Below, in pieces: positions 1 through 64,000 of a DNA stretch of 64,000 nt. How positions within the stretch are numbered: the first letter of the stretch is position 1; every line of letters begins with the position of its first letter. This DNA is from Deltaproteobacteria bacterium. Its GTDB lineage: Bacteria; Myxococcota_A; UBA796; UBA2385. A model generated the notes under the pieces. That model made no database searches. It was not told the origin of the DNA and saw only the letters and a list, made by a program, of their open reading frames with translations. The stretch spans positions 1 to 64,000 of the forward strand of contig JAEUKK010000142.1 of assembly GCA_016792625.1 (NCBI GenBank). The letters are read 5' to 3'. Position numbers and translations under genes: made by a program.

Positions 1-147
1 GTTTCCAAAGGGGGGCCTTTGCGGGCTGGCGCGCGGCGCTGCCATGCGCCGCGCGAAGCCTGCCCGCTGGCCCCACTTTGGCGGGGGATGCAAGGGGCCT
101 CGCAGGCCCCTTGCCCGGGGGCCTGGGGGCCGGCGGCCCCCGGCATC
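1..147 (-). repeat. R1 interspersed repeat, copy C (cut by window edge)
   Basis: This stretch is the reverse complement of the elements at 16207-16352 and 52610-52757. It opens at the window edge with the same TTTGGAAAC-type end and finishes at the GATGCC-type end near 147. It holds a long hairpin (arms about 21-39 and 46-67, with outer arms CCAAAGGGGGGCC and GGCCCCACTTTGG) and a perfect 11-bp palindrome with arms at 90-100 and 104-114. The palindrome differs from copy A at its outermost and innermost pairs, but both differences keep the pairing. I see no gene here. Confidence 0.85.
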
Positions 148-215
148 AACGACAAGAAGGATGCTGGTGCGCGCGACCGCCGTCGTTCACACGAGGAGCC
201 CCGCATCGCAGACAA

Positions 216-480
216 GCGCCGAGAGGAGCGAACTCGAAAAGAGCAGGCGGCCGCGCCGCACCTGTTCCCCGTGGCACACCGGCGCGGAGCAGCGGCGCCG
301 GGCACCGCCTCGTGGCGGCAGGCCGACCGGAGGGGGGATTGCGGCGAGCGCCGAGAGGAGCGAACTAGAAAAGAGCAGGCGGCCGCGCCGCCCTTGTTCC
401 CCGTGGCACACCGGGGAGGAGCGGCGGCGCCGGGCGCCGCCTCGCGGCGGCAGGCCGACCGGAGGGCGGGCCCGCGGGCC
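216..480. repeat. 132-bp tandem duplication in gene-free region
   Basis: Two head-to-tail copies of a unit of about 132 bp start at 216 and 348, each opening with GCGCCGAGAGGAGCGAACT. The copies differ at scattered bases, and the second runs into the R2 element. The whole stretch 1-590 shows no gene. Its open frames are low-complexity Arg/Ala/Pro strings typical of non-coding high-G+C DNA. Confidence 0.75.
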
Positions 481-499
481 CGGTCGCGCAGCGACCAAG
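418..499 (-). repeat. R2 multi-hairpin repeat, copy 1
   Basis: The core is a GGTCGC-gca-GCGACC palindrome at 482-496. It is flanked by a G/C-rich hairpin and a CCGACCGG-type block also found at 40908-40967, 47866-47917 and 56997-57057. It resembles REP-type or terminator-like structured repeats and lies upstream of the Uma2 gene. Confidence 0.65.
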
Positions 500-564
500 G
501 CGCGCAGCGCCGCGCCCGCAGGGGGGCCGACGGCGGCCCCGCCGCCGGGCCGCCCAAGGCCGGG

Positions 565-571
565 CTAGGCT
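565..571 (+). promoter_or_regulatory. candidate -10 element (CTAGGCT)
   Basis: CTAGGCT lies 20 bases before the ATG of the Uma2 gene and is followed by a GGAGG ribosome-binding site at 581-585. The same kind of hexamer precedes many other genes here. No good -35 match is visible. Confidence 0.4.
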
Positions 572-590
572 CGGGTCGACGGAGGTCGCC

Positions 591-1229
591 ATGTCCGCGC
601 TCACCCAAGAACGGCGCCTGAGCTATGCCGAGTACCTCGCGCTCGAGCTCGAGACCGGCGTCAAGCACGAGCTCTACGACGGCGTCGCCCTGGCCATGGC
701 CGGGGGCTCGGTGGCCCACGCGCGCCTGGTCGGGAACGCCTACGCCGAGCTGCGGGCGGCCCTGCGCGGCCACCCCTGCCGCGCCGCGGGCTCGGAGCAG
801 AAGCTCTTCTTGACCGAGGCCGGGCTCACCACCTACCCCGACGCCGCGGTCTTCTGCCCGCCGCTGACCCGCGCCCCCCACGATCAGCACGCCCTGACCG
901 GGCCGACCGTGATCGTCGAGGTGCTCTCGCCCAGCACCGAGGCCTACGACATGAGCGAGAAATTCCACCTCGCCGCGCGTGAGCCCAGCCTCAAACACTA
1001 CGTGCTCATCGATCAGCACAGCGTGCTGGTCGAGCATCGCTGGCGCGACGCCGACGGCGGCTGGCGGCTCGCGGTGCTCGGCCCGGGCGAGGCCCTGCAG
1101 CTGCACGCGCTGGGCGTCGCGCTGCAGATTGACGCGCTGTACGAGGATGTGCACGAGGTGATGGAGCCGCGGCGGCCCGGCTGGGGGCGCCCGCTGACCG
1201 AGGGGGACGGCCCCGGCCACCGGGGATAG
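591..1229 (+). CDS. Uma2 family putative nuclease (DUF820)
   Basis: The 212-residue protein resembles the Uma2 (DUF820) family, which has a PD-(D/E)XK restriction-endonuclease fold. Visible features are the N-terminal YAEYLALE segment, the acidic YPDAAVF motif (about residues 82-88), and VIVEVLSPSTEAYD (about 104-117), which would supply the Asp and Glu of the metal site; EKF follows. The true substrate of this family is unknown; members are abundant in cyanobacteria and some myxobacteria. The ATG is preceded by GGAGG with good spacing. The C-terminal 25 residues are G/P/R-rich and run beyond the usual family end. It stands as a single gene, 19 bases ahead of the ABC-F gene. Confidence 0.85.
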   Translation: MSALTQERRLSYAEYLALELETGVKHELYDGVALAMAGGSVAHARLVGNAYAELRAALRGHPCRAAGSEQKLFLTEAGLTTYPDAAVFCPPLTRAPHDQHALTGPTVIVEVLSPSTEAYDMSEKFHLAAREPSLKHYVLIDQHSVLVEHRWRDADGGWRLAVLGPGEALQLHALGVALQIDALYEDVHEVMEPRRPGWGRPLTEGDGPGHRG

Positions 1230-1232
1230 GCG
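1225..1232 (+). promoter_or_regulatory. candidate -10 element overlapping a stop codon (GATAGGCG)
   Basis: GATAGGCG sits 17 bases before the ABC-F start codon. Its TAG at 1227-1229 is also the stop codon of the upstream Uma2 gene. The same arrangement recurs at 21708-21713 on the other strand. Confidence 0.35.
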
Positions 1233-1248
1233 CCCGCCCGGAGGCACC

Positions 1249-3153
<1,905 letters not shown>

Positions 3154-3165
3154 GCCCGCGCAAGC

Positions 3166-4131
3166 TCAGGAGCCGCTCGACCCGCTCGACCCGCTCGACC
3201 CGAAAGCAGCCCGCCGCAGGCGATCATTGATCGCCGCGCCCAAGCCGAGCTCGGGCGCCAGCTCGGCGATGAGCAGGTCGACGCCCGCGAGGTCAAGGGC
3301 CCGCAGCTCGGCGTAGAGGCGCTGGGCGTAGCCGGCGAGGTCACCGCCGCTGCGCAGGGTGGCCACCCGCTGCCCCGCCGCGCGCAGGGGGGCCGCCTCG
3401 GCATCGGGGTCGGCGGCCAGCCGCAGGGCGGTGCGCGGCGCGTAGTGGGCGGCCAGGGCGCCCGGCGCCCGGCGCGCCCCCGTCGGCAGGGGCGTGGGCG
3501 GGCGCCCGCGGGCGGCCAGGGCCTCGACCAGGGCCTCGGCGGACAGGCCGCCGGGACGGAGCAGCGCCGGGCCCGCGGGGTCGCAGAGGTCGAGGATGGT
3601 GCTCTCGACGCCAACCTCGCAAGGGCCGCCGTCGACGATGAGCAGGTCAGGGCCGAGCTCGGCCCGCACATGCGCCGCCGTGGTCGGGCTCACCCGCCCA
3701 AAACGGTTGGCGCTGGGCGCGGCCAAGCCGCCCCCCGCCGCGGCGATGAGCGCGCGGGCCAAGGGGTGGGCCGGCACCCGCAGGCCGACCGTGTCCATGC
3801 CGCCGGTGACCTCGTCGGGCACGCCCGAAGCGCGGGGCACCACGAGGGTCAGGGGCCCCGGCCAGAAGTGGGCCGCCAGCGCGTCGAGGGTGGCCCCGCC
3901 GTCGGGCAGGCGCCCGCGATCCACCCAGGCCTCGACCTCGGACGCCTCGGCGAGGTGCACGATCAGCGGGTGATCGACCGGCCGGCCCTTGGCCGCGAAG
4001 ATCTGCCGCACCGCCAGGGGCTCAGAAGCCCGCGCCCCGAGGCCATAGACGGTCTCGGTGGGGAAGGCGACCAGCTGGCGGGCGCGCAGGGCGGCGGCGG
4101 CCGCGGCGAGCGCGGAGGGGTCGGCGGGCAC
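3166..4131 (-). CDS. tsaC: L-threonylcarbamoyladenylate synthase (TsaC/Sua5)
   Basis: This enzyme makes threonylcarbamoyl-AMP from threonine, bicarbonate and ATP for the t6A37 modification of tRNA. The YrdC domain fills the first two thirds, with FPTETVYG (about residues 23-30), a KGRP segment and the SANRFGRVSPTTA region. A linker containing HYAP and a C-terminal Sua5 domain follow, so it is the long Sua5 form (321 residues). I chose the GTG at 4131, with GAGG about seven bases upstream, over an ATG 63 bases further out that lacks family similarity. The tail is three in-frame GSS units encoded by 9-base repeats, an oddity at the very C terminus. Confidence 0.9.
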   Translation of the reverse strand: MPADPSALAAAAAALRARQLVAFPTETVYGLGARASEPLAVRQIFAAKGRPVDHPLIVHLAEASEVEAWVDRGRLPDGGATLDALAAHFWPGPLTLVVPRASGVPDEVTGGMDTVGLRVPAHPLARALIAAAGGGLAAPSANRFGRVSPTTAAHVRAELGPDLLIVDGGPCEVGVESTILDLCDPAGPALLRPGGLSAEALVEALAARGRPPTPLPTGARRAPGALAAHYAPRTALRLAADPDAEAAPLRAAGQRVATLRSGGDLAGYAQRLYAELRALDLAGVDLLIAELAPELGLGAAINDRLRRAAFGSSGSSGSSGS

Positions 4132-4258
4132 GGGGCACCTCAGGGGCGGCGGACGGCCCGGCTGGTAGCGCGCCTGCGCCGCGCCGTCCCGCACCGCTGA
4201 AGCTGTCGGCGGGCAGGCCCTTTCGAGGGCGCCTTCCCAGCGGGGCCCGGGGGCGCGC

Positions 4259-4264
4259 TATGCT
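4259..4264 (+). promoter_or_regulatory. candidate -10 element (TATGCT)
   Basis: TATGCT lies 26 bases upstream of the GTG start of the repeat/IS66-like gene. This is the same spacing class as the TAGGCY hexamers seen before other genes. GGGGAG follows as the ribosome-binding site. Confidence 0.3.
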
Positions 4265-4290
4265 CCACCCCCGTCCGCTCGGGGAGTCCG

Positions 4291-7200
4291 GTGCCCACCT
4301 CCGATCCAGCCCAGCCGCCCGTCCCGCGCTCCCCCGAAGACGCCCCGCCCGCGCCCGAGGCGCCCGGGGCCGAGGCGCGCGCCGCCCTTGAGGCCGTCGA
4401 GGCCGTCGAGGCGGTGGTCGACCAGCTGCCGCCTGACCCGCAGGTCGGCGACGCTCCGCTCGAAGCGACCCTGGCGGCGACGCTCTCGTCCTTGGCTGGG
4501 CTCGACGGCCCGGGCCTCGAGGGCGCGGTGCGGGTCGCTGGCGCCCGGGTCGGCGCCGCGCCGGCAGCCCCTCCCCAAGGCCAAGGCCCGCTCGACCCCA
4601 CCGCCCCCACGCTCGAGCAGGTCGCCGCCCCCACCGGGGCCCGCGCCGGCCGCGCCAAGGCTGTTGTCGCCGAGAGCAGCGAGCTCGACGCTGTGCTCGA
4701 TGAGAAGCCGGCCCGCGCGGCGGGCGGGGCTGGCCCCGATGACCTGCGCCTCGACGACGCCCTGCGCGTCGAAGGCGGCCGGCTGCGCGCCCCGCCGCCC
4801 ACCTCCCCCGCGCCCCCGGGCAGCCTCGACCCCGAGGCCCCCGGCCTCGACGCCCTCGACCAGCTCAGCGGCGGCCGGCTCGGCGCCGCGGCCCCGCCCG
4901 ACGAAGCGGCTGAACCCGAAGAAGACCCGCTGGCCAAGGTCGAGAAGCCGGCCCGCCCGGCCCCGGCCGGCGCCTCGCCGATCGAGCTCTACGGCCACCC
5001 CACCCGCGAGGCCGACCCCCGCGGCGACGGCCCGCCCCCCGACGCCGGCTTCGAGTGGCCGGGAAAACCCGCCACCGACGCCGGTGAGCGCCTGTCGATG
5101 GGGCCTGTGCCCCAGGGCGAGGGCCCGAGCAAGCTTGAGGCGGTCGGCCAGCCCACCGCCGAGGCCAGCGAGCGCGTGCCCCTGCGCCCCGGCCCCAAGG
5201 CCGAGCCCGGCCCCGGCGGCGGCCCCGCGCCCTCGACCGAGGCCGCCGACCGGCTCTCCTTGGTCGAGCTGCCCGCCGCGCTCAAAGAGCCGAGCCCCAT
5301 CGAGGGCTACGGCCAGCCCACCGAAGACGCGGGCGAGCGCGTGCCCCTGCGCCTCAACCCGCCCGCCGAGGTCGGCCCCGGCGGCGGCCCCGCGCCCTCG
5401 ACCAAGGCCGCTGACCGCCTCTCGCTGGTCGAGCTGCCCGCCGCCCTGAAAGAGCCGAGCCCGCTCGAGTCCTACGGCCGCCCCGCGCCCGACGCCGCCG
5501 AGCGCGTGCCGCTCATCGAGCTGCACGCCGCGCTCAAAGAGCCGAGCCCGCTCGAGTCCATGGGCAGCCCGGGCCGCGACGCCAGCGAGCGGGTGGTGCT
5601 GCGCGACCAGGCCCCGGCGGGCGAGGGCCCGAGCCCGATCGAGGGCTATGGCCAGCCCGCCCGCGCCTCGACCGAGCGGGTGGCCCTGGTCGAGCTGCCC
5701 GCCGAGCAGGGCGGCCCGAGCCCGCTCGAAGGCTACGGCCGCCCCGCCGCCGACGCCGCCGAGCGCCTGCGCGCCGCCGAGGTGGGCCCCGGGCCAGCGG
5801 CCCCCTCGCCGCTCGAGAGCGTGGGTCAGCCGGGCAAAGACGCCGCAGAGCGCGTCATCCTCACCGACGAGGCGCCCGCCCCCGAGGGCCCCTCGGCGGT
5901 CGAGGGCTATGGCCAGCCCAGCCGCCTCGCCGCCGACCGCCTGCCGCTGGTCGAGCAAGACGAGGCGCCCGCTGGCCCCTCTCCGCTTGAGGGCATGGGC
6001 AGCCCCAGCCAAGATGCCGCGCAGCGCGTCATCCTCATCGAGCAGCCCGCCGCTCCCACCGGCCCCTCGCTGCTTGAGGGCATGGGCTCCCCCAGCCAAG
6101 ACGCCGCAGAGCGCGTCATCCTCGTCGAGCAGCCCGCCGAGCCCGCCGGCCCCTCGCTGCTTGAGAGCATGGGCTCCCCCAGCCAAGACGCTGCGCAGCG
6201 CGTCATCCTCGTCGAGCAGCCCGCCGATCCAGCGGGCCCCTCTCCCCTCGAGGGCCTGGGCCAGCCGCGCCCCGACGCCGCCGAGCGCGTGCAGCTCACC
6301 GATCAGGCCGCTCCGCCCGACGAGGGCTCGCGGGTCGAGGCCTATGGCCACCCCGCCCGCGACGCCGCCGAGCGCGTGCCGCTCGCCGATCAGGCCGCTC
6401 CGCCCGATGAGGGCTCGCGGGTCGAGGCCTACGGCCACCCCGCCCGCGACGCCGCCGAGCGCGTGCAGATCACCGATCAGGCCCCGGCGCCCGACGAGGG
6501 CTCGCGGGTCGAGGCCTATGGCCACCCCGCCCGCGACGCCGATGAGCGCATCGCCATGCGCCCCGATGCGCCGCCCGCCGAGCAGACCGCGCTCGAGGGC
6601 CTGGGGGGCGCGCCGCGCACCGACGCCGCCGAGCGGGTCGAGGTCAGCGCCGGCTACATCGACGGCCCCTCGGCCACCGGCCCGCTCGAGGGCTACCGCG
6701 ACCCCTCGGGCCAAAAGATCGACCGGGTCGATCTTCACCCCGACGACGAGCCGGCGCCCAACGACACCTTGGGCGCGCTCGGCGCCCCCTCGGCCCGCCG
6801 CGCCGACCGCCTGCGCCGCGTGGACGAGCCTGAAGACGAGCCTCCCGCCAGCCTCGACGCGCTGGGCGAGCCCTCGCCCCAGGCCGACGACCGGGTCGAG
6901 CTCTTCGGCCCCGCCGACCCCAAGCTGCCCGCCAGCACCATGGAGCAGGCCGCCCAGGCCTCGCGCCAGCGGGGCGACCGGGTGGGCGCGCCGACCGCCG
7001 AAGAGCTGGCCATCGCCGCCGCCGCGGCCAGCGAGCTCCGCCTCTCCACCAACCGCGAGGACCGCCTCGGTCGCCCCGACGACCAAGACCTCCCCCTGTC
7101 CACGTTGACCGGCCTCGAGAGCCGCTCCTTGATGGAGGCCGGCCGCCTCACCGCCCGCGAGCACCGCCCGGCGGCCTACGACAACCCCAACGGCCTCGAC

Positions 7201-8478
7201 GCGGTGATGCCCCACGCCGGCCTGCGCGGCGTCGACCGCATGCGCATGCCCGAGGCCGACGAGGACCTGCCCGTCGACCCGGCGCTCATCGGCCGCGTGC
7301 CGGTCATGCCCGAAGAGATCGAGCTGTGGGGTGATCTGCCGCCGAACGAGCGGGTCGGCGCCTGCGGTGAGCCCCGCCGCCGCCTCGGCGAGCGCACCCA
7401 CCACCGCCTCGACTTCCGCTTCCAGCGCTACGAGCTGCTCACCGTGCGCCGCGCGGTCTACGACTGCCCACTCTGCCCCGACGAAGAGCCGGTGGTGGCC
7501 ACGAGCCCGCGCTTCCTCGCCGGGGGTGTGCCCGTGGGCAACGGCCTGCTGGCCCAGCTGGTGGTCGCGCGCTTCGGCGACCACGGCAACCTCAGCGAGC
7601 TCGCCAACTCGATGAGCCGCTACGGCTTGGTCATCGAGGCCGACAAGCTCGACAGCGCCACCCGCAAGGCCGCCGCCGCGGTGCAGCCGATCATCGCGGC
7701 CATCCGGGCCGAGGTGAACGAGGCCAAGCGCGTGCACATCGACGCCCGCGGCCTGCCCACCCGCCGGCCGGGCCCCCAGCGCGACATCATCGGCGAGCTC
7801 TTTTGCGTCAGCGCCGATGATCAGCTCTACTGGGCGATCAAAGAGCCCGCCCAAGGTGGCGACCCCGGCAGCCCCGACCCGACCGAGGGCGCGGGCGGCC
7901 GCAAGGTGCGCGAGGGCGAGGTGGCCTGGAACCTGCTGCGCGACAAGCTCGGGTGGAGCCGCGAGGGCCGCTGGGGTGGCCTGCGTCACCGCCTGACCGT
8001 GGCCCTGATCACCGACCCGCAGCGGGCGGCCTACGGGCTGTTCTTGGTCGGGGCGCTGGGCCAAGCCGCTGGGCCCTCGGGTGACAAGGCCGATCTGGCG
8101 ACCCGCCAGCGCGCGCTGAAGACCTGGCTCGACGAGCAGCAGGCGGCGATGGACAGCCCGAGCACCGCGACGGCCCGGGCGGTCAGCTACGCGCTGCAGC
8201 TCTGGCCGCAGCTGCGCTACGTCGATGAGGCCGGCCGGCCGGTCGACGAGGGCGAGCCGCGGCGCTTCCCCAAGGCCTGGACCGCCCAGTGGGATCTGCA
8301 GAGCACCGCCGACCGCGAGGCCTTGACGACGTGGTGCACGCTGATCGGGTGCTGCCGCCGCCTCGGCCTGCGGCCCTGGGAGTACCTCTACGAGCTGTTT
8401 GAGGCCGTGGCCAACGACGCGATGCGCGAGCCCGCCGCCTGGACCCCGCGGGCCTGGGCCAAGGCCAGCGGCGCTTAG
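4291..8478 (+). CDS. giant 29-residue-repeat protein fused to an IS66 transposase-derived domain
   Basis: The product has 1395 residues. Residues 1-227 are Ala/Pro/Glu-rich. Residues about 228-902 are roughly 25 tandem units near SPLEGYGQPxRDAAERVxL plus a variable acidic/Pro tail, with a period close to 29. Residues about 1007-1385 resemble IS66 transposases: a partial zinc-finger region (ACGEPRRRLGER then CPLC), a GLLAQLVVARFGDH segment, VHIDARG where IS66 has the first catalytic Asp (D1151), and YALQLWPQLRYV (about 1300) plus RPWEYLYELF (about 1366) matching the IS66 C-terminal region. The CxAHxRR block and the DNxAAERALR block with the catalytic Glu are missing or rewritten, so I infer a non-catalytic, domesticated transposase domain. 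The start is GTG after GGGGAG. The gene stands alone between tsaC and queD, and its stop overlaps the convergent queD stop by two bases. Function unknown. Confidence 0.85.
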   Translation: MPTSDPAQPPVPRSPEDAPPAPEAPGAEARAALEAVEAVEAVVDQLPPDPQVGDAPLEATLAATLSSLAGLDGPGLEGAVRVAGARVGAAPAAPPQGQGPLDPTAPTLEQVAAPTGARAGRAKAVVAESSELDAVLDEKPARAAGGAGPDDLRLDDALRVEGGRLRAPPPTSPAPPGSLDPEAPGLDALDQLSGGRLGAAAPPDEAAEPEEDPLAKVEKPARPAPAGASPIELYGHPTREADPRGDGPPPDAGFEWPGKPATDAGERLSMGPVPQGEGPSKLEAVGQPTAEASERVPLRPGPKAEPGPGGGPAPSTEAADRLSLVELPAALKEPSPIEGYGQPTEDAGERVPLRLNPPAEVGPGGGPAPSTKAADRLSLVELPAALKEPSPLESYGRPAPDAAERVPLIELHAALKEPSPLESMGSPGRDASERVVLRDQAPAGEGPSPIEGYGQPARASTERVALVELPAEQGGPSPLEGYGRPAADAAERLRAAEVGPGPAAPSPLESVGQPGKDAAERVILTDEAPAPEGPSAVEGYGQPSRLAADRLPLVEQDEAPAGPSPLEGMGSPSQDAAQRVILIEQPAAPTGPSLLEGMGSPSQDAAERVILVEQPAEPAGPSLLESMGSPSQDAAQRVILVEQPADPAGPSPLEGLGQPRPDAAERVQLTDQAAPPDEGSRVEAYGHPARDAAERVPLADQAAPPDEGSRVEAYGHPARDAAERVQITDQAPAPDEGSRVEAYGHPARDADERIAMRPDAPPAEQTALEGLGGAPRTDAAERVEVSAGYIDGPSATGPLEGYRDPSGQKIDRVDLHPDDEPAPNDTLGALGAPSARRADRLRRVDEPEDEPPASLDALGEPSPQADDRVELFGPADPKLPASTMEQAAQASRQRGDRVGAPTAEELAIAAAAASELRLSTNREDRLGRPDDQDLPLSTLTGLESRSLMEAGRLTAREHRPAAYDNPNGLDAVMPHAGLRGVDRMRMPEADEDLPVDPALIGRVPVMPEEIELWGDLPPNERVGACGEPRRRLGERTHHRLDFRFQRYELLTVRRAVYDCPLCPDEEPVVATSPRFLAGGVPVGNGLLAQLVVARFGDHGNLSELANSMSRYGLVIEADKLDSATRKAAAAVQPIIAAIRAEVNEAKRVHIDARGLPTRRPGPQRDIIGELFCVSADDQLYWAIKEPAQGGDPGSPDPTEGAGGRKVREGEVAWNLLRDKLGWSREGRWGGLRHRLTVALITDPQRAAYGLFLVGALGQAAGPSGDKADLATRQRALKTWLDEQQAAMDSPSTATARAVSYALQLWPQLRYVDEAGRPVDEGEPRRFPKAWTAQWDLQSTADREALTTWCTLIGCCRRLGLRPWEYLYELFEAVANDAMREPAAWTPRAWAKASGA
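4972..6996 (+). repeat. 87-bp coding tandem repeat array
   Basis: About 25 in-frame units of close to 87 bp encode the 29-residue repeat. Most have drifted, but the three units starting at 6319, 6406 and 6493 are nearly identical in DNA, as are those at 5989, 6076 and 6163. This suggests recent local duplications inside an old array. Confidence 0.85.
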
Positions 8479-8996
8479 GCCGGCTGGGCCCAGCCCGGGG
8501 TGTCGCGGAACCAGGCCGCGTTCTTCTGGTTCTCGCGGCACTCGACCGCCTCGCACCAAGCCCGGCCGCCGTGCAGCTCGAGCAGCAGGGCGTTGGCCTG
8601 CGCCCAGGCGAGGCGGGCGCAGTACTCCATGCTCACCGAGGGCAGCACGCGCAGGGCGGCGGCCCCGCGGGCCTCGAGCGCCCGGAAGGTGGGCAGCTCG
8701 GGGTCATCGTCGCAGAGCAGCAAGGTGTGGTCGAACCAGTGCTCGAGCCAGGCCTTGAGCGGCTTGAGGCCGCCGAAGTCGACGATGAAGTGGGTGTCGG
8801 TCAACGCCCGCGCGGCGAACTCAAAGTGGAAGCTGCGCGAGTAGCCGTGCACAAAGGCGCAGTGGCTGTCGTCGCGCCACTGGCGGTGGGCGCAGGGCAG
8901 GTCGTGGAAGGTCTTGGTGCTGCGAAACAGCGCGGGGGACGTCAACCCCGGCGGAAAAGGCACGGTGGCGGGCAGGGTCGCGGGCGGGCGGGGCAT
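8475..8996 (-). CDS. queD: 6-carboxytetrahydropterin synthase-like protein (QueD/PTPS family)
   Basis: The 173-residue protein belongs to the QueD/6-pyruvoyl-tetrahydropterin synthase family, which converts dihydroneopterin triphosphate to 6-carboxytetrahydropterin on the way to queuosine. Visible features are CAHRQW (His37), FVHGYS (His50), FHFEF (His57), [13 protein letters not shown] and a DHTLLL segment, then a C-terminal ECREN motif with the conserved Glu. The usual HGH metal motif reads HGY here, a variant I recall from another large QueD-like clade. The ATG has GGAGG upstream, and GCTAGC at 9022-9027 is a candidate -10. No other queuosine gene is nearby. Confidence 0.85.
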
Positions 8997-9126
8997 GGGG
9001 CCTCCACAGGGGGGAGGGCCGGCTAGCGCGCCGCGGCCCGGCCGGGGAGCTGCGCGGGCGCAGGGCCCGGTCCGGCGCCCGCCCGCGCAAGAGGCGCCTG
9101 TGGGGCGGCCTGCCCGTCGTGGAGGC

Positions 9127-9133
9127 GATAGCC
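9127..9133 (+). promoter_or_regulatory. candidate -10 element (GATAGCC)
   Basis: GATAGCC lies 43 bases before the ILVBL-like start. The divergent candidate for queD (GCTAGC, 9022-9027) lies 100 bases away, so 8997-9175 would be a divergent promoter region. Confidence 0.3.
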
Positions 9134-9175
9134 GGCGGGCGACCCGCGCCTTCGACCCGCGCGGCTGGAGGCGGA

Positions 9176-10903
<1,728 letters not shown>

Positions 10904-10918
10904 GCCGGCGGGGCGCCT

Positions 10919-10938
10919 CGCGGGGGCGCGCCCCCGCG
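10919..10938. terminator. GC hairpin after the ILVBL-like gene
   Basis: A perfect 20-base palindrome begins 15 bases after the stop codon, with arms CGCGGGGGCG and its complement. More G+C-rich hairpins follow to about 11020. No T tract is present. Confidence 0.4.
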
Positions 10939-11101
10939 ACCGCGTGCGGCCGGGGGTTCGCCGCTGCGCGGCTCCGTCGGCCCGGGGCCGACCGCCTGCG
11001 GCGCCCCTCTGCCCGCTGGCGCGGTGTGGGTGAACGTGGGTCACGCGGCGCCGGGTGCCCATCGAAGCAACATCGCCCACGGGGCCTCACTGGGGACACC
11101 G

Positions 11102-12481
11102 ATGTACATCAGCAAACTTGAGCTTCGGAACATTCGGGGAGTGGGAGCTCGCGGCTTGGTCCTGGATCTCGCACGCACCGGGTCCCCCAGCCATAGTTCA
11201 CACGCGGGATGGACGGTAATCGCCGGGTCCAATGGCGCCGGCAAGACCACGTTGCTGCAGGCGATGGCCGCCACTCTGCTCGGCGGAACGGGGACGAACT
11301 GGCTATTTCGCCCAGAGGACCGCCGGGATTGGATCTACCAGCGAGGTCGAAAGGCGGCCTTGTCAGACCTTGGCACCACCTGCGCGTGGATCGAGCGCGT
11401 GCCATCAGACGACGACGCGGCTCCGCGGGAGCAAACCGTGGCGCCGGTGCCCCTGCGCGTCGTTTGGCCACGTGACCACTCTTGGGTTCGTGAGCTTCCG
11501 CCAGAGGGCGAGCACTCGACGCTCCTCCACCAGTTCTGGAACGCGGCGGCGTGGGGCACCACGCCGGCTGGCTGGATGTTTGCAGCGTACGGGCCACATC
11601 GAAGCAACCGCCAAAGTTCGCCCGACTCGGCTTCACTGCTCCGCGGCCCCCCGCGGTCAGCCGCCGTCGTGACCCTGTTTCGACAAGACGCCGGACTTGA
11701 GGGCGTCAACGGCTGGCTCATCGACCTGGAGCTCCGAGCAGCGCGCCGCCAAGGCGCGGCAGCCGCGGCGGTTCGGGATGGTGTACTTCGACTGTTGGGC
11801 GATGGGCTTGTCGAAGCGAACAAACGAACCCAGTTAAAGGTCGAGGCCGACGGTTTGCACGTGCGCTGGGGCGCTGGGTGGCGGCCGATCCGTCAACTCG
11901 GCGATGGCTTTTACTCCACCCTTGTGATGGTCGCCGACATTTTGATGCGCGTCGACCAGTTCCGGCCAGGTCGACTGCTGGAGGAGATCCAGACTTGGCC
12001 GTCGACACCCGACTTCATTCCGGCGCTGAATATGTCGGGCGTCGTCGTGATCGACGAGCCAGAGGGTCACCTCCACCCCGACCTGCAGCAGCGGCTCGGC
12101 TTTTGGCTCAAACAGCACTTTCCGAAGCTCCAATTCATTGTCACCACCCACAGCCCGCTCATCTGCCAGGCCGCAGAGCCTGGTGGGCTGTTTCGGATGC
12201 CGAAAACCGGGGCGATTGAGGCCGTGGACTCCGAAACTTGGGCCCGGGTCGTCAACGGCACCCTCGACACCTCTGTGACGAGCCACCTGTTCGACCTAAA
12301 GAGCGCCGAGTCGGATCGGGCAGCGAAGCAAAGGCGTCGCTTGGCCGAGCTGATGATCAAGTGGCGCCGCGAAGGACTGAGCCCTGACGAGCAAGCCGAG
12401 CAGCAAGGCCTGTCGGCGCGCCTCCCCACAGAGCCGTCCTACCAGCTCGATACGCTCGTTCAGGGACTGCTTCGCCTATGA
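11102..12481 (+). CDS. ptuA: Septu-type ATPase PtuA (predicted)
   Basis: The 459-residue AAA/ABC-like ATPase has the RecF/SMC-like layout of defence ATPases. It shows MYISKLELRNIRG at the N terminus, Walker A GSNGAGKTT (42-50), an ABC-signature-like LGDGFYSTLVMVADIL, Walker B VVVIDEPEGHLHP (about 314-326) and the His switch TTHSPL (about 348-353). An HNH gene follows directly, overlapping by ATGA. In Septu, PtuA and PtuB form a complex that stops phage infection. Base composition is clearly less G+C-rich than neighbours, which suggests transfer. The start is the ATG at 11102, with only a weak GGGGAC upstream. Other AAA-HNH defence pairs remain possible. Confidence 0.8.
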   Translation: MYISKLELRNIRGVGARGLVLDLARTGSPSHSSHAGWTVIAGSNGAGKTTLLQAMAATLLGGTGTNWLFRPEDRRDWIYQRGRKAALSDLGTTCAWIERVPSDDDAAPREQTVAPVPLRVVWPRDHSWVRELPPEGEHSTLLHQFWNAAAWGTTPAGWMFAAYGPHRSNRQSSPDSASLLRGPPRSAAVVTLFRQDAGLEGVNGWLIDLELRAARRQGAAAAAVRDGVLRLLGDGLVEANKRTQLKVEADGLHVRWGAGWRPIRQLGDGFYSTLVMVADILMRVDQFRPGRLLEEIQTWPSTPDFIPALNMSGVVVIDEPEGHLHPDLQQRLGFWLKQHFPKLQFIVTTHSPLICQAAEPGGLFRMPKTGAIEAVDSETWARVVNGTLDTSVTSHLFDLKSAESDRAAKQRRRLAELMIKWRREGLSPDEQAEQQGLSARLPTEPSYQLDTLVQGLLRL

Positions 12482-13206
12482 GGGCGCTGTCCCGAACCCC
12501 GGTCGCACAGCTACCGAGGGGTCTCCATGTTCAACTTGTGAAGCAGGGCTCGCGAATACGCCAGCTACGTACACACCAGTTGCGGGCAGCAGCCGCCGAC
12601 AAAAACTGGGGCAACGCTGGTCGGAAGCAGTTGATGCGCGCATTGATCAACATGAATGCGGGCCATGATCGGTGCATGTACTGCGAGTACAGCGAGGCAG
12701 GTACGGTTGATCACTTCTGCCCGCGCGCGCGCGACCCCAACCAGACTTTTCACTGGCGCAACCTGATCCTGGCATGTGGACGTTGCCAGGCTGCGAAAGG
12801 TGATCGGTTCAACAAAGAGCTGCTCAACCCGGCACGCCACGGTTACACGCCGTCCGACCACTTCGAGCTTGAATCGGATACCGGAGAGTTCGTCCTCCTC
12901 TCGGCTGAATCAAAGTCAACCAACCAAATTATTCGATGGGAACGGGACATTCTCGTTAGGAGCAGAAGAGCAACACTCCAAAGCTACCAAGCAGCGATCA
13001 TCGCATACGCCGAGGCGATCAATGTAAGGAACACCGCCTCGAGTCAAAAGGCGGTCCAGTGGGCTCGCGATTTGCCTCACCCCACGGTATTCGATTGGAT
13101 CATCCATTGGTGCCTCCAGGGTCCCCCAGCCCAGGGTCCAGATCCCCTTGACCCGAGGGTGCGCTCGGCGGTGGCCGCCCACCCCGGGATTCGCACTTGG
13201 CTGTGA
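12478..13206 (+). CDS. ptuB: Septu-type HNH endonuclease PtuB (predicted)
   Basis: The 242-residue HNH nuclease resembles the TIGR02646/PtuB family. Zinc knuckles are CMYC (66-69) and CGRC (100-103). The core is VDHFCP (77-82, His79 the likely catalytic His), then HWRNLILAC (92-100, Asn95) and a Lys107 after the second knuckle. It should be the nuclease effector of the PtuA partner. The ATG overlaps the ptuA stop by four bases, so translation is probably coupled. Base composition and codon use (AAT, ATA, AAA present) contrast with the chromosome around it. No reverse transcriptase is adjacent, so this is not a retron-type Septu. Confidence 0.82.
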   Translation: MRALSRTPVAQLPRGLHVQLVKQGSRIRQLRTHQLRAAAADKNWGNAGRKQLMRALINMNAGHDRCMYCEYSEAGTVDHFCPRARDPNQTFHWRNLILACGRCQAAKGDRFNKELLNPARHGYTPSDHFELESDTGEFVLLSAESKSTNQIIRWERDILVRSRRATLQSYQAAIIAYAEAINVRNTASSQKAVQWARDLPHPTVFDWIIHWCLQGPPAQGPDPLDPRVRSAVAAHPGIRTWL

Positions 13207-13248
13207 GCGGGCCGGCGCCCCCTCCCGGTGCGCGCGCCGGCCCCCGCC

Positions 13249-13256
13249 GATAGGCC
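13249..13256 (+). promoter_or_regulatory. candidate -10 element (GATAGGCC)
   Basis: GATAGGCC lies 18 bases before the GTG at 13275 and is followed by GGAG. Normal high-G+C sequence resumes here after the defence island. Confidence 0.4.
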
Positions 13257-13274
13257 GCCCCGGTGGAGGCGCCC

Positions 13275-14507
13275 GTGGGGACCGACGCAGACCTCGTCAT
13301 CGTGGGCGGCGGGCCCGCGGGCCTCACGCTGGCGCTCGGGCTGCTGCGCCGTGACCCGGCCTGGGCGCGGCGCCTTCTGCTGGTCGAGAAGGCGCACTAC
13401 CCGCGCGAGAAGTTGTGCGCGGGGGGCCTGGGTGAGCGCGGCTGGTCGATCTTGGGCCGGCTCGGCGTGGTGCCCGAGGTGCCCGCGGCGCTGGTGGGCG
13501 GGATCAGCGTGTGCAGCGCGCTGGGGCACCACATCGCCCGGCCGGGGCTCTGCGGGCGGGTGGTGCGCCGGGTCGAGCTCGACGCGGCCTTGGCCGACGC
13601 GGCGCGCCTGGCGGGCCTGCGGATCATCGAGGGCTGCGCGGTCAAAGAGGTCGACGAGGTCGCGGAGGGCTGTACGCTGCAGACCAGCATCGGCGAGGTC
13701 AAGGCCGGCGTGGTCATCGGCGCAGACGGCGTCGGCAGCGTGGTGCGCCGCAGCATGGGCCTGGACGGCGGCGGCCTGCGGGCCCAGGTGCTCGAGGTCG
13801 ACACCCCGCGGGTGGCGGCTGACCTGCCCGCCGACCTCATCCACTTCGACGCCAGCGATCGAAGCTACGCCGGCTACATCTGGGACTTCCCCACGCCCAT
13901 CGACGGCGAGCTGCGCATGTGCCGCGGGATCTACGTGCTGAACGTCAAAGGCGGCGAGGCGGATGGGGTGCCCAGCGGCGATGGCCACAAGCTGGTCGAG
14001 CTGCTCGGCGCCTACCTCGCCGCCCGCGGCCTTCACATCGCCGACTGCCGCCACAAGCGCTTCGGCGAGCGCGGCTACGCGCCCGCCGGGCCGGTGGCCA
14101 CCGCCCGCCGCATGTTGGTCGGCGAGGCCGCGGGCATCGACCCGATCACCGGCGAGGGCATCGCCCAGGCCATCGAGTACGGCGCCCGGGCCGCCCGGCT
14201 CCTCCACGAGGCGGGCGTCGAGGCCGCGCCCGCCGCTTGGCAGGCCCGCTTGCGCGGCAGCCGCCTCGGCTGGGACCTCTGGGTGCGCAGCCGCGCGGTG
14301 CCCTGGTTTTATGGCCGCAGCCGGCCCCGCCTAGAGGCCGCCTTCGCCGCCGCGCCGCGCATGTTGCTGGCCGGCGCCCGCCACTGGGGCGCCCTGCCCC
14401 AGCGCTGGGGGCAGGTGGGCTTAGGCCTCGCCGAGGGTGGCCTCGGCTACCTGCGCGGCCCGCGGCCCATGCTGCAAGGCAGCGAAGCCGCCCCGGCGGC
14501 CCGGTGA
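13275..14507 (+). CDS. FAD-dependent geranylgeranyl reductase-family oxidoreductase
   Basis: The 410-residue flavoprotein has an N-terminal Rossmann FAD motif (VIVGGGPAGLTLAL), a EKAHYPREKLCAGG segment typical of geranylgeranyl-reductase and halogenase-like monooxygenase families, GADGVGSVVRR in the middle, and GEAAGIDPITGEGI as the second FAD motif. Family members reduce isoprenoid chains or hydroxylate aromatic compounds; the exact substrate is not evident. I prefer the GTG at 13275, well spaced from GGAG, over the in-frame GTG four codons earlier. The stop overlaps a possible GTG start of the next gene (GTGA). Confidence 0.8.
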   Translation: MGTDADLVIVGGGPAGLTLALGLLRRDPAWARRLLLVEKAHYPREKLCAGGLGERGWSILGRLGVVPEVPAALVGGISVCSALGHHIARPGLCGRVVRRVELDAALADAARLAGLRIIEGCAVKEVDEVAEGCTLQTSIGEVKAGVVIGADGVGSVVRRSMGLDGGGLRAQVLEVDTPRVAADLPADLIHFDASDRSYAGYIWDFPTPIDGELRMCRGIYVLNVKGGEADGVPSGDGHKLVELLGAYLAARGLHIADCRHKRFGERGYAPAGPVATARRMLVGEAAGIDPITGEGIAQAIEYGARAARLLHEAGVEAAPAAWQARLRGSRLGWDLWVRSRAVPWFYGRSRPRLEAAFAAAPRMLLAGARHWGALPQRWGQVGLGLAEGGLGYLRGPRPMLQGSEAAPAAR

Positions 14508-14530
14508 GCAAGCCTGAGGCCCATGCTGCG

Positions 14531-16051
14531 ATGCGGCGCAGATTCGCGAGCTTGACCCGCAGCGCGCCGCTCTGGGCGGCGGCCCTGCTCGTGGCCTGCC
14601 CCGGCCCGCCCCAGATCGCCCCGCTGCCCGACACGGCGCTCGCCGCATTGCAGCATGACCTCGACCTGGGCCTGCCGCCGCCGGCGGGCGACCCGCTGTG
14701 GGTGGTCGGCCCGGAGCGCGCGGGCCCCGAGGGCGTACGGGTGAGCCCGGTGCGCCTCAGCCTGGTCGAGGGCTGGGAGCTCACTGGCGCGCTGTTCTCG
14801 CCGGCCGCGCCCGTGCCCGGCGCGGCGGTGCTGGTCTCGCACGGCCACTTCGGCCAAGGCAAGAGCGGCGCTGAAGCCCAAGAGATCGCCTGGCGCCTCG
14901 CGGCCCACGGCGCGCTGGTGCTGAGCGTCGACAGCCCCGGCGAAGAGGAGGGCGCGCTGCCCCAGCGCCTCATCCACTTGGAGGGCGGCGCGCATGGCCG
15001 TGCCCTGCTGCGGGCCGGCGGCGCCTCGGCCCTAGGGCTGCAGCTCGCCGGCCTGCGCCGCGGGATCGACGCGCTGGCCGCCCGCGGCGCGACGCGCATC
15101 GGGCTGACCGGGGCCTCGGGCGGGGCGGTGCTGTCGTTTTATGGCGGGCTGCTCGACCCGCGGGTGAGCGCGGTGGCCTTGGCCAGCCCCCCGCCGATCC
15201 CCCGCGAGGCGCGCGGCGGCGGCTGCCTCTGCGACCAGGTGCCCGGCCGGCCCGGCCCCGACCCGCACCTGCTGGCCAGCCTGCGCGTGCCCGCCCTCTG
15301 GCTGCTCGACCACCGCGGCCCGCCGCCCGAGGGCCTTGGGCCACAAGCCGAGGTCATCGAGAGCGACGGCCCACACAGCTACACCGCCGAGATGCAAGAA
15401 GGGGCGCTGCGCTTCTTCGGCACACACCTCGGGCTGCGCGGCGGCCCGCTAGGCCCCGCCGCGGGGATGGACCTCGCCGGGCCGCCGCTGCCCGCCGACG
15501 CGCCGGGCCTCGCCGACCTGCCCTTGCGCCCGCCGGTGGCCTGGGATCCGGACGCGCAGGCGCTCGAGGGCTGGGGTGCGCCCGTGGTCGAGGCCCGCTG
15601 CGTGGGCGCGGGCCCGACCGTGCTGGTCGTGGGCCTGCCCGCAGACGCCGAGGGCGCGCGCCTGGACGCCCTGCGCGCCGCGGGCCTGCGCGCCTGCGCC
15701 CTGCGCGTGCCCGAGGACGAGGGGGCCGAGGCCGAGGCCGAGCTGCGCGGCCGCCCCTGGGTGGCCCGCCAGGCTGCTGCGCTGCAGCATGCTGCGTCGC
15801 AGCATGGGGCGGTCGCGGTCTGGGCCGCGCGGGCCTGGGGCCTGCCCGCCGGGCTGCTGCCCCTGCCTTGGGTGTGGGAGCAGCCCATCTGCGCCCTCAG
15901 TGAGGTCGATCCGGCGAAGGACCCGGCGTGGGTGCATACGCCAGGCGCGTGGTGGGGTGACCACGCGGCCGCGCGCTGCGCCAGGGCGCCGGTGCGGGGT
16001 AGCGACCCCGCGGTGCTAATTGGCGGCCTGCGGGCCGCTCTGGGTGGCTGA
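14531..16051 (+). CDS. predicted lipoprotein alpha/beta hydrolase
   Basis: The 506-residue protein has a lipoprotein signal: Arg-rich start, hydrophobic ALLVAC with the lipobox Cys at 23, then a Pro-rich tether. The hydrolase part includes VLVSHGHFGQGKS (oxyanion region), LSVDSPGEEEG and a nucleophile elbow TGASGGAVLSF, then a DGPHSY segment that may carry the catalytic His. This resembles secreted acyl esterases or acetyl-xylan-esterase-like proteins; substrate unknown. The last 180 residues look like a second, divergent domain. I use the ATG at 14531 because it gives the signal peptide directly; a GTG at 14504 overlapping the previous stop would add nine residues. Confidence 0.72.
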   Translation: MRRRFASLTRSAPLWAAALLVACPGPPQIAPLPDTALAALQHDLDLGLPPPAGDPLWVVGPERAGPEGVRVSPVRLSLVEGWELTGALFSPAAPVPGAAVLVSHGHFGQGKSGAEAQEIAWRLAAHGALVLSVDSPGEEEGALPQRLIHLEGGAHGRALLRAGGASALGLQLAGLRRGIDALAARGATRIGLTGASGGAVLSFYGGLLDPRVSAVALASPPPIPREARGGGCLCDQVPGRPGPDPHLLASLRVPALWLLDHRGPPPEGLGPQAEVIESDGPHSYTAEMQEGALRFFGTHLGLRGGPLGPAAGMDLAGPPLPADAPGLADLPLRPPVAWDPDAQALEGWGAPVVEARCVGAGPTVLVVGLPADAEGARLDALRAAGLRACALRVPEDEGAEAEAELRGRPWVARQAAALQHAASQHGAVAVWAARAWGLPAGLLPLPWVWEQPICALSEVDPAKDPAWVHTPGAWWGDHAAARCARAPVRGSDPAVLIGGLRAALGG

Positions 16052-16084
16052 GCCAGGCTTCTTTTGTCCGGCTCCCGCCATTCA

Positions 16085-16104
16085 CCCGTTGCGGGCTGGT
16101 TTTT
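16085..16104 (+). terminator. weak hairpin plus T tract after the hydrolase gene
   Basis: CCCG-ttg-CGGG is followed by CTGG and five Ts, 34 bases after the hydrolase stop. The stem is short, so this is only a candidate. Confidence 0.3.
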
Positions 16105-16206
16105 CGCGGTGTCGACCTCCTTCGCGCGAGCGGGCTCAGGCTTGGGTCGGTGGGCCTCGTGGCGGTGGCGAGCTTGATCGCGCGGGCCGGTGCACTCGTG
16201 TTCGGT

Positions 16207-16352
16207 GATGCCGGGGGCCGCCGGCCCCCAGACCCCCAGGCCAAGGGGCCCGCGGGGCCCCTTGGATCCCCCGCCAAGGGGGGCCGCGGGCAGGCTTCGC
16301 GCGGCGCATGGCAGCGCCGCGCGCCAGCCCGCAACGCCCCCCTTTGGAAACC
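16207..16352 (+). repeat. R1 interspersed repeat, copy A
   Basis: The element runs from GATGCCGGGGG to TTTGGAAACC. It contains a GGGGGCC/GGCCCCC palindrome, a perfect 11-bp palindrome (arms CCAAGGGGCCC and GGGCCCCTTGG at 16241-16265), and a long hairpin with a GCGCGGCGC-type stem around atggca. Similarity to copy B continues more weakly to about 16490. It lies in 16052-16852, a gene-free stretch between two convergent genes. Confidence 0.85.
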
Positions 16353-16572
16353 CCCGAGCCCGGCGCGGCCCGCTGCGGCTTTGGGCGATGAGGGGGCTCG
16401 CCGCGAAGGCCGCGGCTGATGCGGTTCGGGCGAGGTACCTAGTTCGGCGCGCGTTCGAACCGATTGGGTATCAGCTAGTCTTAGCTCGTCGCCGCGAAGG
16501 CCTCGGCTGCAGCGGGGGGTGGTGCAAACATGGCGCCAGACAGGCCTCAGCCGAAGCACCAGGCCGCGAAGA

Positions 16573-16629
16573 GCCCCTTGCCCTTCGGGCACGGGGCACA
16601 AACAGCCCCTTGCCCTTCGGGCACGGGGC
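16573..16629. terminator. two tandem hairpins with a C(UUCG)G loop
   Basis: Identical 25-base hairpins at 16573-16597 and 16605-16629 have arms GCCCCTTGCCC and GGGCACGGGGC; the loop carries the CTTCGG tetraloop motif. They sit between the convergent hydrolase and GGDEF genes. They probably end or stabilise transcripts. Confidence 0.5.
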
Positions 16630-16652
16630 TGGAACCTCACCTTGCCCCGCGG

Positions 16653-16870
16653 CAGGGGGCGGAGCGGCCGCGCAGCGGGTCGCCGGCCCCGCCGGCGACG
16701 GAGCGCAGCGACCCCGCGCAGCACCCGGCCCGGCGGCCGACGGCCGACGGGGCCGCCCCGGCTCCGGCCACGAACACCCCGCCGGCGACGGAGCGCAGCG
16801 ACCCCGCGCAGCACCCGGCCCGGCGGCCGACGGCCGACGGGGCCGCCCCGGCTCAGGCCACGACCACCCG
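16653..16870 (-). repeat. R3 3'-end element with a 90-bp tandem duplication
   Basis: Two 90-bp copies (16691-16780 and 16781-16870) carry GACGGAGCGCAGCGACCCCG. The second copy includes the last five codons and stop of the GGDEF gene; the first carries a mutated copy of that gene end. A related element of about 110 bp directly follows the stop of the Ig/FN3 lipoprotein gene at 57119-57228. Confidence 0.75.
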
Positions 16871-18616
16871 GTCGCGGCCGCGGCGCTTGGCCTCGTACAG
16901 GGCCAGATCGGCGCGCCGCAGGGTGTCGTCGAGGTCGGGCTGCGCGGGCTGCACCGCGGCGACACCCACGCTGATCGTCAGTGTGAGGGGGCCGGCCCGC
17001 GAGTGAACCGGTCGGCCGGCCACCCGGCTGCGCAGCGCCTCGGCCACCGCCTGCCCGGCGCCCAGATCGGTGTCAAGCAGCGCCACCAGCAGCTCTTCGC
17101 CCCCCCAGCGCGCGACGAGATCGCTGGCCCGCAGGCTGGCCCGCAGGCGGTGGCTGAGCTCGACGAGCGCGTCATCTCCGGCGAGGAGGCTGTGCTGGTC
17201 GTTGACCTTCTTGAAGTGGTCGACGTCGATCAGCAGCAGGCACAGCGGGCGCGGGCAACGCCGCAGGCGGCTCAGCTCGGCGTCGAGCTGCTCGCGCACA
17301 GCGCGGCGGTTGACCAGCCCGGTGAGCGGATCGGTGCGGGCGAGCTCGCGGAGCTGGGCTTGCAGGGCCTCTTGGCGCTCGAGCGCGGCCTGCAGCTCAG
17401 CGTTGACGCCCCGGAGCGCGTCGGCCGCCCGCCGCTCGTGCTCGACCTGGGCCCGCGCGGCGTCGAGCGCCGCCCGCTGCTGGGCCGACCGCAGGCGCCC
17501 CTCAAGCAGCTCGTCGAACACAAGCTGCTGCAGGTCAATGTGCTCACGCAGCGCCGCGTTGGCGGCGGCCAGCTCGCCCCGCCGCTCCTCGACCCCGGCG
17601 AGCTGCAGCAGGGCGAGCGAGCGGGTCTGCCGTGAGCCGCCGCCGCCGCGCGCCCGGTCGGCCGCCCGCAGCAGCAGGGCCCGCGCCTCGAGCAGGCGGC
17701 CCGCCTCGGCGAAGGCGATGCCCAGCAGCAGATCGTGGCGGGCGATCTGGTAGGGGTTGTTCAGCTCGGCCAGCAGCAGGTTGGCGCGCTCGTACAGCGC
17801 CCGGCCCCGCTCGAGCTGGCCCCGCTTACACGCGAGGCCGCCCTGGCCCCCGCGGCAGAGGGCCTCGAGGTAGGGCAGCCCGCCGCCGCTGAGCAGCTGC
17901 TCAGCCCGCGCGTAGTGGGCCTCTGCCTCGTCGATCTCGTCGAGGCGCTGCAGAGCGCCGCCGAGGTTGATGCAGGCCATCGCCACGCCCTGCGGGTCGC
18001 CCAGGGCCTCGAAGACCCGCAGGGCCGCGCGGGTGAAGCGGGCGTAGGGCCGCGGCTCGTCGCGCTCGCCGAAACAAAAGCCCAGGTTGAGCAGGTTGAG
18101 GCCCTCGAAGTAGGGCTCGCCCCGCTTGCGCGCGAGGTCGATCGCCTCTTCAAACAGCTCGAGCGAGCGGGTGGACTCGCCGCGGGTCGTGTAGACCCGC
18201 GCCAGATCGCTGACCAGCACCATCAACAGGTGCTCGTCGCCCGCGACCCGCAGCTCTTCTTCGAGCCGCAGCAGCACAGGCAGGGTCGTGTCGGCCTCGG
18301 CCCCCCGCGAGCGCGGCGAGACCGCGGCCACCCGCAGCGCCCGCTGCAGGCGCGCCGGCGCATCGGCGGGCAGGGCGTCGAGCTCGGCGGCGAACAGGGC
18401 CTGCGCCTCGGCCGACCGCCACCGACCCGCGAAGTAGCGCAGGGCCGCGGCGACCCCGGGCTCATCGCCGCCCGCCGCCTCGAGCCGCTGGAGCGCCTCG
18501 GCCACCGCTGGCTGGGCACCCGCCAGCCCGTCGAGCAGCGCGCGGAGGCCGGGTGAGGGGCGACCCTCACGCGGACCACCCGGCTCGGCCGAGCCCCCGC
18601 TGGAATCACCCCCCAT
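16853..18616 (-). CDS. TPR-like and GGDEF diguanylate cyclase
   Basis: The 587-residue protein is predicted to make cyclic di-GMP from two GTP. The N-terminal two thirds is helical and TPR-like (repeated LxxLGxCFGE, INLGGALQRLDE-type helices), then a coiled-coil stretch rich in Arg/Gln/Glu (about 370-420). The GGDEF domain occupies about 423-587: DPLTGLVNRRA, IDVDHFKKVND, and the active site WGGEELL (504-510) with Glu for Asp, which is common in active enzymes. RASD at 496-499 is a proper RxxD inhibitory site five residues upstream, so product feedback is likely. No signal peptide or membrane segment. The start is the ATG at 18616 after a run of G. Confidence 0.88.
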   Translation of the reverse strand: MGGDSSGGSAEPGGPREGRPSPGLRALLDGLAGAQPAVAEALQRLEAAGGDEPGVAAALRYFAGRWRSAEAQALFAAELDALPADAPARLQRALRVAAVSPRSRGAEADTTLPVLLRLEEELRVAGDEHLLMVLVSDLARVYTTRGESTRSLELFEEAIDLARKRGEPYFEGLNLLNLGFCFGERDEPRPYARFTRAALRVFEALGDPQGVAMACINLGGALQRLDEIDEAEAHYARAEQLLSGGGLPYLEALCRGGQGGLACKRGQLERGRALYERANLLLAELNNPYQIARHDLLLGIAFAEAGRLLEARALLLRAADRARGGGGSRQTRSLALLQLAGVEERRGELAAANAALREHIDLQQLVFDELLEGRLRSAQQRAALDAARAQVEHERRAADALRGVNAELQAALERQEALQAQLRELARTDPLTGLVNRRAVREQLDAELSRLRRCPRPLCLLLIDVDHFKKVNDQHSLLAGDDALVELSHRLRASLRASDLVARWGGEELLVALLDTDLGAGQAVAEALRSRVAGRPVHSRAGPLTLTISVGVAAVQPAQPDLDDTLRRADLALYEAKRRGRDRVVVA

Positions 18617-18710
18617 TACCCCCCCGGCGGCGCGGACCGCTGCCGACGAAGATAGCCGCCGCGCGCCCCGGCGCAAGGGCACCCCGGCCCGACCCGCGGT
18701 CGGCGGGCGC

Positions 18711-19544
18711 TCAGATGAAGAAGTCGGGCACGAGCTCGGCGCCGGGGGTGACGGCGTAGGGCTCGAAGTCGACCACGCCCTCGGCCGCCAGCACCTCGTC
18801 GTCGATGAAGAAGTTGCCCGAGCAGTCGACCGCCGGGCGGGTCAAAATGGCGTGCGCGGCGTCGCCCATGATCTCAGGCGTGCGGCCGAGCGCGCACATC
18901 TCGTCGCCGCCGAGCAGGTTGCGCACCGCCGAGGTGGCGATGAGGGTGCGCGGCCAGAGGGCGTTCACGCCGACCCGGCCGCGGAACTCACCGGCCATGC
19001 CCAGCACGCACATGCTCATGCCGAACTTGGCCATGGTGTAGGCCACGTGGTTCTCGAACCAGCGGGTCTCCATGTTGAGGGGCGGGCTGAGGTTGAGGAT
19101 GTGGGGGTTCGGCGAGCGCAGCAGGTGCGGCAGGGCCACCTGGCTGCACAGGTAGGTGCCGCGCGCGTTGATCTGGTGCATCAGGTCGTAGCGCTTCATC
19201 GGCGTGTCGAGGGTGCCGCGCAAAAAGATGGCGCTGGCGTTGTTCACGAGGATGTCGACGCCGCCGAAAGCCGCGACCGCTTCGTTCATCGCGGTCTGCA
19301 CGCTGGCCTCGTCGCGCACGTCGCAGATCACCGGCAGGGCCTTGCCGCCGGCCGCCTCGACCTCTTGGGCCGCGGTGTAGATCGTGCCGGGCAGGGTCGG
19401 GTGGGGATCGGTGGTCTTGGCGGCGATGACCACGTTCGCCCCGTCGCGGGCGGCCCGCAGCGCGATCGACAGGCCGATGCCCCGGCTGGCGCCGGTGATG
19501 AACAGGGTGCGGCCAGCGAGGCTGCGGGTCGGCTGGTAGGTCAT
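18711..19544 (-). CDS. HSDL2-like short-chain dehydrogenase
   Basis: The 277-residue SDR has TGASRGIG (17-24), a NNASAI motif (101-106), Ser153 in NLSPPLNME and YTMAK (Tyr169, Lys173), giving a complete catalytic set. The INARGTYLCS and SPPLNME stretches match the SDR domain of human HSDL2, which in animals carries an extra SCP2 domain absent here. It is probably an NADP-dependent oxidoreductase of lipid or hydroxyacyl metabolism; substrate unknown. The start is the ATG at 19544. GATAGT at 19615-19620 is a candidate -10 in a 168-base divergent region shared with the GH18 gene. Confidence 0.85.
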   Translation of the reverse strand: MTYQPTRSLAGRTLFITGASRGIGLSIALRAARDGANVVIAAKTTDPHPTLPGTIYTAAQEVEAAGGKALPVICDVRDEASVQTAMNEAVAAFGGVDILVNNASAIFLRGTLDTPMKRYDLMHQINARGTYLCSQVALPHLLRSPNPHILNLSPPLNMETRWFENHVAYTMAKFGMSMCVLGMAGEFRGRVGVNALWPRTLIATSAVRNLLGGDEMCALGRTPEIMGDAAHAILTRPAVDCSGNFFIDDEVLAAEGVVDFEPYAVTPGAELVPDFFI

Positions 19545-19614
19545 GAGGTCCTCAGGCGCGGAGGGGGCGACGGGTGGTCCGCACCGGAGCGGCGCAGACC
19601 GGCGGCTGCGCCGG

Positions 19615-19670
19615 ACTATCCCGGGCGCGGGCCCTCGCGGGACGTGGACGGCGCCAGCACGGGCTAGACC
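19615..19670. promoter_or_regulatory. divergent candidate -10 elements
   Basis: On the minus strand GATAGT (19620 to 19615) points to the SDR gene. On the plus strand CTAGACC (19664-19670) points to the GH18 gene, 42 bases before its ATG. Both fit the TAGRCY-like pattern seen across the window. Confidence 0.35.
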
Positions 19671-19712
19671 CCCGCGGGGAGGCGCCGCCGCGCGCCGCCC
19701 GCCCGGAGCCCC

Positions 19713-21140
19713 ATGCGCGCCCTCGCCCTCAGCCTCGCTCTCGCCGCCCTGCCCGCCCACGCCGCGCCACCGGTCGAGGTCGGCCCGGGGATCCACGCCG
19801 CCCAGGCCCTGCGACCGCCCGAGGGCGCCCGCCCCGGGCCCCGCGCGCGCCTGCCCGCCCCGCCCACCGAGGGCCGGCCCGCGGTCGTGGTCTACGGCTA
19901 CCTCGCGTATTGGGCGGGCAGCGTTGAGACCGTGCCCTACGAGAGCCTCACCCACCTCGCCATTTTCAACGTCGATCTGCGCGCAGACGGAACCGTGGCC
20001 TTCACCGACCGCTGGACCGAGGTGGCCCCCCGCGCGGTTGAGCTGGCCGCCCCGCACGGGGTCAAGGTGCACCTGACCCTGACCTGCTTCGACGACGACG
20101 TGATGCGGGCCGTGCTGCCCAGCGCGAGCCGTCGCGCTACCTTGGTCGACCAGCTCGGTGATCTGGTCGAGGGTGCGGGCGCGCATGGCGTCTCGGTCGA
20201 CTGCGAGGGCATGCCGGCCAGCCTGCGCGGCGACTTCATCAGCTTCCTCGCCGCCCTCGACGCGCGCGTGCCGGAGATCTCGGTCGCGCTGCCCTCGGTC
20301 GACTGGTCAGAGGCCTATGACTACGCCGCCATCGCCGGGATCGCCGACCAGCTCTTCATCATGGGCTATGGCTACCACTGGAGCGGCGGCGACCCCGGCC
20401 CCAACGCCCCGCTCGAGGGCGGCGCGGGCTGGCCCACCTGGTCGCTGGCCTGGTCGGTCGAGGACTACCGCGAAAAAGGTGTGCCCGACGCGCAGATCGT
20501 GCTCGGCCTGCCGCTGTACGGCCACCGCTGGCCCACCACCTCGACCGCCGTGCCCGGCGACTCCACCGGCTCGGCCTCGACCGTGGTGATGGAGAACGCC
20601 GTGCCTGAGGCCGAAGCCGCCGGCCGCTGCTGGGATGCGCACACGCTCACCCCCTACGCCCTGCCGAGCAGCCGCAGCCAGCTCTGGTACGACGACACCG
20701 AGAGCGTGGGCCTCAAGGCGGCCTGGGCGGTGGAGCAGGGCCTGGGCGGCTTCGGCTTCTGGGCCCTGGACTACGAAGGGGGAGATCCGGCCTTCTGGGC
20801 CGAGATCGACCGGGTGAGCCGCCTCGAAGATGCCGACCCGGGTGACCCGGGCGAGTCGAGCGACACCGGCGACCGGGGCGGAGAGGGCAGCGGGGCCGGC
20901 GGAGCGGGCGGCGCCGGCGAGGACGGCGGATGCGACGACGGCGCGGACGGCGCCGATCCGGACGGTTCGGACGGTTCGGACGGTTCGGGCGACACCGGCG
21001 CCGGTGAAGGTGGTCTGGGCGGCCGCTACGGCAAAGGGGTGGGCTGCGCCGCGGCGGGCCCCTTCGCCCTGCTCACCGGCCTGCCCCTGCTCGCGGGCTG
21101 GGCGGCGCGGGCCCGGCGCCGGCGGGCCGCCCGCGCCTGA
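19713..21140 (+). CDS. secreted GH18 (chitinase/spore-hydrolase-like) protein with C-terminal sorting tail
   Basis: The 475-residue protein has a signal peptide (MRALALSLALAALPAHA) and a GH18 TIM-barrel domain (about 50-370): VYGYLAYWAG at strand 1, the catalytic GVSVDCEG with Glu165 as acid, FIMGYGYHW, LGLPLYGHRWP and GFGFWALDYEGGD. The first Asp of DxxDxDxE is changed, but the Glu is kept, as in LysM-GH18 hydrolases of YaaH type. A Gly/Asp/Ser linker (about 375-440), a Cys, a hydrophobic segment and a RARRRRAAR end follow, resembling a MYXO-CTERM sorting signal. It probably acts on glycans at or outside the outer membrane. The start is ATG after GGAG. Confidence 0.85.
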   Translation: MRALALSLALAALPAHAAPPVEVGPGIHAAQALRPPEGARPGPRARLPAPPTEGRPAVVVYGYLAYWAGSVETVPYESLTHLAIFNVDLRADGTVAFTDRWTEVAPRAVELAAPHGVKVHLTLTCFDDDVMRAVLPSASRRATLVDQLGDLVEGAGAHGVSVDCEGMPASLRGDFISFLAALDARVPEISVALPSVDWSEAYDYAAIAGIADQLFIMGYGYHWSGGDPGPNAPLEGGAGWPTWSLAWSVEDYREKGVPDAQIVLGLPLYGHRWPTTSTAVPGDSTGSASTVVMENAVPEAEAAGRCWDAHTLTPYALPSSRSQLWYDDTESVGLKAAWAVEQGLGGFGFWALDYEGGDPAFWAEIDRVSRLEDADPGDPGESSDTGDRGGEGSGAGGAGGAGEDGGCDDGADGADPDGSDGSDGSGDTGAGEGGLGGRYGKGVGCAAAGPFALLTGLPLLAGWAARARRRRAARA

Positions 21141-21149
21141 GGTGGGTGG

Positions 21150-21659
21150 CTAGCCCAGGCGCTCGCGCAGGCGCTCGGTGCCCATGCCCCGCAGCTCGTC
21201 GTCGGGGATCTTGGAGAGGGCCCGCACCGTCGCCACGGGGTCGCGGCCCTCTTCTTGTTTGAGCGAGCGGTAGGCCTTCTCGGACACCCCGGCGGCCTCG
21301 AGCCGCGCCTTGATGCGCCGCCAGGCGGCGTCCTCGCGGTCGGACTCGAACTTCTTGCGGGCCTCGGCCAGCGCGCGCAGCTCGCGCCCGCGGCCCGCCG
21401 TCTTGAGCAGCTTGCCGAGCTGGTCGTGCACTTGGCGCGCCTGGCCGAGCGCGGGCTTGGCCTTCAGCGCGGGGCCGCCCGGCGTCTTGCGCAGGGTCTC
21501 GGCGAGCAGCGCGAGCCAGGCGCTGCCCTGGTGCCCCTCGTCGGACAACAGGTGGTCGTGAGGGTCAGGCGGAGGGGCGGCGGCAGCGGCGGCGGGCGGC
21601 TGGGCGGAGAGGCCGCTGCCGCTGAGGGCGGCGGCGAGCTGATCCCGAAGCAGGCTCAT
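21150..21659 (-). CDS. hypothetical charged helical protein
   Basis: The 169-residue protein has no family I recognise. It has an Ala/Pro-rich linker (about 18-32), then a largely helical, Lys/Arg/Glu-rich body (RELRALAEARKKFESDRED) and an IPDDELRGMG segment near the end. There is no signal peptide or membrane segment. It is convergent with the GH18 gene, nine bases away, and lies 48 bases after the MFS stop on the same strand. GATAGGC overlapping the MFS stop codon is a candidate promoter. Ribosome-binding site weak. Confidence 0.6.
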   Translation of the reverse strand: MSLLRDQLAAALSGSGLSAQPPAAAAAAPPPDPHDHLLSDEGHQGSAWLALLAETLRKTPGGPALKAKPALGQARQVHDQLGKLLKTAGRGRELRALAEARKKFESDREDAAWRRIKARLEAAGVSEKAYRSLKQEEGRDPVATVRALSKIPDDELRGMGTERLRERLG

Positions 21660-21707
21660 GGGGCACCGAAGCAGAGCGAGAAGAAGCGCGAGACGCGCGC
21701 GCCGCGC

Positions 21708-22934
21708 CTATCCGGGGGGCACCGCCGGGGCCGGAGCCGCCCGCAGCCGCCCCTGCACCCAGGCCGCGCCCAGGGGCAGCAATAAGGTGACCGCCATCGA
21801 GAACACTGCGATGCGGGGCACTCCCACGAGGCGGGTCGGGTCGCCGCCATCCAGCAGCAGGGTGCCCAAGGAGGCCCCCGCCGCCGCCCCGAGGTGCTGC
21901 ACCGCCGACTGGGCCGACTGGTAGCGGGCCCGCTCAGACGCCTGGGGAACGGCCGCGAACAAGGTCTGCAGGGCCACGTTCGCGCCCGAGGTGCTGGCCA
22001 TGAACAGCGGGAACAACAGGGTCGGGGGCAAGATCGGCGGCTCGATCAAGAAGGCGAGCCCGGTGGTGACGGTCAGGGCCACCGTCGCCGCCCAGTAGAC
22101 CCGCATCATCCCCACCCGGTCGACCATCGGCCCGACCACCCGCAGGGTGAGGAGGGAGGCGACGCCGCCGAGCATGTAGAGCCCGCCGAGGTCGCCGCGG
22201 GGGAGGCCGAGGTTGAGCAGCACGAAGGCGGAGATGAAGGGGATGAGGGAGAAGCGCGCCAACAAGCCGGAGAAGTTGAGGGCCAGCGCCCCGAGCACCA
22301 GCGGCCGACCGAGCAGCTCGGCCAAGCCGCCGGTGGGGGCCCCGCGCTCGAGGTGGCCCCGCATCGGGGGCAGCAGCGCGCGGCTGAGCAGCCCCACCGC
22401 GAGCCCCGCCCCGGCCACCACGAGGAAAGGTGTGCGCCAGCCGCCGATGCGCGCGAGCTCGAGGCCCGCGGGCACGCCGAGCACCGAGGCGATCGAGAAG
22501 GCCCCCATCACCACGCCCATCGCCCGCCCGCGCCGCTCGGCGGGGATGAGATCGGTGACCACGGCGTAGGTCAGGGCGGTGGCCGGCCCGCCGAAGAGCC
22601 CCGCCAAGACCCGGGCGGCGAGCAGGCCGCCGAGGCCATCGGCCAGGGCCGCCACCGCGGTGCCGAAGGCCAGGCCCAGGTTGGCGAGCAGCAGGGCGTT
22701 GCGGCGGTCGAAGCGGTCGAGGAAGGTGCTGCCCAGCACGCCGGCCACCGCCGCCGCCGCGGTGTAGCTGCCGCCGATCACCCCGAGCTTGTCGGGCGCG
22801 ATGCCGAGCTCGCGCGCGAAGTCGGGGCCAAGCGGCATCACCATCATAAAATCAACGATGTTGACGAACTGCACCGCCGCGAGGAGCAGCAGCACGCGCC
22901 GCTCTGCGGGGAGGAGGGCGGGCGCGGCGGACAT
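21708..22934 (-). CDS. MFS transporter (DHA1-like efflux permease)
   Basis: The 408-residue protein has about 12 predicted membrane segments and the MFS A-motif region (FLDRFDRRNALLLANL, about residues 70-85), with MVMPLGPDFARELG in the first helix. This is the pattern of drug:H+ antiporter-1 (AraJ/chloramphenicol-efflux type) permeases; substrate unknown. The start is ATG with GGAG upstream. The stop codon TAG is part of GATAGGC, a candidate promoter for the downstream gene. The 118 bases upstream hold only G+C-rich palindromes. Confidence 0.85.
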   Translation of the reverse strand: MSAAPALLPAERRVLLLLAAVQFVNIVDFMMVMPLGPDFARELGIAPDKLGVIGGSYTAAAAVAGVLGSTFLDRFDRRNALLLANLGLAFGTAVAALADGLGGLLAARVLAGLFGGPATALTYAVVTDLIPAERRGRAMGVVMGAFSIASVLGVPAGLELARIGGWRTPFLVVAGAGLAVGLLSRALLPPMRGHLERGAPTGGLAELLGRPLVLGALALNFSGLLARFSLIPFISAFVLLNLGLPRGDLGGLYMLGGVASLLTLRVVGPMVDRVGMMRVYWAATVALTVTTGLAFLIEPPILPPTLLFPLFMASTSGANVALQTLFAAVPQASERARYQSAQSAVQHLGAAAGASLGTLLLDGGDPTRLVGVPRIAVFSMAVTLLLPLGAAWVQGRLRAAPAPAVPPG

Positions 22935-23052
22935 GGAGGCTCCGGGGGGGAGGCCCCCCTAAGCCACCGGGGCGCCCCTCATCGGTGCCCCCAGGGAACG
23001 GCCGCGGCGCCCGGGCGCGCCGGGCCGCGGCCGGCCGCGGTGGAGCGGGGCC

Positions 23053-23886
23053 TCAGGGGCCCTCGTCTTCTTCGTCGAGCTCGTCGTGCTCTTGATCGGC
23101 GGCCAGCGCGCCGCCCGCCAGCGGGGCCCCCGCGCGGTGGGCCGGGGCGGCCTGCAGGTGCTCGTCGCCCACCGACCAGCGGCGGGTGAGCAGGGCCTCA
23201 ACCGGGCCCGAGGCCGAGTACACCGCCAGCGACGTGAAGAAGGCGAGCGAGATGTCGAAGCGCACGGCCATGAGCAGAGTGAAGCCGAGCACCAGCGCGA
23301 TGCCGAGGATGTCGCGGCGGCGCAGGCGCAGGGTCTTCCACCCGCGGTAGGGCACGCTGCTGACCATGAGCAGGGCGAGGCAGAAGGCGATGGCCAGCAC
23401 GCCGAAGGGGTTGAGCTCGGTGTCGGGCAGGGCGCGGGCGTGGGCCATGACCGCCGCGGCCACCATCGCGCCGCCCATCGTGATGGTCAGGCCCTCGGTG
23501 AAGGCGTGCTTGGTGCCGTCGGCTTTGCAGTTGAAGCGCGCGAGCCGGAACACGCCGCAGAGCGCGAAGAAGAAGGCGCCAGCGAGGCCGAGCACGCCGA
23601 GCGAGTGGGTGCCCCAGGCGTAGAGCAGCACCGCCGGCGCGATGCCAAAGCTGACCACGTCGACCAAAGAGTCGAGCTGGATGCCGAACTCGGACCCGGT
23701 CTTGGTGAGGCGGGCCACGCTGCCGTCGATGGTGTCGAAGACGCCCGCGAACAGGATCATCAGCCCGGCGCGGTAGAAGTTCTGCTCGCCGCCCACGCCC
23801 GTCGCGAGCACGATGCTGTAGAGGCCGCAGAACATGCTGGCGGCCGTGAACCAGTTGGGCGGGTTGAGGAATTGCCGCAGCATCAT
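23053..23886 (-). CDS. pssA: CDP-diacylglycerol--serine O-phosphatidyltransferase
   Basis: The 277-residue membrane enzyme makes phosphatidylserine from CDP-diacylglycerol and serine. The canonical CDP-alcohol phosphotransferase signature is complete: D51-x2-D54-G55-x2-A58-R59-x8-G68-x3-D72-x3-D76. About seven or eight membrane helices follow. The N-terminal FLNPPNWFTAASMFCG is typical of type II PssA. The last 45 residues are an acidic His/Asp/Glu-rich tail beyond the usual family end. The start is ATGATG after AGGAG. TAGAGT (23920 to 23915) is a candidate -10. A phosphatidylcholine synthase of the same superfamily lies at the right end of the window. Confidence 0.92.
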   Translation of the reverse strand: MMLRQFLNPPNWFTAASMFCGLYSIVLATGVGGEQNFYRAGLMILFAGVFDTIDGSVARLTKTGSEFGIQLDSLVDVVSFGIAPAVLLYAWGTHSLGVLGLAGAFFFALCGVFRLARFNCKADGTKHAFTEGLTITMGGAMVAAAVMAHARALPDTELNPFGVLAIAFCLALLMVSSVPYRGWKTLRLRRRDILGIALVLGFTLLMAVRFDISLAFFTSLAVYSASGPVEALLTRRWSVGDEHLQAAPAHRAGAPLAGGALAADQEHDELDEEDEGP

Positions 23887-23926
23887 GGCGCGCTCCTGGG
23901 CAGAGGCAGGGTGGACTCTACGGGTT

Positions 23927-23943
23927 TTGCGGGGCCCCCGCAA
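23927..23943 (-). terminator. short palindrome between lysC and pssA
   Basis: TTGCGGGG-c-CCCCGCAA is a perfect 8-bp palindrome upstream of pssA and downstream of lysC is 24086. It has no T tract in the minus direction. It may help end lysC transcripts or simply be structural. Confidence 0.3.
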
Positions 23944-24085
23944 GCGGGCAGGACACCCCTGAATGGCCGAACCGCGGCGCGCTGTGCACACGCGCGGGGC
24001 CTCCGCGCCCCACATCGATGAGGTCGGGCGCGGGGGCGGGCCGCTGCAGCCCGCAGCCCACCCTGCGGAGCGCCGCGGCGCCGGC

Positions 24086-25255
<1,170 letters not shown>

Positions 25256-25336
25256 CGCTCCCCCCTCGTCTGGCCGCGCCCTGGTAGCCTGCCCCTCGCG
25301 CTTGGCCGAGCCCGCCCGCCGCGCCCCGAGGAGCCC

Positions 25337-25930
25337 GTGGACCTGCAGAACCCCGCCGAACCCGCGCCGATGCTGCCCCAGGATGGTGTGCTGGGGCCCA
25401 TCGCCATCGAGAAGTTGTGGAACGGCCGGGGCGCCACCGACCGCGAGCGCGCGCTGATCAGCCTGCGGGCCGAGGGCGAGGCCCTGCGCCTGACCATCGA
25501 CGCGAGCTTTCACGGCGACCCGGCCCCCGCCGGCCCGGTCGGCCCCACCGACGGCCTGTGGGAGCACGAGGTCGTCGAGCTGTTCATCGCCGGCGCCGAC
25601 GGCAGCTACCTCGAGGTCGAGGTCGGCCCCTACGGCCACCACCTCGCGCTGCGCCTGCGGGGCGTACGCGATGTGGTCGAGCGCGGGATGCAGATGCGCT
25701 GCCGCACGGTGATCACCCGCGGGCTGTGGAGCGCCGACTGCTGGCTGCCCCGGGCCTGGCTGCCGCCGGGCCCCCACCGCCTCAACGCCTGCGCCATCCA
25801 CGGCGTGAAGAAGGGCAAGCCCTTGATCGGCGACGGCCGGCGCTACCTGAGCTGGGTGGCCCTGCCCGGCGCCGCGCCCGACTTCCACCAGCCGGCGCAC
25901 TTCCGCCCGGTGGTCTTGCCGGGGCTCTGA
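25337..25930 (+). CDS. UPF0462 (C4orf33-like) protein
   Basis: The 197-residue protein matches the UPF0462 family (human C4orf33): [31 protein letters not shown] and [12 protein letters not shown] correspond in order to that family as I recall it. The fold is expected to be a CBM9-like beta sandwich; molecular function is unknown. No signal peptide, so probably cytoplasmic. The start is GTG after GAGGAG. TAGCCT at 25285-25290 is a candidate -10. It is divergent from lysC, and 60 bases separate its stop from the convergent amidohydrolase stop. Confidence 0.8.
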
Positions 25931-25990
25931 GCGAAGAAGGCACAGCACCGCACGCACCAGATTGACGTGCAGCACGCCAACCTGGGCTGC

Positions 25991-27238
25991 TCACTTGGTC
26001 GGCAGGCCCCCGGGCCCGTACCAGCGGCCGTGGCGCGCCCACTCGGCCCGCCGGTCGGTGTGGGGCCGGTCTTCGAGCAGGTAGACCACCAGCGCCTCGG
26101 CGATCTGGTCGGCGATGCGCAGGCCCGCCTCGGGGCAGAGCTCGACCGGCGTGCTGCCCTCGAAGCGCCACAGCATGTCTTTGCGGACCTCGATGCCAAA
26201 AGACATCGCCCGCTCGTTGCTGACCCGGTACTCGCGCACCAGCGCGCGGTCGTCGGCGTCGACAAAACGCTGGAGCGCCCGGTAGTTGCGCTCACACTCC
26301 TCAAAAAGTGCCTCGTCGCCCGCCGGCGCGCGCCGCAGCCAGTGGATGTAGGAGCGCAGCGACCCGGCCTCAGAGGAGCGGAGGTTGGTGTCTTTCAACA
26401 TCTGCCAGACCCGCTCCCACGAGGGCTCACCCTCAGTCTCGGGGAAGTGGGCCTCCCACCGGAGCTGGAGCCAGTCAAAGAAGGACCAGACCTGGTGCCG
26501 GACCTCGGGGCTGCCCTCGGGCAGCAGGTAGGGGTAGTTGTGGGCCACCGGCACGCCCATGCGCTCGAGCAAGATCGAGATGCGCGAGGGCAGGATGCGG
26601 TCGACGGTGAACTCGGCGAGGATGTCGGGGTAGAGCGGGTCGAAGACGCCATAGGGCATCACGCCGTCATTTTGGTAGCCCTGCGACCGGCTGACCACGC
26701 TGACCTGGGGGCGCTCGGTGCCGCTCGGGTTGGTGCGGTCGTAGGTGTGGATGGCGATCTTGAGCTGGCGGCCGCGGATGGACTGGTCCATGTGCGCGCT
26801 GATGGCGTCGTAGTGCTCTTCGAGCACGCGGCGCGACTGGGCGCTGGACAGGCGGGTGTTGAAGGGCTCGTTGATCGCCGCCCGCCCGAGGTGGGTCGCG
26901 CCGGAGCGCGAGACCCCGGGGAAACGCCCGAAGTCCATCAAGCAGCGGGCGGTGTGGACGACGTGCACCGCGCCCAGACCGAGGCGCGCCGCCACCCGCT
27001 CGGCCACCACACGCGCGCCCCAGTCGCGCTCGCGCACAAAACTCTCGGCGATGAGCTCGGGGGGCACGGGCCGCCCCTCGCCGTCGACCACGAACTCAGG
27101 GGGGAGGTGCGCGCCGTCGTGAATGACGTCGATGGTGATCTTTTCGCGGAGCTCTTCGGGGAGGGGCTCGTCGAGCGCGGCGACCGCGACGGCGGACATG
27201 GGGGGCGCGGGGCGCGGGTCAGGGCGGAGGTGGTCCAC
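25991..27238 (-). CDS. N-formylglutamate amidohydrolase-family protein
   Basis: The 415-residue protein carries the N-formylglutamate amidohydrolase pattern in its N-terminal half: IHDGAHLPPEF, RERDWGARVV, RCLMDFGRFPGVS and later AIHTYDR. Family members hydrolyse N-formyl-glutamate or related amides. It is about 120 residues longer than typical members, with a Trp-rich helical segment (SFFDWLQLRWEAHF) towards the end. I choose the GTG at 27238, with GGAG five bases upstream; the ATG at 27199 has no ribosome-binding site but begins closer to the conserved domain. Its neighbour upstream, divergently, is parA. Confidence 0.75.
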   Translation of the reverse strand: MDHLRPDPRPAPPMSAVAVAALDEPLPEELREKITIDVIHDGAHLPPEFVVDGEGRPVPPELIAESFVRERDWGARVVAERVAARLGLGAVHVVHTARCLMDFGRFPGVSRSGATHLGRAAINEPFNTRLSSAQSRRVLEEHYDAISAHMDQSIRGRQLKIAIHTYDRTNPSGTERPQVSVVSRSQGYQNDGVMPYGVFDPLYPDILAEFTVDRILPSRISILLERMGVPVAHNYPYLLPEGSPEVRHQVWSFFDWLQLRWEAHFPETEGEPSWERVWQMLKDTNLRSSEAGSLRSYIHWLRRAPAGDEALFEECERNYRALQRFVDADDRALVREYRVSNERAMSFGIEVRKDMLWRFEGSTPVELCPEAGLRIADQIAEALVVYLLEDRPHTDRRAEWARHGRWYGPGGLPTK

Positions 27239-27310
27239 GGCGGCTCCAGAGGGCGGAGGCGCGCGTATTCCGCGACCCCGCGCGCCGCTTCGGGAGGGGC
27301 GCGCCGCGCT

Positions 27311-27325
27311 TGACACAGCTTGTCA
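27311..27325. promoter_or_regulatory. inverted repeat TGACA-cagct-TGTCA
   Basis: This 15-base inverted repeat lies in the 482-base gap between the amidohydrolase and parA genes, inside one of the few A+T-rich patches. It also contains TTGACA (27310-27315), but no -10 follows at standard spacing. It may be a regulator binding site. Confidence 0.4.
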
Positions 27326-27433
27326 TCGCCGGCGCACCGCACGCGGGCCGGCCCCGGGTGGCGACGGAAGCTGCCCGCCGACCGCGGGGCCGCGTCGGCG
27401 GCAGCACCCGCGGCCTTGAGGTCATTCCTTGGG

Positions 27434-27459
27434 GGTGCTCTTGCGTTGCCAAGAGCACC
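27434..27459 (+). promoter_or_regulatory. perfect 10-bp hairpin upstream of parAB
   Basis: GGTGCTCTTG-cgttgc-CAAGAGCACC is a perfect inverted repeat, followed by TAAGGT (27464-27469), a possible -10. It is not a parS site (no TGTTTCACGTGAAACA-like core). It could be an operator or leader stem. Confidence 0.5.
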
Positions 27460-27474
27460 TCGCTAAGGTCGCGC

Positions 27475-27720
27475 ACCTACCGGCGCGGTTCCCGCCGCGC
27501 TCCCCCTCTCGCGGTCCCCTGGACCTCGAGGCCCCGCCCCCCGCCACGGTCCCTCCGCGGCGGCACGGGGGCGAGCCCCCTCCCGGCTCGCCGCGCTGAC
27601 CCCTCCCCAGGGTTCGCGCCCTTGAGCGCCCCTCCCCCGGGCATCCCCCTCCAGGTCTGCCGGCCCCGCGCCGGCCCCCGCGCTGAGCCCCTCCCGCCTC
27701 TCCCCGGGGACATTGCCGTC
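27475..27720 (+). other. long C-rich, G-poor leader of parAB
   Basis: About 245 bases before parA are rich in runs of C and T, and contain CGCGCTGANCCCCTCCC-like segments twice (near 27590 and 27685). No gene is convincing here, although the parA frame stays open upstream. C-rich, G-poor RNA is what Rho binds, so Rho-linked control of parAB is possible. Confidence 0.4.
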
Positions 27721-28572
27721 ATGCCGCGCGTCATCGCGATCTCCAACCAGAAGGGTGGGGTGGGCAAGACCACCACCGCCATCAACCTCGCCGCGGCGCT
27801 CGCCCTCGAGGACCGCTCGGTGCTCTTGGTCGACCTCGACCCGCAGGGCAACTGCAGCAGCGGCGTCGGCCTGCCCAAGAGCGAGAACAAGCACGGCATC
27901 GCTGATGTGCTCCTCGGCTTCCGCGAGCTGCGCGATGTTGTGGTGCCCACCGAGGTCGACGGCCTGCACCTCGCCGCGGCGACCCGCGAGCTGGTCGGCG
28001 TCGAGGTTGAGCTGGTCGACGCGGATGAGCGTGAGTTCCGCCTGCGGGGCGCGCTGCGCAGCCAGGCGAGCCAGTACGACTACGTGGTGCTCGACTGCCC
28101 GCCCTCGCTGGGCATGCTGACGGTCAACGGGCTCGCCGCCGCCGATGGCGTCGTCATCCCGCTGCAGGCCGAGTACTACGCGATGGAGGGCCTCGGCGAG
28201 CTGCTGCGGGCGGTCAAGCAGATCCGCAAGGGCGGCCTGAACCGCGACCTGAAGACCAGCGGCATCCTGCTCACGATGGTCGACCGCCGCACGCGCCTCG
28301 GGCGCGATGTCTGCGAGCAGGCCCGGCAGGTCTTCGGCGCGGATGTCTTCGACGCCGAGATCCCGCGCAACATCCGGCTGGCTGAGGCGCCGTCCTTCGG
28401 CAAGCCCATCCACGCCTACGACCCGCTCAGCCGCGGCGCGCTCGCCTACACCCACCTCGCGCTCGAGCTCATCGCCCGCGAAGAGGGCGGCCAGAACGGC
28501 GCCTTTGACCAGGCCCACGAAGAGAGCGCTCGCCCCACCCTGCGGGTGCTGAGCGGCGGAGGTGTTGCATGA
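27721..28572 (+). CDS. parA: chromosome-partitioning ATPase ParA/Soj
   Basis: The 283-residue ATPase drives segregation of ParB-bound origins. It begins right at the deviant Walker A motif (KGGVGKTT, 11-18, with the signature Lys11) and continues with LVDLDPQGN (Walker A'), VVLDCPPSLG (Walker B) and IPRNIRLAEAPSFGKP, all typical of chromosomal Soj. The start is the ATG at 27721; the frame extends far upstream but without family similarity. The stop overlaps the parB start by four bases (ATGA). In M. xanthus parA and parB also lie next to a bactofilin gene, as here. Confidence 0.95.
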   Translation: MPRVIAISNQKGGVGKTTTAINLAAALALEDRSVLLVDLDPQGNCSSGVGLPKSENKHGIADVLLGFRELRDVVVPTEVDGLHLAAATRELVGVEVELVDADEREFRLRGALRSQASQYDYVVLDCPPSLGMLTVNGLAAADGVVIPLQAEYYAMEGLGELLRAVKQIRKGGLNRDLKTSGILLTMVDRRTRLGRDVCEQARQVFGADVFDAEIPRNIRLAEAPSFGKPIHAYDPLSRGALAYTHLALELIAREEGGQNGAFDQAHEESARPTLRVLSGGGVA

Positions 28573-29459
28573 CCCCACGGCTCGGCCGCGGCCTCGCCGC
28601 CCTCATCCCCGGCGTCGACATGGACGAGCCGGGCCTGCCGCCCGACGCGCCCAAGGGCACGCAGCAGGCGCTGCGCATGCTGCGCCTCGACCGCATCCGG
28701 CCGAACCCTGAGCAGCCCCGCATGACCTTCTCGGGCCCCGCGCTCGAGGAGCTCGCCGAGAGCATCCGCATGCACGGCGTGATCACGCCGCTGCTGGTGC
28801 GCCGCGAAGAGCGGGGCGACGGCTATGTGCTCATCGCCGGCGAGCGCCGCCTGCGGGCCAGCGGCTTGGCCGGCCTCGAAGAGGTGCCCTGCTGGGTGCG
28901 CGAGCAGCTCGGCGACCGCGAGCAGCTCGAGCTGGCGCTGGTCGAGAACATCCAGCGCGAAGACCTCGACCCCATCGAGACCGCCGAGAGCTACTACCGC
29001 CTCGTCGACGAGTTCGGCCTCACCCAGGCCGAGGTCGCCCGCCGGGTGGGCAAAGACCGCGCCACGGTGGCCAACGCCATCCGCCTGCTGCGCCTGCCTG
29101 AGTTCGCCCTCGAGCAGCTGCGCGCCGCCGCGATCACCGCCGGCCACGGCAAGGCCCTGCTGAGCATCAGCGACGACGAGCAGCTCAAGAAGGTCCTCAA
29201 GGACGTCATCGCCCGCGATCTGAGCGTGCGGGCGACCGAGAAGCTGGTGGCCAGCCTCGTGCAGCCCGACGCCCGCCGCGCCAAGGGCCCGACCCCGGCG
29301 ATGGTCAAGCTCGGCGAGCGCCTGACCCAGAAGTTGGGCAGCAAGGTGCGCATCGAGGCCCGCAGCCGCGGCCACCGCGGCCGCATCGTCATCGACTACG
29401 CGAGCCGCGAAGAGCTCGACGGCCTCATCGAGCGCTTCGCCGACGCCGCCGCGCGCTGA
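28569..29459 (+). CDS. parB: chromosome-partitioning CTPase ParB/Spo0J
   Basis: The 296-residue protein binds parS, clamps on DNA with CTP and activates ParA. The N-terminal LGRGLAAL box (5-12) is the ParA-contacting motif. The NPEQPR segment (46-51), the CTP-binding GERR (91-94) and ENIQRED (126-132) are present. A helix-turn-helix spans about 151-175, and a dimerisation tail ends the protein. The ATG overlaps the parA stop. I found no parS sequence in the window. Confidence 0.95.
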   Translation: MTPRLGRGLAALIPGVDMDEPGLPPDAPKGTQQALRMLRLDRIRPNPEQPRMTFSGPALEELAESIRMHGVITPLLVRREERGDGYVLIAGERRLRASGLAGLEEVPCWVREQLGDREQLELALVENIQREDLDPIETAESYYRLVDEFGLTQAEVARRVGKDRATVANAIRLLRLPEFALEQLRAAAITAGHGKALLSISDDEQLKKVLKDVIARDLSVRATEKLVASLVQPDARRAKGPTPAMVKLGERLTQKLGSKVRIEARSRGHRGRIVIDYASREELDGLIERFADAAAR

Positions 29460-29483
29460 GGCGCCGGGCCAGACCAAACCGCT

Positions 29484-29519
29484 GAGGGCGGGCCGAGAGG
29501 TCCGCCCTCGCGCTGTTTT
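29484..29519 (+). terminator. Rho-independent terminator after parB
   Basis: GAGGGCGG and CCGCCCTC form a perfect 8-bp stem (29484-29491, 29502-29509), followed by GCGCTGTTTT. It lies 24 bases after the parB stop. Confidence 0.7.
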
Positions 29520-29570
29520 CACCCCCGCGCCAGCGGGCCCGGACGGCGGCGCGCAGCGCCGGTCGCGCCC

Positions 29571-29589
29571 CGCGCGACCAAGGCGCCCC
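29571..29589. repeat. GGTCGCG/CGCGACC hairpin related to R2
   Basis: GGTCGCG-ccccg-CGCGACC sits between parB and the bactofilin gene in a G+C-rich stretch (29520-29700) without a gene. It shares the R2 core but not the flanking block. Confidence 0.45.
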
Positions 29590-29730
29590 GGCGGGGACCG
29601 CGGCCCCGCCGGATGAGGCGGCGCGCCGGGAGGGCACGCGCCCGGGCGCCCGGAGGGCTGCGCCCCACCGCTGCGCGCCTTGTAGCAGCCCGCCCCGCGG
29701 CTTAGGGGCGCGCCTCTGCCGAGGTGCGCG

Positions 29731-30129
29731 GTGTTTCTGTCTGGCCTCTCGCTGCGCCGCGCGCTGGGCCTGGGCGGGGCAGACCCCGGCCCCGCGCCCT
29801 CTCCGCTGGCCGCCGTGCTCGGCCCCGACGCCCACCACCAGGGTGATCTGAGCTTTGAGGGGCGGGTGCGGGTCGATGGCCACTTCACCGGCCGGCTCTA
29901 TGGCGAAGACAGCCTCGAGCTCGGCGTGCACGGGCTGATCGAGGGCGAGGTTGACGTCGCTGACGCCATCATCGCCGGCACCGTGCGCGGTCGCCTGCGC
30001 GTGCGCCGCAGCCTGCGCGTCGAGCCCACCGCCGACATTGAGGGCCTCATCGACTGCGGGGCCATCGAGCTGCTGCCCGGCGCCCGCCTGAAGGTCGAGC
30101 TGCGCGCCCACGGGGTCAGCGAGGCCTAA
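29731..30129 (+). CDS. bactofilin
   Basis: The 132-residue protein is a bactofilin, a small cytoskeletal protein that polymerises without nucleotide through a right-handed beta-helix. The helix spans about residues 38-125: repeated [40 protein letters not shown] turns. Short unstructured ends flank it, as usual. The start is GTG with GAGG seven bases upstream. The position just after parAB matches the parA-parB-bactofilin order I recall for bacM in Myxococcus xanthus, where bactofilins shape cells and, with PadC, anchor the Par system. Confidence 0.88.
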
Positions 30130-30179
30130 GCGCCGCAGTGCCGACCCTCCCCCTCCCCTTCTCACCGCTTGGAGCCGCC

Positions 30180-31817
<1,638 letters not shown>

Positions 31818-31820
31818 GCA

Positions 31821-31868
31821 GAGGGCGCGCCCCCTTGCTGCACGGCAGCGCGGCCCTCAGCCCTTTTT
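31821..31868 (+). terminator. terminator after fumarase, overlapping the convergent gene end
   Basis: GAGGGCGCG (31821-31829) pairs with CGCGGCCCTC (31849-31858) with one bulge, followed by five Ts at 31864-31868. The T tract lies in the last codons of the convergent PilZ gene. Confidence 0.5.
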
Positions 31869-34133
31869 GGAGCCGCCGGGCGCGTCGCCGCCCGGTCGGC
31901 GGCGGTCGGGCGCCGGGTTGACCATCACCGTCGCGTCGTCGCTGCGCATCTTGTTCGCGCCCGGCGCGGCCGGGCGGGCGGCGTCCTCGGCGGGCGGGCG
32001 CTGGCCCTTGGCCAAGTTCGCGGCCTCGCGGGCCCCAGGCTCACGCTCACCCACGCGGGTCGTGGCGTCTTCGTCGCGGGCCGAGGCCCCGTGGCCGTGG
32101 GCGGGCGCAGGGTTGCCCGTGCGCGAAGCTTCGGCCTCTTCTTGTTTGCGCACGACCTCTTCTTGCTGCAGGCGGATGACCTTGGACTGCAGGTCGCGGT
32201 GCAGCGCGGCGGTCGGGTCGAGGAAACGACAGCCGTGGTGGACCATGCCCTCGGGCGCGTCGCGGGTGTGGACCACCTCGGCGAGCAGCTCGTCGCGCGA
32301 GCGCCCGCCCAGGGGCAGGCGCAGGCGCAGCACCGCGCGCAGGGGGTAGCTGCGCTCTTCGGGCACGCGCAGGCCGACGCCGGTGAAGGAGAGGTCGGAG
32401 AGCTCGGCGGGCTGCGCGGGGCCCGCGGCCCGCCGGTCGGCCATGCCCCGCAGGCGGGTCACCGCGCCTTGCCCCAGGAAGGTCACGCGGAAGGCCTCGC
32501 GGCTGTTCTCACGCTCAGTGACCACTTCGGGCGCGCTCAACACGAGGCGGCTGCCCGCCCCCGGCGTGCGGTCGACCCGGATGAGCAGGGCTTTGAAGCC
32601 GAAGATGGTCTTTTGCTGGGTGAGCTCGACCCGCAGGCGCAGGCCGGGGCTGAGCACCGGCGGCAGGGCCTCGCCGACCATCACCCCCAGGCCCTCGTCG
32701 TCGACCACCACCGCCACGTCGCGGGCGGCGAGCAGCTCGACGTCTTGATCGGCGACGCGGAACTGGTCGGCGGGCCCGGTCAGGCGATCGATGTGGGGGT
32801 AGCGGCTGCGCAGCGCGGCCACCCCGGGCTTGGCGTCGCTGATGATCTGCCAGAGGTGCTGCACCAGGGCCGGCGTCTGGGGCAGGTAGGCCATGCGGCT
32901 GCGGTGACCCTCGACCAGCCGCAGCGCGCGCTCGCCATCGAGGCCCGAGCGGGCCGGGTCGAAGCGCGCCCGCTCGACGAAGAGCCGCTTCTCGACCCGG
33001 GCGTCGGCGGGCGCGAAGAGCAGGCCGGTGCTGAGCAGGGCGATCCAGCCGCGGTTGAGGCTCTGCCCGTCGCGCAGGAAGCAGCAGGCCCCCTCGATCG
33101 GCCGCCCCACGGCGATCTGGGCCTCGCAGTCGGCGACGAGGCGCTCGAGGCCCGGCTGGGTCAACATCAGCCGCGCGTCGACCTGCCGGTTGCGCACCCC
33201 GCCCCAGGCCGCCGAGATCGACGAGCCACGGGCCAAGAGCAGCGCGGCGAGCTCGTCGATGGTGGGGCCGCGCCGGCTGAGCGCGAAGCGCAGGGGCTCA
33301 CCCGCGGTGGAGCCCAGCGTGAGGACCGGCACCCGGGCGGTGCTGACCTCGACCGAGAGCACCGCGCCCAGGGCGACCTGCTGGTAGGGCTCGGGGTTGA
33401 GCGAAGCGCCGAGGGTCTGGTCGACGAAAAAAACGCCACCGACGCCAATCGCGAGCATGCCCGCCCGGGGGATGGCCCCGCTCTGCAGGGTGGCGGCGCC
33501 GAGCCAGAGGGGGGCCACCACCTCGGCGGGCTGCCGGCTGCCCTCAAAGCCCATCGCGCGCAGGGCGACATAGAGGCCGCCGATGAGCTCGCCGTGCAGC
33601 AGGTGCTCTTCGCCGCGGGTGGTCAACAAGCGCAGCTGATCGGACTCGGGCTGGCGCTCGATGGCGGCCAGCTCGGGCAGGGGGAGGGAGAGGACCTCGG
33701 CGCCGCCCGGATCGGTCAGGTGGAGCGCGCCGGTGCCCAGGCGCAGCTCAACCGTCAGGCTGCGGCCCGAGGGGAGCAGGCGCTGCACCTGCCCGTTGAG
33801 CAGCCGCACATCGGAGCCCAGCCCGCTATCGGCGGGGCGCTGCAGCTCGAGCAGGAGGTTGTAGAGCCGCCCCGCGCCCTTGCCGCTGAGCTTGCGGACC
33901 TGGTTGCCCGTCGCGAGCACCAGCAGCTGGCCGTTGGGCCGGGCCTCAAGCTCGGCGCCCGGGCCGACCGCGAGGCGGAAGGGCGCGGCCCCGGCGAGGC
34001 GCTCAAGCGCGCTGGTCGGCTCGGCCTCGATGCGGTCGGGGTAGAGGCGCACCCGCGCGTGCCAGCCAATCGGCCCCCAGAGGACCAGCATGGCCTCGTC
34101 GAAGAGCGGCGCTGGCTCGCGGGGGGCGTCCAT
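31857..34133 (-). CDS. large PilZ-domain protein
   Basis: The 758-residue cytoplasmic protein has a PilZ domain that should bind c-di-GMP: RxxxR at 545-549 (REAFR) and DLSFTGVG near 580 match the (D/N)xSxxG half. A YcgR-N-like beta domain precedes it (about 470-540). The first 460 residues are beta-rich and unrecognised. A charged, disordered tail follows (about 640-758, ending GGSKKG). Together with the GGDEF protein this indicates c-di-GMP signalling. The start is the ATG at 34133; the upstream region contains a 14-bp tandem repeat. I cannot name the output function. Confidence 0.82.
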   Translation of the reverse strand: MDAPREPAPLFDEAMLVLWGPIGWHARVRLYPDRIEAEPTSALERLAGAAPFRLAVGPGAELEARPNGQLLVLATGNQVRKLSGKGAGRLYNLLLELQRPADSGLGSDVRLLNGQVQRLLPSGRSLTVELRLGTGALHLTDPGGAEVLSLPLPELAAIERQPESDQLRLLTTRGEEHLLHGELIGGLYVALRAMGFEGSRQPAEVVAPLWLGAATLQSGAIPRAGMLAIGVGGVFFVDQTLGASLNPEPYQQVALGAVLSVEVSTARVPVLTLGSTAGEPLRFALSRRGPTIDELAALLLARGSSISAAWGGVRNRQVDARLMLTQPGLERLVADCEAQIAVGRPIEGACCFLRDGQSLNRGWIALLSTGLLFAPADARVEKRLFVERARFDPARSGLDGERALRLVEGHRSRMAYLPQTPALVQHLWQIISDAKPGVAALRSRYPHIDRLTGPADQFRVADQDVELLAARDVAVVVDDEGLGVMVGEALPPVLSPGLRLRVELTQQKTIFGFKALLIRVDRTPGAGSRLVLSAPEVVTERENSREAFRVTFLGQGAVTRLRGMADRRAAGPAQPAELSDLSFTGVGLRVPEERSYPLRAVLRLRLPLGGRSRDELLAEVVHTRDAPEGMVHHGCRFLDPTAALHRDLQSKVIRLQQEEVVRKQEEAEASRTGNPAPAHGHGASARDEDATTRVGEREPGAREAANLAKGQRPPAEDAARPAAPGANKMRSDDATVMVNPAPDRRRPGGDAPGGSKKG

Positions 34134-34158
34134 CGGCGGGGCCTCAGGGCGGAGTAGT

Positions 34159-34228
34159 GCGGGCGAAGAAGAGCGGGCGAAGTCGAGCGGACGAAGTCGA
34201 GCGGGCGAAGTCGAGCGGACGATGAGGG
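34159..34228. repeat. five 14-bp tandem repeats upstream of the PilZ gene
   Basis: Five units of GCGGGCGAAGTCGA or GCGGACGAAGTCGA alternate, with the end units degenerate. The array lies 26-95 bases upstream of the PilZ gene start. Copy-number change could alter its leader or promoter. Confidence 0.8.
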
Positions 34229-34363
34229 CTGGCGGAGGGGAGCGATGGTCGGTGGCCGCCCGGTTCGGCCGGGGACGACCGCCGCCTGGGCGCAAACCCC
34301 GCCGCACTTTACCCGGTCCCACCCGGTCAGGCGGTCGTGGGCCGCGCCAGAGCGGACAGCCCC

Positions 34364-34386
34364 TCATCGCCTTTGACAAGCGATGA
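34364..34386. terminator. inverted repeat after the TPR-like gene
   Basis: TCATCGC-ctttgacaa-GCGATGA lies 16 bases beyond the minus-strand stop at 34402. It could act in termination, or in control of the next gene downstream; no T tract is seen. Confidence 0.35.
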
Positions 34387-34401
34387 CGACCCGCGGGTCG
34401 C

Positions 34402-35259
34402 TCAGCGGCGGCGCTTGTCGAGCCGCTTCTTGCGGCGCTTCATCGCTTCGTCTTCGGCGTCTTCGGCGAGGCCCTCGTCAACGGCGGCCAGGGCGGCCTC
34501 GCGCCCCTCGAGGCGCTCGAGGGCGGTGGCCATGCCCAGCCGCGCCGTGCGGGCGGCCTCGCCCTCGGCCTCGTCGACGGAGCCCGCGGCCTTCAGCGCC
34601 CGGGCGTAGGACTCGTAGGCGGCGGCGGGCGCGGCTTCGAGGTTGAGGTTGCCGAGCTCAATCCACGCGGCGGCCGCTGTCGAGGGCGCTTCGGCCGCGC
34701 GCCGGAGCAGGGCTTCACGCTCGGCGGGGCTGAGGCCGCTCTGGGCCGGGTCGAGCTGGGCCGCGCTGAGCAGCAGGGCCCCCGCGCGGGGCCCGTCGCC
34801 GAGCGCGTCGGCCGCCGCCACGAGGTGCGCGACCGCGTCGGCCGGGCGACCGAGGCGCTGGGCCAGCAGCCCGCGCAGGGCCAACGCCTCGGGCACATCG
34901 GCGCTCTCGGGGTGCTCACCGATCAGGCGCAGGGCCAGCGCGTCGGCGGCGGCGGGGTCGTTGAGCTCGACCGCGGTGACCTGGGCCGCCCGCCAGAGGG
35001 CGGCGGCGCGGTTGCCCTCGCCGGCGAGGCGGTGGTCGGCGAGGGCCAGCCAGGCGTCGCGGGCCGCGGCGGGCTCACCCGCAGCGACCAGGGCCGCCGG
35101 CCGGTCGAGCGCGTGAGGAGACCAGGGCCCGATGAAGGCGGCCACCGCGCCCACCGAGACCACCGCGGTGACCACCCCGAGCAGGAGGAGGGACCGCAGC
35201 TCGACCGGGATGCCACGGTGGACGGGAGCGGGGCGCGGGCGGGCGGGGGTGCGGGACAT
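34402..35259 (-). CDS. membrane-anchored TPR-like protein
   Basis: The 285-residue protein has a short Arg/Pro-rich cytoplasmic end, one membrane helix (about 22-42, LLLLGVVTAVVSVGAVAAF) and an Ala-rich helical domain resembling tetratricopeptide repeats (DAWLALADHRLAGEG, RAAEAPSTAAAAWIELGNLN). It ends with a Lys/Arg-rich tail (MKRRKKRLDKRRR). It probably scaffolds protein interactions on the periplasmic side; specific role unknown. The start is ATG after TTGGAG. It lies downstream of gyrA on the same strand, 126 bases away. Confidence 0.7.
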   Translation of the reverse strand: MSRTPARPRPAPVHRGIPVELRSLLLLGVVTAVVSVGAVAAFIGPWSPHALDRPAALVAAGEPAAARDAWLALADHRLAGEGNRAAALWRAAQVTAVELNDPAAADALALRLIGEHPESADVPEALALRGLLAQRLGRPADAVAHLVAAADALGDGPRAGALLLSAAQLDPAQSGLSPAEREALLRRAAEAPSTAAAAWIELGNLNLEAAPAAAYESYARALKAAGSVDEAEGEAARTARLGMATALERLEGREAALAAVDEGLAEDAEDEAMKRRKKRLDKRRR

Positions 35260-35385
35260 CGCGGGCTCCAATGTGTCGGTCGTGGAACGGTACCGCGCCG
35301 ACCGGTGCGCGGGCAAGCGGGGCGCCGGCGGTCGAGGCCCCACATCCGCGCCCCTACATGGCGCGAGCGGGGGCGGCTGTGCAGC

Positions 35386-37986
<2,601 letters not shown>

Positions 37987-38162
37987 AGCGACCGCGGGGG
38001 GATGGGGAGGGGGCGGCCGGCGCCGCGGGCGGGCCCGGGGCGGCCCGCACGAAGGGCGCGAAGACGGCGCCGCGGAGGGGCAAAAAGCAGTCCCCGTCCA
38101 CTAACCCAGCGGGCCCAGACCTTCACCCCGCGGCGGCCCTCAGCGGAGGCCAGCCATCCAGG

Positions 38163-38169
38163 CTAGACC
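38163..38169 (+). promoter_or_regulatory. candidate -10 element (CTAGACC)
   Basis: CTAGACC lies about 68 bases before the saccharopine-dehydrogenase-like gene, in the divergent gap with gyrA. No -35 match. Confidence 0.3.
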
Positions 38170-38236
38170 CCGGCCACCGCCCGCCGGGAGCTGCCCGCGG
38201 GCCAGCGCGCGGCGCCCGCCCCGCGCCGGAGGCCCC

Positions 38237-39469
38237 ATGGACCACAGCGACCGCCCCCTCGACCTCGTGCTGCTCGGCGCCACCGGCTTCGTCGGCCGCC
38301 AGTGCGCCGCCCACCTCGCCCGCCACGCGCCGCCGGGTTTGCGCTGGGCGGTGGCCGGGCGGGACCGCGCCCGCCTTGAGGCCGCGCGGGCCGCGGCAGG
38401 GGCCCCGTCGGCCGAGCTGCGGGTGGTCGACACCGCCGACACCGCCGCGGTCGAGGCGCTGGTGGCCGAGGCCCGCGTGGTGCTGACCACGGTGGGGCCC
38501 TATGCCAAGTACGGCGACGCGGTGCTCGGGGCCTGCGCGCGCCAAGGCACCGACTACGTCGACATCACCGGCGAGACCCCCTGGGTGCGCCGGATGATCG
38601 ACCAGCACCACGAGGCCGCGGTGGCCAGCGGCGCGCGCATCGTGCCCTTCTGCGGTTTTGACAGCGTGCCGAGTGATCTCGGCGTGTGGATGTTGGTGGA
38701 GTGGGTGCGCACCCACTGGGGTGAGCCGGTGCGCGAGGTCCGCGCGGCCTTCTCGGCGAAGGGGGGCTTTAATGGGGGCACCCTCGACAGCGCGCTGACC
38801 CTGCGGGAGCGCGGCGACCTGCGCATGCTCGCCGACCCCTTCCTGCTCAACCCCGCCGACCGCCGCCCCGGGCCGGCGCCCGCCCGCAGCAAAGACCCCC
38901 GCGGCCCGCTGACCGACCCCGCCCTCGGCCCGCTGGCGCCCTTCTTCATGGCCCCGGTCAACACCCGCGTGGTGCGGCGCAGCCACGCCATCTTCGCGGC
39001 GCGCGGCCAAGACTACGGCCCCGACTTCGTGTACCAAGAGTACATGCGGCCGCCCGGCGGCGCAGTCGGCGCCTATGCCGTGGTGGCGGGCATGGGCGCC
39101 TTCTTCGCGCTCAGCGGCAAACCCTGGGGGCGGGCCCTGCTGCGGCGTTTTGCGCCCAAGCCCGGCGAGGGCCCGAGCGAGGCCCAGATGGACGCCGGCG
39201 GCTTCAAGGTCGACCTAGTGGCCGAGGCCCAGGGCGGCCGCACGGTGCGGGGCAAGGTGGCCGCGGCGGGTGACCCCGGCAACCGCGTCACGACGAAGAT
39301 CGTCTGCGAGGCGGCGCTCTGCTTGCTCTACGACCGCGCGGCCCTGCCCGCGGCGGCGGGGATTCTGACCCCCGCCACCACCTTCGCCGCCCCCTTGCTG
39401 GCCCGGCTCGAGGCCCAGGGCTTCACCTTTGTGGTCAAGGCGCCCGAGGGCGGGGCAGCTTCGGCCTGA
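38237..39469 (+). CDS. saccharopine dehydrogenase-like / trans-acting enoyl reductase-family protein
   Basis: The 410-residue protein has an N-terminal Rossmann domain (LVLLGATGFVGRQ), VVLTTVGPYAKYG, a TDYVDITGE motif and PFCGFDSVPSDLG, all features shared by SCCPDH-like oxidoreductases and mycobacterial trans-acting enoyl reductases. It probably uses NAD(P)H on a lipid-linked substrate; the reaction cannot be fixed from sequence. The start is ATG with GGAGG upstream. It ends nine bases from the convergent adenosine deaminase gene. Confidence 0.82.
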   Translation: MDHSDRPLDLVLLGATGFVGRQCAAHLARHAPPGLRWAVAGRDRARLEAARAAAGAPSAELRVVDTADTAAVEALVAEARVVLTTVGPYAKYGDAVLGACARQGTDYVDITGETPWVRRMIDQHHEAAVASGARIVPFCGFDSVPSDLGVWMLVEWVRTHWGEPVREVRAAFSAKGGFNGGTLDSALTLRERGDLRMLADPFLLNPADRRPGPAPARSKDPRGPLTDPALGPLAPFFMAPVNTRVVRRSHAIFAARGQDYGPDFVYQEYMRPPGGAVGAYAVVAGMGAFFALSGKPWGRALLRRFAPKPGEGPSEAQMDAGGFKVDLVAEAQGGRTVRGKVAAAGDPGNRVTTKIVCEAALCLLYDRAALPAAAGILTPATTFAAPLLARLEAQGFTFVVKAPEGGAASA

Positions 39470-39478
39470 CCCAAGCCC

Positions 39479-40816
39479 TTAGGCCCCCGGCTGCGCCGCA
39501 TTGAACCGGGCCAGCACCCGGTCGAAGTGCCGCAGCAGGTCGCGCACCCAAGCCCGCTTCTCGAGGTAGGGCCCGGGGTAGAAGCTGCGCTTAAAGCCAT
39601 AGGTGACCGTCTCGCGCACCGCCTTTTGATCCATGCCGAAGGCGGCGACGGCCAGGGCAAATTCGCGGGTCACGCTCGTGTGGCTGACCAGGCGGTTGTC
39701 GGTGCACAGCGTGGCCGACAGCTTCTCGCGCAGCATGCGCCCAAAGACGTGGTCTTCGACCCGCTCGATCTTGGGGTTGGTCTGCAGGTTGCTCGTGATG
39801 CAGACCTCGACCGTGATGCGGCGGTCGGCGACGAACTCGGCGAGCTGCGCGACATACTCGTCAGGGTCGCTGATCTCGGGCCCGCAGGCCTCAGGCGAGA
39901 ACAGGTGGTAGCCGTGGCCGAGCCGGTCGGCGTAGAGCGCGGTGATGGCGGAGAAGATGCTCTCGGGCCCATAGGCCTCGCCGGCGTGCACGGTCTTCTT
40001 GAGGAAGTGGCGGTGCGCGTGGGCGAAGGCCTCGCGGTGGGCCTGGGCGGGGTAGCCATCTTCGCGCCCGGCGAGGTCGAGGCCGACGATGGGCACGGCG
40101 TGCTCGTCGCGGCAGCGCACCGCGGCCCGGGCCAGCTCGAGGCTGGCCAGCCGGAAGACCTCGGTGTCGCGGGCGTCACGAAAGAGCCCGCAGAGCGAGG
40201 CATACCAGCGCGAAAAGGCGCCGGAGAAGTAGCGCAGGGCGCAGACCACGATGCCGTAGCGGAAGGCGGGCAGGCCGCCCTGGGCCACGGCCGGGCTGGC
40301 GGCGTGCTCGGCGGCGGCCCGGCGCAGGCCGCGGTCGACGGCGCGCAGCACCTCGTCAAAGCCGAAGCTGCCGTGCATGTGCAGCTGCGGGGCGAAGCGC
40401 ACCTCGGCGTAGAGGACGCCGTCGGCGATGTTGTCGAGCCCGAGCTCATAGGCGGCGCGCTCGAGCGCCTCGGCGTCTTGCAGCACGGCGCAGGTGAGGC
40501 CAAAGCCGTGCAGGTACTCTTCGAGGTTGTTGTAGCTGCGCTTAAAGACCAGGGCGTTGAGGCCCTCGACGGTCTGGCTGGGCAAGGGCACGCCGCGCCC
40601 GGCGGCCAGCTCGATCAAGGTCTGCTCGCGCAGCGACCCGTCGAGGTGCACGTGCAGGTCGGTCTTGGGCAGGGCGCGCAGCAGGCCCCAGGGCAGGTGG
40701 GCGGGCAGGGCCGGGGCGTCTTCGGGGGGCGCCCCCAGCTGCAGCGCAGCGTCGATCCACGCGTCGGTGGGGTCGTTGTCAGCGGGGCCAGTCGGGGCGG
40801 GGGCAGGAGCGGTCAT
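39479..40816 (-). CDS. add: adenosine deaminase
   Basis: This enzyme converts adenosine to inosine. The 445-residue protein has the metal motif HVHLDGS (His55, His57), a VHAGEAYGPESI block with the catalytic Glu, LGHGYHL, and CTDNRLVS near the end. The TDN form, instead of TDD, is also usual in actinobacterial and Gram-positive enzymes as I recall. It is longer than typical (about 340) because of inserts in the middle (AASPAVAQGG and the CALRYFSGAFSRWY region). The ATG has only a weak ribosome-binding site; GATAGGCG on the minus strand (about 40851-40844) is a candidate -10. Confidence 0.88.
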   Translation of the reverse strand: MTAPAPAPTGPADNDPTDAWIDAALQLGAPPEDAPALPAHLPWGLLRALPKTDLHVHLDGSLREQTLIELAAGRGVPLPSQTVEGLNALVFKRSYNNLEEYLHGFGLTCAVLQDAEALERAAYELGLDNIADGVLYAEVRFAPQLHMHGSFGFDEVLRAVDRGLRRAAAEHAASPAVAQGGLPAFRYGIVVCALRYFSGAFSRWYASLCGLFRDARDTEVFRLASLELARAAVRCRDEHAVPIVGLDLAGREDGYPAQAHREAFAHAHRHFLKKTVHAGEAYGPESIFSAITALYADRLGHGYHLFSPEACGPEISDPDEYVAQLAEFVADRRITVEVCITSNLQTNPKIERVEDHVFGRMLREKLSATLCTDNRLVSHTSVTREFALAVAAFGMDQKAVRETVTYGFKRSFYPGPYLEKRAWVRDLLRHFDRVLARFNAAQPGA

Positions 40817-40907
40817 GTCGGCACCGAGGGGGAGCGGTGCCGGCGCCTATCCGCCCGGGGGGGAGCGGTCGCTGCCCCGGCCCTGCGCCGGCGCAGGGCC
40901 GGGACCC

Positions 40908-40967
40908 GCCTCGCGGCGCCAGGCCGACCGGCGGGCGGGCCGCAGGCCCGGTCGCGCAGCGACCAAG
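40908..40967 (-). repeat. R2 multi-hairpin repeat, copy 2
   Basis: The GGTCGC-gca-GCGACC core is at 40950-40964, with the CCGACCGG block and a GGGC/GCCC hairpin beside it. It lies in the 225-base gap between tpx (ends 41042) and add, so on the transcribed strand it follows tpx. Confidence 0.7.
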
Positions 40968-41041
40968 GGCGGCACGCCCGCGCCCAGAGGGGGGCCGCCG
41001 CCGGCGCAGCCGACGGGGCGCCCGTCTGGGCCCAACCAGGC

Positions 41042-41536
41042 TCAGCCCACCGCGGCCAGAGCAGCGTCGTAGTTGGGCTCTTGGGCGATCTCGGGCACCA
41101 GCTCGGTGTAGGTGACCGCGCCGGCCGCGTCGACCACCACGACCGCGCGGGCGCAGAGGCCGGCCAGCGGGCCGCCCTCAAGGCGCAGCCCGTAGGCGGT
41201 GGCGAAGTCGCCGCGGAAGGTGCTGAGCGTGTGCACGCCGCTGAGGCCCTCGGCCCCGCAGAAGCGCTTCTGCGCGAAGGGCAGGTCAGCGCTGATGTTG
41301 AGCACGGTCACGCCCGGCTTCTCGGCGGCCTTGGCGTTGAACGCCCGCACGCTCATCGCGCAGACCGGGGTGTCGATGCTCGGGAAGATGTTGAGCACCC
41401 GCACGCCCGCGAAGTCGTCGAGGCTGACGTCTTTGAGGCTGGCGTCGGTGAGGCGCGCGGCGGGCGCGGCGGCGCCGACGGCCGGCAGCTCGCCAGAGAG
41501 GGGGAGCGGGTTTCCGCGGAGGGTGACGGTGGCCAT
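41042..41536 (-). CDS. tpx: thiol peroxidase (Tpx)
   Basis: The 164-residue atypical 2-Cys peroxiredoxin reduces lipid and hydrogen peroxides with thioredoxin. The peroxidatic Cys59 ([10 protein letters not shown]) and resolving Cys93 ([10 protein letters not shown]) have the 34-residue spacing of E. coli Tpx. The start is the ATG at 41536. GGTAGG on the minus strand (41591 to 41586) is a possible -10. The gene is divergent from the DUF1624 gene. Confidence 0.94.
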
Positions 41537-41723
41537 CGGGGGCTCCAGGGCTGAGGTCGGGCGGTGGGGAGGTCCGCCGCGCCCGCCTACCCCGCGCAGC
41601 GCGCCTGTCCCGCCCCGGCGGCGCGGCCCGGCGCGGGCCCGAGAGCTGGCCTCGGGGCTCGCTCCCCCTTTGTGGTCGCACGGACTCCACCAATCGAGCG
41701 CAGACCGCGACCGCGCCCACCCT

Positions 41724-41730
41724 GTAGGCT
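41724..41730 (+). promoter_or_regulatory. candidate -10 element (GTAGGCT)
   Basis: GTAGGCT lies 17 bases before the ATG at 41747, with GGGGAGG in between as ribosome-binding site. It is one of the cleanest examples of the TAGGCY pattern. Confidence 0.4.
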
Positions 41731-41746
41731 GGGCCAGGGGAGGTCC

Positions 41747-42838
41747 ATGTCCGCGGCCGTCACATCCGCCGCCCGCCTCGTCGGGGTGGATCGCCTGCGC
41801 GGGCTGGTCACCGTGCTGATGGCGCTCGACCACGCGCGCCACTTTTTGCAGCCCGAGCACGCCGATCCCGAGAACCTCGCCCAGACCACGCCGCTCTACC
41901 TGCTCAGCCGTTGGCTCACCCACCTCTGCGCGCCCGCCTTCGTGCTGCTCGCCGGCGCGGCCCTCGCGCTCAGCCAGCGCAGCGCGGGGCCCTGGCCCGA
42001 CCGCCGGGTGCTCAAGCGCGGCCTGTGGCTCATCTTCATCGAGCTCACCTATGTGAGCTTCTGCTGGCAGTTCGGCTTTGACCGCGTCCACGCCGGCGTG
42101 CTCTGGGCGATCGGCGGTGGCATGGTGTTGATGTCCTTGCTGCCCCTGCCGCGGGCCGGCCTGGTGGTGGTGGGCCTCGGCCTGCCCCTGCTCTGGGCGC
42201 TGCTGCCCTGGTCCCACCCGCTCGGCCCGGTGGGCGCCCTGCTCTGGTCGTGGTCCGGCGCGCTCGGCCCGATCGACATCGGCGTATCCTACGGGGTTAT
42301 CCCCTGGTTTGGGGTGCTGTGCCTCGGCCGCGCCCTCGGCCCCGCCCTGCGCGACCCGGCCCGCGCGCTCGGCCTCGGCGCGGCCAGCCTCGGCCTCTTC
42401 GCCGCCCTGCGCCTCGTCGGCTTCGGCGACCCCGACGCGCTCAACCCGGCGCTGCAGGGCTGGCGGGCGGCCGCCGACCTGCTCAACCCGAGCAAGTACC
42501 CGCCGTCGCTGCAGTTTCAGGCGCTGTTCTTGGGCCTCGCCCTCGCCTTGATCACGCCGCTGCGCGCCTTGCCCGGCCGGCTGGGCGCCCCGCTCGAGGT
42601 GCTCGGCCGGGTGCCGCTCTTCTTCTACTTCGTGCACCTGCCCATCTATCATGTGATCGGGCGTATTTTCAGCATGTTGCACTATGGCGTGGCCCAAGTG
42701 CCCGCTGATGCGGCGCCAGCCCTGCACCTGATGGCGCTCTCGTGGGTGCTCGGCTTGGCCGTGGTCTACCCGGCCTGCCGGGCCTGGGCGGCGCACAAGG
42801 CCCGCCACCCCGGGGCCTGGTGGGGCGGCTACCTCTGA
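41747..42838 (+). CDS. DUF1624 / heparan N-acetyltransferase-like membrane protein
   Basis: The 363-residue protein has about ten predicted membrane helices. It starts with [20 protein letters not shown], the R-G-L-x-x-x-x-M-x-x-D-H signature of the DUF1624/COG3503 family, related to heparan-alpha-glucosaminide N-acetyltransferases and acyltransferase-3 proteins. [13 protein letters not shown] towards the end carries a conserved His. It probably transfers an acyl group across the inner membrane; substrate unknown. The start is ATG after GGGGAGG. Confidence 0.82.
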
Positions 42839-42853
42839 GGTGGGCCCCAGCCC

Positions 42854-43783
42854 TCAGCCGGTGCGGCTCGACGCGCTCTCGTCGGCCCAGGGCGAGACGA
42901 GCCGCAGCAGCCCGGGCAGGCCGCGGGCGGGAGCGGCCAGGGCCTCGCGCACGCTGCCGTCGGGCAGCCGCAAGTGGACCCGCCGGCGGCCGCCGCCGCT
43001 GAGCCCGCCCGGCACGGGGAGCAGGCCCTGGCTCAGGTGCTCGACCCAGTCGCAGCGCCAGTCTTCTTCGGCGGCCCAGCGCACGAGCATGCCCTGCCCG
43101 TCGGGCATCAGCTCGACCGCGCCGCGGAAGGGCGCGCGGGTCGGGCCCACGATGTCGGGGCGCAGGCCGCGCGCGCGCTGGCGCAGGGTGGCGATCCACC
43201 CCCGGCGGGGCGCGCTGCCCAGCTCGGTCACCGCGCCGGTGGGGTCACGCGGCTCGCGGCTGATCGAGGGCATGGGCGGCCGCTCACGCACCGCCACCCG
43301 CAGCACCGGGCGCGAGGCCTCAGCCTCGGCCCGCCGCCGCAGAAAACCGAGCAGCGCGGCCACGGTCTCACCGGGGAGCTTGGCCCAGCGCGCGGTCACG
43401 CGGGCCGGGCCGGCGCCCGGGTCGGGCCGGACCATGATGACCTGCACGTCCATCTCGATGATCTCGTCGTCGTCGAGCTCGACGCGCAGGCGCAGCCGCG
43501 CGCCGACCGGCGGCGGGCCGTGGCAGAGCAAGGTCAGGCCCTCGCCCATCAGCCGCACGAGCGTGCCAAAGCCGCCGCCCGTGGGGCCGGCGAAGCGGGC
43601 GGCGCACTGCAGCCCGACGTCGAGCTCGGCCGGCAGGGCGTCGCCCACCGGCGCGGGCGCGGCGCGCAGCTCGGTGGGCAGCTCGAAGACCGCCGCCGGA
43701 TCGACCGGCGCGGACGCCGCGTGGTCGGGGGTTTCACGCGCGCTCTCGCGCCACTTGGTCGACGGGGCGGCTGCATTCGGCAT
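42854..43783 (-). CDS. PilZ-like protein (tentative)
   Basis: The 309-residue protein has two related beta-rich halves. The first contains GGFGTLVRLMGEGLTLLCHGP and RLRLRVELDDDEIIEMDVQV, the second DGQGMLVRWAAEEDW and RRRVHLRLPDGSVREAL. This is the pattern of PilZ domains and their degenerate relatives, but a clean RxxxR is not seen, so c-di-GMP binding is doubtful. No signal peptide. The start is the ATG at 43783. TTGCAA, 17 bases, then CATGAT (minus strand, about 43835-43807) is a fair sigma-70-type promoter. Confidence 0.55.
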   Translation of the reverse strand: MPNAAAPSTKWRESARETPDHAASAPVDPAAVFELPTELRAAPAPVGDALPAELDVGLQCAARFAGPTGGGFGTLVRLMGEGLTLLCHGPPPVGARLRLRVELDDDEIIEMDVQVIMVRPDPGAGPARVTARWAKLPGETVAALLGFLRRRAEAEASRPVLRVAVRERPPMPSISREPRDPTGAVTELGSAPRRGWIATLRQRARGLRPDIVGPTRAPFRGAVELMPDGQGMLVRWAAEEDWRCDWVEHLSQGLLPVPGGLSGGGRRRVHLRLPDGSVREALAAPARGLPGLLRLVSPWADESASSRTG

Positions 43784-43899
43784 GGGTTCCCCTGTGGTGA
43801 CCTCATCATGCCGATCGCGGCGCCCGGTTGCAAAGGGGTGACCGCCCCGCCCAGGCGCCCTTGACGAAGGATGACAGGCAGGCCGTGGGCGCCGGCCGG

Positions 43900-43928
43900 G
43901 TGACATCGGCGGCCGCAGGCGCTAGGCC
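43900..43928 (+). promoter_or_regulatory. promoter of the AarF/UbiB gene
   Basis: GTGACA (43900-43905), a 17-base spacer and TAGGCC (43923-43928) form a complete -35/-10 pair. The ATG follows 27 bases later. This is the best support for reading TAGGCY as a -10 element in this genome. Confidence 0.5.
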
Positions 43929-43955
43929 GCTTGGGCCCGCCCCCGCAGAGGTCCC

Positions 43956-45641
43956 ATGCGCTTCGTCCGGCCCGTGCTTGGCACCCTCGACACGATGACC
44001 GACCGGGTGCGCGACCTCAACCGCCTGCAAGAGGTGGCGCGGGTGCTCATCCGCCACGGGCTCGGCGTGCTCGTGGCCGGCCTCGACCTGCCCGGGGTGC
44101 CCAAGCCCGCCGCGGTCGAGGGCCAGAAGGGCAACGCGCCCGAGCGCGTGGTGCGCGCCATTCAAGAGCTCGGGCCGACCTTTGTGAAGCTCGGGCAGGT
44201 GCTGTCGACCCGGCCCGACCTGCTGCCCGCCGCCTACATCGAGGCGCTGCAAAAGCTCCAAGATGACGTGCAGGCCATCCCCTTCGCCGAGGTGGACAAG
44301 GCGCTGACCGCCGAGCTGGGCCCGAGCTGGCGGGAGCGCGTGCAGCGTTTTGAGGAGCAGCCGCTGGCGACCGCCTCGATCGCCGTGGTGCACCGGGCCA
44401 CGCTCACCGACGGGGCGGCGGTGGTGTTCAAGATCCAGCGGCCGGGGATCCAGCGGGTGATCCGTGCGGACCTGCACATCATCCGCCTGCTGGCGCGGCG
44501 GGCGGTCATCGAGTTCCCCGAGGCGCGGAGTTTTGACCCGATCGCCGTGCTCGACGAGTTTGAAGAGAGCCTCGCCGCCGAGCTCGACTTCGAGCAAGAG
44601 GCCAAAAACATGGCGAAGGTGGCCCGGCTCTTCGCCGACTGCGCCTTCGTGAAGGTGCCCGATGTCCAGCCGCAGCTCTCGTCAAAAACGGTGCTGTGCA
44701 TGGAGTTCCTCGACGGCGTGAAGATGCGCAACGCCCGCGAGGCGGGCTGCGACATGGCCCTGGTCGGCCAACGTTTTCTGACCGTCGCCTATGACATGTT
44801 GTTCAAACATGGGTTTTTTCATGGCGACATGCACCCAGGCAACGTGCTGGTGCTGCAGGGCGAGGTCTTGGGCCTGCTCGACTTCGGCATGGTCGGCCGC
44901 CTGACCCGAGAGATGCGAAACAACGTCATCAGCATCATCTTCGGGCTGGAGCGCGGCGACCACCGCACCATCGCGCGCTTGTTTTATGACATCGCGATCA
45001 AGGACGGCCGCGTCGACTACCACGCGGTGGAGCGCGAAGCGGTCAAGTTGATGGAGGAGCACTGGTCGGGCGGCAGCGTGGCCGAGATGCAGCTCGGCCC
45101 CTTCGTGGTCGACCTCGCCACCGCGGCCAGCCGGCATGGCGCCCGCGTGCCCCGCGACTACGCGATGTTTTTCAAGGCCCTGCTCACCACCGAGGGCCTA
45201 GCCAAGTCGCTCATCCGCGAGGTGGACCCGATCGCCGCCGCGGCCCCCTACATCCAGGCCTTCTTGACCGAGCGCTTCAGCGAAGAGCGCCTGCAGCAGG
45301 ACGCCTTCTACAACCTGCTCACGCTGAGCTCGCTCGGCCGCCGCCTGCCGGTCTCGGTCTCGCAGCTGCTCGACGACCTCGACAAGCAGCGCCTGCGCTT
45401 CACGGTGGTCGACCCCGACCGCGACCGCACCCTGCAGCAGGCCGAGCGCCTGACCAACCGGGTGCTGGCCACCGCGATGACCATCACCTGTTTTGTATTG
45501 GCCACCCGCATGCTCGACGCGCGGGCGCTCTTCCTCGGGGACGCGCTGCTGATCAGCAACCTCGTGCTGGGCCTCGTGCTGCTCGGCGCGGGCATGGCTT
45601 TTGTGGCCTTGGGGCTGCTGTCCTTTTGGCGGCGGGGCTGA
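43956..45641 (+). CDS. ABC1/AarF/UbiB-family atypical kinase
   Basis: The 561-residue protein is an ABC1-family kinase-like ATPase linked to ubiquinone biosynthesis and lipid handling. The KxGQ motif is present (FVKLGQVLSTRPDLLP), with the Ala-rich loop ASIAVVHRA in place of the kinase P-loop, VFKIQRPGI, HGDMHPGN and LLDFGMVGRL. Two membrane helices at the C terminus (about 500-525 and 532-555) match the UbiB layout. The start is ATG after GAGG. It is followed after 84 bases by the CapA gene. Confidence 0.92.
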   Translation: MRFVRPVLGTLDTMTDRVRDLNRLQEVARVLIRHGLGVLVAGLDLPGVPKPAAVEGQKGNAPERVVRAIQELGPTFVKLGQVLSTRPDLLPAAYIEALQKLQDDVQAIPFAEVDKALTAELGPSWRERVQRFEEQPLATASIAVVHRATLTDGAAVVFKIQRPGIQRVIRADLHIIRLLARRAVIEFPEARSFDPIAVLDEFEESLAAELDFEQEAKNMAKVARLFADCAFVKVPDVQPQLSSKTVLCMEFLDGVKMRNAREAGCDMALVGQRFLTVAYDMLFKHGFFHGDMHPGNVLVLQGEVLGLLDFGMVGRLTREMRNNVISIIFGLERGDHRTIARLFYDIAIKDGRVDYHAVEREAVKLMEEHWSGGSVAEMQLGPFVVDLATAASRHGARVPRDYAMFFKALLTTEGLAKSLIREVDPIAAAAPYIQAFLTERFSEERLQQDAFYNLLTLSSLGRRLPVSVSQLLDDLDKQRLRFTVVDPDRDRTLQQAERLTNRVLATAMTITCFVLATRMLDARALFLGDALLISNLVLGLVLLGAGMAFVALGLLSFWRRG

Positions 45642-45659
45642 TCTCAGCCGATAAGCTCG

Positions 45660-45695
45660 AAACATCAAGTTATACCATTGTTATACATCAAGCGT
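45660..45695 (+). promoter_or_regulatory. A+T-rich promoter/operator of the CapA gene
   Basis: Two exact copies of GTTATAC (45669-45675 and 45680-45686) are 11 bases apart, about one helical turn, in an A+T-rich patch unlike the genome around it. They lie 40-57 bases before the start codon. A dimeric regulator or a -10 region could bind here. Confidence 0.5.
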
Positions 45696-45725
45696 ACCGG
45701 GCCGCGCGCCCGACCCCGAGGACCC

Positions 45726-47132
45726 ATGCTGCACCGCCGCCGCGCCGCCCCGCTCGCCTCCTTGCTCCTCGCCGCGGCGCTCTGGGTTGTGCCCGCCGCG
45801 CGCGCCCAGGCGCCCGAGGCCCCGCCGCCCGCACCCGACACGCTGTTGAGCAAGGGCCAGGCCCGCGCCGCCGCCAAAGACTGGAAGGGCGCGCTGGCCC
45901 TCTTCGACCAGTGCGTCAAAGAGGGCGGGCCCGAGGCCATCAACTGCCGGTGGGAGCGTGGCTGGGTGCACTGGATGCGGGCCGACTGGGCCAAGGTGGT
46001 CGCCGACTGGGAGGTGGTGAAGAAGGCCGACCCGCAGCGCCCCGACATCGACAAGTACCTCTACCAAGCCATTGACAACAAGAGCCTCGAGGCGGTGCTC
46101 GAGCGCGGGCGCAAGGCCGACCCGGCGGCTTTTGTGAGCCAGGCGCCCAAGGGCGCGAGCCTGCGCCTGCGGGCGGTCGGCGACATGATGATCAGCACCG
46201 ACTTCCCCGAGGGGGTGATGAACCCTGAGATCGAGGCCACCTTCGCCGACGTCAAGCCCTGGCTGAAGGACGCCGACCTCACCTTTGGCAACCTCGAAGG
46301 CCCGCTCTGCGACCGGGGCGAGACCACCAAGTGTAAGCCCGAGGCCCCGGCAGGCGCCTGCTACGCCTTTCGCACGCCGGGTCGCTACGCGCCCCTGTAC
46401 AAAGACGCGGGCTTTGACGTGCTGAGCACGGCGAACAACCACGCCGAGGACTTCGGGCGCGACTGCCGCATCGACACCGAGGCCCTGCTCGACAAAGAGG
46501 GCATCAAGCACAGCGGCCGGCCCGGTGACCTCGCCAGCATGACGGTCAACGGCCTCAAGGTGGCCACGGTCGGCTTTCACACCAACCGAAACAGCCACTA
46601 CGTCAACGATCACAAGAGCGCGGCGCTCATCGTCAAGGCGCTGGCCGCCGAGCACGACATCGTCATCGTGAGCTTCCACGGCGGGGCCGAGGGCAGCAAG
46701 GCCCTGCACGTGCCCGACGGCCCCGAGGTCTTTTACGGTGAGGAGCGTGGCGACCTGCGCCGCTTCGCCCGCGCGGTGATCGACGCCGGCGCCGACATCG
46801 TGATCGGCCACGGCCCGCACGTGCTGCGGGGGATGGAGGTCTACAAGGGCCGCCTCATCGCCTACTCGCTGGGCAACTTCGCGACCTATGGCCGCTTCAA
46901 CATCAAGGGCAACGCCGGGATCGGCGTGGTGCTCGAGGCCACGCTTGACCGCGAGGGCCGCTTCGTCAAGGGCCTGGCCCTGCCCACCAAGCAGCTCGGC
47001 GGCGGGGTGCCGGCCAAGGACCCAGAGGCCCAGGCCGTCGCGCTGCTGCGCGACCTCTCGACCCAGGACTTCGGCGCGACCGCCGTGCTGATCGGTGAAG
47101 ACGGCGCCCTGCGCGCGCCGGCGGCCCCATGA
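45726..47132 (+). CDS. CapA-family (PGA_cap) secreted metallophosphatase-like protein
   Basis: The 468-residue protein has a signal peptide (about 1-28, ending ARAQA), a TPR-like segment (about 40-125: DWKGALALFDQCV, ADWAKVVADW) and a CapA domain (about 140-440). Motifs are GDMMIS, NLEGPL, STANNHAEDFG, VSFHGGAEG and GHGPHVLRGMEVYKGRLIAY, forming the calcineurin-like metal site. The family includes PgsA/CapA of poly-gamma-glutamate capsule synthesis, but no capB or capC is nearby, so its role is open. The start is ATG after GAGG. The stop overlaps the HAD gene start by four bases. Confidence 0.85.
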   Translation: MLHRRRAAPLASLLLAAALWVVPAARAQAPEAPPPAPDTLLSKGQARAAAKDWKGALALFDQCVKEGGPEAINCRWERGWVHWMRADWAKVVADWEVVKKADPQRPDIDKYLYQAIDNKSLEAVLERGRKADPAAFVSQAPKGASLRLRAVGDMMISTDFPEGVMNPEIEATFADVKPWLKDADLTFGNLEGPLCDRGETTKCKPEAPAGACYAFRTPGRYAPLYKDAGFDVLSTANNHAEDFGRDCRIDTEALLDKEGIKHSGRPGDLASMTVNGLKVATVGFHTNRNSHYVNDHKSAALIVKALAAEHDIVIVSFHGGAEGSKALHVPDGPEVFYGEERGDLRRFARAVIDAGADIVIGHGPHVLRGMEVYKGRLIAYSLGNFATYGRFNIKGNAGIGVVLEATLDREGRFVKGLALPTKQLGGGVPAKDPEAQAVALLRDLSTQDFGATAVLIGEDGALRAPAAP

Positions 47133-47854
47133 CGCTCGGCCGCAGCCGGGGCCTGCGGGCCATCCTCTTCGACAAAGACGGCACCCTGCTCGACTTCGAC
47201 CGCTCGTGGACGCACATCGCCCGCGAGGCGGCGGCCGCCGCCGCCGGGCCGCGCGCCGAGCTGCTGCCCGCCCTGCTGCAGGCCTGCGGCCTCGACCCGC
47301 AGACGGGGCGTTTTCGACCGGGATCGGCGATGGTCGCCGGCACCGCCGCCGACGTGGCCGACTGCTGGCTGCCCCTGCTGCCGCCGCGCGACCGGGCGCG
47401 CCTAATTGACGACATTGACGCCACCTTCACCGCGGGGGCGCAGCAGGTGGTGCCGGTGGAGGGCATGGCCGAAGTGGTCGCCGCCCTGGTCGCCGCCGGC
47501 TGGCGGCTGGGCCTCGCCACGATGGACAACGAGGCCGCCGCCGAGGCCACCCTGCAGCACCTCGAGCTGCGCGGGCACTTCGGATTCGTCTGCGGCTGGG
47601 ACAGCGGGCACGGCACCAAGCCCGGGCCGGGCATGGCCCAGGCCTTCTGCGCCGCGGTGGGCGTGCTGCCCGCGGCCGCGGTGATGGTCGGCGACAGCGT
47701 GCACGACCTCGAGATGGGCCGCGCCGCCGGCCTCGGGCTGGGCATCGGGGTGCTCACCGGCCCAGCTCGCGCCGAGCACCTGCGCGGGCACGCCGATCTG
47801 GTGTTGGACAGCGTGGCCGCGCTGCCCGCCTTGCTCGGGGAGCCGGGGCGCTAA
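47129..47854 (+). CDS. HAD-family phosphatase (phosphoglycolate phosphatase-like)
   Basis: The 241-residue haloacid-dehalogenase phosphatase has motif I LFDKDGTLLDF (nucleophile Asp15, Asp17), a helical cap, LATMDNEAAA (motif II region), a Lys in the GTKPGPG segment and VGDSVHDLEMGRAAG (motif III/IV). This is the Gph/PPase-like subgroup; substrate uncertain. The ATG overlaps the CapA stop (ATGA), so the two are probably co-translated. Confidence 0.88.
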   Translation: MTLGRSRGLRAILFDKDGTLLDFDRSWTHIAREAAAAAAGPRAELLPALLQACGLDPQTGRFRPGSAMVAGTAADVADCWLPLLPPRDRARLIDDIDATFTAGAQQVVPVEGMAEVVAALVAAGWRLGLATMDNEAAAEATLQHLELRGHFGFVCGWDSGHGTKPGPGMAQAFCAAVGVLPAAAVMVGDSVHDLEMGRAAGLGLGIGVLTGPARAEHLRGHADLVLDSVAALPALLGEPGR

Positions 47855-47865
47855 AACGAGGCCCC

Positions 47866-47917
47866 CGCGCCCGGCCGACCGGAGCGGGCCGCAGAGCGGC
47901 CGTCGCGCAGCGACCGA
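47866..47917 (-). repeat. R2 multi-hairpin repeat, copy 3
   Basis: The core CGTCGC-gca-GCGACC (47901-47915) is flanked by CCGACCGG-like DNA. It sits between the convergent HAD and asparaginase-like genes, in a 150-base G+C-rich gap without genes. Confidence 0.6.
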
Positions 47918-48004
47918 GCCGGGCGGACGGCGATCCCGCCGCAGGCGGAGCGCCGGCCGGGGCCCCGGCGACGCGCGGAGGGGGGCCGAAGGCGACCGAA
48001 CCGC

Positions 48005-50002
48005 TCAGCCAACCGGCCGGATCAAGCGCAGGTCCCAGCCCGGCGCCGCCTCGCTGTGCACGCCCAGCACCCGCAGCAGCCGGCCCGCCTCGTAGGCCCG
48101 GTTGTCGGTCTGGCCCCGCGGCGCGGTCGTGCGCACGCGCAGCTCGACCCCGCGCTCGACCGCCCCGCCCACCGCCGCGCACATCGGGTGGGCCTCGACC
48201 ACCGCGTCGCGCAGCAGCCGGCGGCCGATCAGGGCCGGGGCGGCGGCGAGCAGGGCCCCCCAGGGGTCGGCGGGCGGGCCCGCATCGACCGGCACCGAGA
48301 AGCGGGCCTTGTCGAGGGCGACGTGCAGCAGGTCGTTGACGAGCGCATCAGGGTGCTTGAGGCCCGGCGTGGCGGCCAGCGCCGCGGACAGGGCCGCGCG
48401 CAGGGCGGCGGCGAGGGCGGCGGCCTGCTGGGCCCGCGCCACGGCGGCCCGGGCGTCGGCCAGCGCGGTGCGCAGCAGGCGCGGATCGAGGGTGTAGCGC
48501 GCCTTGATGGCCTCAAGCAGACCATTCTCGGTGATGGCCGCGCCGAGCAGGCCCGCGATGACCTCGGCCTCGGCGGTGGCGTCGCCCGCCGCGCTCACCG
48601 CCGCGTCGAGGGCCGCGGGCGCGAGGGCCTCGGCCAGCGCCTGGCCCCAGCGCGCGGCGAGCGGCCCGCGGGCCAGCTCGGCCAAACCTTGGTTCGGCCC
48701 AGGCAAGTGACCATGGCCGAAGCCCACCAAGGTGAGGGTGGCCCGCCCCGCGCCCGCCCCGGCCTGCGCGCGCGCCGCGGCCTCGGCGACCACCTGCGGG
48801 GGCAGGCCCGGCCAGGCGACCACGAGGCCCCGCCCGGGCCGCTGCTCAGGGAAGGTCTCGTAGCGGATCCACTGGGGCAGGCGCAGGGTCTCGTAGTGCT
48901 CGCCGACGAAGCTCTGGGCCATCGCGGCCAGCAGCCCATCGAGCGAGAGCTCGCAGCCGAGCAGCCAGCTCAGCTTGAGGCGCGCGCTCTGGTGGCTGAG
49001 GCTCTTGTGCAGCAGCCCGACCCCGACGGGCGCGGGCCCGCCCGCCGAGAGGCCGTCGAAGGCCTCGCGGGCCCCGAGCAGCACCGGGTGGCCGGCGGCG
49101 CCGAGCGCGCGCAGTTCGTCGGCGAAACATTGAAACATCTTGTTATTCAGAAAGTTGCCTTGAACCACCAAGCCGCTGGGCCCGGCGGCCCGCACCCGCG
49201 CCGCCGCGTCGCGCAGCGCGCCCACCGGCGTGAAGGGGTCGAGCACCAGCAGCTCAGCCACGCCATAGGGCCCGACCCGCCGCGGCCAGGCCACCTCGGT
49301 CGACCCGCCGCGACCTTGGATGAAGGCCAACAGCTCATGACCGAGGCGCAAGGTGGCCGCCCCCCGCTTGTCGCGGTGCAGCCGCCCCACCGGCTCGGGT
49401 GAGCTGTGGAAGTAGCGGCCCTCGGCGTCGGGCGCGGTGCCCACCTTGCTCAGGCGGCTGGCGAGGTGCAGCTCTCCGCCGATCAGCGCGTAGACTCCGG
49501 GCGGCAGCGGCGCCTCGGGCGGGGCGCAGACCCCGGCGGCCACGGCGAGGCTGTCGATGAGGTTCTGCGCCGCGTCGCTGTGCGGGGCCCCCGGCGGGGC
49601 GTGGGCGCCGGTGAAGACCACCGGCACGCGCAGGTCGGCGCCGAGCTCCCAGGCCATCAGCGTGGCGGTGAACTGCATGGTGTCGGTGCCGTGCGTGACC
49701 ACCACACCGACCAGGTCATTGTTCTCGACGACCCGCCGCAGCTTGTCGCGCAGCGCGCCCCACTCGGCCTCGGCCACGTTGCTGCTGTCAGGCGGCCGGG
49801 CGAAGAGCTCGACCGGCAGCACGCGCAGGCGGGCCTGCAGGTGCGGCGCGTGCGTGGCCAGCAGGGCCTGCACCCCTTGGCCTGGCACGCCGCCCACCGA
49901 CATCGAGATGGTGCCGCCGGCGTTGATCACCGCCACCAGGGGCAGGTCATTGGGGGCGAAGCGCAGGGGCGCGGCCGGCGGCCGGGCAGGGGCCGCGCCC
50001 AC
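48005..50002 (-). CDS. asparaginase-like protein with a long C-terminal extension
   Basis: The 665-residue protein begins with an L-asparaginase/GatD-type domain (about 20-370). The catalytic set is visible: Thr31 in NAGGTIS, DSSN (72-75), Thr106-Asp107 in THGTDTM and Lys186 in SRLSKVG. The domain ends near SARLKLSWLLG. About 290 residues follow that I do not recognise, Ala-rich, with LTLVGFGHGHLPGPNQG and RTTAPRGQTDNRAYEAGRLL near the end. It probably hydrolyses asparagine or glutamine; the extension may regulate it or add a second function. The GTG start shares a base with the prfC stop (TAGTG), so the two form an operon. Confidence 0.78.
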   Translation of the reverse strand: MGAAPARPPAAPLRFAPNDLPLVAVINAGGTISMSVGGVPGQGVQALLATHAPHLQARLRVLPVELFARPPDSSNVAEAEWGALRDKLRRVVENNDLVGVVVTHGTDTMQFTATLMAWELGADLRVPVVFTGAHAPPGAPHSDAAQNLIDSLAVAAGVCAPPEAPLPPGVYALIGGELHLASRLSKVGTAPDAEGRYFHSSPEPVGRLHRDKRGAATLRLGHELLAFIQGRGGSTEVAWPRRVGPYGVAELLVLDPFTPVGALRDAAARVRAAGPSGLVVQGNFLNNKMFQCFADELRALGAAGHPVLLGAREAFDGLSAGGPAPVGVGLLHKSLSHQSARLKLSWLLGCELSLDGLLAAMAQSFVGEHYETLRLPQWIRYETFPEQRPGRGLVVAWPGLPPQVVAEAAARAQAGAGAGRATLTLVGFGHGHLPGPNQGLAELARGPLAARWGQALAEALAPAALDAAVSAAGDATAEAEVIAGLLGAAITENGLLEAIKARYTLDPRLLRTALADARAAVARAQQAAALAAALRAALSAALAATPGLKHPDALVNDLLHVALDKARFSVPVDAGPPADPWGALLAAAPALIGRRLLRDAVVEAHPMCAAVGGAVERGVELRVRTTAPRGQTDNRAYEAGRLLRVLGVHSEAAPGWDLRLIRPVG

Positions 50003-51681
50003 TAGAGCGGCTCGACGTCAAACAGCTCGAGGCCCTCGGCGTTGCGCAGCGCGTAGCTCATCGGCCACTCACCTTGGCTGAGAAGCACGTGGTGGCCGTT
50101 GCGGTCGGTGACCAGGGTGTAGTCGCGGCGCTTCTGCAGCCACTCCAGCGCCGAGGGCTTGCCGCCGACCCAGCGGGCCACGCTGAACGGCGCGCTCTCG
50201 AGCTCGGCTTTGACGTTGTACTCGTTCTTCAGGCGCTCTTTGAGCACCTCGAACTGCAGCATGCCGACCACCCCGAGGTAGGGGTCTTGGTTGCCCAGCT
50301 CGGGCCGGTAAAAGAGCTGCACCACGCCCTCGTGGGCGAGCTGGCTCAGGCCGGCGTCGAGGGCTTTGCGCTTGAGCGGGTCTTTGAGGACCATGCGGGC
50401 GAAGTGCTCGGGCGCGAAGCGGGGGATGCCGTCGTAGCGCAGGGGCGCGGCGGTCGAGAGCGTATCGCCGATGCGCAGCTTGCCCGGGTCATACAGGCCG
50501 ACAATATCGCCAGGGAAGGCCTCTTCGACGATGCTGCGCTCTTGGGCCATAAAGGTATGCGGCTTGCTGAGGCGCAGCACCTCGCCGCTGCGGCCGATGA
50601 ACACGTCCATCCCGCGCTCAAACCGCCCGCTGACCACCCGCATGAACGCGAGGCGGTCGCGGTGCTTGGGGTTCATGTTCGCTTGGATCTTGAAGATAAA
50701 CCCCGAGAAGCGCTCATCGGCGGGCCCGAGAACGACCTTGGCGCCGTCTTTTTCGAAGCCGTGGCGGGCGGCGGGCTGGGCGGCGTGCTCGGCGATAAAC
50801 CGCAGCAGGGGCTCGACCCCGAAGTTCGACATGGCCGAGCCCCAGAACACCGGGCTCACGTGCCCCGAGAGGAAGCCCTCGGTGGTGTAGACGTCGCCGG
50901 CGATCTCGAGCAGCTCGAGCTGCTCTTCGACGGCGGCCATCCGATCCGCGCCCAGCTCTTCTTTGGCCTGCTCGAAGCTGATCACGCGGGTGAGCACACG
51001 CTCGGTGCCGTGGCGGCCGCCCTCAAAAAGGTGGACCTCGCGGGTGCGCACGTCGACCACGCCGACGAACTCGCGGCCCATGCCGATGGGCCAGGTCAGC
51101 GGCGCGACCTTGAGGTTCAGGGTCTTGGACACCTCGTCGAGCAAGGCCAGCGGGTCGAGGCCCTCGCGGTCGAGCTTGTTCATGTAGGTGATGACCGGGA
51201 GCATGCGCATCCGGCAGACCTCGAACAGCTTGCGCGTGCGCGCCTCGACGCCCTTGCTGTGATCGATGAGCATCACGGCAGAGTCGACGGCGGCCAGCGT
51301 GCGGTAGGTGTCTTCCGAGAAGTCGGCGTGGCCCGGCGTGTCGAGCAGGTTGAGGGCGGCGCCCTCATACTCGAAGTTGAGCACCGAGCTGGTGATCGAG
51401 ATGCCGCGCTCTTGCTCCATCTGCATCCAGTCCGAGACGGCGTGGCGGGTGGCCTTGCGGCCCCGCACGCTGCCCGCGAGGTGGATCGCCCCCGAGTAGA
51501 GCAGCAGCTTCTCGGTCAGGGTGGTCTTGCCCGCGTCGGGGTGCGAGATGATGGCGAAGCTGCGGCGCCGCGCACCTTCGGCGAGCACGCGCTCGCGCTC
51601 GGCGGCGTCGGCCACACGCGCGGCGCTGGCCTCGGTCGGGCTGGGGTCATCGGCCTCGGCCGAGGTGTCGGGGGCGCTCAT
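50002..51681 (-). CDS. prfC: peptide chain release factor 3
   Basis: This translational GTPase recycles RF1 and RF2 from the ribosome. The 559-residue protein has P-loop HPDAGKTT (47-54), a G2 region ERGISITSS, DTPGHADFSEDTYRTL (G3) and NKLD (G4), then the RF3-specific domains II and III (AFPGDIVGLYDPG, YNVKAELES). An acidic N-terminal extension of about 35 residues precedes the GTPase. The start is ATG after GGAG; GTTAGC on the minus strand (51731-51726) is a candidate -10. Downstream is the asparaginase-like fusion. Confidence 0.95.
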   Translation of the reverse strand: MSAPDTSAEADDPSPTEASAARVADAAERERVLAEGARRRSFAIISHPDAGKTTLTEKLLLYSGAIHLAGSVRGRKATRHAVSDWMQMEQERGISITSSVLNFEYEGAALNLLDTPGHADFSEDTYRTLAAVDSAVMLIDHSKGVEARTRKLFEVCRMRMLPVITYMNKLDREGLDPLALLDEVSKTLNLKVAPLTWPIGMGREFVGVVDVRTREVHLFEGGRHGTERVLTRVISFEQAKEELGADRMAAVEEQLELLEIAGDVYTTEGFLSGHVSPVFWGSAMSNFGVEPLLRFIAEHAAQPAARHGFEKDGAKVVLGPADERFSGFIFKIQANMNPKHRDRLAFMRVVSGRFERGMDVFIGRSGEVLRLSKPHTFMAQERSIVEEAFPGDIVGLYDPGKLRIGDTLSTAAPLRYDGIPRFAPEHFARMVLKDPLKRKALDAGLSQLAHEGVVQLFYRPELGNQDPYLGVVGMLQFEVLKERLKNEYNVKAELESAPFSVARWVGGKPSALEWLQKRRDYTLVTDRNGHHVLLSQGEWPMSYALRNAEGLELFDVEPL

Positions 51682-51848
51682 GAGATCTCCGGATGCCCGG
51701 CCAGCGGGGCCGGGGCGCGCCGACCGCTAACCCTGCCCCCACCGCGCCGGCCCGGCCCATCGGCTCGGTTAGCAGGCGGCGACGGCGGCCGCGGTTGGTG
51801 GTCGGCGGCGCGGGGCGCGGTCGGGGTCTTGCCCCGCGGAGGGTCGGT

Positions 51849-52526
51849 ATGGGCGTGCGGAGCATGATCAAGGACGTGGTGAAGGGCGCGCTGCGCACGG
51901 CTGGCCTCGGCTTCTTGTTGCCCAAGCGGGCCAGCGCGGCGCCGGTCGCGCCAGCACCCGCGCCGGTCGCGCCTGCGCCGGTGGCTGCGCCAGCGCCCAC
52001 GCCTACGCCCGCCAAGGCGGCAGAGCCCGCGCCCGCCAAGGCGGCAGAGCCCGCCAAGGCGGCAGAGCCCGCGTCCGCGAAGCCGGTCGAGCCCGTGAAG
52101 ACGGTGGAGGCCGCGCCCCCCGCGCCTGCGAAAGCCGAGCCCGCGAAGACGGTGGAGGCGACGCCCGCGAAGCCGGTGGAGGCGGCGCCTGCCGCGCCCG
52201 CGAAGGCCGAGCCCGCGAAGACGGTGGAGGCGACGCCCGCGAAGACGGTGGAGGCCGCGCCTGCCGCGCCCGCGAAGGCCGAGCCGGCGGAGAAGAAGCC
52301 CGCCAAGGGCAAGAAGGCGAAGGCCGAGCCCAAGGTGGCCGAGGCCGCCCCTGCAGCGGCGCCGGTCGCGGCTGCGCCTGCCGTGCCCGCGGGCGCACGA
52401 GAGCGCCAGTATGGCGGCAAGCGGCTGATCCCCGACAACTGCGGGAGCTGTGGGGCCGACCTCTGGGGCAACTGGCGGTGGAACCAAGGCCAATTTGTCT
52501 GCGGGAGCTGCGGAGCGCCGGTCTAG
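51849..52526 (+). CDS. Ala/Lys/Pro-repeat protein with C-terminal zinc ribbon
   Basis: The 225-residue protein has a short amphipathic start (MIKDVVKGALRTAGLGFLLPKR), a low-complexity region (about 28-180) of AKP-type repeats such as PAKTVEATPAKPVEAAPA, a Lys-rich stretch KKPAKGKKAKAEPK, then a zinc ribbon with CGSC and CGSC pairs around a Trp-rich loop (WGNWRWNQGQ). The Ala/Lys/Pro composition recalls H1-like nucleoid proteins, but the ribbon and the Glu content are unusual. Function unknown. The start is ATG after GGAGG. It stands alone, divergent from prfC. Confidence 0.7.
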   Translation: MGVRSMIKDVVKGALRTAGLGFLLPKRASAAPVAPAPAPVAPAPVAAPAPTPTPAKAAEPAPAKAAEPAKAAEPASAKPVEPVKTVEAAPPAPAKAEPAKTVEATPAKPVEAAPAAPAKAEPAKTVEATPAKTVEAAPAAPAKAEPAEKKPAKGKKAKAEPKVAEAAPAAAPVAAAPAVPAGARERQYGGKRLIPDNCGSCGADLWGNWRWNQGQFVCGSCGAPV

Positions 52527-52609
52527 CTGCTCGCTGTTTGGGCTGATCGAAGGCCACCGCCGGTTTTCGTGAGGATGTCCGCCCGACTTTCGGGTGCGGC
52601 CTCGCCGCG

Positions 52610-52757
52610 GATGCCGGGGGTCTCCGACCCCCAGGCCCCCGGCCAAGGGGCCCGCGCGGCCCCTTGGATCCCCCGCCAAGGGGGGCCGGCGGGCAGGCTG
52701 GCGCGCGGCGCATGGCAGCGCCGCGCGCCAGCCCGCAATGGCCCCCCTTTGGAAACC
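52610..52757 (+). repeat. R1 interspersed repeat, copy B
   Basis: This copy matches copy A in order and orientation. The long hairpin is best preserved here, with a perfect 13-bp stem TGGCGCGCGGCGC around atggca. The 11-bp palindrome (52643-52667) has one mismatch at the innermost pair. Similarity to copy A continues through an ATGAGGGGGCTC block to about 52889. The gap 52527-52971 holds no gene I can support. Confidence 0.85.
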
Positions 52758-52867
52758 CCCCGGGAGCAGGCGCGACCCGCTGCTGCTGTGGGCAATGAGG
52801 GGGCTCACCGCGAAGACCTCGGCTGTCGCGGATGGGGTGAGGCACCGTGCCCCGAGCACGTTCGAGC

Positions 52868-52922
52868 CGAGTTAGTGTCAGCTCACATAACAGACTTGTT
52901 TCATATGTTTCGATAACTAAGT
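52868..52922. other. A+T-rich island without a gene
   Basis: This 55-base patch stands out in a genome otherwise nearly free of A+T runs. TTAGT and ACTAA arms bracket it at about 40 bases apart. It starts where the R1-related homology fades. Possible roles are a promoter, a protein-binding site or a small RNA. Confidence 0.4.
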
Positions 52923-52971
52923 GTCGGCCGTCCACCAAAGCGAAGGCCGGCTCCGTCGACAGCCGCGGGGG

Positions 52972-53403
52972 TCACCGCCGCGTCAGCAACCGGCGCAAAA
53001 ACCCCAGCGGTCTCGGCGCTTGCACCACCCGCCCGGCACCGCGCAGGCAGTCCAGCGCCAAGGCCCGCAGCCCCGCAGCCTCCGGCGCGCCGACCCAGAC
53101 CCCTTGGGCCTGCTCCGGCCGCAGCAGCCCGCCCGGATCGGCCAGCCGACCCACCGGGTCCACCAAAAGAACCGCCGGCGGCGCGCTGAAGTCAGCCCGC
53201 AGCGCGCGGGCCGCCCGCAGGGCCTCATCCGGGTCGGGCTCGGCCGAGATCACCGCCAGCGCGTAGCGGCCGCGCCGCGCCGCCCGGGCCGGCCCCTCAC
53301 CTTCGGGCAGGGCCTCGACCTCGAAGACAGCGGCCAGCGCGTCCATCACCTCGAGGCGGCGCCGCAGCGAGGCCTCGACCACCAGCGCCCGGGGCGCGCT
53401 CAC
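52972..53403 (-). CDS. divergent receiver-like (pseudo-receiver) protein
   Basis: The 143-residue protein has the alternating strand-helix pattern of a response-regulator receiver (ALVVEAS, RYALAVISAEPDPDEAL, PPAVLLVDPVGR). The acidic pocket is reduced to Glu and the phosphorylated Asp position reads Ala or Ser (VISAEPD), so phosphorylation is unlikely. The GTG start overlaps the aroE stop by four bases (GTGA), making it the last gene of the ribF-aroE set. It ends with a basic LGFLRRLLTRR tail. Function unknown. Confidence 0.6.
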   Translation of the reverse strand: MSAPRALVVEASLRRRLEVMDALAAVFEVEALPEGEGPARAARRGRYALAVISAEPDPDEALRAARALRADFSAPPAVLLVDPVGRLADPGGLLRPEQAQGVWVGAPEAAGLRALALDCLRGAGRVVQAPRPLGFLRRLLTRR

Positions 53404-54233
53404 AGCGGGGCCCCGCGGCCGTCGGTGGGCCAAGCGGTGCCGACCAGCGCCGCCCGCAGGGCCGCGGCCGTGGGCGCCGGGCCGCCGGTGAGCAGGGCAA
53501 AAGCGCGCCGGGCTTGGTGCAGCAGCATGGGGTGCCCGGTCTGCAGCCGCCGCCCGGCCGCGACCAGGGCCGGGCCGCCTAGCGGCGCCCGGAAGTAGTT
53601 GGTGTCGACCCACAGCCCGCCGAGCACCAGCCGGCAAGCGCCCCGCTCGGGTTCGGCGACGAGCTCGGGGTCGGCGCTGCAATTGACCACCAGCTCGACC
53701 TCGAGGGGCGGGCCCTCACCCCAAGAGGGGGCCGCGGCGCAGCCCAGGGCCGCCGCCGCCCGCGCCGCCCGGTCGAGGTCGCGGTTGCAGAGGGTGACCG
53801 CCACGCCCGCCGCGCCCAGCGCCGCCGCCACGCCCCGGGCCGCGCCCCCCGCGCCGAGCACCGCGGCGCGGGCGGGCAGGGGCCCGGCCTCGGCCACCGC
53901 GTCACACAGCCCGTCGCCGTCTGTGTTATAGGCTGTGATCAGCTGTTTATCGTCGATCACCAGGGTGTTGGTGGCCCCGGCCCGCGCGGCGGAGGGCGCG
54001 CGCCGATCGACCACAGGCAGCGCCCCCTCTTTGAGCGGGATGGTCAGGTTCGCCCCCGCGAAGCCCAAGGTGCGCAGGGCGCCGACCACCGCCGCGCCAT
54101 CGGCTTCGGCGCTGTCGAGGGCCACATAGGTGCCCGGCCGCCCGCTCAGGCGCAGCATCAGGCCGTGCAGCAGGGGCGAGAGGCTGTGGCCGACCGGGTG
54201 GCCGACCAGGGCGTAGACCGGGGCGGGCCTCAC
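53400..54233 (-). CDS. aroE: shikimate dehydrogenase
   Basis: This enzyme reduces 3-dehydroshikimate with NADPH in aromatic amino acid synthesis. The 277-residue protein has the substrate motif SLSP (17-20), NLTIPLKEG with catalytic Lys68, NTDGDG with Asp105, and the nucleotide motif GAGGAARG (127-134). NRDLDRA stands where NADPH-binding enzymes have NRT, a mild deviation. The GTG start overlaps the ribF stop by four bases. Confidence 0.92.
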   Translation of the reverse strand: MRPAPVYALVGHPVGHSLSPLLHGLMLRLSGRPGTYVALDSAEADGAAVVGALRTLGFAGANLTIPLKEGALPVVDRRAPSAARAGATNTLVIDDKQLITAYNTDGDGLCDAVAEAGPLPARAAVLGAGGAARGVAAALGAAGVAVTLCNRDLDRAARAAAALGCAAAPSWGEGPPLEVELVVNCSADPELVAEPERGACRLVLGGLWVDTNYFRAPLGGPALVAAGRRLQTGHPMLLHQARRAFALLTGGPAPTAAALRAALVGTAWPTDGRGAPL

Positions 54234-55261
54234 CCCTGCCCCAAGGCCGCCCGCGCCGCGCTGACGTCGCGGCCGATCTGAGCGGCCAGCGCGTCGATGT
54301 CGGCGAAGCGCTGCTCACCCCGCAGGCGGGTCACGAAGCGCGCCGACAGGGCGTGCCCATAGAGGTCACCGCGGAAGTCGAGCAGGTGCACCTCGATGAG
54401 GAAGCGCCCGGCCCCGCCAAAGGTCGGCCGCACGCCGAGGTTGGCCACCGCCGGCCGCCAGGGGCCGCAGTCGACGCTGGCTTCGACCGCGTAGACCCCG
54501 CTCGGGGGCAGCAGCTCGGCGTCGGTCTCGAGGTTGGCGGTGGGGAAGCCCAAGGTGCGCCCGCGCCGGTCGCCGGGCACCACCGCCCCGCGCACCTCGT
54601 GGGGCCGGCCGAGCAGGGAGGCGGCCCGCTCGACCGCGCCCTCGGCGATGAGCGCGCGCAGGGCCGAGCTGCTCACCACCTCGCCGTCGACGGCCAGCGC
54701 CTCGACCGCGCCCACCGGCACCGCGGGCAGCAGCCGGGCCAGCAGCTCGCGGGTGCCCGCCCGGGCCTTGCCGAAGCGGAAGTCGTAGCCCACGACCATC
54801 TCGCTCGGGGCGAGGCGGGCGCCCAAGACTTCGGCGGCGAACCACTCGGGGGTGTGCTGGGCGAAGGCGCGGGTGAAGCGCTCGATGATCAGGTGCTCGA
54901 CCCCGAGCGCGCCGAGCAGGCGGGCCCGCAGCGTCCAGTCGGTGAGGCGGGGCTGGGCGAGGTCGGGCGCCAGCACGCTGCGCGGCGGCGGGTCGAAGGT
55001 GTAGACCGCGGCCGGCACGCCAAGGGTGCGGGCCCGGGCGACCACCGCCGAGAGCAGCGCCTGGTGGCCGCGGTGCACGCCGTCGAAGTTGCCGATGGTC
55101 AGCACCGGCCGGGCCTCGCCGCGCTGCTCGGCGTAGGCGGCGCTGCCGGCGAAGATGCGCGGGCCGACCGCCGCCGGTGCGCAGGGCGGCGCGGCGCCAG
55201 GGGCATCAGCAGGAGCAGCAGGAGAGGCGGCCGCAGGCGCGGCCTCAGCGGGCTCGTTCAT
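54230..55261 (-). CDS. ribF: bifunctional riboflavin kinase / FAD synthetase
   Basis: This enzyme makes FMN from riboflavin and then FAD. The 343-residue protein has an adenylyltransferase domain with GNFDGVHRGHQAL (57-69), GYDFRFGKARAG and VSSSALRALI, then a riboflavin-kinase domain (about 225-335) with GRTLGFPTANL and NLGVRPTFGG. An Ala/Pro-rich extension of about 33 residues precedes it. The start is ATG with GATAGG only 8 bases upstream on the minus strand, suggesting a very short leader. The stop overlaps the aroE start. Confidence 0.94.
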   Translation of the reverse strand: MNEPAEAAPAAASPAAPADAPGAAPPCAPAAVGPRIFAGSAAYAEQRGEARPVLTIGNFDGVHRGHQALLSAVVARARTLGVPAAVYTFDPPPRSVLAPDLAQPRLTDWTLRARLLGALGVEHLIIERFTRAFAQHTPEWFAAEVLGARLAPSEMVVGYDFRFGKARAGTRELLARLLPAVPVGAVEALAVDGEVVSSSALRALIAEGAVERAASLLGRPHEVRGAVVPGDRRGRTLGFPTANLETDAELLPPSGVYAVEASVDCGPWRPAVANLGVRPTFGGAGRFLIEVHLLDFRGDLYGHALSARFVTRLRGEQRFADIDALAAQIGRDVSAARAALGQG

Positions 55262-55316
55262 GCCCGCCCCTATCCGCGCGCCGGGGTCGCGTCCGCGGGG
55301 TGGGCGCCGCCCAGCC

Positions 55317-56155
55317 TCAGCGCAGGCTCAGCTCGTCGATGAACAGCCAGTGCTCGCCCCGCGCGCGGCTGTGGTAGGCCGTGACGTCGACCAGCTCAAC
55401 CCGGCGAACGGCGGTCGGGTCCAAGCGCCCGCCGCCGACCAGGTCTTCGGGCAGCAGCGCGGCGGGGTCGACGCGCAGCTCGGTCCACTCGATGGTGCGC
55501 ACCCGCAGCGGCTCGGGGCTCACGAAGCGCTGGCCCGTCGCGTCGACGACCACAACGGCCAGCAGCGCGTCAAAGCCCTCGGCCCGCGCCCGCAAGCTCA
55601 GCTCGGTGAGGCGCCCGGCGCCGGGCGCCAGCGGCAGCGCCAAGAAGTCCTCTTCGCCGTCGGCCACCGCCACCCGCCAGGCCGCCGCCCCGACCAGCCC
55701 ACCTTCGCTCAGGCGCAGGTCATCATCGGCGCCGCGGCCCCAGCCCCGCACCAGGGCGCCTGTGCCCAAGGCGAAGCCCTCGACGTAGGGCAAGGCTTTG
55801 ACTTGCCGCTCTTCGAGGCTCATCCACCCGAGGAAGGCCCGGGCGGCCGGCCGGGTGCGCGGGAAGGCGGCGGCCCGCTGCAAGGCGGCGCGGGCCCGCG
55901 CGGCGTCACCCGCCTCGAAGCGGGCGCGGCCCAGCCAATACAGCGCCTCGCCCCGCATCGGGTGGTCTTCGGCGAGCTGGTCGAGCAGCACCTCGTAGGC
56001 GGCGGCGGCGGCGACCGGGTCGCGCTCGACCGCTTGCAGCACGCGGGCCGCCTGCAGCGCCGACCAAGCCTCGGGGCTGGCCGCGGACGCGCCGGCCCCG
56101 AGCAGCCCGAGCAGCGCGCCGACGACGAGGGCCCCGCGCAGCCGCCCCCGGGCCA

Positions 56156-56156
<1 letters not shown>
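55317..56156 (-). CDS. secreted TPR-like protein of unknown function
   Basis: The 279-residue protein has a signal peptide (about 1-25, LVVGALLGLLGAGASA), two or three TPR-like helices (about 45-120: LYWLGRARFEAGDAARARAA is typical) and a beta-rich C-terminal half (LSEGGLVGAAAWRVAV, VELVDVTAYHSRA, ending LFIDELSLR). No enzyme motif is seen. It is probably periplasmic. Its ATG shares a base with the stop of the response-regulator gene (TGATG), so it should be translated with it and may belong to the same signalling pathway. Confidence 0.65.
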
Positions 56157-56857
<701 letters not shown>

Positions 56858-56996
56858 GCGGCGGGCTCCAACGGGCGGCGGGCAGGTGCGCCTAGTGCGG
56901 CGAGCATAGCGCCGGCGAGGTCCGCGGGGGAGCATCGTGGGCCACGGCAGGGGTCGGGCGCCCGGGCGGCCCCCCGCCGGGCTCGGGCCGGCGGCC

Positions 56997-57057
56997 CTCG
57001 GTCGCTGCGCGACCGGCCTTGCGGCCGCCCTCTGGTCGGCCTGGCGCCGCGAGGCGA
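56997..57057 (+). repeat. R2 multi-hairpin repeat, copy 4
   Basis: The GGTCGC-tgc-GCGACC core (57000-57014), a GGCC/GGCC hairpin and a GGTCGGCCTGGCGCCGCGAG block follow each other, in reverse orientation to the other copies. It lies in the 371-base gene-free gap 56858-57228. Confidence 0.7.
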
Positions 57058-57118
57058 GGCCCCGCAGGATCGCGCAGCCCGGGGCACGGCGCAGCCCGGC
57101 CCCCCATCGCCTCGCGCG

Positions 57119-57228
57119 CGGCAGGGGGCGGAGCGGCCGCGCAGCGGGTCGGCCGCCCGCGGCCGACGGAGCGCAGCGACCCCGCGCAGCACCCGGCCCG
57201 CCGGGCGGTGGCCCGGCGGGGCCGCCCC
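57119..57228 (-). repeat. R3 3'-end element, second site
   Basis: About 110 bases match the element at 16653-16870, including GACGGAGCGCAGCGACCCCG and CAGCACCCGGCCCG. It begins directly at the stop codon of the lipoprotein gene, as the other does at the GGDEF gene, and folds into strong G+C hairpins. A 3'-end or terminator role is likely. Confidence 0.7.
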
Positions 57229-60200
57229 TTAGAGCAGGCCGGTCAGCTGCTTGGTGGTGCCGGTGGTGGTGTTGCCCGCGTTGTCGTAGGCGCACAGCCG
57301 GTAGGTGTACTTACGGCCGGCCACCTGCCCGGTGTGCTCGAAGACGCGGTCGGGGCCGTTGTAGAGCACGGTGCCCGAGGTGCAGCCCGAGGCCGGGGAC
57401 GAGGTGCCTTCGCGCACCACCAGCTTGTAGCCGGCGAGGCCCGAGCTGGCGTCGGTCGAGGCCGTCCAGCTCAGGTTGCTGACCCCGCCCACCGCCGCGG
57501 TGCCCGAGAGCGTCGAGACCGTCGGCGCGGTGGTCTCGTAGATGATCGTGTCGGTCACGTTGGCGCTGGTGTTGCCGTAGCGGTCGCGGAACTTCACGTA
57601 GACCGTCTTGGTGCCCGCCCCCGAGGACAGCGTGTGGGTCTTCGTCGTCGCGTAGGTCACCCAGCTCGTGCAGCTGGTCGTGTTGCTCACGCACATCTGG
57701 GTCACGCCCGAGTCGTCGGTGGCCGAGATGGTCAGCGTGCTGGCCGTGGTCTTCGTGCCGATGGCGCCCGCGTTGATGCTCAGGCTGCCGCCCGCGGGGG
57801 CGGTGGTGTCGGCCGTGCTGACCAAGAAGGTCGTGCCCGCCGACATATTGCCCGCCGCGTCGATCGCGCAGACCCGCACGCCGTAGACCTGCCCGCCGAG
57901 CAGGCCGGTGATGTCGGCCGCGCTGTCGGCGCCGCTGTAGCCCAGCGTGCCGGTCGAGCAGCTCGAAGGCGGCGTGCTCAGCGCGTAGACCGCGCGGTAG
58001 CTGGCCACGCCCGAGTCGGCGTCGGAATAGTCCGACCACTCGAAGTGGGCGGTGCGGTCTGAGGTGGCGACGCCGGTGGCGTCTCCGTCGACGGGCAGCA
58101 CCGTCTCGACCTGGATGCTGTCGCTCACCGGCGTGAGGCTGCGGTTGCCCCAGGTGTCTTCGAACCAGGCGTAGAGGGTCTGCTCGCCGCTGATCCCGGC
58201 GAGGGTGGCGCTGACCGGGCCGGGGTAGGCCTCCCACGCGGTGCAGCTGTCGGGGCTGTCCGACACGCAGACCTGGGCCACGCCGGTCTCGTCGGTGGCG
58301 TCGGCGGTCACCGAGACGCTGGCCGTGTTCGTCCAGCCGGCGCCGGCGTTGATCGTGATGCTACCGACCGGGCCGTCAAACTCGGGCAGGGGCCGCACCA
58401 CCAGCGTGTCGCCGACCGAGACATTGCCCACCGCGTCGACCGCGCAGAGGCGCAGGGCGTAGCGCTGGCCGGGGGTGAGGTCGGTGAGGGTGGTGAGGTC
58501 CTCGACGCCCTCCCAGCTGTATTCGCCCGAGGCGCAGTCTTCGGGGGCCTCGGTGCCCGCGTTGTAGGCGATGCGGTAGCCCGCGAGGCCGCTGCCGGTG
58601 TCGAAGGCGCCCGACCAGGAGAGGTCGACCGTGGTTCCAGTCACGCCATCTTCGACGAGGGTGGCGTCTTCAGGCACGGTCTGGTCGAGCTGGAGGCTGT
58701 CGCTGGCCGGCGCGAGGCTCTCGTTGCCGTAGCTGTCGCGGAACCAGACGTTGACCGTGTGCACGCCGTCGCCCGCCTCGATGCTGAACGGCAGGCTGGG
58801 CTCGTAGGGCTGCCAGTCGCTGCAGCTCTCGGCCTCGCTGAAGCAGACCTCGGCGACCCCTGCGGTGTCGGTGGCGCTGCTCTCGACGCTGACCTCGAGG
58901 CTGCCGGTGAACTCGGCGCCGCCGTCGAGGCTGACCAGCCCGTCGATCGGGGCGGTGGCGTCGATGGTCATCCGGGTCTCGAGCACGCCCGGCGACAGGT
59001 TGCCGGCGAGGTCGAGGGCGCAGACCCGCACGTTGACCGTGGTGCCCAAGGCCAGCTCAGCCAGGGCGGCCGAGGTGTCGGCGCCGCGGTAGAGCTCTTC
59101 ACCCTCAGTGCAGCTGTCGGGAGCGACCTCACCCACGGTGTAGACGACGACATAGGACGCGAGGCCCGTGGTCTCGTCCAAGAAGCCCGACCAGTCGGCG
59201 GTGAGCGTGGTGTCGTCGGACTGGGCCAAGCTCAGCTCGCCGTCGAGCGGCGCGGCGCGGTCGACGGTGATCTCGGCTTCAAGCGGCGCTTCGCTGACGT
59301 TCCCGATGCCGTCGCGGAACCAAGCGTAGAGGGTGAGCGGGCCGTCTTCACCCTCGGGGACCTCCCAGGTGGCGGCGGTGTCGTAGGCCACCCAATCCTC
59401 GCAGAGGTCGGGGTCGTTCGAGATGCACATCTCGGCGACGCCGTCGGCGTCTTCGGCGTCGAGGGTGAGGTCGAGCACGCTGTCGGCGGTGTAGAGCTCA
59501 CCTTCGTTGATTAGCAGCCCCGCGCCCGCCGGCCCCTCGGCGTTGTCGGCGGTCGAGGCCAGCAGCGTCACGCCGGCCGAGATGTTGCCCACCGTGTCGA
59601 CGGCGCAGACGCGCAGGCTGTAGGCCTGCCCCGGGCGCAGGCCCGAGACCGTGGCCTGCTCACCCGGGCCTGAGAAGCCCACCCGCCCCGCCGTGCAGCT
59701 GGCCGGGGCGCGCAGCCCCGCGGCATAGGTCACGATGTAGGAGGCCACGTCGGTGTGCACATCGCTGAACCCAGCCCACTGCACGTCAATCTCGCTGCCG
59801 CTGGCCGTGCTCGCCTCGGCGGTGCCGTTCACCGGGCGGGTCTGGTCTTGCAGCACCGTGTCGCTGACCGCGGCGGTGGTGACGTTGTTGTAGACGTCTT
59901 TGAAGAAGGCGCGCACGGTGCGGTTGCCCGTGCCGCCGCTGAGCGTCCAGGTCTTGGTGGTCGCGTAGGTCGTCCACGCCGTGCAGGTGGTGGAGTTGGT
60001 CAAGCAGACGTGGCTGACCCGGGTGTCGTCCTCAGCGGAGAGGGTGAGGGTCACCCGGGCGCCCTTGACCGCGGCCGCGCCGCCGGCGATCTCGACCGAG
60101 CCGCCGGTGGGGGCGTTGTACTCGGGGGCCGGGCGGCCGCTGACCACCTTGCCCGACGAGATGTTGCCCGCCGCGTCGACCGCGCAGACCCGCCAGCTGT

Positions 60201-61857
60201 AGGTCAGGCCGTCGACCAGGCCGGTGCGGGTGAAGTCACCGTCGGCGCTGGTCATCACCGCCCGGCCGGTGCAGCTCGAGGGCGCGCGGATGCCGGTGGC
60301 CTGCATGAGCTTGTACGAGGCCACGCCGCTGAGCGCGTCGGTGAAGCCGGTGGCGGTGATCTGCGCGGTGCCCGCGCTGGTGGTGATGCCCAGGGTGCCG
60401 TTGACCGGCTTGGTCAGGTCGAGCCCGATGCTGTCGCTGACCGGGGCCGCGGTGACGTTGCCCATCGTGTCGCGGTACCAGGCGTTGACCGTGTGGGTGC
60501 CGTTGGAGCGGCGGATCGCCGCGCGCACGGTCGGGCGGTTGGCCACCCAGCTCGTGCAGCTGGCCGCCTCGCTGAGGCAGATGTGGCTGACCCCGCTCGG
60601 GTCGGTGGCCGCGGTGGTGACGGTCAGGCTGGCCGAGTTGGTCCAGGCGGCGCCGCCGTTGAGCTCGATCGAGGCGTCGGTGGGCGCGTCGTACTCGCTG
60701 GCCGGCCGCGCGGTGACCGTCGCCCCGGCAGAGATGTTGCCGGCGCCGTCGATCGCGCACAGCCGCCAGGCGTAGGTGGTGCCATCGGTGAGCCCGGTGA
60801 CCGTGGTGCTCGCGCCCGTGCCGCGCCAGGCCTCGGTGCCCGCGGTGCAGGAGGAGGGCGGGGTGGTGCCTGTCGCGCGCCGCAGCACGTACTCGGCGAT
60901 GCCCGTGCCCGGGTCGGCGAAGCCCGACCAGCTGAACTCGACCTCGCCGCTGCCCGCGGTCGCGGTCAGGGTGCCGTCGGTGGGGCGGGTCGCGTCGTAG
61001 ATGATCGTGTCAGTGACCGGATCGGAGACATTGCCCGCCGCGTCGCGAAAGCGCACGTAGACGGTGCGGGGCCCGGCGGCGCCCGAGAGGGAGGTGGCGC
61101 CCGTGGACGCGTAGCTGACCCATGAGCTGCAGGAGCTCGACTGGCTCACGCACATCTGGGTGACCGCGGTGTCGTCGGTGGCCGAGAGGGCGAGGCTGAC
61201 CCGCGAGGCGCGGGTGGTGGCGTCGCCGCCGTTGATCACCACCGAGACGCCGACCGGCGCGGTGGTGTCGCCGCTGGTCGAGGCCGCGGGGCGGGCGCCG
61301 CCCACCGCGCCGCCCGCCACCGCCGGCGCGCAGCGCTCGGCCTCTTCTTCGGTCAGCGGGCGCTCATCAAGGCGGTGCAGGCCGCCCCCGGGGCCCGCCT
61401 CGGCGAGCAGGGCGGCGAGCAGGGCCTCGCCCTCGGCGCCGACCAGGAGCGCCCGCCCGCCCTCGGGGCCCCCGCACCAAGACAGCTGCGCGGCGAGCCG
61501 CCGCGGCAGCTCACCCTCGAGCTGCACGCCCGCCGCCCCGCCGGCCCGCAGCTGGGCGCGCACCGGCGCGAGGGCCTCGATCAAGTCGAGCGCGCCCGCC
61601 GGGCGGACGGCCTCGCCCGTGTCGCCCCACCGCTCGTCGCCGGCCCCCTCGCCCAGCGGGGGCGCCGCGTCATCGGCCTCGTCGTCGGCCAGGGCCGCCG
61701 CAGCGCCGGTGTCGAGGGCCTGCGCGCCGGCCTCGGCGCCGCCGCCCACGACGACCCGATCGGCCTCGCCCACGCCGTCGACCGCCCGCTCGCAGGCAGA
61801 GAGGCCGCAGAGCAGCGTGATGATGCGGAGAGCGGCGTGGTTCTGGCGCAGCGACAT
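57229..61857 (-). CDS. very large Ig-like/FN3-repeat lipoprotein
   Basis: The 1542-residue protein has a lipoprotein signal (hydrophobic TLLCGLSAC, lipobox Cys22), an acidic unstructured part (about 30-195) and seven repeats of about 190 residues each, starting near residue 198. Every repeat pairs an Ig-like domain, with a C-x-S-x4-C-x2-W core and VYVRFRDxxGNxS, and a FN3-like domain with YxxxxCAxDxxGNxS and SWSGFxD. Each carries paired Cys. It is probably exported to the outer membrane surface as an adhesin or structural protein. Repeats differ enough that the array is old. The start is ATG; the leader contains a perfect hairpin. Confidence 0.82.
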   Translation of the reverse strand: MSLRQNHAALRIITLLCGLSACERAVDGVGEADRVVVGGGAEAGAQALDTGAAAALADDEADDAAPPLGEGAGDERWGDTGEAVRPAGALDLIEALAPVRAQLRAGGAAGVQLEGELPRRLAAQLSWCGGPEGGRALLVGAEGEALLAALLAEAGPGGGLHRLDERPLTEEEAERCAPAVAGGAVGGARPAASTSGDTTAPVGVSVVINGGDATTRASRVSLALSATDDTAVTQMCVSQSSSCSSWVSYASTGATSLSGAAGPRTVYVRFRDAAGNVSDPVTDTIIYDATRPTDGTLTATAGSGEVEFSWSGFADPGTGIAEYVLRRATGTTPPSSCTAGTEAWRGTGASTTVTGLTDGTTYAWRLCAIDGAGNISAGATVTARPASEYDAPTDASIELNGGAAWTNSASLTVTTAATDPSGVSHICLSEAASCTSWVANRPTVRAAIRRSNGTHTVNAWYRDTMGNVTAAPVSDSIGLDLTKPVNGTLGITTSAGTAQITATGFTDALSGVASYKLMQATGIRAPSSCTGRAVMTSADGDFTRTGLVDGLTYSWRVCAVDAAGNISSGKVVSGRPAPEYNAPTGGSVEIAGGAAAVKGARVTLTLSAEDDTRVSHVCLTNSTTCTAWTTYATTKTWTLSGGTGNRTVRAFFKDVYNNVTTAAVSDTVLQDQTRPVNGTAEASTASGSEIDVQWAGFSDVHTDVASYIVTYAAGLRAPASCTAGRVGFSGPGEQATVSGLRPGQAYSLRVCAVDTVGNISAGVTLLASTADNAEGPAGAGLLINEGELYTADSVLDLTLDAEDADGVAEMCISNDPDLCEDWVAYDTAATWEVPEGEDGPLTLYAWFRDGIGNVSEAPLEAEITVDRAAPLDGELSLAQSDDTTLTADWSGFLDETTGLASYVVVYTVGEVAPDSCTEGEELYRGADTSAALAELALGTTVNVRVCALDLAGNLSPGVLETRMTIDATAPIDGLVSLDGGAEFTGSLEVSVESSATDTAGVAEVCFSEAESCSDWQPYEPSLPFSIEAGDGVHTVNVWFRDSYGNESLAPASDSLQLDQTVPEDATLVEDGVTGTTVDLSWSGAFDTGSGLAGYRIAYNAGTEAPEDCASGEYSWEGVEDLTTLTDLTPGQRYALRLCAVDAVGNVSVGDTLVVRPLPEFDGPVGSITINAGAGWTNTASVSVTADATDETGVAQVCVSDSPDSCTAWEAYPGPVSATLAGISGEQTLYAWFEDTWGNRSLTPVSDSIQVETVLPVDGDATGVATSDRTAHFEWSDYSDADSGVASYRAVYALSTPPSSCSTGTLGYSGADSAADITGLLGGQVYGVRVCAIDAAGNMSAGTTFLVSTADTTAPAGGSLSINAGAIGTKTTASTLTISATDDSGVTQMCVSNTTSCTSWVTYATTKTHTLSSGAGTKTVYVKFRDRYGNTSANVTDTIIYETTAPTVSTLSGTAAVGGVSNLSWTASTDASSGLAGYKLVVREGTSSPASGCTSGTVLYNGPDRVFEHTGQVAGRKYTYRLCAYDNAGNTTTGTTKQLTGLL

Positions 61858-61869
61858 CGGACACCCCAG

Positions 61870-61893
61870 GGTGGGGCGCGCCTGCGCCCCACC
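61870..61893 (-). promoter_or_regulatory. hairpin in the leader of the lipoprotein gene
   Basis: GGTGGGGCG-cgcctg-CGCCCCACC is a perfect 9-bp inverted repeat ending 12 bases before the start codon. It could hide the ribosome-binding site. Confidence 0.45.
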
Positions 61894-62322
61894 TGCGTAA
61901 CGACACAGACCGGTCAGACCCTTAGCGGACCGCCGCGCCGCGCCGCCGACCGGGGCCCAAAAGGGCCAGGCGGAACCCCCGAAGGGGGGGGTGCGACGGA
62001 AGCGGAGCGCGGGGCCCGGCTCGGCCAGATTGATGATGTGCAGGTCTTTGCCAGAAGGCAAGGCCACCGAAAACGAGGCCGAGGAAGTGCTCCAGCAGCA
62101 GATCGTCGCCGCGGGGCCCAGCGAGGGGCGCTGGCCCGGCGGCGCGCCGCGGCGGAGGCACGGATGGCGCGCCGCCTTCCGCGCGGTGGGCCTCAAAAAC
62201 ACGTACGGCAGAGCCCTGACCCCGACTGAGGCCCCCCCCCCGAGGTCACCGCTTGTCACCGCGCCGAAGTACTGGTTCCCGTCGGCCCTGTGTGGCCCCA
62301 TGCTTCGCCATTGGAGTGCCCT
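61894..62322. other. gene-free divergent region
   Basis: This stretch lies between the lipoprotein gene (minus) and the next gene (plus). It contains a run of nine C (62228-62236 area), short palindromes and one A+T-richer patch near 62070. Short open frames exist, but none resembles a protein I know. Promoters for both neighbours should lie here; I cannot place them. Confidence 0.4.
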
Positions 62323-63330
62323 GTGCGTCGCGCCGCCCCCTCGTCCACCCTCGACACCCCGCGCCTTCTGCTGATCGGGGCCGGCCTCGTGCTCGGCCCG
62401 ATGCTGCTGGCGGGGGGCTGGCGGGCCCTCACCCGCTCGGCCGACCGGGCCTGCCGCTGGGCCGAGGCGCCGCCCGCCGCCGCCGCCTGGGTCTTCGCCC
62501 AAGAGGGCTTTCACACCTCGCTCGACGACCTGCTGCGCTACGGCGCCTGCCGCGCCCAGAGTGAGCCGCTGGCCGACGCGATCGCCGCCTGCGCGGCCCT
62601 GCCCGCGCCGATGCGCTCTGATTGCATCGACGGCGTGGGACATGGCATCCCCGCCGGGGCGGTCAGCCCCGAGCTCGCCGTGGGGGCGCTGGCCAGCCTG
62701 CCCGGCCCCGCCCGGGCCCAGCTGGCCGACGGCATGGCGCGGTCATGGGCCGAGGGGGCGGGCGGCGAGCCCGAGGCGACCACCGCCGCCCTCCAAGCCG
62801 CGGGGATCGCCCCCGGGGACGTGATCAACGGCCTGCGCATCGGCCTGCAGCGCAGCCGCGGCGACGACCTGCCCGCGGCCATCGCCACCGCCACGCGCTG
62901 GCCCGCCTCGGCCTGGCCGGCGCTGTTCGAAGAGCTCGGCTGGCGCGCCGGCGACGAGGGGCCCACGGCCCCCTTCGCCCACCTCGGCCTCGTGCCCGCC
63001 CCCGCCCAGGCGGCCTATGTGCGGGGGGCGGCCCGCGGGGCGGCCCTCAAGTTGGTCCATGGCCTCAGCCCGGCCGAGGCCGCCGCCCCCCTCAACGCCC
63101 TGCTCGCCACGCTCAGCGCCCAGCGCCCCACCGACGGCCGTGAGCTGCGCTGGGGGGTGGCGGCGGCGATCCAGCTCAGCCGCTGGCCCCCCGCCGAGAA
63201 GGCGGCGCTGCTCGAGGCCACCGGCCTGACCGAGGTGGCCCGCGAGCGCGCCGACGCGGTCGGGCTGGGCATCTGGGCCGGCCCCGAAGACCTGCCGGTC
63301 AGCGCGCAGCAGCCGACGATCCTGCGCTGA
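62323..63330 (+). CDS. membrane-anchored protein of unknown function
   Basis: The 335-residue protein has one N-terminal membrane helix (about 14-33, LLLIGAGLVLGPMLLAGGW), then a helical domain with spaced Cys residues (DRACRWAE, YGACRAQ, AACAALPAP, SDCIDGVGHGI). The Cys-x-DGVGHG motif recalls a Cys/His-containing domain of unknown role. The rest is Ala-rich helices without catalytic motifs I know. I chose the GTG at 62323, six bases after GGAG; the frame is open a little further upstream. The phosphatidylcholine synthase gene follows after 54 bases on the same strand. Confidence 0.55.
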   Translation: MRRAAPSSTLDTPRLLLIGAGLVLGPMLLAGGWRALTRSADRACRWAEAPPAAAAWVFAQEGFHTSLDDLLRYGACRAQSEPLADAIAACAALPAPMRSDCIDGVGHGIPAGAVSPELAVGALASLPGPARAQLADGMARSWAEGAGGEPEATTAALQAAGIAPGDVINGLRIGLQRSRGDDLPAAIATATRWPASAWPALFEELGWRAGDEGPTAPFAHLGLVPAPAQAAYVRGAARGAALKLVHGLSPAEAAAPLNALLATLSAQRPTDGRELRWGVAAAIQLSRWPPAEKAALLEATGLTEVARERADAVGLGIWAGPEDLPVSAQQPTILR

Positions 63331-63355
63331 GGCCCCGCCCGCGGGGCGCCGCCAC

Positions 63356-63363
63356 GATAGGCC
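63356..63363 (+). promoter_or_regulatory. candidate -10 element (GATAGGCC)
   Basis: GATAGGCC lies 21 bases before the GTG of the phosphatidylcholine synthase gene, followed by CCGGAGG. Confidence 0.4.
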
Positions 63364-63384
63364 GCCGCCGCTCCGGAGGTCGCG

Positions 63385-64000
63385 GTGCCGCCCCTGTCGC
63401 CCCCTGCCCTGCGCCTCATCGGCTGGGCGATCCACGCCTACACCGCGTCTGGGCTGGTTTTGGCCTTGCTCGCCGTCGAGGCGCTCGTGCGGGGCGACGC
63501 GCCCCGCTTCTTCTTGCTCAACGTGGTCGCCGTGGTGATCGACGGCACCGACGGCACCCTGGCCCGGCGCTTTGAGGTCAAGCGCCACGTGCCCGAGTTC
63601 GACGGCGCGCGGCTCGACGACATCGTCGACTTCTTGACCTGGGCCCTGCTGCCCGCCCTGGCCTTGCCCATGCTCGGCCTGCTCAGCGGGCCGTGGTCGT
63701 GGGCCATCGCCCTGCCGGTGCTGGCCAGCGGCTACGGCTTTTGCCAGCAGCGGGCCAAGACCGACGACGCCTTCGTCGGCTTTCCCTCGTATTGGAACAT
63801 CCTGGTCCTCTATCTCTATGTTTTTCAGCCGCCCGCTTGGCTGACCGTGACGCTGCTGGCGCTGCTCTCGGTGATGGTCTTCGTGCCCATCCACTACGTG
63901 TACCCGACCCGAACGCGGCTGCTGCGGCCCCTGACCATCGGGCTCACCCTCGTCTACACCGCCGCCTGCGCCGCTTTGGCCCTGCGGCCCGACGCGCCCT
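63385..64000 (+). CDS. pcs: phosphatidylcholine synthase (partial, runs off the window)
   Basis: This enzyme condenses choline with CDP-diacylglycerol to make phosphatidylcholine in the inner membrane. About 205 residues are visible. The motif D53GTDGTLAR61 is followed by a 12-residue gap and then FDGARLDDIVDF, the longer spacing specific to bacterial Pcs rather than PssA or PgsA. SGYGFCQQRAKTDDAFVGFPSYWN is the Pcs family block, shortened here to GFPSYWN for recognition. Several membrane helices are clear. The start is GTG after GGAGG. The C terminus lies beyond 64000. Confidence 0.85.
   Translation, partial: MPPLSPPALRLIGWAIHAYTASGLVLALLAVEALVRGDAPRFFLLNVVAVVIDGTDGTLARRFEVKRHVPEFDGARLDDIVDFLTWALLPALALPMLGLLSGPWSWAIALPVLASGYGFCQQRAKTDDAFVGFPSYWNILVLYLYVFQPPAWLTVTLLALLSVMVFVPIHYVYPTRTRLLRPLTIGLTLVYTAACAALALRPDAP

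Follow-up and report, generated by a model that had tools for sequence, protein, structure and literature searches.

R1, a three-hairpin element of about 147 nt present three times in the window (the whole 64,000-nt stretch analysed here, from a Deltaproteobacteria bacterium), is repeated dozens of times in the host genome and is the core of a longer unit measuring about 375 nt. We hold, with slightly better than even confidence, that this unit is a non-coding, non-autonomous MITE-like repeat spread in trans by a probable IS630-type transposase, with a core kept alike most simply by conversion; on the best reading of the data, R1 would be classed among interspersed palindromic repeats as a new, MITE-like family. 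Among the origins suggested in a preliminary description of the window, a MITE-like mobile repeat is the best supported, by apparent terminal inverted repeats in a young subset of copies, a fixed length, placement between convergent genes and absence at orthologous gene ends of a sister species.

Copies in the window and in the host genome

All three copies, A, B and C (Table 1), were confirmed in the sequence, as were the GATGCC start and the TTTGGAAAC end common to them. The window consists of the first bases of contig C89, and copy A is cut at contig base 1, its 3' side being missing. A paired change in the arms of the palindrome, reported in the preliminary description, does exist, but was assigned there to the wrong copy. 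Specifically, the arms read GCAAGGGGCCT/AGGCCCCTTGC in copy A and CCAAGGGGCCC/GGGCCCCTTGG in copy B, whereas the innermost pair of copy C is broken, with C opposite C, and the paired change is therefore that of A against B.

Table 1. Positions of R1 cores, arms and hairpins in the window
Feature	Position	Strand	Evidence
Copy A core, three hairpins, 3' side truncated	1..147	-	covariance model, 157.6 bits
Copy A left arm, diverged	148..242	-	28/48 matches with the consensus of the left end at -95, against at most 26 after shuffling
Copy B left arm, diverged	16111..16206	+	30/48 matches at -96
Copy B core	16207..16352	+	covariance model, 138.5 bits
Copy B H1	16213-16229	+	folding
Copy B H2 palindrome	near 16241-16265	+	folding
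Copy B H3, long hairpin with ATGGCA loop	near 16274-16348	+	folding
Copy B R2 module and right arm, end near 16483	16362..16483	+	R2 GGGCGATGAGGGGG..CGCCGCGAAGGCC at 16383-16411
Copy C core	52610..52757	+	covariance model, 143 bits
Copy C R2 module and right arm	52767..52890	+	R2 at 52790-52818; right arm, 26/33 matches to right-end consensus at +106

In the host assembly (7.26 Mb, 206 contigs, 92% complete), BLASTN detected at least about 40 near full-length copies, with E values down to 1e-79, and a covariance model derived from 35 copies gave 85 matches at E<=1e-3, some of which are halves split between contigs. These numbers are far above chance, and R1 is not confined to the three copies from which it was described, dozens more being dispersed through the genome at about one every 85 kb. 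By hand count, R1 lies within about 250 nt of about 36 of the 412 contig ends of the host genome, and is a repeat that breaks assemblies. A few copies form inverted tail-to-tail pairs a few hundred nucleotides apart (C115:52104+/52551-, C173:494+/845- and C5:8778+/9132-).

Beyond the host, one diverged R1 (55 bits) was located at a contig end of G001 (MAG Deltaproteobacteria bacterium RE-23may17-226), a sister species in the same genus, with the same three-hairpin layout and a shorter third hairpin. The covariance model did not find R1 in 56 other genomes of the order, BLASTN against other genera of the order returned nothing except short marginal fragments, and searches of plasmids and phages revealed no homologues. 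A pattern scan of GTDB contigs, among which the host genome may be left out, detected the sister MAG only.

The window also contains a different intergenic repeat family, unrelated to R1, at 56955-57228, 47860-48014 and 215-546, the first two of which match many places in G001 at about 75-85% identity; several stretches of the window are related to this family. The window further has a very large minus-strand ORF (57229-61857) with tandem repeats of about 190 aa, spaced 573-579 nt apart.

Structure of the core and covariation of its stems

The core is 141-147 nt long and comprises three GC-rich hairpins: H1, of 5-8 bp; H2, the 11-bp palindrome with a 3-nt loop; and H3, a long hairpin containing an A-A mismatch, a TTC bulge and the ATGGCA loop. 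The loop, the mismatch and the 3-nt bulge are nearly invariant across copies. Folding of copy B gave the three hairpins with z-scores of -4.5 on the plus strand and -4.4 on the minus strand. The copies at C115:52104 and C173:494 have an H3 of other sequence in the same layout, whose GCGGCGATGCGCCGC is also present in the sister species.

Changes on both sides of a pair are found genome-wide. In 35 close copies, six pairs were altered on both sides, giving 29 cells versus 6.4 in shuffles; in 60 distinct copies, the alignment of which was fitted to the structure, both-side changes were found in 17 of 48 pairs (93 cells; shuffles gave 27 and slid controls 4-12). The stem positions thus do not vary independently, and the earlier claim of paired changes holds well beyond the window. 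The interpretation of these changes as selection on folding stands less well, since the paired variants are mostly subfamily variants spread among sites and therefore do not simply represent many independent selected events. With one mostly G-U column pair excluded, we counted 12 G-U cells versus 16 A-C cells; G-U cells are thus not in excess. Folding at the RNA level is not indicated on either strand; DNA palindromes or arm-templated correction explain the covariation equally well, and constraint on DNA hairpins fits it equally well or better. The curated covariance models of Rfam gave no match to R1 either, and the structured RNA named as one option in the preliminary description is not specifically supported.

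The larger unit

The unit of which R1 is the core consists of a 96-nt left arm, the core itself, and an R2 module and right arm that jointly span about 137 nt. In many copies the left end, TCATACCGGCTTCGCTTGATTCGGCTCG, is located 95-97 nt upstream of the core; its matches are graded from 46/48 down to about 28 and then pass into the shuffled range. The right end, CCGAGCCGAGTCAGTGTCAGCCCGTATCA, starts about 104-107 nt downstream of the core. Both ends are present in seven copies, six of which measure 373-377 nt and the seventh 386 nt. In copies with other flanks, positions within the final 61 nt of the left arm are still conserved, weakly but significantly. The gene upstream of copy C (51849-52526), which encodes Lys-Pro-Ala-Glu-rich repeats, overlaps with its end the expected position of the left arm of that copy.

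In a younger subset of copies, the unit appears to be bounded by imperfect terminal inverted repeats, about 27 bp long and set at fixed distances. The consensus sequences of the two ends are inverted repeats of each other with a p of about 1e-4, an optimistic value since the consensus was written by eye from the copies. Taken singly, the similarity of the two ends is clear in L028, weak in L005 and L020 and not significant in the four other both-end copies, and inverted-repeat ends are not evident in about two thirds of all copies.

The R2 module was found 45 times, beside R1 or at a contig end wherever we looked, and is present 1-4 times per element, sometimes in tandem. For example, tandem R2 arrays with a period of about 76-80 nt are present at contig ends at C103:7754-8022 (L086), where the array adjoins R1, and at C37:6642-6822 (L087). 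Left arms can also be duplicated in tandem, as in L009/L011 (C196:40984 and 41370), L016 and L038, by a copy-specific unit of about 60-77 nt that runs into the start of the core.

Divergence of core and arms

The mean pairwise identity of the copies is 0.93 in the core versus 0.59 in the left arm, shuffled sequence giving 0.56. Core identity correlates with arm identity at 0.21 on the left and -0.03 on the right side, 99%-identical cores sit within unrelated arms, and all four combinations of variants occur in 263 of 595 (44%) pairs of variable core sites. Old decayed units, in other words, carry young-looking cores, and 93% identity beside arms at random level means that the core has been either homogenised or separately selected. 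This likeness could stem from gene conversion, from strong selection or from a core that moves independently; the shared subfamily variants favour copying, and gene conversion of the cores is what we infer. Tentatively, gene conversion may rewrite or spread the core among dozens of sites regardless of the flanks, in which case the covariation would be only apparent and no evidence of RNA function.

Genomic placement

Genes were called with our own codon-based gene caller, and only 1 of 61 copies was overlain by a called gene. Where R1 had genes on both sides, these were convergent in 26 cases, co-directional in 15 and divergent in one, whereas R1-free gene pairs were convergent in 12, co-directional in 58 and divergent in 13 (convergent placement, 26/42 versus 12/83; Fisher p 1e-7). 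Among right-hand neighbours, 85% had the 3' end pointing towards R1, and among left-hand neighbours 71%. A bias to convergent genes has also been published for pneumococcal RUP, BOX, SPRITE and IS elements, where it was read as suggestive of parasitic mobile elements (PMC3049150). In G001, no R1 was found behind the orthologues of either flanking gene of site B or of the gene to the right of site C, but the neighbours of these orthologues differ from those in the host, and neither site is a clean empty site.

Search for a mobilising element

The consensus sequences of both ends are similar to ATACCGGCCGTCTCTGATTCGGATCG at contig C202 (p 5e-5), a sequence directly adjoining the start of a decayed short ORF. 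The product of this ORF shares a weak similarity (41% identity over 46 aa, E 0.02) with plasmid proteins, several of which are annotated as IS630 family transposase; it had no hit in Pfam or NCBIfam. This decayed N-terminal fragment is the sole trace of an IS630 transposase in the assembly, and the IS630 DDE domain (DDE_3, PF13358) had no match in the 92%-complete assembly. As an autonomous partner was tested for and not found, membership of an IS630-derived class is not established; gaps in the assembly may hide the autonomous element. At the ends of the units, inspection by eye revealed TA or a one-step variant in most cases and no convincing longer target-site duplication.

Two other transposase families were considered. 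The RAYT family (Y1_Tnp, PF01797) had no match in the 92%-complete assembly, with positive controls, and an origin as a REP-like element with RAYT, another option of the preliminary description, was rejected because the Y1 transposase is absent from the assembly. An end sequence near-identical to that at C202 borders an IS66 TnpA fragment at C166; IS66 was rejected as the mobiliser because the 8 kb examined at the open-frame TnpC of C41 contained no sequence closely matching the R1 ends. A third IS66 hit (window 7534-7821) is probably spurious; it lies inside a 1396-aa ORF (4291-8478) that consists partly of 29-aa repeats with an 87-nt period.

R1 would have spread most likely by transposition in trans, the mobiliser probably being an IS630-type transposase that acted on the terminal inverted repeats of about 27 bp; its autonomous partner would be an intact IS with the ends ATACCGGC..TGATTCGG. 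Insertions would have survived mainly in intergenic regions at gene tails, chiefly between convergent genes, where they may do little harm. Once inserted, the arms would decay and the hairpin core would be kept alike, the simplest means being gene conversion from one copy to another together with arm-templated correction of the palindromes, with selection perhaps also contributing.

Comparison with known repeats

R1 resembles RUP of Streptococcus pneumoniae in having many folded intergenic copies enriched between convergent genes and ends that apparently resemble an IS630-type element, with TA in most of them. However, RUP is a 107-bp MITE of IS630-Spn1 with clear ends and a named partner (PMC2229807, PMC3049150), whereas R1 belongs to a unit of about 375 nt, the ends of which have decayed in most copies and an intact partner of which was not found in the assembly. 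Like the Correia/NEMIS elements of Neisseria, R1 is a non-autonomous dispersed stem-loop repeat beside genes with several subfamilies; Correia elements are 107-155 bp long with terminal repeats (PMC2229807), but in R1 the triple-hairpin core is more conserved than the ends. BOX shares with R1 a modular build of fixed parts and a tandemly repeated module, R2 in the case of R1 (PMC3049150), but differs in module order and ends, and is likened by layout, not by sequence relation. We take the resemblance to RUP, Correia and BOX to be one of behaviour.

REP/BIME elements, like R1, are located near gene 3' ends. They are palindromic and extragenic and sometimes occur as inverted pairs, as does R1, but a REP is a single short hairpin and is associated with a Y1 transposase (PMC2817692), which is absent from this assembly.

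Alternative explanations

The orientation of neighbouring genes, most of which aim their 3' ends at R1, could also be explained if R1 were a functional 3'-end element, i.e. a bidirectional terminator or an RNA-stabilising or processing block, with the core selected since each site uses it. The far higher conservation of the core than of the arms, the very stable hairpins on both strands and the nearly invariant loop, mismatch and bulge would agree with such a function. We nevertheless consider it unlikely: a search for an intrinsic terminator or promoter at copy B found neither, no U-tract terminators being found near it, G-U pairs are not in excess over A-C, R1 is absent at the corresponding gene ends of the sister species, and selection alone does not account for 99%-identical subfamily cores at unrelated sites, which call for recent copying. 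It is hard to believe that the copies represent a multicopy small RNA gene family; the structure and covariation would suit such genes, but there is no Rfam match, a sigma-70 promoter was not found at copy B and no strand asymmetry was seen.

Two explanations at the DNA level seem to us less probable than a 3'-end element. Cores shared without their arms, and hairpins that are similar, in their conserved bulges and loop, to the substrates of single-strand transposases, suggest that the core might be the mobile unit, i.e. a single-stranded hairpin mover of the IS200/IS605, REP or attC-like type that enters or replaces hairpins at resident arm sites. This is rather improbable, as no Y1_Tnp family protein was found in the genome and both arms stand in fixed register with the core and are therefore parts of one unit with it. 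It is still more doubtful that R1 is a site, comparable with BIME and kept as a DNA cruciform or palindrome, at which a chromosome-organising or DNA-bending protein binds; this would fit the strand-symmetric covariation, the dispersal of copies at about one every 85 kb and the occasional inverted pairs such as that at C115, but lacks a protein candidate, and at the two sites examined the positions are not conserved in the sister species.

Implications

With R1, an uncultured deltaproteobacterial genus gains a repeat family restricted to its lineage. R1 is also a clean example of a multicopy repeat in which covariation is strong although an RNA signature is lacking, which calls for caution in covariation-based RNA discovery. 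If the conversion of cores independently of their flanks is true, R1 would represent concerted evolution of a 147-nt palindromic core in a hairpin repeat dispersed through a bacterial genome. That a near-identical core is decoupled from decayed arms can be put to the test, and would reveal how short palindromes are homogenised in bacteria.

Follow-up and report, generated by a model that had tools for sequence, protein, structure and literature searches.

A probable domesticated IS66 transposase with a 29-residue repeat arm in an uncultured myxococcotal lineage

A gene at positions 4291-8478 (+) of the window, by which is meant the whole 64,000-nucleotide stretch of DNA analysed here, very probably encodes a domesticated, catalytically dead derivative of an IS66 transposase. 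Its C-terminal domain descends from IS66, has lost catalytic and zinc-binding residues and is predicted to retain the rest of the fold, and it is preceded by a long N-terminal arm built largely of a 29-residue repeat. The domain is conserved in seven genomes, whose copies form a single clade.

Layout of the gene and its repeat arm

The gene consists of a single open frame of 1395 codons, as the sequence-only reading proposed, and comprises the following features:

4291-8478, +, whole gene, 1395 residues, GTG start, the start being backed by the similar N-termini of relatives
4291-4971, +, residues 1-227, leader rich in Pro and Ala with degenerate repeat units
4972-6996, +, residues 228-902, 23 copies of a 29-residue repeat, net charge -57, no Cys
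6997-7290, +, residues 903-1000, linker, alignable with the G005 relative
7291-8475, +, residues 1001-1395, IS66-transposase-derived domain
7360-7476, +, remnant of the zf-IS66 zinc finger with an incomplete zinc Cys tetrad (Pfam E 0.26, and alignment)
7534-7815, +, top Pfam match, PF03050 (profile positions 4-97 of 284), from the HTH-like helices to just beyond the strand of the first Asp
7741-7743, +, first catalytic Asp, residue 1151 (HIDARG), retained in 6 of 7 members (alignment)
7852-7950, +, low-confidence loop and one helix, in place of the helix A, strand 4 (second Asp), helix B and strand 5 seen in intact IS66 (AlphaFold model against intact control)
7966-7992, +, AHxRR remnant RWGGLRHRL, Arg retained, His gone (alignment)
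8212-8304, +, rewritten stretch, whose IS66 counterpart is NNxxE...GRxxWxFAG with the catalytic Glu (alignment)
8338-8418, +, IS66 C-terminal element PF13817, weak here (E 0.069), clearer in relatives (2e-4 and 2.7e-5)

G+C by codon position over 4291-8478 (+) is 0.82/0.57/0.93, which is the pattern of the genome's genes and identifies the + strand as the coding one. An antisense frame of about equal length (4258-8559, 1433 residues) has its G+C peak at codon position 1 and is the shadow of the 4291-8478 gene. Relatives encode the same frame as this gene, and the first residues are alike across the gene and its relatives (VPTSDP, VPEPDQ, MSTKDQ, MASKDQ, MTTKDT), which supports the GTG start.

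The 29-residue period of the arm is real: autocorrelation reaches 0.396 at lag 29, whereas none of 1000 shuffles exceeded 0.148, and harmonic peaks follow at 58, 87 and 116; Tandem Repeats Finder reports a period of 87 nt. The 23 units counted in residues 228-902, each exactly 29 residues long, come close to the 'about 25' first estimated and have the core S-P-L-E-x-Y-G-x-P-x3-A-x-E-R-V; the invariance of R in this core is by construction, since R was used as the anchor, whereas E, G and P were not anchored. Some adjacent units are nearly identical (e.g., those ending near residues 695, 724 and 753), a sign of recent tandem duplication. The same repeat is present in the G005 relative, a protein of 1215 residues with 34.5% identity over 1031 aligned residues (about 38% in the C-terminal domain), in which the E, G and P positions are kept and synonymous codons differ. 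It was found on no other gene in the window's own genome or among 63 genomes, occurring in two genomes only and always in this gene.

All members with a readable N-terminus have a Cys-free, disorder-prone arm rich in Pro, Ala and Ser, and the TOP-IDP disorder propensity is 0.27 for the arm vs. 0.11 for the domain. The arm varies greatly among members in sequence, charge and length (about 140 to 1000 residues). In G026 and in genus g2 it is short and contains at most degenerate repeat units. The arm of G007 (L025:9190-11000) carries another repeat, PGDPTVxGARVG, and as assembled its reading frame does not match that of the domain, reflecting either an assembly error or decay. The description of the arm as acidic, made from the window protein, applies to two of the four members measured; in the others the net charge is near zero.

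Relationship to IS66 and state of the active site

The order of motifs in the C-terminal domain follows that of IS66 transposases, as originally read, and the relationship is borne out by significant profile matches of this region to both PF03050 and NF033517. PF03050 matches residues 1082-1175 at 42.6 bits (E 6.6e-11; cut-off 23.1), and NCBIfam NF033517 matches the window protein at 83.8 bits (E 1.2e-23), below its 180-bit equivalog cut-off. Four members score 57-84 bits with NF033517 (relatives 57-64), and two intact IS66 controls from this order reach 318 and 365; as the equivalog cut-off is so widely missed, the domain is a relative of the functional IS66 transposase family, not a member of it. 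Identity to ordinary IS66 proteins is 17-25% overall and differs by segment, reaching 29% in the C-terminal helices and 24% in the helical segment after the zinc finger, and falling to its lowest value, 13%, in the Glu segment. A sequence search of the PDB with the family profile returned no match.

Residues were compared in an alignment of the seven members with eight ordinary IS66 proteins. The first Asp is kept in six of the seven members, and the second, present in all eight ordinary IS66 proteins, is absent from every member. None of the six members that reach the Glu segment has the NN of NNxxE or the GR of GRxxWxFAG; two have an E at the Glu column, yet within the rewritten segment. A complete zinc Cys tetrad is likewise found in none of the seven, although the fourth Cys varies also in some ordinary IS66 rows. 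In the DDE triad of the window protein, the first Asp is thus present, the second absent and the Glu block rewritten. No catalysis is expected, because the second Asp is absent. The sequence-only reading had correctly noted the surviving first Asp and the rewritten Glu block; the second Asp is gone as well, and the AHxRR block, which it gave as lost or rewritten, is still recognisable as RWGGLRHRL, the first Arg being retained in all seven members and the His lost in five. Its proposal that the DNA-binding part had been kept has only partial support: the zinc tetrad is broken in all seven members and the IS66 leader has been replaced, but the helices after the finger, which look HTH-like, and the C-terminal helices are the segments closest to IS66. 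The catalytic residues are general to DDE transposases, and it is on this basis, the tree described below being unrooted, that the dead form is taken as the derived one.

AlphaFold models of the window domain and of an intact IS66 control share one input of 15 sequences and are both confident (pLDDT 86.7 and pTM 0.87 for the window domain, 87.1 and 0.82 for the control). Residues 174-207 of the intact model run through helix A, strand 4, which carries the second Asp, helix B and strand 5; the window domain has one helix there and, at 188-208, a loop of low confidence, which together replace everything from helix A to strand 5. The window model has no strand of at least three residues after residue 184, whereas the control has strands at 186-189 and 205-207, and it has neither a helix nor a long strand at the position of the catalytic-Glu segment. 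The domain is therefore predicted to be a transposase fold minus its active-site half. The top Foldseek match is the ISCth4 transposase, with E 1.2e-3 and TM 0.29 for the window domain against 3.0e-6 and 0.50 for intact IS66, and the intact control matches the Hermes, Mos1 and integrase cores better, which the window domain does not.

The family and its genomic setting

Searches with the window domain and then with a profile identified seven members, one copy per genome: G000 (the window), G005, G007, G002, G008, G009 and G026. The carriers are six of the ten genomes of the window's family (in the tool's grouping) together with G026, which belongs to another family of the order. The score gap is clear, members having E <= 1.6e-72 and the next match, an ordinary IS66 protein, 4.5e-45. 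The same-genus genome G001 (78% complete) has no match to the domain; absence in several non-carriers is uncertain, as the genomes are incomplete. Outside the order, no further members were found in the class or in 379 phylum genomes, for which the best five candidates per genome were scored. A contig scan with the window domain gave no match, and one with the g2 members led to three MAG records. Three members lie in records named Myxococcota MAG.533, Deltaproteobacteria UBA2385 and an Oligoflexia MAG, which indicates a host lineage among uncultured Myxococcota/former Deltaproteobacteria. Phages yielded no match and viral contigs nothing related; plasmid versions were rejected, as the plasmid matches listed are only IS66-like (26-28% identity). 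Two candidate second copies, G008:C303 and G009:C365, were also rejected, being broken remnants of ordinary IS66 (L107, L108). Two members are truncated by contig ends, G002 at its 5' and G008 at its 3' end.

In an unrooted maximum-likelihood tree with 23 IS66 transposases, the seven members form one clade (support 100/100, 100% of bootstraps). No intact IS66 element was found at the locus in relatives, which hold the same dead form. Seven single-copy members in one clade agree with the original view that an IS66 transposase gave rise to a host gene whose product is catalytically dead and which is neither an element nor a lone decayed copy, and retention by relatives indicates that the gene is not junk. 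For three pairs of one genus, dN/dS is about 0.33, 0.37 and 0.71 in the C-terminal domain and 0.46, 0.55 and 0.99 in the arm; third positions are G+C-saturated, and these ratios, from only three pairs, are likely upper estimates, dS being underestimated where third-position G+C is so extreme.

The gene is solitary, with Sua5 (3166-4194, -) on one side, QueD/PTPS (8475-8996, -) on the other and neither TnpA nor TnpB beside it, so that the reported lack of transposase accessory neighbours is confirmed. None of the inverted repeats flanking it stands out among 151 G+C-driven pairs, such pairs being many in a G+C-rich background. The contig carries parAB, gyrA and RF3 and is therefore chromosomal; the chromosomal parA-parB pair lies at 27310-29459 and gyrA at 35386-37986 (-). 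No neighbour genes are common to different genera, and in relatives Sua5 is on contigs other than that of the dead gene. Within genus g2, a nearby radical SAM gene is shared, which shows that inheritance there is vertical.

Several other loci were recorded. A Septu pair at 11024-13206, detected by PADLOC, comprises PtuA (11024-12481, E 2.5e-97) and the HNH protein PtuB (12478-13206, E 7.6e-34), lies where third-position G+C is lower and was probably acquired. A Uma2-family putative endonuclease is encoded at 591-1229 beside an ABC-F protein gene, and an 1804-residue protein with fibronectin type III domains at 57229-62643 (-). Near the G026 relative, L026:941-6428 contains tail tube, sheath and Pvc16-like genes of a contractile injection system (eCIS). 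A link between this cluster and the family was considered and rejected, because 57 of the order's 63 genomes have Pvc16_N; in the window's genome it is on a different contig from the gene.

Possible roles and known systems

In the favoured reading, a host of an uncultured Myxococcota/deltaproteobacterial lineage with high G+C recruited an IS66 transposase (TnpC) as one of its own genes. The RNase H-like domain lost its catalytic half, which comprised the second Asp with the strands around it and also the Glu block; the zinc finger was broken, and selection presumably maintained the remaining fold. The N-terminal part would have been swapped for a disordered arm, whose short motifs may expand and contract by tandem duplication. 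The folded domain would hold one partner, either DNA or itself as a dimer, with no catalysis, and the arm would present its short motif many times over to another partner, so that the protein would serve as a multivalent scaffold or tether. Such a role is favoured because a stable domain that bears a single short motif in a long array argues for multivalent binding. Several observations count against the reading: the arm differs so much between members that one function common to all arms is doubtful, genera share no gene neighbour, the same-genus genome G001 lacks a match, the dN/dS values come from three pairs at saturated sites, and the arm of G007 is out of frame as assembled. Domestication itself is well supported. 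The whole explanation, an exapted non-enzymatic IS66 transposase with its fold kept and a fast-changing multivalent disordered arm acting as scaffold or tether, has roughly an even chance of being correct; the scaffold step, which we infer together with the binding partners, has an even chance at best and perhaps somewhat less. A more specific version, in which excision of the active-site half and addition of an expandable array of 29-residue binding motifs produced a purely structural multivalent scaffold (e.g., a DNA-tethered or self-assembling organiser), is rather doubtful.

Another possibility is that the domain binds DNA non-specifically and the arm drives condensation, making the protein an organiser of the nucleoid or of a condensate. 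The transposase ancestry, the HTH-like helices retained within the best Pfam match and the long disorder-prone arm with its many identical motifs are all consistent with this. However, the window domain has a net charge of 0 (pI 7.1, with values of 8-10 found in other members), the arm is acidic in the window protein (-57) but near neutral in two relatives, and the zinc finger is broken in all members, which leaves such a role unlikely. Somewhat less likely again is control of transposition, whereby a dead TnpC would bind IS66 ends or join transpososomes and block resident IS66 in a dominant-negative manner. The long repeat arm is not accounted for by a repressor role, and neither the zinc finger nor the IS66 leader is left. 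While intact-looking IS66 copies are present in several carriers (G000, G002, G007, G008), and the first-Asp strand and surrounding helices are retained, carrier G005 (83% complete) is without any PF03050 match and G009 has only a remnant IS66 besides the dead gene.

It is very improbable that the gene is a decayed IS66 pseudogene whose frame is open by chance. High G+C does open frames by chance, the antisense frame of 1433 residues being likewise open, and the arm of the G007 relative is broken. Against this, the seven members of the clade jointly lack the second Asp and the zinc tetrad, yet their domain remains foldable, and third-position G+C on the + strand is 0.93. In addition, the C-terminal domain has dN below dS for the three pairs of one genus, albeit at saturated sites, and true IS66 remnants in these genomes are of another kind, being fragments that resemble ordinary IS66. 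The proposed anti-phage defence role is the least probable of all and was not upheld: the Septu genes (PtuA/PtuB) about 2.5 kb downstream are a chance neighbour and defence is otherwise unsupported, PADLOC has no match for the window protein or two relatives, the other members lie among unrelated genes that differ between genera (mostly housekeeping or of no assigned role), and inheritance within genus g2 is vertical at one place.

The favoured reading of a recruited, non-enzymatic transposase describes a bacterial case that looks unusual, in that the catalytic core has been removed while several genera retain what is left of the fold. The repeat arm offers a natural experiment in the growth of a disordered, motif-bearing region on a recruited domain, and the family is small and directly testable.

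The window domain shares with IS66 TnpC (PF03050, PF13005, PF13817; NF033517) the order of segments from the zinc-finger region to the C-terminal element, the predicted fold except for the active-site half and, in six of seven members, the first catalytic Asp. It differs in that the family lacks the second Asp and has a rewritten Glu block and a broken zinc finger, and the window gene is single copy, without TnpA/TnpB or evident ends, its leader replaced by a long repeat arm. The ISCth4 transposase (IS256 family; PDB 6xg8, 6xgx), which provides the top fold matches of the window domain model, is catalytically competent and has no arm, and the match is weak (TM 0.29). Domesticated transposases are well known, mainly in eukaryotes. 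Kat1 and the Paramecium piggyBac enzyme still cut DNA, unlike the window family, and the REP-associated tyrosine transposases (RAYTs) are of the tyrosine (HUH) type, unrelated to IS66. All three are, like the window gene, single-copy host genes of transposase descent, but none is known to have the IS66 fold or a 29-residue repeat arm. Kat1 is a eukaryotic domesticated transposase (PMC4763223), Paramecium has a domesticated piggyBac transposase (PMC3408717), and RAYTs are domesticated transposases of bacteria (PMC2817692). In the literature on domestication and on IS66, with incomplete journal coverage, no description of an IS66-derived host protein was found. A domesticated transposase is a known kind of protein, whereas the family described here seems to be new, as do the excision of its active-site half and its repeat arm.
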